Positions 1 to 36,982 of a stretch of DNA of 36,982 bases are shown here, piece by piece. Every line of letters starts with the position of its first letter. Positions within the stretch are counted from its first letter, which is position 1. This stretch comes from an uncultured Bacilli bacterium. Its GTDB lineage: Bacteria; Bacillota_I; Bacilli_A; ML615J-28; CAG-313. Both the position numbers and the translations under genes were made by a program. Under the pieces are notes generated by a model that made no database searches, was not told the DNA's origin, and saw nothing but the letters and a program-made list of their open reading frames with translations. The DNA lies in NCBI GenBank assembly GCA_947591495.1, contig CANQDG010000019.1:1-36982 (forward strand). Reading direction: 5' to 3'.

Positions 1-101
1 AAAGATTTTAATAGAGTAATATTTTGTAAAATTTAAAAGATAACTTCTTTGAATATATCATAAGATAATCAGAATAACAATTATTACATTTATTAAATTA
101 T

Positions 102-130
102 TTGACTAATGTAATAAAATTTGATATAAT
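102..130 (+). promoter_or_regulatory. Promoter of tRNA-Cys
   Basis: The -35 box is TTGACT (102-107) and the -10 box is TATAAT (125-130), with a 17-base spacer. This predicts a start near 137, ten bases before the mature tRNA. Nothing else is recognisable in bases 1-101. Confidence 0.85.
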
Positions 131-146
131 TATATAGGCTTGATAT

Positions 147-220
147 GGCTCTGTAGCCAAGCGGTAAGGCGTGGGTCTGCAACACCCTGATCACCGGTTC
201 AAATCCGGTCGGAGCCTCCA
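147..220 (+). tRNA. tRNA-Cys(GCA)
   Basis: A 74-base cloverleaf. The acceptor stem GGCTCTG/CGGAGCC has one T-G pair, the anticodon stem GGGT/ACCC encloses a loop with anticodon GCA, and the T arm is CCGGTTCAAATCCGG. Discriminator T is followed by an encoded CCA. A TATAAT/TTGACT promoter lies directly upstream. The gene stands alone and is followed by a strong hairpin terminator. Confidence 0.96.
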
Positions 221-258
221 TACCTACCAATTATGTTATGGCAAAATATTTATTTTTA

Positions 259-300
259 CAAAAAGAACTTTATTTGCAATCATAAATAAAGTTCTTTTTG
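259..300. terminator. Bidirectional terminator between tRNA-Cys and endonuclease gene
   Basis: A perfect 17-bp stem (259-275 with 284-300) encloses an 8-base loop. The arms carry A and T runs, so the hairpin can work in both directions. It serves the plus-strand tRNA-Cys transcript and the convergent minus-strand endonuclease transcript that ends at 308. Confidence 0.85.
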
Positions 301-307
301 TTTTATA

Positions 308-1594
308 TTATCCCCAAATCATTTCAGCGAACTCTGGATAGTCAATAAAAGGATTACGATTGCCTTGAACTTGATAAGATCTTTCATTACGAAGTTTTTC
401 AAATTCATCAACTGGATCGCTTAAATGCCATTCTAATAATAATGCCATAGAAGAAATAACATTCGTAATTGGATAGCTACTATCTGTTTGTGAATAACGA
501 ATAAGCATATACATATAGATTCTAGCCACATCACCTTTAACGCTATCAACAGGTTCATAAAGTGAGCCGTAATATCCGCCTAAAGTTCCATCATCATAAA
601 GATTTTGTTTACCATTAGATACTTTACCCATAACTAAATTACCTCTTCGGCTGTTAACGTCTTTGTCTTCTGGTCTTATATGATGAATATCAGAACCTGC
701 GCCACTAGTTTTAAACCATCCACGTGATTTTGGCCATACATGTTCACGATTCCAAGTCGATGATGCTTTTACCGAAACATGGCCATAGAAAAGAATAATA
801 TTACCTGGTTTTTCAGGATCAGCATCAGTAAATGGTAAGCCTGTATCTTTAGTTAAATCACTATAACTTAAAGTTTTAGCATTAGAAATAATTTGACGAA
901 GTTTAGCTTTCAAAGCACTACCCGTTAAACCTTTAACGCTTTCATAATATGGCATTAAATCATCATCAATTGTTCCACCATCACTTTTTTTCCATGAGGC
1001 ATCTAAAGTAATGTCTTTAGTAATAATCGTGTCAAAATCAAATTCAACCCCATTTAATAACCAACAAACAAATTCATAACCACTTTTTTGAGGATTTGTT
1101 GGTTTTTTAGCTTTATTACCACTTGATACAATTTGACTAGTTACTTGAGTTCCACCATTACTATTGAAAGTAACCGTATATTTTTGTGGATTAGTACTAC
1201 TACTTGTAATAGTAACATTTAATTGTTCACTTAAATTAGAATCTAAATAACTAGAATTATCAGCTGCTAAAGCTTTAATCGTAATAGTATATTCACCAGC
1301 TTCTAAGTTATTTAAAACAATACCTAAAATCGCATCTTCTTGACTTACAACAAGTCTTTGTGTTAATTTTTGTCCTACATAAAAATTAATTTGATAATTA
1401 GCCGCATTTTCAACTAAATTAAAGAAAAGAATTTGTTTATCACTATATTCAGTTATATGAAGATTAGTTGGTGCATCTAGATTATAAATAGGTGGTTCAT
1501 TTTCATTTGGATCTGTAGGTATTTGCTCACATCCTGTAAATAAAAATGCACTAAAAAATATTACGATAAATAATAAAATTTTTACTTTTTTCAT
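308..1594 (-). CDS. Secreted endonuclease I-type nuclease lipoprotein
   Basis: Predicted surface-anchored DNA/RNA endonuclease of the endonuclease I family (EndA/NucM, His-Me finger). The ATG at 1594 is preferred over a TTG four codons upstream because GGGTG sits five bases before it. A signal peptide ends in a lipobox TGC with Cys22. Next come an FN3-like stretch (about 40-130), a Listeria-Bacteroides repeat (about 140-205, with GYEFVCW and a following LDASW) and the nuclease domain (about 215-428). The nuclease core is visible in NREHVWPKS, SDIHHIRPEDKDVNSRRGN, including the catalytic His and the Asn that normally supports metal binding. It lies just downstream of the RluA-type gene and is probably co-transcribed with it. 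Likely role: scavenging extracellular nucleic acid. The family call is firm; the substrate is not known. Confidence 0.88.
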   Translation of the reverse strand: MKKVKILLFIVIFFSAFLFTGCEQIPTDPNENEPPIYNLDAPTNLHITEYSDKQILFFNLVENAANYQINFYVGQKLTQRLVVSQEDAILGIVLNNLEAGEYTITIKALAADNSSYLDSNLSEQLNVTITSSSTNPQKYTVTFNSNGGTQVTSQIVSSGNKAKKPTNPQKSGYEFVCWLLNGVEFDFDTIITKDITLDASWKKSDGGTIDDDLMPYYESVKGLTGSALKAKLRQIISNAKTLSYSDLTKDTGLPFTDADPEKPGNIILFYGHVSVKASSTWNREHVWPKSRGWFKTSGAGSDIHHIRPEDKDVNSRRGNLVMGKVSNGKQNLYDDGTLGGYYGSLYEPVDSVKGDVARIYMYMLIRYSQTDSSYPITNVISSMALLLEWHLSDPVDEFEKLRNERSYQVQGNRNPFIDYPEFAEMIWG

Positions 1595-1610
1595 ATTATC
1601 ACCCAATATA

Positions 1611-2537
1611 TTATAACAAATTTTTTATTTTATCACAAGATAAGTTCTCTTTTTTTAATATATTTTTAAAATCTTTAGGAATAGGAGCAATAATTTGCAT
1701 TTTTTTGCCTAAAATTGGATGAATAAAGCTAATTCCTATACAATGTAACATTACTCTTGAATTAGATATAGCCCCATACAAAGTATCACCATATAAAGGA
1801 TGATTAATACTTGCAAGATGAACTCTAATTTGGTGAGTTTTTCCCGTATCAATTTTAACTTTCAAAAAAGATACTCGTTTATTAGCACTAACGACTTCAT
1901 AGGTTGTTTTAGATAGTGGTCCAGTTTTTTTAATAATCATCTTACCATTAATATGCCGATCTTTGCCAATGGCACTTTTAATCGTATTATTAGTCAAAAC
2001 TTCCCCTTCAACAATTGCAAGATAACTTTTTTCAATTAAATGATTTTCAAAAAGTTTTTCAATAGCACTTTGTGTAAATAAATCTTTAGCATAAATTAAA
2101 CAACCCGTTGTATCTAAATCAAGCCGGTGGCAATGCCTAATCGTTCGATTAAGTTGATGTTGCAAATAATAATTACTAACAATGTTAGCCATCGTGTGAT
2201 TTTCTTCTTGATTAAGTGAATAAATGATAAAATTAGTTGGTTTATTAACCACCAATAAATAATCATCTTCATACAAAATATCTAGTGGCAAATCAAGTGG
2301 TGGATAAATATTTCGTTCAAAACTACTAATATCGATCATTAAGTAGTCACCACTTTTTAAAATAGTTTCACCTGAGGCTAAATTACCATTAAGATAGCAA
2401 CAATTATTTTCGACTAAATAATTTCTTTTAGCTTTAGCTACATTAAATAAAGCAAAAAAATCATTTAATTTATGATTATTTAAATTATTTCTAATCTTAA
2501 TATTAAAATATTGTTCAGTTGGTAAATAGTTATTCAT
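1611..2537 (-). CDS. RluA-family pseudouridine synthase
   Basis: Cytoplasmic RNA-modifying enzyme that converts uridine to pseudouridine in rRNA or tRNA. An N-terminal S4-like RNA-binding region (about 15-75) precedes the catalytic domain. The domain shows VVNKP near residue 97 and HRLDLDTTGCLIYAK, which holds the catalytic Asp, followed by GKTHQIRVHLASINHPLYGD. Its 308 residues are normal for the RluD/RluA group. The usual HP(A/G)-type residues after NKP are replaced here by NFIIYS. GAGGAAG lies seven bases before the ATG. Target site and exact member (RluB/C/D or YlyB-like) cannot be decided. The stop lies a few bases from the next gene's start region, so the two genes probably share a transcript. 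Confidence 0.92.
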   Translation of the reverse strand: MNNYLPTEQYFNIKIRNNLNNHKLNDFFALFNVAKAKRNYLVENNCCYLNGNLASGETILKSGDYLMIDISSFERNIYPPLDLPLDILYEDDYLLVVNKPTNFIIYSLNQEENHTMANIVSNYYLQHQLNRTIRHCHRLDLDTTGCLIYAKDLFTQSAIEKLFENHLIEKSYLAIVEGEVLTNNTIKSAIGKDRHINGKMIIKKTGPLSKTTYEVVSANKRVSFLKVKIDTGKTHQIRVHLASINHPLYGDTLYGAISNSRVMLHCIGISFIHPILGKKMQIIAPIPKDFKNILKKENLSCDKIKNLL

Positions 2538-2623
2538 TTTAACTTCCTCTTAATTATTCTTAATTATTATCATATCATATTTTGATATTTTAAGGTTAAA
2601 TTTGACTTTTTTTATAAAAAAAG

Positions 2624-2664
2624 ATAAACCATAGTGATAAAATGGTCTATCATCTATGGTTTAT
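2624..2664 (-). terminator. Terminator of the apt-relA operon
   Basis: An 11-bp outer stem ATAAACCATAG (2624-2634) pairs with 2654-2664. It is extended inward by TGATA/TATCA with one bulge. On the minus strand it is followed by a run of seven T. The TAA stop of the SpoIIIAH-like gene lies inside the stem. Confidence 0.8.
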
Positions 2665-3152
2665 GCTTTGTTTAATTGATCTTGTGTCATAAAATTAACA
2701 ACAATATTATCTGTTTTATCAAAAGTTTCACTAACAAGATTGATGATATCAAGAGCTGCCGTAGCACTTGATTCGTTAGCAAGAACAATTACTTCGGTTC
2801 CACTAGAACTACTATGGACAAAAACATCTTGATAGCCTAAATTCATCACTTTAATTTCTACCAAAGCCTCTAATTCAGAAAGAGCCGATAATTCATCTTT
2901 TTCGATGCTAGCTGCCGTTTTACTAACTATACTAGCATTTTCATCAGCAATAATATCATTTAATTCATTTAAACGCTGACTTCGTTCTTTTCTAATTGCC
3001 TCACGCATATTAGTTAAAACTTGATTTTTTGTGTTAGTAACAAAGATGGTTGGATCATCTTCTTTTTCTTCGGCTGATGGAGATTTAAAATACCATACCG
3101 CAAGCATTGTAATTAAAGTTAAGAAGATTAAAGCAAGTTGATTCTTTTTCAT
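2661..3152 (-). CDS. SpoIIIAH-like membrane-anchored protein
   Basis: One N-terminal membrane segment (about 6-22) is followed by a charged helical region (about 45-100) and a C-terminal alpha/beta domain (about 100-160), in which an ...LGYQDVFVH... strand leads to VIVLANESSATAALDIINLVSE. This layout and residue pattern match SpoIIIAH, the mother-cell half of the SpoIIIAH-SpoIIQ channel in endospore formers. Length (163) is somewhat shorter than the Bacillus protein. AAAGGAGG precedes the ATG. It is the last gene of the apt-relA operon and is not next to other spoIIIA genes, so a sporulation role is uncertain. It may be a repurposed or relict homologue with a ring-building domain. Assignment is by pattern, not by search. 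Confidence 0.7.
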   Translation of the reverse strand: MKKNQLALIFLTLITMLAVWYFKSPSAEEKEDDPTIFVTNTKNQVLTNMREAIRKERSQRLNELNDIIADENASIVSKTAASIEKDELSALSELEALVEIKVMNLGYQDVFVHSSSSGTEVIVLANESSATAALDIINLVSETFDKTDNIVVNFMTQDQLNKA

Positions 3153-3221
3153 AAACTAATCCTCCTTTAGTCAATATACTATATGAAATGATTAGTTTAA
3201 ATATGAATAATTTACTAAACT

Positions 3222-4700
3222 TTATTCTACATGATAAGCATCATCGGATTTAATTTTATTAAATTTAACTTCTGGTTTTTCTTTTGGTCCAGGGTTATCT
3301 GGATGGGTATTTGAACTATCTTCACCGCTTTCTTTATTTAACAATTTAGGATCAGTGTTAATTCTAAATGTAACAAAAATATAATAAATTAATTCAATTG
3401 CTAGTAAAATAAGCATTAAGGAATCAAATTTAATAAAGAAGCCTAAAATTAAACCAACTACCGAAGTTGTAAGATAAGTAATCGAACAAATTGCATAATA
3501 TTCTCTAAATTTATTCATCACAAATTTTCGTGAAACAAGCCATGTAACTAAAACCCAAATTAAAGGGAAAATTACATTAATAATAATGATAAATAAAGAA
3601 TACATGTTTTTTTGAATATTAGCATCTGAATCAACCATTAAATCAATCATTTGGGCTAAACATTCATTAATGTTATCATTTGTTGAAAAGTTCGTTCCAT
3701 CTTGATTTATTGAATCGGTATTTAAATTGCTATAAACATATTCACCATTATAAATAGCATTTCTTAAACTAATTGTATATTTTTTCCGGGCAGTATATTC
3801 AACACCATCGATAGTGGTTTTTTCACCTTCACTGGCTTTTTTGGACCATAAATCATAATCATAAACGTCATCTTTTTTAACAATTTCTGAAGATGAGGCC
3901 GGTAGATAATATTCATAAACAGCCTTTAAGCGTCTTTGAGCACTAATTGTTAGACCATCAAGTGTTAAAGTTTTATCTTTACTAACTTCCATACTCCATT
4001 TTGAAGTATCATAACCACCAAATTCATCTAATTCAGGATTAAATTCTAATGATAGATTTTTCTCATTTGGTAAATAATACATGTAATTGCCATTGCTATC
4101 TTTTTCATAGCCCCCATATGCCATATTAGAATTATCTACTAAATTATGGTTTTTATCATATTCTTTACCTAAATTATAAAGGTAATAAAAAGATTTTTTA
4201 GTAAAAATAAACAATAAATATTCTTTATTAGAATCAAATTCTTGATTGACATAACTATTTAAATTTATTAAACGAGGGTCTATGGAATATGTTTCTTCTC
4301 CATTATCATCAGTTGCAAACAAATCGCATCCTTCATCAAAAACGATGACTAAATCTAACGTCTGATCACTATTATTAACTTTATTTAAAGATAAATGATA
4401 AGTTTTTTTAAAGTCTTCCTCACCTGTTACATCCAAATAATAGCCACTTTTATTCGCTGTTTGAACTAATTTATATTCAGGAAAATCTACATCACTAGTT
4501 AGAACATACTCACTATTAGCAAAGTCAGGCGCTTTTAGTGCTTTTTTGACAAAACGTTTTGTCGATAAATTAACCGAAAATAAGACAATAAAAACGGAAA
4601 GTAAAAAAATTAACACGGAATAAATTACTTTCATCGAATGATGTTCATACATTTTACGAGGTAAAATTAATGATAATAGAAAATTACCTACTTTTTTCAT
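3222..4700 (-). CDS. Membrane protein of unknown function with internal repeat
   Basis: I do not recognise the family with confidence. A cytoplasmic start is followed by a membrane segment (about 25-45), a large non-membrane region (about 46-365, probably outside the cell) and a bundle of three membrane segments near the C-terminus (about 370-450). A hydrophilic, Pro/Asp/Lys-rich tail follows. The outer region holds two related units of about 40 residues, around 233-275 and 278-320. Each has the pattern YD...W(S)...(S)....T.DG......R+...Y. The N-terminal layout recalls DUF1189-type proteins, but this is only a guess. AAGGAGATCC precedes the ATG. It sits inside the apt-relA operon between the GGDEF/EAL-like gene and the SpoIIIAH-like gene. 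Confidence 0.72.
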   Translation of the reverse strand: MKKVGNFLLSLILPRKMYEHHSMKVIYSVLIFLLSVFIVLFSVNLSTKRFVKKALKAPDFANSEYVLTSDVDFPEYKLVQTANKSGYYLDVTGEEDFKKTYHLSLNKVNNSDQTLDLVIVFDEGCDLFATDDNGEETYSIDPRLINLNSYVNQEFDSNKEYLLFIFTKKSFYYLYNLGKEYDKNHNLVDNSNMAYGGYEKDSNGNYMYYLPNEKNLSLEFNPELDEFGGYDTSKWSMEVSKDKTLTLDGLTISAQRRLKAVYEYYLPASSSEIVKKDDVYDYDLWSKKASEGEKTTIDGVEYTARKKYTISLRNAIYNGEYVYSNLNTDSINQDGTNFSTNDNINECLAQMIDLMVDSDANIQKNMYSLFIIIINVIFPLIWVLVTWLVSRKFVMNKFREYYAICSITYLTTSVVGLILGFFIKFDSLMLILLAIELIYYIFVTFRINTDPKLLNKESGEDSSNTHPDNPGPKEKPEVKFNKIKSDDAYHVE

Positions 4701-4723
4701 ATTGGATCTCCTTGTATAATTTA

Positions 4724-6448
4724 TTATTGATCAACAATTAAGCAAGTTAATTCATTTATTAATTCTTGATCTTCTTCTAAAGGAATTTTTTCCATAATAA
4801 CTACGATACCATTATCATATAACATTTGGAAAAAATTTTGATTAACAAAATTACCGCTTAACAAAGAGTTTTCAACTTCTTTTTCTCTAATTAAAACCGC
4901 ATCAGCTATTTTTAAACAAAGATTATATTCAAGATTCATAAAAATACTAGAATCTACAACGATAATAAAGCCCAATTCCTTAATCTTAACTAAATTGTTA
5001 AACACTTCTTCTTGACTTTGAGCATAGATTCTTGGGGCATGAACAATTAATTTTGTTAAAGGATATTTTACAATAATTTTTTTTAAATCCTCATATACTT
5101 TGCGAATTGTAAGGGATTTACTCAAAATAGTAAATACTGGCCGATCAAGATCTTTTTTCAAGGCCATTTCTAAATTATTAATGGTTGCATTTTCAAAGAT
5201 TCGATAGATTTCAATATTATCATAATCTGGTAAAATTGGTGTTACAATATGACCAATTGTTTCTAAATCTTGGGCTTTAATTAATAATTTATTGATGGTT
5301 GCAAGAGGTCTATCACACTCTAATTTGGCACAATTATCTTTTAATTTATCACTTTCATAGTCTTTTACATTAAAAGTCTTAGGCAATTTAGTTTTTAAAT
5401 AATAACATAGTTTAATTAAATCTGTTTTAGATGAGATATCTTGTGGCACATTAATTAAAAGATAATATTGTCTTTTTAATTCAAATGCTAAACTAGTTGC
5501 ATCTTTTTTGCCAATATTTTGGTTAATTAAAATCGCAATTGTCCCTTTTTCAATCTCGTATACTTTATGAACATTTTCATGTAATGCTTTATCAATCGCT
5601 TTACCAAATTTATTAGCTAATTCAATTGAAGAATTTTTATTATCAAGATCTTTAGCAAAAATAAGCGCAAATTGGGAACCTAAATTATGATGATTAAGAC
5701 AATCTAGTAAATAAATTTCATCTTGCGCCTTATTTAACAAAAGTTCATTTGGCAAAATATAGTAAATTTCTTGTTCATCAACAATTATTTTTTTCATTAA
5801 GGCAAGCATTTGACTTATTTTAGCATATTCTTCATCATCAACTGTTAAAATTTCTTTTTTTATTTGCAAATCATTTTGACATTTTTCATTTAAATAAAAA
5901 GTATTATGATTACAATTTTTAACAATCAAATAAAGTTGTTCGTGGCTATTAATTAATGATTGACATTTTTCATAATAATCTTGGCTAAGGTCATTTAATA
6001 ATTTATGGACTAATGATAACCATTTTTCATTACTAATTTGAAGATTAGGATTAGGGTTATTACTATAGAAAAGCACCGCAGCAACTAAATCATCTTTCGC
6101 AAAAATTGGAATTAATTCAAAAGCTAAAAAGGTTTGTTCTCTTAAATCTTTTAAATAATATGGATCAATAAAAGATTCCGTCAACATATCATATGTAATC
6201 GTAGTTTTTTCCTTAAGCGAAAAAGCCATTTCAACAATGGTACTTTTAAGCGTTTCTAGTGCATATTGCTTATTAAAAGTATAATTTTTCTTAATATGAT
6301 AAACAAAAACGGTATTTTCATCAATTAATAATTTAGCAAGACCTTTAAGTTTAGAATTAAAAATTACTAACGAAAGACTACAACAATTATTTGCTAGTAA
6401 CTCTTCATTATTAGTAATTAAAAAATCTAATAAAATATTACGATACAT
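4724..6448 (-). CDS. Degenerate GAF-GGDEF-EAL-like protein
   Basis: A soluble protein of 574 residues with no signal peptide or membrane segment. The N-terminal 150 residues resemble a GAF/PAS-type sensor. Residues about 225-345 look like a GGDEF fold without a GGDEF motif. Residues about 375-574 resemble an EAL barrel, with LIVHAPRIYA, a GFIIVVDSS strand and a KIADAVLI strand where active enzymes have the DDFG and K-D motifs. The EAL triad and the metal-binding acids are absent, so catalysis of cyclic-di-GMP turnover is unlikely; a binding or scaffold role is inferred. AGGAGG lies five bases before the ATG, and the dtd stop is just upstream. Its place directly after relA and dtd suggests a link to nucleotide signalling. 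The fold call is moderate. Confidence 0.65.
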   Translation of the reverse strand: MYRNILLDFLITNNEELLANNCCSLSLVIFNSKLKGLAKLLIDENTVFVYHIKKNYTFNKQYALETLKSTIVEMAFSLKEKTTITYDMLTESFIDPYYLKDLREQTFLAFELIPIFAKDDLVAAVLFYSNNPNPNLQISNEKWLSLVHKLLNDLSQDYYEKCQSLINSHEQLYLIVKNCNHNTFYLNEKCQNDLQIKKEILTVDDEEYAKISQMLALMKKIIVDEQEIYYILPNELLLNKAQDEIYLLDCLNHHNLGSQFALIFAKDLDNKNSSIELANKFGKAIDKALHENVHKVYEIEKGTIAILINQNIGKKDATSLAFELKRQYYLLINVPQDISSKTDLIKLCYYLKTKLPKTFNVKDYESDKLKDNCAKLECDRPLATINKLLIKAQDLETIGHIVTPILPDYDNIEIYRIFENATINNLEMALKKDLDRPVFTILSKSLTIRKVYEDLKKIIVKYPLTKLIVHAPRIYAQSQEEVFNNLVKIKELGFIIVVDSSIFMNLEYNLCLKIADAVLIREKEVENSLLSGNFVNQNFFQMLYDNGIVVIMEKIPLEEDQELINELTCLIVDQ

Positions 6449-6457
6449 TACAGCCTC

Positions 6458-6895
6458 CTAATATTCTAAATTAATTGTTACTGGTCCATCACAAACAATT
6501 TCTAATTTCATATCAGCACCAAAAATACCGGTTGCAACCTCAATATCTAAATTTCTTAATGCTTGATTAAATTCCTCATATAGTTTAAGAGCAGCGTCTG
6601 GTTTCATTGAATCAACAAAAGAAGGACGATTGCCACTATAAGGATTTGCATATAAAGTAAATTGGGATATTGATAAGATTTGACCATTAATATTTTTAAG
6701 GGATAAATTCATTTTTCCCCCATCATCTTCGAAGATTCGTAAGTTAGCAATTTTATTAGCCATCTTCAAAACTTCATTAGAAGTATCTTGATGCGTAAAA
6801 CCTACTAATAGCATCAAGCCTTGATTAATTTGACCAACCACTTGATTATTAACTGTACATGAGGCCTTTAATACTCTTTGAACAACAACTTTCAT
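6458..6895 (-). CDS. dtd: D-aminoacyl-tRNA deacylase
   Basis: Hydrolyses D-aminoacyl-tRNA (and Gly-tRNA-Ala) so that wrong amino acids do not reach the ribosome. The protein has the standard length of 145 residues. It shows the N-terminal MKVVVQRV strand, the SQFTLYA motif with the catalytic Thr, GNRPSF, FGADM and the Gly-cisPro motif DGPVT near the C-terminus. One oddity is Cys in place of the usual Asn before DGPVT. The start codon overlaps the relA stop by one base (TAATG), which indicates translational coupling. The relA-dtd order is conserved across Firmicutes. Confidence 0.96.
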   Translation of the reverse strand: MKVVVQRVLKASCTVNNQVVGQINQGLMLLVGFTHQDTSNEVLKMANKIANLRIFEDDGGKMNLSLKNINGQILSISQFTLYANPYSGNRPSFVDSMKPDAALKLYEEFNQALRNLDIEVATGIFGADMKLEIVCDGPVTINLEY

Positions 6896-9099
6896 TATTT
6901 ATAAAGCCTTTCAATTTGAAAAATTTCGGACATTTTATTTAAATTTAAAATCGTATTATTTAAATCAGCCAAATCAGCAACTTGTAACTTAAATTTAGCA
7001 ACACATTCACCATTACGATTTTTACTAGACGTTACAGAAGCAATTGTTACATTACAAGAGTTTAAGATGTTAATCATATCAGCTAAAAGATTTTTTCGAT
7101 CAAAAGCCTCAATTTTTAAGGTTGTATCAAAAACTTTGCCATGGGACTCTTTATCCCAATAGACATTAATAAAACGTTCACTTCCATTTTTATCAACATT
7201 AGGACAACTTAAACGATGAATAATAATGCCATTACCTTTGGAAATATATCCTGCAATTTCATCCCCAAATACTGGTTGGCAACAATTACCAAGGCGAATT
7301 TTAGCACGATCAAGTCCTTCAACGATAATGCCATAGCCATTATTTGCAACTCTTTTTCGGGCATTTGAACTACTTTCACTATATTGTTTTAAGGCTGCTT
7401 CATCATCTAGTTTAGTATCAGTTAAACCTAAAAGACGGTTAATCGCAGCTAAGGCTGATATTTCACCTTTACCTATACACCAATATAAATCTTCTACTGT
7501 TTTTATACCGTTTTTTGCAAAAAAGTTAGTAATTGTTTTATCATCTAAAGTCGATGGATTAAATCCTAATCCTTTAGCAATATTAGCAAAATCTTCTGAA
7601 CCTTTTAACACCGTATCATCACGCTGTTTTTTATTAATGAAGGCTTTAATTTTGGTTCTAGCATGGGAAGTTTTAGCTAATTTTAACCAAGCATGAGTAG
7701 GGCCAAGACAAGTTTTACTTGTTTTAATTTCCACTACATCGCCTGTTTTCATATGATAACTTAATGGAACAATTTTACCATTAACAATAGCTCCAACCGT
7801 TTTATCACCAATATCAGAATGAATTCGATAAGCAAAATCAAGTGGCATTGCGCCATTCGGAAAATCATAAACGTCACCTTTAGGACTAAAGACATAAACA
7901 TTAGCACTAAAAATATCTTCAATAACACTATCTAATGGATCTTCATGATCAGAATTTTCAACATAGGTAGTTAAATCTTTATACCATTTTAACTTATTTG
8001 TTATTTCAATTTGTTCTTTTTCAGGTGAATAACCAGCATTTTCTTTATAAGCCCAGTGGGCCGCAATTCCCATTTCCGCAACTTCATCCATTTCATATGT
8101 TCTTATTTGAATTTCATAAATTTTACCAAATGGCCCAACAACGGTTGTATGTAAAGATTGGTACATATTACTTTTTGGTACCGCAATATAATCTTTAAAA
8201 CGCATTGGTAGAGGCGTCCACACACTATGAATGATACCTAAAACCCGATAACACTCTTCAATGGATGTCACAATTATTCTTAAAGCTAATAAATCATAAA
8301 TATCTTCTAAACGTTTATTTTTATTAACAATCTTTTTATAAATGCTATAAATATTTTTAATTCGGCCTTTAATACTATAATTTTGAATATTTGATTTTTT
8401 TAATAATTCATCGATTTTAGTAATCATCATTTCGATATCTTCTTCACGTTCAGCTTTACGATTCGAAATATCATCTAAAATTTTATAGTATTCCGTCGGT
8501 TCAATCGCTTTAAAACTTAAATCTTCAAGTTCAGCTTTAAGCCGGTACATTCCTAAGCGATGGGCAAGAGGTGCATATAACTCTAAGGTCTCTTGCGCAA
8601 TTCTTTTGCGTTTAGTTTCTTCATGAAATTCAATTGTTCGGATATTATGTAAGCGATCGGCTAATTTTACTAAAACTACTCTAATATCTTTAGCCATTGC
8701 TAATAATAATTTTTCATGATTATGGGCTAAAGCTTTTTCTTTAGTCATATATTTTAATTTACTAATTTTCGTGACGCCATCAACAATTTCAGCCACATCT
8801 TTATTAAAAGCTGCGGCCATTTCTTCTTTGGTCATATCAGTATCTTCTAACACATCATGTAAAAGTCCGGCCGCAACCGTGCTAGGACCGGCGTGCAACG
8901 TTGTTAAAATATAGGCAACTTCAATGGGATGTTGAATATAAGCTTCACCTGATTTACGCATTTGACCACGATGTTTTTCTTCAGCTACCACATAAGCTTT
9001 TTTAATAAAAGCTAAATTTTGTTCTTCATGTAAATATGTTTTAGCTAATTCTAAAATATCATCAATTGTTTTTTGTTTTGGTGGTTGTTGCTCATTCAT
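6895..9099 (-). CDS. relA: Bifunctional (p)ppGpp synthetase/hydrolase Rel
   Basis: Long RSH enzyme of the stringent response that makes and degrades (p)ppGpp. The hydrolase domain is intact: H43 (KHRGQ), the pair H81-D82 (HDVLEDT) and D148 (KLADRLHNIRT). The synthetase domain is intact too: RFKDYIAVPKSNMYQSLHTT and EIQIRT hold the substrate and catalytic residues. A TGS domain (about 395-455) and a C-terminal ACT domain (about 660-734) follow. Two ATGs are possible: the one at 9105 is only three bases from GGAGG, the one at 9099 is nine bases away, so 9099 is chosen. It follows apt and overlaps dtd. With all catalytic residues present, both activities are expected. Confidence 0.97.
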   Translation of the reverse strand: MNEQQPPKQKTIDDILELAKTYLHEEQNLAFIKKAYVVAEEKHRGQMRKSGEAYIQHPIEVAYILTTLHAGPSTVAAGLLHDVLEDTDMTKEEMAAAFNKDVAEIVDGVTKISKLKYMTKEKALAHNHEKLLLAMAKDIRVVLVKLADRLHNIRTIEFHEETKRKRIAQETLELYAPLAHRLGMYRLKAELEDLSFKAIEPTEYYKILDDISNRKAEREEDIEMMITKIDELLKKSNIQNYSIKGRIKNIYSIYKKIVNKNKRLEDIYDLLALRIIVTSIEECYRVLGIIHSVWTPLPMRFKDYIAVPKSNMYQSLHTTVVGPFGKIYEIQIRTYEMDEVAEMGIAAHWAYKENAGYSPEKEQIEITNKLKWYKDLTTYVENSDHEDPLDSVIEDIFSANVYVFSPKGDVYDFPNGAMPLDFAYRIHSDIGDKTVGAIVNGKIVPLSYHMKTGDVVEIKTSKTCLGPTHAWLKLAKTSHARTKIKAFINKKQRDDTVLKGSEDFANIAKGLGFNPSTLDDKTITNFFAKNGIKTVEDLYWCIGKGEISALAAINRLLGLTDTKLDDEAALKQYSESSSNARKRVANNGYGIIVEGLDRAKIRLGNCCQPVFGDEIAGYISKGNGIIIHRLSCPNVDKNGSERFINVYWDKESHGKVFDTTLKIEAFDRKNLLADMINILNSCNVTIASVTSSKNRNGECVAKFKLQVADLADLNNTILNLNKMSEIFQIERLYK

Positions 9100-9105
9100 A
9101 TACAT

Positions 9106-9116
9106 CCACCTCCTTT
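9106..9116 (-). promoter_or_regulatory. Strong ribosome binding site deciding the relA start
   Basis: AAAGGAGGTGG on the minus strand is a near-complete anti-16S match. Its GGAGG core is three bases from the ATG at 9105 and nine from the ATG at 9099, which favours the second. Confidence 0.7.
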
Positions 9117-9129
9117 GGATTTTTAAATA

Positions 9130-9648
9130 TTAAAATTCGTAATTAATTAATGAAAAGACCTCATAACCTTTTAGTAAATCACGACCATTTAAGCCGGTTA
9201 ATTCAATTAGAAAAGCACAGCCAACCACTTCACCACCTAATTTTTCCACAAGGTCAATGGAAGCTTTTGCGGTTCCACCAGTTGCAAGTAAGTCATCAAT
9301 TACTAAAACTTTATCACCTTTTTTAATCGCATCCGCATGCATGCAAAGTTCACCTTTGCCATATTCTAGATTATATTCAACTTTTATTTCTTCTCTTGGA
9401 AGTTTTCCTGGTTTTCGAACTGGAACAAAACCTAATTCTAATTGGTTTGCAACTGGGCAACCAAAGATAAAACCGCGTGATTCGGGTCCAACAATAACTT
9501 GTGCCTTTACTTTTTTAGCAAATTCACTTATTTCAAGACATGCTTTTTTAAAAGCCTCACCATTTTGCATAAGGGGAGTAATATCTTTAAAGGAAATACC
9601 TTTAACCGGAAAATCTTCAATGATAGCAATATAATCTTTATAATTCAT
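9130..9648 (-). CDS. apt: Adenine phosphoribosyltransferase
   Basis: Purine salvage enzyme: adenine plus PRPP gives AMP and pyrophosphate. Its 172 residues match the family. Visible motifs are [15 protein letters not shown] at the N-terminus, the [10 protein letters not shown] loop, the RKPGKLP flexible loop and the PRPP-binding [14 protein letters not shown]. It is the first gene of the minus-strand operon that runs through relA and dtd. The apt-relA-dtd order is common in Firmicutes and links purine salvage to (p)ppGpp metabolism. GAGGTGC precedes the ATG. Confidence 0.97.
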
Positions 9649-9676
9649 TTAGCACCTCTATTATATTTTTATAATG

Positions 9677-9699
9677 TGTAATTAATTACGTTAATTACA
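9677..9699. promoter_or_regulatory. Inverted repeat in the apt leader, operator-like
   Basis: Nine-base arms TGTAATTAA and TTAATTACA are separated by five bases. The repeat lies just downstream of the putative apt -10 box (9704-9709), where a repressor could block initiation. No regulator family could be assigned. Confidence 0.4.
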
Positions 9700-9703
9700 A
9701 CAT

Positions 9704-9732
9704 ATTATATCAAAAAAATGTTTATTTATAAA
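9704..9732 (-). promoter_or_regulatory. Putative promoter of the apt-relA operon
   Basis: The -10 box is TATAAT (9704-9709) and a weak -35 is TTTATA (9727-9732), with 17 bases between them. The leader would be about 50 bases. The -10 is perfect; the -35 is poor. Confidence 0.5.
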
Positions 9733-9740
9733 GAAATTTG

Positions 9741-9769
9741 TTGACATTTTTATTTTATAACACTTTAAT
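9741..9769 (+). promoter_or_regulatory. Promoter of the SpoVB-like gene
   Basis: A consensus -35 TTGACA (9741-9746) is followed after 17 bases by TTTAAT (9764-9769). The predicted start is near 9776, about 40 bases before the GTG start codon. GGAG at 9804-9807 is the ribosome binding site. Confidence 0.75.
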
Positions 9770-9817
9770 TATTTTTAATTATTCTTCATACAATAGAATG
9801 AATGGAGTGATTAATAA

Positions 9818-11329
9818 GTGTCTAAGAAAAAAATTAATACTTTTTTTATAAATACTTTTATTATTATTTTAACTAATTTTATCGTCAAATTGCTAGGCTT
9901 AATTAATAAAATTGCTATAACAAGAATGCTTGGAACCAAAGGGATGAGTCTTTATGTTCTTTCCTTCCCAACGATTATGCTTTTTATTAGTATGGCCGGG
10001 ATGAGTCTTAATATAACCGTTAGTAAACTTGTATCAGAAGCTGTTGTAAATAGGAAATATTCGCCAAAGAAAATAGTTAATACAGCCTGCAAATTTACCT
10101 TATTTATATCTTTTTTTATTCTCATTATTTATCTTTTATTATTAAAACCCTTGACCACTTATTTTTTAAAAAACGAAGATTTATACATATCTTTGTTAGC
10201 GGGAGCCCCTTTAATTTTACTGGTTGGGATCAGTGATGGTTTAAAAGGATACTTCGCAGGATTAAAAAAGATGGATATTGCTTCAGTGGGAAATTTAGTT
10301 GAACAGATAGGTCGGATATCTTTTAGCCTAATTTTTTTATATCTGATGTTGCCATTTGGCATTATAAAAGCAACCTTTTATTGCCTTTTAGCCTTAAGTT
10401 TTGGGGAACTTTGTGCAATTATTTACTGTTTAATTAAGATTAAAAAATATCCTATACCATCTTTTGAACATACAACTGGTGAAAAAAAGGCCATTATTGA
10501 TATGGCCATTCCTAATACAACATCTCGTCTTTTAGGTAATTTTACTTATTTTTTAGAACCGATCTTATACACAAGTGTCTTAAGTTATCTAGGATATCAG
10601 GTAACTGATATTCAAACCAATTATACCATTCTTGATGCTTATACCATTCCGCTCTTAACTTTTATTGCTTTTTTACCACTTGCAATTTCAACAGCTATCG
10701 TCCCTATGGTATCAGAAGCTGTTGCTTTAAATAAATCTTCTTCAATTCATTACTACATTAAAAAAAGTCTTATTTTCTGTCTTATTCCTAGTATCATTTT
10801 AGCTATTAATCTTTATTTTTTTGGCAATGAATATATGAATTTAATATATGGCACAACCGAAGGAACAAAATATATTAAATATCTAGCTTTTTTATTTATT
10901 TGTTATTATCTTCATTTACCAATTGTAGGAATTTTGCAAGCATGTGGGTTTTCGAAAAAGGTTTTTATCACTTCTACCATTATTAACTTTCTTAGACTCT
11001 TTTTAATAGTTATTCTAGCTTTTATCAAACCAATAGGATTAAATGCGGTATTATTAGCAACTACCATAACAATGGTATTAGGCTTTTTAATTAATTTTAG
11101 TCAATTAATTAAAATTACCAAATATCGAATTGATTTTAAAGCCTTAACATCGATTTTTTTAATAACGTTAATTGGTTTTTGTTTAACTTACCTTTTTAAA
11201 AGTTGCCATATGCCTTATTTATTAGCAACAGCAATCGTCACAATTATTGTTTTAGGTCTTGCCATCTGGCAAAAACTTCTTACGATTGCAAGTTTTAAAA
11301 GTCACTTTCTTAAAATTAAAAATAAATAA
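9818..11329 (+). CDS. SpoVB/MOP-superfamily lipid flippase
   Basis: Polytopic membrane protein of 503 residues with about 12-14 hydrophobic segments. It belongs to the MOP (MATE/MurJ/Wzx) exporter superfamily and looks closest to the stage V sporulation protein B/YtgP group, which includes peptidoglycan-precursor flippases. The N-terminal pattern KLLGLINKIAITRMLGTKGMSLY followed by SMAGMSLNITVSKLVSEA matches that group. The start is GTG with GGAG ten bases upstream. In a cell with few envelope genes visible it is a candidate lipid II or teichoic/polysaccharide precursor flippase. The exact substrate cannot be read from sequence. It is a single-gene unit with its own promoter and terminator. 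Confidence 0.88.
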   Translation: MSKKKINTFFINTFIIILTNFIVKLLGLINKIAITRMLGTKGMSLYVLSFPTIMLFISMAGMSLNITVSKLVSEAVVNRKYSPKKIVNTACKFTLFISFFILIIYLLLLKPLTTYFLKNEDLYISLLAGAPLILLVGISDGLKGYFAGLKKMDIASVGNLVEQIGRISFSLIFLYLMLPFGIIKATFYCLLALSFGELCAIIYCLIKIKKYPIPSFEHTTGEKKAIIDMAIPNTTSRLLGNFTYFLEPILYTSVLSYLGYQVTDIQTNYTILDAYTIPLLTFIAFLPLAISTAIVPMVSEAVALNKSSSIHYYIKKSLIFCLIPSIILAINLYFFGNEYMNLIYGTTEGTKYIKYLAFLFICYYLHLPIVGILQACGFSKKVFITSTIINFLRLFLIVILAFIKPIGLNAVLLATTITMVLGFLINFSQLIKITKYRIDFKALTSIFLITLIGFCLTYLFKSCHMPYLLATAIVTIIVLGLAIWQKLLTIASFKSHFLKIKNK

Positions 11330-11336
11330 TTTCAAC

Positions 11337-11381
11337 AAAAAAGTTTAGAAAGCATCTCATATGTGCTATCTAAACTTTTTT
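11337..11381. terminator. Bidirectional terminator between SpoVB-like and DUF421 genes
   Basis: A 13-bp stem AAAAAAGTTTAGA (11337-11349) pairs with 11369-11381, and AGCA/TGCT pairs inside it. Runs of six A and six T let it work for both convergent genes. Confidence 0.85.
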
Positions 11382-12021
11382 AATTCAAATATTTTACAAC
11401 TTGTAATTTATTATTTGCTAAAGAAGCACCATAAACTTCTTTAGCATCAATCCCTTGTTTGGCTAATTCTTGTTTTAACCATTTTTTATTTTTTCCCGCC
11501 AGTTTTAAATTTACATAATTTATCTTACCACTAACAATTAAGGGAAGGGGAAAAATATGTTCTTTGTTTTCCGCATATGTAAAGACACTTAATTTACCAT
11601 TAGTTTCTAAAATTGCGTATTCCACTTCTTCAATTGATCGCACATTCAAATTACGTAATTGCGTATATAAATCATTCATATTATATTTTTCTTTAATCAT
11701 CGATTTTAAAACTATTTTACCTTGATTAATGATGACTTTTTCCTCACCATCTAAATGATCGCGAATAATAGGTAATTTTAATTCAATTAAGGAAACAATT
11801 TTTTGTAATAAAACAATCATAACAAGTGGCGCAATAAAATACCAAATGCTTTGATCAAAATTTTCAACGCCAATAATCATAATATCGGATATTGATAAAA
11901 CAATTAAAAAATCAAAAATACTAAGTTGTCCAATTTCTCTTTTTCCCATGACTTTCATCGAAATAACAAGCAAGATATAACCAATAAAGGTTCTAAATAA
12001 AATTATAAAAATGTTATGCAT
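11380..12021 (-). CDS. DUF421 membrane protein (YetF/YrbG type)
   Basis: Three N-terminal membrane segments (about 3-22, 35-52 and 60-80) are followed by a soluble domain. The family signature is clear: KVMGKREIGQLSIFDFLIVLSISDIM, then GEEKVIINQGK and LYTQLRNLNVRSIEEVEYAILETNGKLSVF. Length (213) is typical. DUF421 proteins are widespread in spore-forming Firmicutes (YetF, YrbG, YdfS) and their function is not established. The ATG at 12021 is preferred to the GTG one codon upstream. The gene diverges from the TIGR04086 gene, and the -10 boxes overlap. Confidence 0.9.
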   Translation of the reverse strand: MHNIFIILFRTFIGYILLVISMKVMGKREIGQLSIFDFLIVLSISDIMIIGVENFDQSIWYFIAPLVMIVLLQKIVSLIELKLPIIRDHLDGEEKVIINQGKIVLKSMIKEKYNMNDLYTQLRNLNVRSIEEVEYAILETNGKLSVFTYAENKEHIFPLPLIVSGKINYVNLKLAGKNKKWLKQELAKQGIDAKEVYGASLANNKLQVVKYLN

Positions 12022-12030
12022 CACTTCTTT

Positions 12031-12059
12031 TTTACCTCACTTATGCATATGATTATAGT
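12031..12059 (+). promoter_or_regulatory. Promoter of the TIGR04086 gene
   Basis: TTTACC (12031-12036), 17 bases, then TATAGT (12054-12059). It would give a very short leader of about 8 bases. The -10 box overlaps the opposite-strand -10 of the DUF421 gene. Confidence 0.4.
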
Positions 12060-12079
12060 GGTGATATTTACAAATGCAA
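12052..12079 (-). promoter_or_regulatory. Promoter of the DUF421 gene
   Basis: TTGCAT (12074-12079), 16 bases, then TATAAT (12052-12057) on the minus strand. The -35 box lies inside the first codons of the divergent TIGR04086 gene. Confidence 0.5.
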
Positions 12080-12463
12080 TACCTTTTAAAAAAATCAATA
12101 ATTTTATTAATTTCTCTTTTTATTTTGTTCATAACAGCTTTAATTTATACTTTTTTATTATACAATCAAAAAATTGATTCATCGGCAGCAAGCATATATC
12201 GAACATCATTTATTATCGGAACCCTTATTTTCTTTATTTATGGCATACTTACCGGTATAATTGAAAAAAAGCATGGCTTTTTATCTAGTTTTATTTCATC
12301 TTTGATTATCATAACCATCATTATTTTAGTAAAAGTTATTGCTAAAAATCCTCTTAACATAGCTAATTTTATCAAATATGGTGTATATTTACTTTCATCA
12401 AGCATTGGCGGAATTTTAGGCGTTAATTTATTTCATAAAGAGAAAAAAATAAAGCATAAGTAG
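12074..12463 (+). CDS. TIGR04086-family small membrane protein
   Basis: A 129-residue protein with four membrane segments (about 8-30, 43-62, 70-88 and 102-120) and a basic tail. The spacing and the GTLIFFIYGILTGIIEKKHGF and SSSIGGILGVNL stretches fit the TIGR04086 (YrzE-like) family of Firmicutes, whose function is unknown. There is no clear GGAGG before the ATG, only GTGGTGAT, so translation may be weak or start from a short leader. The stop codon lies within the terminator stem that it shares with the convergent lipoprotein gene. Confidence 0.8.
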   Translation: MQYLLKKSIILLISLFILFITALIYTFLLYNQKIDSSAASIYRTSFIIGTLIFFIYGILTGIIEKKHGFLSSFISSLIIITIIILVKVIAKNPLNIANFIKYGVYLLSSSIGGILGVNLFHKEKKIKHK

Positions 12464-12474
12464 CTTTATTTTTT
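12444..12474. terminator. Bidirectional terminator between TIGR04086 and lipoprotein genes
   Basis: A 12-bp stem (12444-12455 with 12463-12474) has a 7-base loop and A/T runs on both sides. The stop codons of both convergent genes fall at or in the stem. Confidence 0.8.
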
Positions 12475-12925
12475 AATAACTTAAATTAATTTTTAATTCA
12501 ATTTGGGCTGATTCAGCCGCCAATTTAATTATATAAGTGCCATTTTCACTCGTAACAAAATTATCATTTTCATTAATTTTAAATTCTTTAATAATTTTTT
12601 TATCTTTAATTAAGACAAGTTTACAATTTCCTTTACTAACCTTTAAATCAGTATAAATCACTAATTGATTGTTATTAACCTTTAGTGATTTTATTTCTTT
12701 AACCCCAGAAATCTTTTTAATAACATAAGCATATTCATTTTTACTAGCCGATCCAATCGAAAAGCTTGATACACTATTATTTTTATTAATAATATCTTCA
12801 TCGGTTAACGTAGCTAACGTGTAATCATCCTCACCATTTAAGTCATCAATATGAGAACATGAACTAAGAACTAAAAGCATTGGCATAATTAACAATAGTA
12901 TAATTAATTGTTTAATCTTTTTCAT
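12473..12925 (-). CDS. Small lipoprotein of unknown function
   Basis: The ATG at 12925, six bases after GAGG, is chosen rather than the longer reading from 12964, because it starts a clean lipoprotein signal (MKKIKQL, hydrophobic run, LSSC lipobox). The mature part (about 125 residues) has a Ser/Asn-rich linker, then alternating strands that suggest a small beta-sandwich. No family recognised. The start lies inside the end of the DUF4250 gene (14-base overlap), so the two are translationally coupled. Confidence 0.78.
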   Translation of the reverse strand: MKKIKQLIILLLIMPMLLVLSSCSHIDDLNGEDDYTLATLTDEDIINKNNSVSSFSIGSASKNEYAYVIKKISGVKEIKSLKVNNNQLVIYTDLKVSKGNCKLVLIKDKKIIKEFKINENDNFVTSENGTYIIKLAAESAQIELKINLSY

Positions 12926-13106
12926 TTTGAACCTCACTAATAAAACGATTACTTTTATCATCATAATAATAATCGATTTTTTGCAAAATAGCTATTATTT
13001 CATCTTTATCATAATTTAAATCGTCACATAAACAATCAAGCGATTTATAAAAATCTCTTAATTTAGTATTAATAAAACTTAATAACATTTCTGGATCTTT
13101 AATCAT
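12912..13106 (-). CDS. DUF4250 small protein
   Basis: A 64-residue protein. The segment KDPEMLLSFINTKLRDFYKSLD followed by LCDDLNYDKDEIIAIL and a C-terminal aromatic/Asn pattern matches DUF4250, a short Firmicutes family of unknown role. GAGGTG lies six bases before the ATG. It is the first gene of a two-gene unit with the lipoprotein. Confidence 0.85.
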   Translation of the reverse strand: MIKDPEMLLSFINTKLRDFYKSLDCLCDDLNYDKDEIIAILQKIDYYYDDKSNRFISEVQNEKD

Positions 13107-13152
13107 TCTAACACCTCTGTCTATCTTTATTAATACAAAATTATTTATTAAG

Positions 13153-13181
13153 ATTATACCAATTTTTAATATTATTTACAA
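13153..13181 (-). promoter_or_regulatory. Promoter of DUF4250-lipoprotein unit
   Basis: TTGTAA (13176-13181), 17 bases, then TATAAT (13153-13158). The -10 is extended by TGG directly before it (TGGTATAAT). Confidence 0.7.
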
Positions 13182-13219
13182 TTTATTTACATTTTAGACA
13201 TTTATTAAAATAGATAATT

Positions 13220-13266
13220 AAAAAGCAGTCTGTTTTACGAAAAGCTTCATAAACAGACCGCTTTTT
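13220..13266. terminator. Terminator of the giant surface-protein gene
   Basis: A 16-bp stem (13220-13235 with 13251-13266) with one A-C mismatch. Its base carries five A and five T. It lies 42 bases after the stop of the giant gene on the minus strand. Confidence 0.82.
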
Positions 13267-13307
13267 TTATTAAATTTTAAAATTATAATGTGCGTTTAGA
13301 AAAATTG

Positions 13308-16300
13308 TTATTCTAAATTCGATTCTTTAGTTGCTAAATTATTTTTACGATTCATTAATTTTACAACTATTGCTATAACTGTAATCGTTATTAAAGCAGC
13401 TATGATAAAGAGCGTTATACCTGTAAAGTTATTACTATATGCTATTTCGATGCTATTAGTATAATCTACACCTTCAAATGTTACATGAGCTGTATATCTA
13501 ATCTTTCCACCTTCAATAGCTTCTTGCGTTATCTTAGCTTCTTTTTCAACTTTACCACCACAATTTTGACATACAAATGTTGCTTTAGCACTCTTATAAT
13601 CTTCAGACCAATTCCAAATTGGCTCTTGATATTCGTGTGCTTTCTTAGCTATTGTTTCATCTTTTGTATCGGTATATGTTGTGCCACTTTCTAATGTTAC
13701 ACTTGCACGATATTGTAGCACGCCTTCTTCTACACAACTTGCTTCTTTTGTAATTTCACTTGTTACTTCTGCTTTTTCTGTGCGTGTTGTTTGACATCCA
13801 TTCTTACATGTGAATTCGGCTTCTACTTCATAGCTCTTTGTTTCTTCGTTCCACTTCCAAGTCCACTTTGGTTCACCTTCATAATCATGTCCGGTTGCCT
13901 CTGTGTATTCTTTGATGTGGCTCTTTCCACATTTACTACAGCTATATACCGTATATCCTCCCTCTTCACAACTTGGTAAGATTACACTCTTATCTCCTTC
14001 ATCATCACACTCTTCTAAACTTCCTTCTTTAACTTTACCACATGTTGCACATCTTTGTTGATGACTGATTCCTTCTTCGACTGCTTCATATTCCCACTTA
14101 TGACCTAATGCTTCGACATATTCATCATCATATTCATCTTGACATACTTCACAACGATAATGACTATATCCTCTTTCTTCACAGTTTGCTTCCTTCGTCC
14201 ATTCTTTTACTACTTGACATGGCTCTTTTTGAACGGCTCTTTCATCACCTTCACAGCACTCTCTTGTACAATGTCTTTCATGTTCATGCGTTCCTTCGAT
14301 ATGTGCCCAGTTACTCCATTCATGTTCTAATTGTTCAATGGTTTCTGTTATGCAATCTTCTTCAGTAATTTTGCCATCTGGTGATGTTACGCATGCTTTG
14401 TATGTTATTGTTCCACTGGCAAAACATGTTGCATCTACGATGATTACATCAATGCGATTGTCGCCTTCAGCTCCTACTTCTGCTCTTACACTTACTTCTT
14501 CATCACATCTTTGACATTTGAATAAGCCGACTGCTATTTGATAATCTTTTGACCAGGTAAATCCTTCGAATGCCCAGTTATGGCCTAAGGCTTCAACATA
14601 TTCATCATCATAGTAATATCCACAGCCTTCACATGTATATCTGGTATATCCTTGTTCTACACAAGTTGCCTCATATTCTACTCCTTCATCAAATTGACAT
14701 GCTACTTCACGACTTTCACTACATTCTTCACGTTGACATACTTGAATGTGTTTATGTGTAGTTCCATCTCCAGTATATGTTCCACTTGTTCCCCATAAAT
14801 GGCCTAAGGCTTCACCTTCAACGACATATTCATCCGTGAATGTTACTTCATTATAGTAAACGGTTGCTTTGTAAGTTGTCTTTCCGGCCATAGTACATGT
14901 GGCGTTAGTTTCTTCAATTCTAACATTTCCATCATGTGATCCTATTTCATTTACTTCAATCTCATGGCGCTCTTCACATCTTGTACATTTGAAACTTGCG
15001 ATGGCTTTATACCCGCCTACTTCTTCATCTTTTTCCCAATGCCATGTTGGATCTCCTTTGAATTCATGTCCTAAAGCTGGAATAGTTCCTTCATGAGTAT
15101 CAGTGTATATTGCTTGGTCAAAATTAACGGTTGCTTGATATATTCCTTTTCCATCAGCCTCACAAGTTGCTTCATCTTCAACACGCATTAATTCAACTTG
15201 GGCATCCAGTAAATGAGACTCTTGACATCTTGAACATTCAACATATAATTTTGCCATAAGAATGCCTTTTTGAACTTCTGTCCATTCCCATTTTGTGATT
15301 GTCCAGTTATGTCCTAAAGCTTCGCTTCCTTCTATAGTTTTTTCATCTTCATAAACTTGATTGTTAAAGGCAATTTGCACACGATAAATAGTTCTTTCAC
15401 TATCTGTACAATTTGCATCAAAATGTTTACTAGATGCTTCAATATCTTCTACGATATGTTTGTGCGTTGAATCATTTTCACATTCAAAGGTTACTTTGGC
15501 TTTACTATAATCATCTGACCATTCCCAAACTGGTTCTTTCCACTTGTGTCCGGTTGCTTGAACGATTACTTCTTTCGTTGATTCTTGATTTTCTAATGCC
15601 GCATACTTTCCTATGTAGCCTTCTTTCTTGACTAATTCGGACATCTTAACACTGGCACTATATTTAGTCTTGCCATCTGTTTCACATCCTACTTTTTCAA
15701 CTACTTCGCTTGTTAATTCTTCTGCACTTAATTCATAACCTTTACTTTCTTTGTTATAGTCACATCCACTATTACTGCAGAATAAATATAGCGTTGCTTT
15801 ATATGTTCCATCTTCTTTTGCTTCCCATACAAAGCCATCTTTGTTTTCACCTTTACTAGAATCAATAAACCAGTTATGGCCTAAGGCTGGAATTGTTACT
15901 CTTACTGGTCCACTTGTATCTGCAGAATAATATGTTACTCCTTCAAAGTCTACTTGGAAATAATAATAGTATTCGCCTGCTTCTTCACATGTTGGATCCC
16001 ATATTTCCGTCGATTCTTCATCGATTGCACCTACTTGTTGGACTTCGGTTCCACAAACTTTACATTTGAAAACGGCTACGACTCCTACGATTAAACCACT
16101 GGCATCATATTGTGGTATCCATCTCTCTGGTCGTGGATCAAGCATTCCACTTGTTCCTGGTTCTTTAAACCAACTATGTCCGGTTGCTTCAATCGTAACA
16201 TCATGATATCCTACTTGCTCTTTCGCTCCGGCATATTCGCCTTCTTCAATCTCGACATTTATTCTTACTTCATATCTTGTCTTTCCTGGTGTTGTACAAG

Positions 16301-19300
16301 TTGCATCATATGTGTAAGTTTTATCGCTTACTACTGTGATTTTGCCAGTTAATTCTTTGCCGGTTAATTCTTCATATGTCTTATCACAATTTTGACATTT
16401 TAATTCTAATACTGCTTTAACTGGAACATTATCCTCAATGGTCCATTTGATTCCATCTAAATGTTCTCCTACTAATGTATCAATATAGAAATAATGTCCT
16501 AAAGCTGGAATTGTAACTTCATATTCAGAATTTATATCATTTGCAAAAGTTGTACCACCAGTAAATCCATCAGGCTTTTGAACAGTTGCAAGATATTTTA
16601 CTGAACCTGAATTTGTGCAATCAGGATTTTTACGACTATCTACTACTTCAACAATACCATTATTTAAAGTAACTACTACTTCAGTTGTGACACCACATTC
16701 ACTACATTTGAAATGAGCGGTGGCAATAGCCATTGTTCCGTCTGCAACCCATGTCCATCCAGCATATTTTGTGCCTATATTATAAGTATCTATATCTAAA
16801 TCATATTTATGGCCTTCTGCTGCTTTAACTGTATCATTTTGTGTGTTTTGTAAGTCACTTGGACTTCCTTTATACTCATCAAATGTTACTGTTGCAGTAT
16901 AAACATAATATTCATTTTCTGTACAAGAACCTTCATTATATCTAGATTCCACTTTTGCTTCCACAACATGTTTATGGTCTGGATTGTTTTCACATTCAAA
17001 TGTTGCAGTGGCCGTGGCCTTCGTATGATCATATTCCCATTCCCATTGCCATGTTGGAGCTTTCCATTTATGACCAGTTGCTTGTTCTAAAGAATCTATA
17101 GAAACTATTTTACCTTCATAATGTTTTTGACTTTCTAATATGCTTAAGAATAAATCATATCCAGTCATATTTTCAAATAAACTATCATCAATTGTTACCT
17201 CATATGGCGTATATGCGGCATTTTCACAATCAGCTTTCACTTTAGTTAAGTTAGTAACTTCTTTTGTCACAGCCTGCTTTTCTTCACAATCAGTATTTAC
17301 ACATTTTAGATGCAAAGTTGCCTTATATGGTGAACTTTCATCATCGATAGTCCATCCATTAACACTATCAGGATAATTTAAATCAACTACCCAATTATGT
17401 CCTAGTGGAACACCATCTTCGAAAGAATGTTCATCTTCTAAGATTGCATCATCATAAGTATCTTTATTTGTAAATTTAGGATTAGCTTTAAACTTTTTCG
17501 TTAAATTAGTACTGTATGTTTTCATAGCTGGCGTATCACATGTTGCAGCGGCTTCACTAATCATTTTAACATCATCAGAACTATCAGTGCCTAATATCAT
17601 TGTTTCACCACAACCAGCATGATCACACTTTATACTTAATACAGCTTGTGGTTGTAAAGTAGCTTCGATTGCTGCCATATTTATCCAAGTCCATCCTGAC
17701 TCACTTAATACCCAGTGATGACCAGTTGCTAAATTACCTGTTTCTTCTACTTTTTTAATGGCCTCAGCTGCTAATTTATCATTTTTAGTTGTAGCTAAAG
17801 TGATATCTTCTAATTTTAAAATATATTCATATTCATATTTTTCATCAGCAATACAGCTTTGTAGTGTATGAGAAATAGCTTTTATTTCTTTTATTACAAT
17901 TTTTCCACTTAAGCCACAACCATTTTCACATTTCACATTTAATGTTAATTCTGCTGTGCCATTATTTAATTCCCAACTAGGCTCACCATCGATTACCCAA
18001 GTATGTCCAGTTGCATCAATTTCATCTTCTGTTTTACTAGCTGTATTTTTACCATCTAGGGCACTGATATTATCATATTTAGTAAATGGTGATTCTAATT
18101 TTTCATCTGATAAATTAGGTAATATTATTGTTACATTATATTCATTATAACCTTTTTCGGTACAACTAACTGGATGATTTACAGGGCTTACTTCTTGTCT
18201 AAGTGTATGTGTGATACCACATACTTCGCATTTAATATGTAGTCCCACTACATAATAATCTTCTTCTTTTACCCAACTGATACCATCAGTATATACTGAA
18301 TCTGGATCAACTATCCATTTATGACCTGTAGGATTACCACTGTCTTCTTCTAGTCTTAATGAAATAGATGTTGCGCCAGCTACAAGCATTCCGTTTGCGG
18401 TAGTCGTAGTTTCACCTATTAAAATACGCTTATGTTCAAAATCATTTTCAATATCAAAGAATTCTGAAGTTATTACTTCTTCATAAATAACAGTTGCAGA
18501 GGTGTCACATTTAGCAGCAGCACCAGCTTTACCTTCAATTGTTACTATGATAATGATACTTCCTGGATCATCATCTTCTAATTCATTAGAACAAATTAAT
18601 TTAATATATACTGTGTATTTATTATCTTTAGCATCTTTTTCCCAGTGCATGCCTTCTTTAAACTCAAAGGCTTGAATTTGTTCTTTGGTAATACCATTTA
18701 TTACACCTTCTGGTATCGTTATATTATCTGAAATTTGACCATTAAATGTGCTATCTACTTGCCAACGATGACCAATAACTTTATCATCATTATCTTTAAA
18801 TGTACCAGTAAAAGTTTGTCCTTGATATAATACAACGGCAGTATAAGTTACTTCACCAGGTGTCGTACACGTTGATCCTGCTGCAGGTGATCCTGCTGTG
18901 ACAACCTCTATTTCATATGTAAAGCCACAATCATCATAAGCACATTTTAAATATAATGTTGCATAATATCTCTCTTCATCACTATTCCACTTGAAATAGA
19001 ATCCTTTATTCCAGCAGATATCATCAAGACCAGCAGATTCAAGATCAGGATTAGGAATAGTACTACCATCTGGCTTTGTCACTTTTCCAGCAAATTCACC
19101 AGCTTCATTAGGTATAAATTTGTGTGTTCTTGGTGTTCCTTCTTCACCATTTGTACTTGTAGTTCGTGTTTCCTCGTTAAGAGCAAGTATTAAAGCTATT
19201 GAGTTAGTTGCATCATTAATTTTATCATAATATTCATTATAAACTGTGTCTAAAATGTCACCTGCTTTTTTAGCACTATCTAATGATGATTGGTATCTTG

Positions 19301-22300
19301 CAATATCTTGCTCAGTTATTTTGGTTAATTCATTTAAGTTGTCTTTATCTATTATAACAAAATATTTAATATATTCACCATGATCACAATTAGCTTTTAT
19401 TGTTTCTTGATGAATTTGTTCGCCTTTTAAAGTTATTGAACGATGACTTATATCATAAGGGGTTGTGTCATCAGCTGAACATCTTGAACATTTTACATAG
19501 AATGTTACTTCACTTGTTCCATTCCATTCAAAAGGTTTATCGGTATCTATTATCCATTCATGACCAATCGCAAGACTATCCACATTATAAGTAACAGCAT
19601 TTAGAGTTTTATTATGGCCTTCATGAACAAAATCTAAAATGACATTTGTATGACGTAATTCTTCAAGTCTACTCTTATAAGGTTCATCTAGTTCTTGACC
19701 TTCCTCTAGTGCTTGTTCCATTTCTACTAATCTTTTATATTCTTCGATATTTTCAGGTTTTGCAGCTAAATAACCATTTCGATCATAAAATGAATCTTGT
19801 TTAGTAAATGGTGAAACAATTTCCTGATCACCTAATATACCCATAACATAAGCATATAAATCAAGTTCTACTTCGTATTTTGTATATGCTACAAACAAAC
19901 ATGTAGCATCTATTACATTACGTGTTACATTGTTGACAGTGATTTCTATTCTTGCATCACATCCATCTGCTACACATTTCATGCCTAAAGTTGCTATAGC
20001 ACTACCATCTGCTTGAATAGTAAATTTCCATCCACCAGGTAAAGTATCATTATCAACAATTGGTTCCCATCTGTGACCCGTATATTTTTGTTTTTCATCA
20101 GTAATCTCATTATAGCTACTTATTTTTTTATCTTCTATATTACTAAAAATTTCTGAGAAATTTTCTTTTATTTCTGTACCTTTATATTTTGGATTAATCC
20201 TAAGTTTATCAATGTCAAGTTCTATTTCATATTTTGTAAAACCATTCTTTTCATGTGTTGGCGCTACTTCACTTTTAATAATATAATATACATAGTTTTC
20301 ACCTAAATCGCCATCAGGTCTATTAGTTGTTAGTTGATATGTAATATCATATGGATCATTACAATTTTTACAATATAAATGTAATATTACTGTATCAATA
20401 TTCCATTCCCAACCATCTACACCTTTAGTTGTATCGATTATCCATGTATGGCCCAAAGCTTCATCTTTAGGATTTATATCATTATAAGTACTTTCCATGT
20501 TTTGTTGAACCATTGTTATACCAGTAAAAATATCAGGACAATTACTTAGTTCAGTAAATACTTCATCACCACGTTTTTCATATCTTTCATTTTCAAATTT
20601 AATTAAATCTGTTTCATGTAATTGGGCTAACCACTGCGTGTAACCATTACTTTCGCATGTTGCAGGGACATATCCAGCTTTACTAGAAACACCTTGTACA
20701 AGTTGGTTTCGATCTACTTCAGCTACTTCTATTATAGCTTTTTCAATATCTTCTTCAAGTTCAAATACTTCTGGTCCACCTTCTTCATCTTGAGCTTGAA
20801 TGACATTAGTACATGTTAGATGAACAAATACTTTGAAGGTATCATTTTCAAGTTTTACCCATTCATAACCATTCTGTATGGTAACCATTATAATCTTTTG
20901 TTCACCAATTTGATCACCTACTTTATATTTAGCTTCGGCGGTATTATCTATTATCCATGTATGTCCTCTAGCAGAAGCACCTGGTATGTAATAATTATCT
21001 GGAATATATACAAATGATTCATCATCGCCAAAATTTGTTGGTGATTTTTCTTCACCATTTATACTTTCTCTACCATCTTCATAATATATTCTTTTTGTAA
21101 ATTTATCTAACTCAGTTACGATATGATTTGAAGTCGTAGTTAATTTTGTAAATAATTCTTTAGTTAATGTGAAACTTCCTTCATATGTTATTCCACCTGC
21201 GGCTTCACAACTTGCGGATGTAACATTTTTATTCTTGGCAAAACCATTATTTAGATCTTCATAATTATCATCACTTGATAATTCTAATTGTGCACCACAA
21301 TTTTTACATTTAAAATATATAACTAATTTAAAGTCTTCTTCTTGCGAACTTGTCTTAGAAACCCATTCAAAACCATCACCATCTCTTGATGTATCTAATT
21401 CCCAAATATGACCTGTTACAACTTCGCCTTCGACATTTTCAGTTTGATTAATCGATATACTATATTCTTTTAACGTATCTTTTCGTGATAAATGTGCAGC
21501 ATCAGTATTTGTAATTAAAATAACATCTTTATCTTGATGAGTTTTTAAATCACCTATATCATCAACTTTAGTTGCTTCTAATATTTGTTCAATCAATAGT
21601 GTGCTAGATAACGTTACATATCCTGTTTCAGTACATTTATTATAAATGTGATCACCTTCAACATTGACATATATTGTTATTTCGGTAGCCAACTTAGAAC
21701 TATTATATTTTTTACATTCATTACAAACTAATTTGATTGTTAGTTGATAAATCCATTTGTTTTCTAATCCTTCGACTAATTTTTCACCTTTAAATTTATT
21801 ATCTGCAACATCTGCTACTTCCCAAATATGTCCTGTTGCAAGAGTGCTTGAAGTTGTATTAGTACATTCATAATAATCACTATCACCTAACTTATTTCCT
21901 TCATCTACTTTTTTATCATTATAAAACTCATCAAACGCTCTAATTTGTGCAGCATCACCACTACCTGCTAAACTTTTGATATATTCTATGGTGATATTTA
22001 TGCTATATTTGCGCAAACCATCATGTACACAATCAAGTTCATTTATTTCTTCAATTATTTTATTGTTTTCCCCATCTGTTGCATATTCTGAAATATTTAT
22101 AATAGCACTTGCAGTTTTATCTTTACCACAATCACATTTTAGATTTAATATTACTGATAATATGTCATGTGTATGTGTACTGCTACTACCTGATGAACTT
22201 ACCCAGATAAAACCATCACCATCAATTTCTTTATCTACATACCACTTATGAGGTAGTGCTGATGCTTTATTATAATAATCATCATATGTAGAACTAATAG

Positions 22301-25061
22301 ATGCAAGTCCACTAGAACTAACAAAGCCATCATAACTAGTAGACTTATAAGTAATATCATCGTCATTGTTAGCTATTCCATCTGATCCATATCTTAAAGC
22401 CAAATAAGGGACTTCTTCTTCGTAATAATCATATTCTCCATTTGAATGAGTTGCCTCATGATTGGTCACAGTAGAAGTAACAAGGTCTATCTTAGAATTA
22501 ACTTTAAAAACAACAGCTTGGAAATGATCACCATCATTTACACATCTAAAAACAAGGACTAAATAATTTTGATAATCATTAGCTTTAATCCACAAAGAAC
22601 CTTGACCATCATCGTAATAGAATCGCGAATCATCTTCACTTTTAGGATCAGCATTAAATTCAGCATCTGCATATTCACTATCTTTTGCAAAAATAATTGA
22701 GAAATATTTTCCATCATCAAGGATATATCTATTTTTGTTTTTTTGATCTTGTGTTTTATTTTTCGTACCATCCTTAATAGCTTGAAGTAATTTTCCCTTA
22801 TCAAAAGCAACACTATGAGATTCAGAGCCAATTTCTAATTTTTTAATAGTAGTAGGTATTAAATTCCAACTATGACCCGTAGGATTAGATACCGCTGTAG
22901 CAAGTAATTCACCAACAAAGCTACCACTTTGTAATTTAGTATTTTCCGAATCTTTAATTTCAGGATCATTTGTAAATACTAAGCGTATGCCTTGTTTATC
23001 ATTAAACTCATAACTGGAATTAGGATAATCTAAATTTGAACCACTAGTAGATTGAAAAGTTTGAAAATTTTCATAAAGTTGTTTTTTAAAGTCCGTAAAG
23101 CCTGTATATTCTTCAGTTTCTGAAAAAGCATTAACTGTAATATAATCAATGCTACCACCCTCAGTACATGTTGCTGGCTTTGATTGGGTTGTTTGATTTG
23201 CTGGAATGTTATATATAGTACCGGTAGTTTTAGTATATACATCTCTTTGATAATTAGTAAGATAAGTAGAAGGTTCACGATAACAATAATCATTTTGGCA
23301 AATCATATGTAAATTGGCATAATATTCGCCATCGCTTTCAGTGTGCCATTCCCAACCTTGGTTTCCAGAACTTGTATCTATTCCCCATTTATGTCCTGTA
23401 GGTAAATAGCCACTTTCTACACTACATACATCTTCATATGTTACAAGATTTTCTTCACCACCTGCTTTTTTAAAAACTTCAGCTTTCATGTCAGAATCTG
23501 TAATCATCTTGTCATTTTTATGAGGGAAAATCAAGTCTATATTAATTATATCATCTGCTATAAATTTATTACTATCAATTGAATATCTCGCATTTAAAAT
23601 TTTTTTATCATTAAAAGAAATAAGTTTCTTATAGTTATTATCATTTGATAATTTATTAAGATATTTCAATACTGTTTCATCGTCCACTATTGCATGATTT
23701 AAATAAGTTGCAGTTTGGGTGCATGATGCTTTAAGTAATTTAGCATCATATGCTAAAGGCATTACTATTTTTGCACCATTAAAATCATTACAATAGTCAC
23801 ATTTAAAAATAACATACATAGCACTTTCAAAATGAAGTACATCAGGTAATTTATTCTTATTGTCTTTAAATTGTTTCCAAACCGTTGGATCAAACCTACA
23901 ACCAGAATATCCACCCCAAGTATACATTTGTATTTTTTTATCTGCATCAGGTTGGTTGTCATTATATTCTTTATAATCGGGACAATCAATTAACATACCA
24001 TTTGCATAAGTTGTATCAAATACAAATTGATGTCCAGCTGGGTTCAATTCAGTAAATGCATCTGATACTGCAAACAAGTGACAATAATTTGTATCGTTTT
24101 TTTGTGTACTAATGCCCCAAAAAGCACGTGGTGCAAGACCACCATTATATATAATATTAAGTTGAATATGATTTATTGTTGGCACTGGTAACTGAGGTAT
24201 ATCATTAATATTCATAGTCGTCGCCGATGCATTAAATTTTAACGTTTTAGGTGTTCCACCACAAGGTGTTATAGTTCCGTTTTCATCACTTACCGGAAGA
24301 GCTGTAATTGTTTTAGTTAAAAAGGTCATTTTACCATGAAATGGACACGATTCTCTTTGTTCATCAGTTTTACAATCATTACAAATTACTACACACTTAA
24401 CCGCAAAGGTAAATGTATAATTACCAACAGGCGTGCCATCATCATAAGTTGTTTTCCAAGTAAGTTTGCTATCGAATTCTTTTTGAAGAGCTAGATTTTG
24501 ATCATCAGTAGCCTCAAAATTAAACTTTGTTTGATCGTTATAATCAAAATTTGGAATTTTACCTTGCTGAACATACCATCCAATTCGATATTTTTTAACA
24601 TAATCAGCAACAGTATTTATACTATCATCATCCCAACGGCCATTATCAACTCTATTCATTTCTTTATTGAATGTAACGCCTTTCAAAACACTAACATTTT
24701 TTTCTGTATCATCAATAACAGCTTGATATGATTTTGTATAGTCATAACTGTTACTATCAGCAGTACCAGGCCATTTTTTGCTTAAATAAAATTCAAAGCC
24801 TTCTAGTCTATTAGCATGACCATCTTGTGCATCATTCCAAAATTTTTTATTATAATAAGTTATAATGTCAAAATAAGGAATATATGAGACATTACGGTGC
24901 TCTTCATGAGGGTCAACTGCATCAACCGAGTAGTCTTTTTCTGCATGTACCAATGCTTTATTATTATTACTTAAAGAAGATGTAAAAGCAAATACACATC
25001 CTAAAAGCATAACAAAAAGCAAAAAGATTGAAAAAATATTTTTAATTTTTAATTTTAACAT
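13308..25061 (-). CDS. Giant membrane-anchored surface protein with Cys/His repeats
   Basis: About 3,917 residues (roughly 440 kDa). The ATG at 25061 is preferred over 25073 because the latter overlaps the only SD-like stretch (GGATGG). A Sec signal peptide is followed by a likely cleavage after VHA (residue 40). The body holds nearly 30 modules of about 90-170 residues. A module begins GHxW, continues with a W-rich strand, then a CxxC pair, a third Cys in ATCxxxG, and a Y-x-A-x-V strand. The next GH starts the following unit. Three C-terminal modules (starting GHLW, EHEW, GHKW) are of a shorter, Cys-richer type with YxCxxC. The protein ends with one membrane segment (FTGITLFIIAALITITVIAIVV) and a short basic tail; there is no LPXTG motif. 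The modules resemble ATCTEAG/ALGH repeats of gut Firmicutes surface proteins. Adhesion is inferred, not shown. Confidence 0.9.
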   Translation of the reverse strand: MLKLKIKNIFSIFLLFVMLLGCVFAFTSSLSNNNKALVHAEKDYSVDAVDPHEEHRNVSYIPYFDIITYYNKKFWNDAQDGHANRLEGFEFYLSKKWPGTADSNSYDYTKSYQAVIDDTEKNVSVLKGVTFNKEMNRVDNGRWDDDSINTVADYVKKYRIGWYVQQGKIPNFDYNDQTKFNFEATDDQNLALQKEFDSKLTWKTTYDDGTPVGNYTFTFAVKCVVICNDCKTDEQRESCPFHGKMTFLTKTITALPVSDENGTITPCGGTPKTLKFNASATTMNINDIPQLPVPTINHIQLNIIYNGGLAPRAFWGISTQKNDTNYCHLFAVSDAFTELNPAGHQFVFDTTYANGMLIDCPDYKEYNDNQPDADKKIQMYTWGGYSGCRFDPTVWKQFKDNKNKLPDVLHFESAMYVIFKCDYCNDFNGAKIVMPLAYDAKLLKASCTQTATYLNHAIVDDETVLKYLNKLSNDNNYKKLISFNDKKILNARYSIDSNKFIADDIINIDLIFPHKNDKMITDSDMKAEVFKKAGGEENLVTYEDVCSVESGYLPTGHKWGIDTSSGNQGWEWHTESDGEYYANLHMICQNDYCYREPSTYLTNYQRDVYTKTTGTIYNIPANQTTQSKPATCTEGGSIDYITVNAFSETEEYTGFTDFKKQLYENFQTFQSTSGSNLDYPNSSYEFNDKQGIRLVFTNDPEIKDSENTKLQSGSFVGELLATAVSNPTGHSWNLIPTTIKKLEIGSESHSVAFDKGKLLQAIKDGTKNKTQDQKNKNRYILDDGKYFSIIFAKDSEYADAEFNADPKSEDDSRFYYDDGQGSLWIKANDYQNYLVLVFRCVNDGDHFQAVVFKVNSKIDLVTSTVTNHEATHSNGEYDYYEEEVPYLALRYGSDGIANNDDDITYKSTSYDGFVSSSGLASISSTYDDYYNKASALPHKWYVDKEIDGDGFIWVSSSGSSSTHTHDILSVILNLKCDCGKDKTASAIINISEYATDGENNKIIEEINELDCVHDGLRKYSINITIEYIKSLAGSGDAAQIRAFDEFYNDKKVDEGNKLGDSDYYECTNTTSSTLATGHIWEVADVADNKFKGEKLVEGLENKWIYQLTIKLVCNECKKYNSSKLATEITIYVNVEGDHIYNKCTETGYVTLSSTLLIEQILEATKVDDIGDLKTHQDKDVILITNTDAAHLSRKDTLKEYSISINQTENVEGEVVTGHIWELDTSRDGDGFEWVSKTSSQEEDFKLVIYFKCKNCGAQLELSSDDNYEDLNNGFAKNKNVTSASCEAAGGITYEGSFTLTKELFTKLTTTSNHIVTELDKFTKRIYYEDGRESINGEEKSPTNFGDDESFVYIPDNYYIPGASARGHTWIIDNTAEAKYKVGDQIGEQKIIMVTIQNGYEWVKLENDTFKVFVHLTCTNVIQAQDEEGGPEVFELEEDIEKAIIEVAEVDRNQLVQGVSSKAGYVPATCESNGYTQWLAQLHETDLIKFENERYEKRGDEVFTELSNCPDIFTGITMVQQNMESTYNDINPKDEALGHTWIIDTTKGVDGWEWNIDTVILHLYCKNCNDPYDITYQLTTNRPDGDLGENYVYYIIKSEVAPTHEKNGFTKYEIELDIDKLRINPKYKGTEIKENFSEIFSNIEDKKISSYNEITDEKQKYTGHRWEPIVDNDTLPGGWKFTIQADGSAIATLGMKCVADGCDARIEITVNNVTRNVIDATCLFVAYTKYEVELDLYAYVMGILGDQEIVSPFTKQDSFYDRNGYLAAKPENIEEYKRLVEMEQALEEGQELDEPYKSRLEELRHTNVILDFVHEGHNKTLNAVTYNVDSLAIGHEWIIDTDKPFEWNGTSEVTFYVKCSRCSADDTTPYDISHRSITLKGEQIHQETIKANCDHGEYIKYFVIIDKDNLNELTKITEQDIARYQSSLDSAKKAGDILDTVYNEYYDKINDATNSIALILALNEETRTTSTNGEEGTPRTHKFIPNEAGEFAGKVTKPDGSTIPNPDLESAGLDDICWNKGFYFKWNSDEERYYATLYLKCAYDDCGFTYEIEVVTAGSPAAGSTCTTPGEVTYTAVVLYQGQTFTGTFKDNDDKVIGHRWQVDSTFNGQISDNITIPEGVINGITKEQIQAFEFKEGMHWEKDAKDNKYTVYIKLICSNELEDDDPGSIIIIVTIEGKAGAAAKCDTSATVIYEEVITSEFFDIENDFEHKRILIGETTTTANGMLVAGATSISLRLEEDSGNPTGHKWIVDPDSVYTDGISWVKEEDYYVVGLHIKCEVCGITHTLRQEVSPVNHPVSCTEKGYNEYNVTIILPNLSDEKLESPFTKYDNISALDGKNTASKTEDEIDATGHTWVIDGEPSWELNNGTAELTLNVKCENGCGLSGKIVIKEIKAISHTLQSCIADEKYEYEYILKLEDITLATTKNDKLAAEAIKKVEETGNLATGHHWVLSESGWTWINMAAIEATLQPQAVLSIKCDHAGCGETMILGTDSSDDVKMISEAAATCDTPAMKTYSTNLTKKFKANPKFTNKDTYDDAILEDEHSFEDGVPLGHNWVVDLNYPDSVNGWTIDDESSPYKATLHLKCVNTDCEEKQAVTKEVTNLTKVKADCENAAYTPYEVTIDDSLFENMTGYDLFLSILESQKHYEGKIVSIDSLEQATGHKWKAPTWQWEWEYDHTKATATATFECENNPDHKHVVEAKVESRYNEGSCTENEYYVYTATVTFDEYKGSPSDLQNTQNDTVKAAEGHKYDLDIDTYNIGTKYAGWTWVADGTMAIATAHFKCSECGVTTEVVVTLNNGIVEVVDSRKNPDCTNSGSVKYLATVQKPDGFTGGTTFANDINSEYEVTIPALGHYFYIDTLVGEHLDGIKWTIEDNVPVKAVLELKCQNCDKTYEELTGKELTGKITVVSDKTYTYDATCTTPGKTRYEVRINVEIEEGEYAGAKEQVGYHDVTIEATGHSWFKEPGTSGMLDPRPERWIPQYDASGLIVGVVAVFKCKVCGTEVQQVGAIDEESTEIWDPTCEEAGEYYYYFQVDFEGVTYYSADTSGPVRVTIPALGHNWFIDSSKGENKDGFVWEAKEDGTYKATLYLFCSNSGCDYNKESKGYELSAEELTSEVVEKVGCETDGKTKYSASVKMSELVKKEGYIGKYAALENQESTKEVIVQATGHKWKEPVWEWSDDYSKAKVTFECENDSTHKHIVEDIEASSKHFDANCTDSERTIYRVQIAFNNQVYEDEKTIEGSEALGHNWTITKWEWTEVQKGILMAKLYVECSRCQESHLLDAQVELMRVEDEATCEADGKGIYQATVNFDQAIYTDTHEGTIPALGHEFKGDPTWHWEKDEEVGGYKAIASFKCTRCEERHEIEVNEIGSHDGNVRIEETNATCTMAGKTTYKATVYYNEVTFTDEYVVEGEALGHLWGTSGTYTGDGTTHKHIQVCQREECSESREVACQFDEGVEYEATCVEQGYTRYTCEGCGYYYDDEYVEALGHNWAFEGFTWSKDYQIAVGLFKCQRCDEEVSVRAEVGAEGDNRIDVIIVDATCFASGTITYKACVTSPDGKITEEDCITETIEQLEHEWSNWAHIEGTHEHERHCTRECCEGDERAVQKEPCQVVKEWTKEANCEERGYSHYRCEVCQDEYDDEYVEALGHKWEYEAVEEGISHQQRCATCGKVKEGSLEECDDEGDKSVILPSCEEGGYTVYSCSKCGKSHIKEYTEATGHDYEGEPKWTWKWNEETKSYEVEAEFTCKNGCQTTRTEKAEVTSEITKEASCVEEGVLQYRASVTLESGTTYTDTKDETIAKKAHEYQEPIWNWSEDYKSAKATFVCQNCGGKVEKEAKITQEAIEGGKIRYTAHVTFEGVDYTNSIEIAYSNNFTGITLFIIAALITITVIAIVVKLMNRKNNLATKESNLE

Positions 25062-25104
25062 TTTATTTACCATCCAATAATAATTAATTTTTAATAGTTT
25101 GAAA

Positions 25105-25115
25105 GGGAAAATCCC
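25105..25115. promoter_or_regulatory. Small palindrome in the leader of the giant gene
   Basis: GGGA-AAA-TCCC lies in the predicted 5' leader, about ten bases after the expected transcription start. It could be a weak hairpin or an operator. Assignment is uncertain. Confidence 0.3.
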
Positions 25116-25129
25116 ATAATTTCTTCATA

Positions 25130-25158
25130 ATTATATAATAAATATCTTGTTTTGTCAA
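25130..25158 (-). promoter_or_regulatory. Perfect consensus promoter of the giant gene
   Basis: TTGACA (25153-25158), 17 bases, TATAAT (25130-25135): a full sigma-A consensus. It gives a leader of about 60 bases. Confidence 0.85.
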
Positions 25159-25473
25159 TATTTTATACCTTAAAATGTAATAAAATTAAATTTTTTAATG
25201 TTTTTTTAAATAATTTGGCGGTTTTTAAACTTTTTTGTAAAATTCTTTTAATAAATTAAAGAAAATTTGAAAATTACTTCTTCTAGTGATATTTTAACTT
25301 TTCATTAGTTTTTTTTAAATAAAAATTTATTTATTAGAATATAATTTAATAATTTATCTTTTTTACTTAACAAAATATTCCTATGTTATCAATTAAATGC
25401 TGCTTAAATAATATTTTAATTAATGTTTCTTAATATTACATTTTTGCTATTCATATTTTATATAAAAAAATTA
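25159..25473. other. AT-rich intergenic stretch without recognised feature
   Basis: Between the promoter of the giant gene and the tRNA-Gln terminator. I see only homopolymer-rich sequence, with no reading frame of note, no RNA fold and no repeat that I can support. Confidence 0.6.
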
Positions 25474-25515
25474 AAAACAGATTGATTAATTCGGGATGAA
25501 TTGTCAATCTGTTTT
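25474..25515 (-). terminator. Terminator of tRNA-Gln
   Basis: A 12-bp stem AAAACAGATTGA (25474-25485) pairs with 25504-25515; inner AATTC/GAATT pairing extends it. On the minus strand it is followed by a T-rich run. It lies nine bases after the tRNA. Confidence 0.85.
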
Positions 25516-25524
25516 ATTTATATA

Positions 25525-25599
25525 TGGTAGGGTTAGTAGGATTCGAACCTACGGATGACAGGGTCAGAACCTGTTGCCTTACCACTTGGCGATAACCCT
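25525..25599 (-). tRNA. tRNA-Gln(CUG)
   Basis: A 75-base cloverleaf on the minus strand. Acceptor AGGGTTA/TAACCCT, D arm GCC...GGC, anticodon stem ACAGG/CCTGT with loop TTCTGAC (anticodon CTG), T arm GTAGG TTCGAAT CCTAC, discriminator A and encoded CCA. The anticodon reads CAG, a rare codon in so AT-rich a genome, so a TTG-type tRNA-Gln should exist elsewhere. Confidence 0.95.
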
Positions 25600-25610
25600 A
25601 AATTAGTTTT

Positions 25611-25639
25611 ATTATACACCCATTTTTTTTAATTTGCAA
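25611..25639 (-). promoter_or_regulatory. Promoter of tRNA-Gln
   Basis: TTGCAA (25634-25639), 17 bases, TATAAT (25611-25616). The start would lie a few bases before the tRNA. Confidence 0.75.
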
Positions 25640-25761
25640 ACATTACGAATTTATGGGATTTTGTTTTTTATTATACGTCAATTTTAAGCGTTTATAGCGT
25701 TTTTATTAAAATATATGTATTTTTAAATATTGACCTTTTGCTTACTTTAAAAGTCCTAATC

Positions 25762-25790
25762 TTGACTAATACTACAAATAATGGTAAAAT
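25762..25790 (+). promoter_or_regulatory. Promoter of plsX
   Basis: TTGACT (25762-25767), 17 bases, TAAAAT (25785-25790), with TGG before the -10 (extended -10). GAGG at 25815-25818 is the ribosome binding site. A weak AGTC-N8-GACT pair overlaps the -35 but does not match the FapR box well. Confidence 0.7.
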
Positions 25791-25827
25791 ATTTATGTAA
25801 AATCTATTAGATATGAGGTAAATTATT

Positions 25828-26853
25828 ATGATTAAAATTATTGTTGATGCCTTTGGTGGAGATAATAGTCCAATGGCTAATATCGAAGGTAGTATCAAAG
25901 CTCTTAACAAAATAGAAGATTTATCAATTATTTTAACAGGTGATGAAACTATTATAAAAAAAGAATTAGCTAAATATACTTATGATGCTAATCGTATTAG
26001 TATTGTTCATGCCCCTGATGTTATTACTTGTGATGACAAACCAACTGAAGCAATTAAGCATAAAAAAGAAAGTTCTTTAGTTAAGGCCTTAGATTTATTA
26101 AAAGAAAATGATGAAATTGGCGGACTTGTAAGTGTATCCTCAACCGGAGCCGTTTTAACAGGGGCGGTTTTAAAAATCGGCCGCATTCCAGGCGTTAAAC
26201 GACCTGCTCTTTGTCCTATTTTACCAACTATAAAGGGTGGTTTGGTTGGAATTTGTGATAGTGGCGCAAATGCTGAATGCGATAGTTTGTATCTTCATCA
26301 ATTTGCTATTATGGGTAATCTTTATTTGCAAAAGGCCTATAATATTGAAAATCCTCGTGTTGCGCTTTTAAATATTGGAACTGAGGAAGAAAAGGGTGAT
26401 TCTATTCACAAAGAAGCATATCAATTAATTAAAGCTAATCAGGCGATTAATTTTGTAGGTAATATGGAAAGCCGTGATTTATTGACAGGTGCATACGATT
26501 TAGTCGTTTGCGATGGTTTTAGTGGCAATGTCTTATTGAAATCAACCGAGGGTGCTTGTTTAGAATTATTAGGCTTAATCAAAAAAACTTTTACGAAAAA
26601 TTTAAAAACTAAAATTGGAGCTTTAATTTTAAAAAAAGACGTTTATAAAATTAAAGATTTAATGGATTATAATAATTATGGTGGTGCAGTTTTATTAGGA
26701 ACTAAAAAAACCATTGTAAAAGGCCATGGTAATAGTAAAGCTGAAGCCTTTTATCAATGTATTAAACAAGCCTATAATATGGAAAAATCCCAATTATGTC
26801 AAGCTATAGCAGATGAAATTGCTAAAATTACAAGCGAAAATCAAAATAATTAA
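25828..26853 (+). CDS. plsX: Phosphate acyltransferase PlsX
   Basis: Converts acyl-ACP to acyl-phosphate, the acyl donor for PlsY in the first step of phospholipid synthesis. It is a peripheral membrane enzyme. Its 341 residues match the family. Motifs: VDAFGGDNSP at the N-terminus (usually DAMGGD), the STGAVLTGAVL loop (usually SAGNTGA), RPAL, a central CDSGAN segment, NIGTEEEKG and DGFSGNVLLKSTEG. It has its own promoter, and the usual partners fabD, fabG and acpP are not next to it. It converges on the DUF368-PlsC fusion, which carries a candidate activity for a later step of the same pathway. Confidence 0.95.
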   Translation: MIKIIVDAFGGDNSPMANIEGSIKALNKIEDLSIILTGDETIIKKELAKYTYDANRISIVHAPDVITCDDKPTEAIKHKKESSLVKALDLLKENDEIGGLVSVSSTGAVLTGAVLKIGRIPGVKRPALCPILPTIKGGLVGICDSGANAECDSLYLHQFAIMGNLYLQKAYNIENPRVALLNIGTEEEKGDSIHKEAYQLIKANQAINFVGNMESRDLLTGAYDLVVCDGFSGNVLLKSTEGACLELLGLIKKTFTKNLKTKIGALILKKDVYKIKDLMDYNNYGGAVLLGTKKTIVKGHGNSKAEAFYQCIKQAYNMEKSQLCQAIADEIAKITSENQNN

Positions 26854-26865
26854 AATTCATACAAA

Positions 26866-26900
26866 AAGAAGGTATTATCAGTTTTTGGTAATACCTTCTT
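26866..26900. terminator. Bidirectional terminator between plsX and the DUF368-PlsC gene
   Basis: A perfect 12-bp stem AAGAAGGTATTA (26866-26877) with 26889-26900 and an 11-base loop. A T run follows on the minus strand. On the plus strand the T run is interrupted. Confidence 0.82.
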
Positions 26901-28572
26901 AATTATTTTTGAGATGTTTTTTAGCTTTTTTATTTAAAGCTTCTTGAGCCTTTCTTTCATCTATTTCATCAATTTTAGCTTGCATTCTCGTTTTTAAAAG
27001 ATCCGAAAATTCCGCTTTTGATAAATCTTTGTATTCATCATATTCAATTGGTGGTAAAACATGTGTTTCTGGTTCAATTCTTCTAAGGGATGATATAGAA
27101 AAGACTTTCCAACTATCATATAAGACAATCGGTGTAACTTTACAACCACTTTTATAGGCTGGTTGTAAAACGCCTGTATGAAATTCTTGAAGGGTATTAC
27201 GATTATTACCATATTTTCCTTCAATAAATAAGACAAAACTTTCACCATTTTTGAGTCTTTCAGCAACGTTTTTCATTACTTTAACTTGACTACGAATATC
27301 GGTTTTATCGATTGCTTCACCTTTTAACATCGCAAAAGTTTCAATATAAAAATGGTGAACAATTCGCCCTTTATCAACCACCATTGTGCATGGATAATCT
27401 TCAACGGCATTGAAGAAACAACAACCATCATATCGACCTTGATGGTTTACAATATATAAAGTTGGATCTTTGGTTAAATATTCTTTACCATATACTTTAG
27501 GATGAATATTGCCACCCTTGTTAACCTTTCTAACCAGTTTCATACAAAGCGCATAACGCTCTTCAAATGTTAACAGATCTTTTTTAACAATTTTTTGCAT
27601 TTTTATTAAATAATATAAGGCAACAGGAAATTGAATAGCAATTGTAAAATAAAATCTAAACATATTACGCTTTTTCATAGCTTCAATTCGTTTATCATTA
27701 GGATTAGTAAGTTCATATAAAACGATGACCGTAATCATAGCTACTAGAAAAAGAATTATACCAATAACAATTTGACTAGTAGGAATTACTAATGGTGACT
27801 GACGAAAATATGAATTTTCAAAAATACATTGTTTTATAATTACGACGGGACTTATTAAAACAAACGATAAAATTGCCATTTGAACTTTTTTTTCATGGTT
27901 ATTAATTAACCTTTTGATAAGTTTAGATAAAAAGAAAGTTCCAATTCCATAACTAATAAAGAAAACAGCTAAAACTACTAGATTGCCTAAAATGTTTTCC
28001 GCGTTATGAAAATTTAAAAGATCAACAAAGGCCGTATAATAACCAAGCGCTAGTAAAATTACCGCGAAATCCATTCCGGGAATTACTAATGTGCCAGCTG
28101 TAATAAGGCCTACAATTATTAATAAGATATAATTTAGTGGACCCATATTAATGCTTAATTGTACTTCTTCGCCTCTTGTAACTAAAAAAGATAAACCTAA
28201 GACAAAAATAAAGACTAATAACATTACTAATAAATTAGATGGCTTTTTAAATTCACCCTTAAGATTGATAATCATTCTTGGAAGTGAACCAACAATAAAG
28301 CCTAAAATTACTAAAATAATTGGTAATGGATATTTATCATAAATAATACTTACTAAATTGGCACCAACAAGCGATCCTATCGCAAAACCTAAGACTAAGA
28401 AAAAAAGAAAACCAATGCTTTTTTTAAAATCTTTAAGTAATGAACTAATTGCATCAATCATTTGATAATATACGCAAAGAATAATTCCTATAGTGCTTGC
28501 TGAAACGCCAGGAATTGCAATGCTTGCAAATCCCATTAGCATCCCTTTTAGGATAAGAATAATTTTTTTCAT
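26899..28572 (-). CDS. DUF368 (PopT-type) transporter fused to PlsC-type acyltransferase
   Basis: A 557-residue two-domain protein. Residues 1-290 are a DUF368 membrane domain of about eight segments with two pseudo-symmetric proline-glycine motifs, IPGVSAST (20-27) and VIPGMDFA (163-170). DUF368 proteins were recently shown to transport polyprenyl phosphate (PopT). After a linker with one extra membrane stretch (about 305-325) comes a lysophospholipid acyltransferase domain (about 335-515). NHQGRYD holds the HX4D catalytic pair H377/D382, FIEGKYGN (449-456) replaces the usual FPEGTRS block, F464 and G467 follow, and VTPIVL (479-484) is the final block. Separate proteins are the rule for both families. 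The start ATG (28572) opens directly into the first segment. Catalysis looks possible; the acceptor is unknown. The reading frame is continuous, with no sign of a frameshift. Confidence 0.88.
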   Translation of the reverse strand: MKKIILILKGMLMGFASIAIPGVSASTIGIILCVYYQMIDAISSLLKDFKKSIGFLFFLVLGFAIGSLVGANLVSIIYDKYPLPIILVILGFIVGSLPRMIINLKGEFKKPSNLLVMLLVFIFVLGLSFLVTRGEEVQLSINMGPLNYILLIIVGLITAGTLVIPGMDFAVILLALGYYTAFVDLLNFHNAENILGNLVVLAVFFISYGIGTFFLSKLIKRLINNHEKKVQMAILSFVLISPVVIIKQCIFENSYFRQSPLVIPTSQIVIGIILFLVAMITVIVLYELTNPNDKRIEAMKKRNMFRFYFTIAIQFPVALYYLIKMQKIVKKDLLTFEERYALCMKLVRKVNKGGNIHPKVYGKEYLTKDPTLYIVNHQGRYDGCCFFNAVEDYPCTMVVDKGRIVHHFYIETFAMLKGEAIDKTDIRSQVKVMKNVAERLKNGESFVLFIEGKYGNNRNTLQEFHTGVLQPAYKSGCKVTPIVLYDSWKVFSISSLRRIEPETHVLPPIEYDEYKDLSKAEFSDLLKTRMQAKIDEIDERKAQEALNKKAKKHLKNN

Positions 28573-28596
28573 AATTTTTTACCTATTAATAATTGC

Positions 28597-28611
28597 ATTA
28601 CAATGTGTAAT
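28597..28611. promoter_or_regulatory. Inverted repeat over the -10/start of the DUF368-PlsC gene
   Basis: ATTACA (28597-28602) and TGTAAT (28606-28611) with a three-base centre, overlapping the edge of the -10 box. It shares the 12-mer AATGTGTAATTA with the apt leader (9673-9684 and 28602-28613). Operator-like; regulator unknown. Confidence 0.4.
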
Positions 28612-28638
28612 TATATCAAATTTCTCTTCTTTTGTCCA
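28610..28638 (-). promoter_or_regulatory. Promoter of the DUF368-PlsC gene
   Basis: TGGACA (28633-28638), 17 bases, TATAAT (28610-28615). The leader is about 30 bases. Confidence 0.75.
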
Positions 28639-28696
28639 TTGATTAAATTTTTATTTGACAAACAAACTATAAAATTAACATCTTTTTCTAAAATAA

Positions 28697-28739
28697 AACC
28701 AGTTAAAAGCTTTGAAAAACCAAAGTTTTTTAACTGGTT
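28697..28739 (-). terminator. Terminator of the nad operon
   Basis: A 12-bp stem AACCAGTTAAAA (28697-28708) with 28728-28739; GCTTTG/CAAAG pairing continues inside. TTTTATTTT follows on the minus strand. It lies just after the DUF362 stop. Confidence 0.82.
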
Positions 28740-28744
28740 ATTTT

Positions 28745-29617
28745 TTATTCATTGGTGATATCTATTAATTCATATTCACGACTACCGAATCCAAGTTCAG
28801 CTGCTTTTTCAATCGTATGAACACCATTACGTGATTCAATTCGTTCAATTAAATGATTTTTACCAGGATCGTTAGACTTGTAAACTAAATCTAAACAAGC
28901 TTGGTCAATCGCAATTGGATCGGTTGAAATTAAAACCCCAATATCTTTCATACAAGGATCTTCTGCAACCGCACAGCAGTCACAATCAACTGACATATTT
29001 TTCATAACGTTTATATAAACTATTTGACCTTGAAAATAATCAACAACACTTGAAGCTGCCTCAGCCATAGCCTCTAAAAAATGATCATGATTAGCCGTCC
29101 ACATTTCTTTAGGTTTTCCACAACCATGAATATAAGCTTTACCATAAGATGATGCAATTCCAATTGATAATTGTTTTAATGCTCCACCATATCCACCCAT
29201 TGGATGGCCTTTAAAATGCGATAAAACAAGCATTGAATCATAATTTGCTAAATCTTTACCTACATAATTTTCTTTAATAACTTGACCATTTGGAATTGGT
29301 AAAACCATATCAGGTCCTTCTGCATCTAATAAGTCAACCTTGAAAGCATCAAACCAACCATGATTTTTTAGAGTTTCAAGATGCTTTTTTGTTGTATTAC
29401 GACCACCATCATATGCTGTATTGCATTCAACAACAGTGCCTTTAACATGTTCAACAATTGGTCTTACAAAATCAGCGCGCAAGAAATTTTGATTTCCTGG
29501 TTCACCAGAATGTAGTTTTACGGCGATTTTACCTTTTAAATCAACGCCTAATTTATTATATAATTTTACTAACTCTAAAGAAGTTAGATTTTTAGAAAAA
29601 TAAACTTTTGCTTTCAT
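28745..29617 (-). CDS. DUF362 protein
   Basis: A soluble protein of 290 residues with the DUF362 layout: GKIAVKLHSGEPGNQNFLR, a central YDSMLVLSHFKGHPMGGYGGALKQLSIGIAS and a C-terminal DIGVLISTDPIAIDQACLDLV. Many DUF362 proteins carry a 4Fe-4S ferredoxin segment. Here there is a short Cys cluster (VDCDCCAVAEDPC, about 211-224) instead of a full ferredoxin domain. Reaction unknown. It is the last gene after nadC, 34 bases downstream, and AAGGAAGC precedes its ATG. Context suggests but does not prove a link to NAD or to iron-sulfur supply for NadA. Confidence 0.85.
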   Translation of the reverse strand: MKAKVYFSKNLTSLELVKLYNKLGVDLKGKIAVKLHSGEPGNQNFLRADFVRPIVEHVKGTVVECNTAYDGGRNTTKKHLETLKNHGWFDAFKVDLLDAEGPDMVLPIPNGQVIKENYVGKDLANYDSMLVLSHFKGHPMGGYGGALKQLSIGIASSYGKAYIHGCGKPKEMWTANHDHFLEAMAEAASSVVDYFQGQIVYINVMKNMSVDCDCCAVAEDPCMKDIGVLISTDPIAIDQACLDLVYKSNDPGKNHLIERIESRNGVHTIEKAAELGFGSREYELIDITNE

Positions 29618-29651
29618 TTTTTTGCTTCCTTTTAAAATATTTTACTAAATT

Positions 29652-30497
29652 TTATTTTTTATATAAGTTTTTGTAAAACTTTAAACTTATATCAAGTGAT
29701 TTATATGAATGAGTAAGAGCACCTACGGAAATATAATCAACGCCAAGTAAGGCTACACTGCGCACTCTTTTCAATTCCATATTACCACTGGCTTCTAATT
29801 TTTTACGATGATTATTAATCTCGACTAATTCTTTCATTAATTCATTAGACATATTATCAAGCATAATAATATCAGTTGAAGTATTAAGTGCTTCAAGAAA
29901 TTCTTCTTTGGTTTCAACTTCTACTTCGATTTTCATGCGATTACCAACAGCTTTACGAGCCATTTCCACAGCTTTTGTAATACTACCAACGGCCGCAATA
30001 TGATTATCTTTTATTAATACTTGATCAGCTAAATTATAGCGGTGATTAGTGCCACCTCCATCTTTAACAGCTTGTTTTTCTAAAATTCGAAGTAGGGGTG
30101 TTGTTTTTCTAGTATCAAGAATTTGACAATCAGTATTAGCTAATTCTTGAACAAATTTAGCGGTAGTTGCAGCAATCCCACTCATTCTTTGCATAAAATT
30201 AAGTGCAACCCGTTCACCACGTAAAATATCACGCATAGGGCCTTCAATCGATGCTATAACATCACCACGATTTACAAAGTCACCATTTTGATGAAGAATT
30301 TCCATCTTAATTTTAGGATTTATTTGTTTAAAAACTTCTTTAGCAACATCGATACCTGATACGACTCCTGTTGCTTTAACAATAAAACTACCTGATAGCA
30401 TTATATCTTTATTGACTAAATTAAGGGTAGTAACATCTTGATCATAGCCATCTTCAATTAAAGCGGCCTTTATTAATTCTATTACTCTTTTATCCAT
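29652..30497 (-). CDS. nadC: Quinolinate phosphoribosyltransferase
   Basis: Third step of de novo NAD synthesis: quinolinate plus PRPP gives nicotinate mononucleotide and CO2. Its 281 residues match the family. Motifs: EDGYDQDVTT, RVALNFMQRMSGIAT, DTRKTTPLLRILEKQAVKDGG, HRYNLADQVLIKDNH, EVEVETKEE, IIMLDNMS and ISVGALTHS. The gene starts one base after the nadB stop and has no clear ribosome binding site, so it is probably translated by coupling. Confidence 0.97.
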   Translation of the reverse strand: MDKRVIELIKAALIEDGYDQDVTTLNLVNKDIMLSGSFIVKATGVVSGIDVAKEVFKQINPKIKMEILHQNGDFVNRGDVIASIEGPMRDILRGERVALNFMQRMSGIAATTAKFVQELANTDCQILDTRKTTPLLRILEKQAVKDGGGTNHRYNLADQVLIKDNHIAAVGSITKAVEMARKAVGNRMKIEVEVETKEEFLEALNTSTDIIMLDNMSNELMKELVEINNHRKKLEASGNMELKRVRSVALLGVDYISVGALTHSYKSLDISLKFYKNLYKK

Positions 30498-30498
30498 C

Positions 30499-32016
30499 TT
30501 AATTAATTCTTAGGTGACAACCTATACTTTCCTTTCTTGCAAGAGCTGCTTCAGTAATAAGTTTGGCAACTGTTGCGATATTTAGTGTTCGATAATAATC
30601 GACTGTTGTAAAGGGGTGCTTGCATAAATTTTTATAATGACGATTGATAATTGTTAAAGCAAGTTTTAAACCTTCCTCATCACGAACGATAAAAACATAT
30701 TTACTCATTGTATTACGAATTTCTTCTCGAATTGGATGATAACTATTTTTATTCATTGAAAAAGGAATATCAATTTCCCACGAATTTATTTTGGAAGAAG
30801 ATTTTTTATTAATTTCATTAGCAATGCGCTTACCAAAAACAATACATTCAAGTAAAGAATTACTAGCAAGACGATTGGCGCCATGAACACCCGATGAACA
30901 ACACTCACCATTTGCGTATAAATTAGCAAGCGAAGTTTCACCATTTAAATCAATTTTTACACCACCTATACCATAATGTTCAACTGGTGCAACAGGAATT
31001 AAATCTTTTTCCATATGATAGCCTGATTCTAAACATTTTTGATAAATCGTCGGAAATCTTTGACTTAAAAATTCTTTACCTAGATGTCTTGCGTCAATAT
31101 AAACATATTCACTCCAAGTATCATACATTTCTTTCATAATTGATTGGGAAACAATATCCCTTGGTGCAAGTTCTAAACGTTTATCATATTTTTCCATAAA
31201 ACGTTCACCATTAATATTTAATAAATATGCACCTTCTCCACGAACGGCCTCACTAATAAGAAATTTTTGACCTTTAATGGTGCCAGTTGTATCATAAAAA
31301 ACGGTTGGATGAAATTGAACAAATTCCATACCACGTAATTCGACGCCACTTCGATATGCGGCCGCAATACCATCACCAGTAGCTCCGTGAGCATTTGTTG
31401 AATCGCGATATACAGCGCCAATTCCACCAGTAGCTAGAATAGTAGCATCTGCAAAAACATTACAGAATTCATTATCCATCGAAATAAGTTGTCCACCATA
31501 ACATTTTTCATCTTTAACAATTAAATCATATAACATATAGTTTTCAATGATGGTTACATTCTTTTTATTTCTAATTAAACCTATTAAGGTTTCCATAATG
31601 TTTTTACCTGTTGCATCTCCTCCCGCATGAAGGATTCTTCTTGTTGAATGACCACCTTCTCTTGTTAAAAGAATTTTTCCGTCTTGATCAACATCAAAAG
31701 GGACACCTAAATCGATTAACATTTTAATATTTTCTGATGCATCATAAACGAGTTCCTTAATTGCATCTTTATCAAAAAGCCCTGATCCGGCAATTAATGT
31801 ATCTTCGATATGCTTTGCTAAAACTTTTTCATCGGTATTTAATTCGCCCGCAATTCCCCCTTGCGCAAGATACGAATTGCTTTTACCGAGTGGTTCTTTG
31901 GAGGCTATAATAATCTTTTTATTTTCATTTATATTTAGTGCTGTGTATAATCCCGCAAGTCCTCCACCAAGGATTAAAACATCGGCTGTTAATTTTTTTA
32001 TAGTTTTTTCTTTCAT
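30499..32016 (-). CDS. nadB: L-aspartate oxidase
   Basis: First step of de novo NAD synthesis: FAD-dependent oxidation of L-aspartate to iminoaspartate. The N-terminal Rossmann signature VLILGGGLAGLYTAL is preserved, as are SNSYLAQGGIAG, GGHSTRRILHAGG, VEHYGIGGVKID and the flavin-binding ANGECCSSGVHGANRLASNSLLE. At 505 residues it is slightly shorter than E. coli NadB (about 540), mainly at the C-terminus. The ATG overlaps the nadA stop by one base. Middle gene of a nadA-nadB-nadC operon. Confidence 0.96.
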   Translation of the reverse strand: MKEKTIKKLTADVLILGGGLAGLYTALNINENKKIIIASKEPLGKSNSYLAQGGIAGELNTDEKVLAKHIEDTLIAGSGLFDKDAIKELVYDASENIKMLIDLGVPFDVDQDGKILLTREGGHSTRRILHAGGDATGKNIMETLIGLIRNKKNVTIIENYMLYDLIVKDEKCYGGQLISMDNEFCNVFADATILATGGIGAVYRDSTNAHGATGDGIAAAYRSGVELRGMEFVQFHPTVFYDTTGTIKGQKFLISEAVRGEGAYLLNINGERFMEKYDKRLELAPRDIVSQSIMKEMYDTWSEYVYIDARHLGKEFLSQRFPTIYQKCLESGYHMEKDLIPVAPVEHYGIGGVKIDLNGETSLANLYANGECCSSGVHGANRLASNSLLECIVFGKRIANEINKKSSSKINSWEIDIPFSMNKNSYHPIREEIRNTMSKYVFIVRDEEGLKLALTIINRHYKNLCKHPFTTVDYYRTLNIATVAKLITEAALARKESIGCHLRIN

Positions 32017-32945
32017 TATTTATCACTCAATTCTAACATTTTATTTAATGCATTACTTGCAAGTTCAATTGTTTTAGGATCTAATTTTATTTCTTCATAT
32101 TTACTACCCGTTTCTAAAAGAGCATTTTTTACATCTTCTAATGTGGTTAATTTCATTGTTCTACAAACTAAATTAGGTGATAGTAAATAAAATTTTTTAT
32201 CAAGATTTAAAGTTTCTAACGCATATAAAATTCCTTTTTCCGTTCCAATTATAAATTCTTTTTCTTTACTGTTTTTAACATAATCAATAATTTCTTTTGT
32301 TGATCCAATAAAATCAGCTAGTTTTAAGACATCTAATCGAGCTTCAGGATGAATTAGAACTTTAGCATTAGGATGTAATGTTTTTTGTAATTTAACCTCA
32401 CCAGTTACAAGATTATGATGAATATTACAACAACCATCCCAATACTCAATTTGATCACTATTTTGATTTAAATAATTAGCGTATTTTGCTAAATTTTGAT
32501 CAGGAACATATAAAATTTTTTGACCTTTATAATGATTAATGATTTTTAAAGCATTTGAACTTGTAACACATACATCACAAAGCGTTTTAACTTTAGCCGT
32601 AGTATTAACATAACCTATTATAATATAATCTGGATGTTCTTGTTTAAAGGCTAATAGTTCTTCATAAGTAATACTATTTGCCATAATACAACCTGCCGTT
32701 TTGACAGGAAGAATTACTTTTTTTTGTGGCGATAAAATTTTGGCCGTTTCAGCCATAAAGTGAACACCACAAAAAATAATAACTTCCGCATCATTATTTT
32801 TAGCAATTTTACTTAATTGATAAGAATCACCTACATAATCTGCAATCATCTGAATTTCGGGATTTTGATAATAATGTGCTAAAATAATTGCTTTTTTAAC
32901 TTTTTTTAATTCTTTAATTTCTTCGAGTAAATTAATATTTTGCAT
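32016..32945 (-). CDS. nadA: Quinolinate synthase
   Basis: Condenses iminoaspartate with dihydroxyacetone phosphate to quinolinate, using a 4Fe-4S cluster. The ATG at 32945 is chosen, six to seven bases after GGTG, over a GTG four codons upstream. The three expected cluster cysteines lie in CGVHFMAETAKIL, DVCVTSSNA and VCRTMKLTTLEDV. Also seen are AHYYQNPEIQ, DGCCNIHHNL, HPEA and GTEKGI. First gene of the operon. Such a complete pathway means the cell can make NAD without niacin, unusual for strongly reduced relatives. Confidence 0.96.
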   Translation of the reverse strand: MQNINLLEEIKELKKVKKAIILAHYYQNPEIQMIADYVGDSYQLSKIAKNNDAEVIIFCGVHFMAETAKILSPQKKVILPVKTAGCIMANSITYEELLAFKQEHPDYIIIGYVNTTAKVKTLCDVCVTSSNALKIINHYKGQKILYVPDQNLAKYANYLNQNSDQIEYWDGCCNIHHNLVTGEVKLQKTLHPNAKVLIHPEARLDVLKLADFIGSTKEIIDYVKNSKEKEFIIGTEKGILYALETLNLDKKFYLLSPNLVCRTMKLTTLEDVKNALLETGSKYEEIKLDPKTIELASNALNKMLELSDK

Positions 32946-32967
32946 TTTTTTCACCACTTTTTAAAAC

Positions 32968-32996
32968 ATTATATCACTTTTTACTTTTTTTAACAA
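32968..32996 (-). promoter_or_regulatory. Promoter of the nadABC-DUF362 operon
   Basis: TTGTTA (32991-32996), 17 bases, TATAAT (32968-32973). The start is near 32961. No recognisable NiaR/NrtR-type operator was seen, though these sites are variable. Confidence 0.7.
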
Positions 32997-33025
32997 ATAA
33001 AAAGTATTTAAGCTCTTAATCAAAA

Positions 33026-33067
33026 AATAAAAACTAAACATACACTTTGCTATGTTTAGTTTTTATT
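33026..33067. terminator. Terminator of the glpK-ydjI-ydjG unit
   Basis: A perfect 17-bp stem (33026-33042 with 33051-33067) with loop CACTTTGC. It sits directly after the stop of the zinc-ribbon membrane gene. Confidence 0.87.
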
Positions 33068-33071
33068 TAAT

Positions 33072-34160
33072 TTAATTATAAAAGTAAATGAATAAGATTA
33101 AACCAATAACAATACTTAATATAATAATAACTAATAAACTTATCTTGAAAGCAGAAAGTGGTGCTTTGCCTTTAAACTTACCAGTTTCACCATTTGTTAA
33201 AAAATAATAATTCTTATTTCCATATTTATATAAACCAATCCAAATAGGAATTAAAACATATTTATATTTAATATTATAATAACTTGTTTTAACCTTAAGA
33301 TCACTTACAACATCATAGTCATAATCTGATAAAATGACTCTTTCAATTGTTTTACTCATTCTTTTTTTAGCTAAATCCCAGCCATCACTAAGTCTTATCT
33401 CATAATGTTCAGCAGAAAATCCAATTAAATATCGTTTATCATATTCAAAAGATTTGTTTGTATAAAAAGGTGATAAAGCATTAATTTCTTTTTGGTCAAT
33501 TTTTGAACCAGCATTAACAATTAAATCATCAAACTTAACAATTTTTTGACCGCTTATATCAAAATAGCGCGTTTCTGTGACTGTATGAGCATTTTTACCA
33601 CTACCAACAGTTCTTGTATAGTTTTTGCCAAGTACACCTTTGTATAATGAATTAGTATCACTATCAAAAGTCCAAATAGGAACATAAACACCATTAATGA
33701 CTAAACTTGGAATTTGCTTTTTTAATTTTCGTGGCACAAAAACTTTGCCCTTAAGCCATTTGATATAATTTTCTTTGGTTGCGACATCGGATATTTTAAA
33801 AGGAATAATTCGGTGTGGTTTAATTCCTGATAGCTCAGCAGTTTCAACTACTTGATTAGAACCACAAAAAGGACAAGTAAGACTAATACAACTAGAATCT
33901 ACCACATTATTAGAACCACAATTATTGCAATGAATAACTTTTGTTTCTTCTACCCAAGTATTGTCTTCTTTTTTGCCTTCGAAATAATCATTTTCATTAT
34001 TATTAATAATGCCATCTAGTTTAATTTCATTACCACAATATTCACAATATAAAATGCTTTTTTCGGGGATAAATTTTAATGGTCCACTACAGGTGGGACA
34101 ATTGTAATTTTGTGCATCACTATTTGAAATGTCTAAATTATTTCCCTTATCATTATTCAT
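33072..34160 (-). CDS. Zinc-ribbon membrane protein (YdjG-like)
   Basis: Two N-terminal zinc ribbons, C21/C24/C39/C42 and C78/C81 with C96/C99, are followed by a soluble domain and a single C-terminal membrane segment (about 338-360). The domain holds RIIPFKISDVA, VPIWTFD and GSGKNAHTVTETRYFD. The layout matches the TFIIB-type zinc-ribbon protein of the B. subtilis ydjGHI group, which works with the PspA-like YdjF protein in envelope stress. The start lies four bases inside the gap after the SPFH gene, with no strong ribosome binding site, so coupling is likely. Role here inferred from family and neighbour. Confidence 0.82.
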   Translation of the reverse strand: MNNDKGNNLDISNSDAQNYNCPTCSGPLKFIPEKSILYCEYCGNEIKLDGIINNNENDYFEGKKEDNTWVEETKVIHCNNCGSNNVVDSSCISLTCPFCGSNQVVETAELSGIKPHRIIPFKISDVATKENYIKWLKGKVFVPRKLKKQIPSLVINGVYVPIWTFDSDTNSLYKGVLGKNYTRTVGSGKNAHTVTETRYFDISGQKIVKFDDLIVNAGSKIDQKEINALSPFYTNKSFEYDKRYLIGFSAEHYEIRLSDGWDLAKKRMSKTIERVILSDYDYDVVSDLKVKTSYYNIKYKYVLIPIWIGLYKYGNKNYYFLTNGETGKFKGKAPLSAFKISLLVIIILSIVIGLILFIYFYN

Positions 34161-34163
34161 AGA

Positions 34164-35216
34164 TTATAAAGCTTTCCCACATTTTGAACAAAACTTAGCA
34201 TCAGGATTGATAGGAGTTCCACAATTTGGGCAAAATTGTTTGACCAAAATTTGACTACCACAATTTGAACAAAATTTAGCATCTACTGCTACTTCAGCAT
34301 GACATTTAGGGCATTTCGTAGTTTTTGCTTGTTGACTATTATCAACTTTTTCGGCATTTTTATTAGCATTCATCATAGCACCACCCATAGCCATTCCGGC
34401 ACCTAAGCCAACGCCCATACCAGCCATTCCAGCACCTCCGCCAGGATTATTAGCCGCATCTTTAATTGCTTGCGCCGTTTGATATTGTGTAAATTCATCA
34501 AGTTTACCATTAAATGCACCAAGTGATGATCTTTGATCGATGGCTTTTTCGACTTCACGTGGAATAGAAACATTTTCTAAAACTAAATTAACTATTTCAA
34601 GACCGATTTTACTAAAATCATCTTGTAAAACATTTTTTACAATTTCACTAATTTCGCGATATTTAGAAGGAATATCTAAAACTGGAATTTTAGCTTCTCC
34701 TATCGCATCTGAAAAACCACTAACAACGATACTGCGGAAATATTCAATAAGCGATGCGGTAGAATAATCACGATTTGTTCCAAAAATTTCGCGCATAAAT
34801 AAAGGGGCATCAACAACTCTAAACGAATACATTCCTCTAGCACCTATTCTTACTATTCCAAAATCACTATCTCTTAAAGTAATTGTGCTTGGTGTTCCCC
34901 ATTTTTGATTAATAAATTGTTTAGTATTAATGAAATATACTTCAGCTTTAAATGGTGAGTCAAAACCATATTTCCAACTTGCAAGTTTTGTAATAATTGG
35001 CATATTACTAGTTGTTAATTGATGTTCACCTTCACTATAAACATCACATATTTTGCCAGAACTAACTAACATTGCTACTTGTGATGGTCTTACGATTAAT
35101 TGACAACCATTCATAATTTCATCGCGATCACTCATTGGATAGCGATATACAATCGTATCGGTTGAATCATCTTCCCATTTTATAACTTTTAATAATTGTC
35201 TTTTTAAAAATCCCAT
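34164..35216 (-). CDS. SPFH-domain protein with C-terminal zinc ribbons (YdjI-like)
   Basis: A 350-residue protein of the virion-core-like SPFH family, close in layout to B. subtilis YdjI. The SPFH/band-7-like domain covers about 25-225 (SQVAMLVSSGKICDVYSEGEHQLTT, FGIVRIGARGMYSFRV, GLEIVNLVLENVSIP). A Gly/Ala/Met-rich flexible stretch follows (about 260-290), then two zinc ribbons, CPKCHAE...FCSNCG and CPNCGTP...FCSKCG. The AAAGGAG ribosome binding site lies in the last codons of glpK. Family members assemble at membranes and are linked to envelope stress. No pspA gene is in the window. Confidence 0.88.
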   Translation of the reverse strand: MGFLKRQLLKVIKWEDDSTDTIVYRYPMSDRDEIMNGCQLIVRPSQVAMLVSSGKICDVYSEGEHQLTTSNMPIITKLASWKYGFDSPFKAEVYFINTKQFINQKWGTPSTITLRDSDFGIVRIGARGMYSFRVVDAPLFMREIFGTNRDYSTASLIEYFRSIVVSGFSDAIGEAKIPVLDIPSKYREISEIVKNVLQDDFSKIGLEIVNLVLENVSIPREVEKAIDQRSSLGAFNGKLDEFTQYQTAQAIKDAANNPGGGAGMAGMGVGLGAGMAMGGAMMNANKNAEKVDNSQQAKTTKCPKCHAEVAVDAKFCSNCGSQILVKQFCPNCGTPINPDAKFCSKCGKAL

Positions 35217-35221
35217 TTTTT

Positions 35222-36745
35222 TTATTTCTCCTTTAACTTATTATTTTTATATTGTAATGTTGCATCAATAGCATTGTGCCAACCATTTATTCGCTCCATT
35301 CGTTCTTCATCAGTTATTTTGCTAGTAAATACACATTCAACTTGATGAAGCGTTTTTATTTGTTCTTTTGATTTAAAAACACCAGTTGCAAGTCCAGCTA
35401 AATATGCCGCTCCAAGTGCTGTTGTTTCTTGACAAATGGGTCTTATTAATTTTTGATTAAGCAAATCAGCTTGGAATTGCATCATATAATTATTGGCGCT
35501 TGCGCCCCCATCAACACCTAAATAACGCAAATCATAGCCCGATTCTTCAATCATAACATCCATAACATCTTTAGCTTGATATGGGGTTGCTTCAATTGTT
35601 GCCGCAATAATATGGTCTTTAGTTGTTGAACGATTAATTCCTAGTATTGTACCACGTGCATCATTATTCCAATAAGGGGTTCCAAGTCCTACAAAAGCAG
35701 GAACAAAGTAAATACCTTGACTTGGATTAGGTCCTTGAACGAACTTTTCACAGTCTTTTGTAATTTTAAAAAAGTTCAAATTATCTCTTAGCCACTGAAT
35801 AGCTGATCCTGCAACAAGGACTGATCCTTCTAAAGCGTATTCAACCTTATTATCTAATCCCCAAGCAATGGTTGTTAATAATCCTTTATTTGAATGAATA
35901 ATTTTATCTTTCGTATTCATTAAAATAAAGCAACCTGTACCATAAGTACTTTTAGCATCACCGCCATCAAAACAGCATTGTCCAAAAAGGGCTGCTTGTT
36001 GATCGCCAATTAAGGAAGCAATGGGAATTTTACTAAAAAGGGGATTGATATCTTCTAAAGCTGTTGCATAGCCAAAAAGATAACTACTTGGCAAAACTTT
36101 TGGCAAAATATTAGTAGGAATATCAAAATATTTAAGCAATTCTTCATCCCATTTTAATTCCTTAATATTATAGATTAAAGTTCTTGAGGCATTACTATAA
36201 TCAGTAGCATGCACTTTTCCATTAGTTAATTTCCAAAGTAAATATGTGTCAATCGTTCCAAATAAAATATTACCTTTTAATGCTTCCGTTTTAACTTTTG
36301 GAACGTGATCAAAAATCCATTTGATTTTGCTTGCTGAAAAATATGGATTAATAATTAAACCAGTTTTATCTTTAATGATGCCCTCTAAACCTTTAGCAAT
36401 TAGTTCATCACAAATTTCTTGTGATTGTCTTGATTGCCAAACAATGGCATTATAAACTGGTTGACCGGTTATTTTATTCCATAAAACGGTTGTTTCACGT
36501 TGATTAGTTATTCCTAAAGCTTTAATATTTATAACATCGATTTTAGCAATGTCAATCGCTTCTTTAATTGTTTCTTTCGTTAATTGCCAAATTTCTTCAG
36601 GATTATGCTCAACATAGCCATCTTTAGGACAAATTTGGGTAAATTCTTTTTGACTTTTAGCCACCATTTTAGCTTGATTATCAAAAATAATAGTTCTAGT
36701 ACTGGTTGTACCTTGATCAATCGTTAATATATAATTATGATTCAT
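35222..36745 (-). CDS. glpK: Glycerol kinase
   Basis: Phosphorylates glycerol to sn-glycerol-3-phosphate, the backbone for phospholipids. Length (507) and motifs are typical: DQGTTSTRTIIFD at the N-terminus, QSRQSQEICDELI, TIDTYLLWKL, LIGDQQAALFGQ, LEGSVLVAGSAIQWLRDNL, GLGTPYWNNDARGTILG and DGGASANNYMMQFQ. The loop before IGDQQAALFGQ reads FGYATALEDINPLFSKIPIAS. It lacks the His that HPr phosphorylates in enterococcal and Bacillus GlpK, so PTS-dependent activation seems absent. First gene of the unit with the SPFH and zinc-ribbon genes. The unit may supply G3P to the PlsX pathway. Confidence 0.96.
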   Translation of the reverse strand: MNHNYILTIDQGTTSTRTIIFDNQAKMVAKSQKEFTQICPKDGYVEHNPEEIWQLTKETIKEAIDIAKIDVINIKALGITNQRETTVLWNKITGQPVYNAIVWQSRQSQEICDELIAKGLEGIIKDKTGLIINPYFSASKIKWIFDHVPKVKTEALKGNILFGTIDTYLLWKLTNGKVHATDYSNASRTLIYNIKELKWDEELLKYFDIPTNILPKVLPSSYLFGYATALEDINPLFSKIPIASLIGDQQAALFGQCCFDGGDAKSTYGTGCFILMNTKDKIIHSNKGLLTTIAWGLDNKVEYALEGSVLVAGSAIQWLRDNLNFFKITKDCEKFVQGPNPSQGIYFVPAFVGLGTPYWNNDARGTILGINRSTTKDHIIAATIEATPYQAKDVMDVMIEESGYDLRYLGVDGGASANNYMMQFQADLLNQKLIRPICQETTALGAAYLAGLATGVFKSKEQIKTLHQVECVFTSKITDEERMERINGWHNAIDATLQYKNNKLKEK

Positions 36746-36776
36746 TTTTCTTATCCTACCATATTTTTCTTATTCT

Positions 36777-36805
36777 ATTATACCATAATTATGATTTTTT
36801 TAAAA
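36777..36805 (-). promoter_or_regulatory. Promoter of glpK
   Basis: TATAAT (36777-36782) is extended by TGG just before it. The -35 is weak (TTTTAA, 36800-36805). No CcpA cre box was recognised. AGGA nine bases before the ATG is the ribosome binding site. Confidence 0.55.
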
Positions 36806-36930
36806 TAAAATAAGTAAAATCTTTCATAATTTGCAAAAATTTTTTAAAATTCTAAAATGAACAAAAATCTTAAAAAATTTTTTTCATCTTTCTACAAAGT
36901 CATTTCCCAAGTTTTACAGTTGTGTGGCGC

Positions 36931-36963
36931 AAAAATGAGGTTTTTTAATAAAACCTCATTTTT
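36931..36963. terminator. Terminator at the right edge
   Basis: A perfect 14-bp stem (36931-36944 with 36950-36963) and a five-base loop. No plus-strand gene ends before it, so it probably belongs to a minus-strand gene beyond the window. Confidence 0.8.
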
Positions 36964-36982
36964 TATTTTTATATTTTATTTT

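Follow-up and report, generated by a model that had tools for sequence, protein, structure and literature searches.

The locus

The window, that is, the whole stretch of 36,982 nucleotides that was analysed (contig CANQDG010000019.1 of an uncultured, gut-type Bacilli bacterium), carries on its reverse strand a single ATG-initiated open reading frame of 557 codons with no internal stops (Table 1). The gene converges with plsX, and a hairpin common to both lies between them as their probable shared terminator. The encoded protein matches two Pfam families, PF04018 (DUF368) at residues 13-246 (75.7 bits for a cut-off of 26) and PF01553 at residues 358-484 (57.3 bits for a cut-off of 23). PF04018 now bears the name undecaprenyl-phosphate translocase-like. 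The uninterrupted frame announced by the first-pass annotation is thus confirmed, and its view of the protein as a lipid transporter fused with an enzyme that acylates lipids is supported by both domain matches and by the predicted PlsC fold of the C-terminal half, hereafter PlsC1.

AlphaFold2 modelling drew on sequences of the window and related loci and gave two models, the later one from an alignment of 33 sequences. This second model has a mean pLDDT of 90, with very low confidence solely at residues 293-301 of the linker (pLDDT <50), and a pTM of 0.60; given these linker and pTM values, it shows no fixed interface between the domains. The stretch spanning residues 289-308 has a mean pairwise identity of 0.55 among homologues, versus 0.53 and 0.50 for the two domains.

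Table 1. Coordinates of the features discussed (positions in the window, or in the locus named)
Feature	Position	Strand	Basis or remark
DUF368-PlsC1 fusion gene	26899..28572	-	557 aa; frame and homologues
DUF368 membrane half, residues 1-291	27700..28572	-	PF04018, hydropathy, model
First motif, P21-T27, PGVSAST	28492..28512	-	usual form PGxSGG
Second motif, P165-A170, PGMDFA	28063..28080	-	usual form PGxSG
Linker, residues 289-304	27661..27708	-	low-confidence hinge 293-301 in model
PlsC1 half, residues 305-557, including N-terminal helices of its own	26902..27660	-	PF01553, 5KYM fold
Catalytic motif I, N376-D382, NHQGRYD (HX4D)	27427..27447	-	alignments
D400, at the position of T. maritima PlsC K105	27373..27375	-	alignment to 5KYM
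Motif III, E451-Y454, EGKY (for EGTR)	27211..27222	-	Y454 replaces T. maritima PlsC R159
Inverted repeat between the convergent plsX and fusion genes	26866..26900	.	hairpin
Y_phosphatase3 genes of related loci	L103 565-1380; L105 2430-3245; L114 2355-3158; L116 609-1397		PF13350

Distribution of the fusion

The search for homologues covered the family (15 genomes), the order (43), the class (395) and the phylum (392). Six genomes, each from a distinct species and together covering several families, carry the fusion, the window's own included. The others are G001 (56% identity), G040 (63%), G033 (46%), G103 (42%) and G503, whose full-length fusion is the same sequence as the one found independently on CANQTM010000002.1, from a rabbit-gut Bacilli genome. 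Because six independent genomes carry the same fusion, an assembly artefact is ruled out, and the join at about 27,640-27,700 envisaged by the first-pass annotation is excluded for practical purposes by the full-length copies of these further genomes. A chance or broken reading frame was likewise discarded, catalytic residues and linker being conserved.

Conservation extends to two more genomes, G013 and G014, in which DUF368 and PlsC1 are encoded by adjacent separate genes, a natural Rosetta-stone pair for the fusion. G014 is the sounder witness, since G013 (L167, L177, L178) is contaminated, with three rpoB matches of which two are clearly different. The arrangement of G015, where the DUF368 gene runs to the edge of one contig and another contig opens with the C-terminal portion of PlsC1, fits the same adjacency without proving it. 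Finally, DUF368 and PlsC1-type genes are both present, unlinked, in G229 and G377. Regarding mobile elements, the fusion was absent from the viral contigs searched, and plasmid records cover at most 44% of the query.

The first-pass annotation knew of no description of this architecture, and our search of the openly accessible literature likewise found no publication reporting a DUF368-acyltransferase fusion; domain databases may already list single sequences of this kind.

A separate clade of DUF368 domains

Hydropathy and model agree on about ten hydrophobic segments in the DUF368 half, with two broken-helix Pro-Gly sites. Both Pro-Gly motifs reported by the first-pass annotation are indeed present, but they do not have the forms usual for the family. 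The first site reads PG[VL]SAST in all 11 DUF368 domains of the module described below, versus PGxSGG in 35 of 44 others. The second reads PG[MVLI]DFA in 11/11, while PGxD occurs in 0/44 others; in the same searches the usual PGxSG was found in 34 of the 44 non-module domains. In the models, each site forms a break immediately ahead of a short helix (residues 20-24 and 164-168), and D168 would lie where the helix begins, at a site presumed to meet the lipid head group. The usual motifs lost here are probably phosphate-site motifs, in keeping with the role we assume for the Pro-Gly sites. No solved relative of this half was found by sequence or fold search.

A maximum-likelihood tree built from 54 DUF368 domains groups all 11 module members in one clade (support 100/100) on a long stem (1.22), and the fused ones form a subclade within it (84/86), which fits a single fusion event. 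A third form of DUF368 was seen at L011 and L012 (G011 and G010) on a very long branch of the tree; its first site reads PGVSAST or PGVSGST and its second PGCSAT.

An acyltransferase lacking the phosphate ligands of PlsC

The top PDB match of the fusion model is T. maritima PlsC (5KYM; E 8.9e-7, prob 1.00, TM by target 0.76), and the next ones are other acyltransferases; the fold search that the first-pass annotation had offered as a possible refutation thus recovered an acyltransferase. HX4D and EG are kept in the fused enzymes, H377, D382, E451 and G452 having been correctly placed by that annotation and being invariant in all six fusion homologues. In T. maritima PlsC, K105 and R159 have been proposed to hold the phosphate of lysophosphatidate (LPA) (PMC6688108). 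Both equivalents are replaced in the eight fused or adjacent PlsC1 (8/8), the EGTR arginine by Y or H and the lysine by D, E or L, and a profile alignment of the fusion to 5KYM shows the same losses. The lysine and arginine are both kept in E. coli PlsC, T. maritima PlsC and 11/11 copies of PlsC2, the second acyltransferase of the module; both are missing from E. coli Aas and from the unlinked PlsC1-type copies of G229 and G377. Moreover, the fusion scores 55 against TIGR00530, below the cut-off of 103. From these alignments, the acceptor of PlsC1 is probably not LPA.

A strict coupling of this loss to DUF368 was considered and failed on a Lachnospiraceae genome (L036), which has a PlsC1-type acyltransferase devoid of both residues and no DUF368. 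Since this relative lost both without such a partner, the loss marks an acyltransferase subfamily and was not caused by the fusion, and the change of acceptor is not bound to the transporter.

Four PF01553 genes are present in the window's genome. The first-pass annotation had asked whether a separate plsC exists; other PlsC-type proteins do occur, the best one in the module, while the PF01553 genes on C22 and C47 have motifs unlike PlsC.

An operon with a lipid kinase and a second acyltransferase

Among the six fusion genomes, five (G001, G040, G033, CANQTM and G103) have the fusion at the head of a conserved operon, with a kinase gene immediately after it and then PlsC2. The kinase, of about 280 aa, is of the YegS/DAGK type (PF00781 and PF19279). 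The gene order is PlsC2, kinase, DUF368, PlsC1 in G013 and G014. In the window's genome, kinase and PlsC2 lie together on contig C30 (L068), apart from the fusion, and a separate diacylglycerol kinase on C14 scores better than that of the module. Many other genomes have the kinase-PlsC2 pair but no fusion, so the pair probably came first as the core of the module, and DUF368-PlsC1 would have been added to it.

Protein identities do not follow the relationship of the genomes. The window and G503 share a kinase 67% identical for an rpoB 55% identical, whereas with G001, of the same genus, the fusion is 56% and rpoB 89% identical. Horizontal transfer of the module would hence be the simplest reading.

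Each of the two unfused PlsC1-type genes of G377 adjoins a FakB-like DegV gene of its own. One tight operon (L184 321-3612, G377:C33) encodes an acyltransferase lacking the lysine and arginine, then, after a gap of a few bases, DegV/FakB and FakA/YloV. FakAB activates exogenous fatty acids in Gram-positive bacteria (PMC10146087), and this neighbourhood of PlsC1-type genes supports a salvage of outside lipids.

Two further arrangements were observed around the kinase. A Y_phosphatase3 gene (PF13350; Table 1) adjoins it in G036, G035, G377 and G034 and is a possible lipid phosphatase partner of the module. At L190 (4094-4939, G038:C22), the N-terminal 80 residues of a module-like DUF368 (with PGLGVST) and the last three quarters of the module kinase are encoded together in one frame of 281 aa, and the PlsC2 that follows is short. 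It looks as if the middle of the fusion had been deleted in frame, by decay or an assembly join.

Proposed function and alternatives

Our preferred interpretation, which we hold tentatively, is that the fusion is a flip-and-reacylate device, a Gram-positive analogue of LplT-Aas within a lipid salvage or remodelling module. We infer the transport direction, the acceptor and the catalytic activity: the DUF368 half would carry a lipid with one acyl chain (a lysolipid, though not lysophosphatidate) from the outer leaflet to the inner one, where the tethered PlsC1 half would add a second acyl chain at the cytoplasmic face. The YegS/DAGK-type kinase would phosphorylate acylglycerol and the LPAAT-like PlsC2 would turn LPA into phosphatidate by acylation; in this way the complete module may salvage or remodel membrane lipids. 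The signature changes of DUF368 and of PlsC1 both seem to point away from a free phosphate group. The presence of a further DUF368 and a further diacylglycerol kinase in the window's genome also favours this interpretation. Counting against it, the Lachnospiraceae acyltransferase lost the two ligands with no DUF368 in its genome, the kinase-PlsC2 pair is common without the fusion, and the fusion stands outside the operon in the window's own genome.

Were the DUF368 half to recycle undecaprenyl phosphate, with an ordinary LPA acyltransferase tethered at the same membrane spot, PF04018 would simply keep the function of a polyprenyl-phosphate translocase family, whose Gram-positive and archaeal members replace VCA0040 in V. 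cholerae (PMC9876793). We consider this unlikely, both DUF368 motifs being changed clade-wide, the LPA-phosphate ligands being lost in PlsC1, and the same genome keeping another, separate DUF368 on C11 with the usual first motif. The fusion also scores 56.8 bits against the NCBIfam PopT equivalog, far below the cut-off of 400, although the separate copy does so too (60.1 bits). The same separate clade, second DUF368 and lost ligands weaken the suggestion of the first-pass annotation that carrier recycling is coupled to LPA acylation; its other suggestion, that a lipid may be acylated during transport, gains support, with PlsC1 as the putative catalyst. The kinase, a member of the DAGK_cat/YegS family, opens a different route, in which the module would return outer-leaflet diacylglycerol left by envelope polymer synthesis: DUF368 would flip neutral diacylglycerol or acylglycerol, which the acidic residue of its second motif may suit, the kinase would make phosphatidate and PlsC1 would repair monoacyl forms. 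With a better-scoring diacylglycerol kinase encoded on C14, and diacylglycerol readily crossing membranes without any protein, this seems rather improbable.

Still harder to credit is a role in synthesis and export, PlsC1 making a special acylated amino- or glycolipid inside the cell and DUF368 flipping it outward. The probable rejection of LPA as acceptor and a weak match of the fusion to the lyso-ornithine lipid acyltransferase OlsA (18.7 bits) agree with it, but no gene for lipid head-group synthesis was recognised in the loci read, and the known transport by DUF368 is inward. Equally little weight can be given to two independent halves, a mere joined operon pair devoid of functional coupling: the flexible linker at 293-301 and the pTM of 0.60, together with the separate halves in G013, G014, G229 and G377, would be expected of such a pair, but the fusion has been kept over six species, with a linker as conserved as the domains.

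Comparison with known systems

The flip-and-reacylate interpretation draws on LplT-Aas, a proven flip-then-acylate pair for lysophospholipids whose genes are adjacent or form one open reading frame (PMC11416262). As here, a lipid flippase is associated with a PlsC-type domain in adjacent genes or a single frame (NCBIfam NF006386), and the Aas acyltransferase, like PlsC1, lacks the lysine and arginine ligands of the LPA phosphate. However, LplT is an MFS protein whereas the transporter here belongs to PF04018, Aas has an acyl-ACP synthetase domain that is absent from the 557 aa of the fusion, and the fusion comes with a lipid kinase and another PlsC. Compared with PlsC-type LPA acyltransferases (5KYM, E. 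coli PlsC), PlsC1 shares the predicted fold, HX4D and EG, but differs by the replaced Lys105 and Arg159 equivalents and by its attachment to a transporter.

Regarding DUF368/PopT, domain family, length and the two Pro-Gly broken-helix sites are the same; the differences are the separate clade (100/100), with PGxSAST/PGxDFA for PGxSGG/PGxSG, and the acyltransferase partner. DUF368-PAP2, PAP2-DUF368 and DUF368-BacA fusions, in which DUF368 is also joined to a lipid-acting enzyme, have been reported (Sit et al., 2022; PMC9876793). There, DUF368 is paired with pyrophosphate phosphatases that act in the carrier cycle, and the text of that report names no acyltransferase partner. For the present fusion, the lipid kinase and second acyltransferase beside it in most of the six species suggest a pathway of lipid salvage rather than the usual recycling of the cell-wall carrier.

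Since 2022, undecaprenyl phosphate has been the one substrate ascribed to the translocases of the DUF368 family (PMC9876793); with the clade described here, the existence of other lipid substrates in the family becomes directly testable. More doubtful than the interpretation preferred above is the broader proposal that this clade flips a lysolipid or acylglycerol in place of polyprenyl phosphate and forms, with acyltransferase, kinase and PlsC2, the first Bacilli-type flip-and-acylate salvage module of the gut, spread horizontally. If true, Gram-positive gut bacteria would gain an uptake route for partly digested lipids, of which LplT and Aas are the Gram-negative counterpart.

Other features of the window and its genome

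The first-pass annotation had taken the convergent plsX to strengthen a phospholipid link. This linkage is ruled out, as the adjacency is not conserved and plsX lies on another contig in 5/5 other fusion genomes. The plsX of the window (25828-26853, +) and its counterpart in G001, a genome of the same genus, share 37% identity; set against the 89% identity of rpoB, plsX seems to have been replaced in one of these two genomes. Elsewhere in the window, 13308-25073 (-) encodes a repeat-built, probably secreted protein of 3921 aa with repeated 'GHxW...CxxC' units and a C-terminal hydrophobic segment, which matches no Pfam family at E 0.01. Finally, two plsY-type genes are present in this 1.5-Mb genome (G000:C10:18947-19492 and G000:C9:16229-16774).
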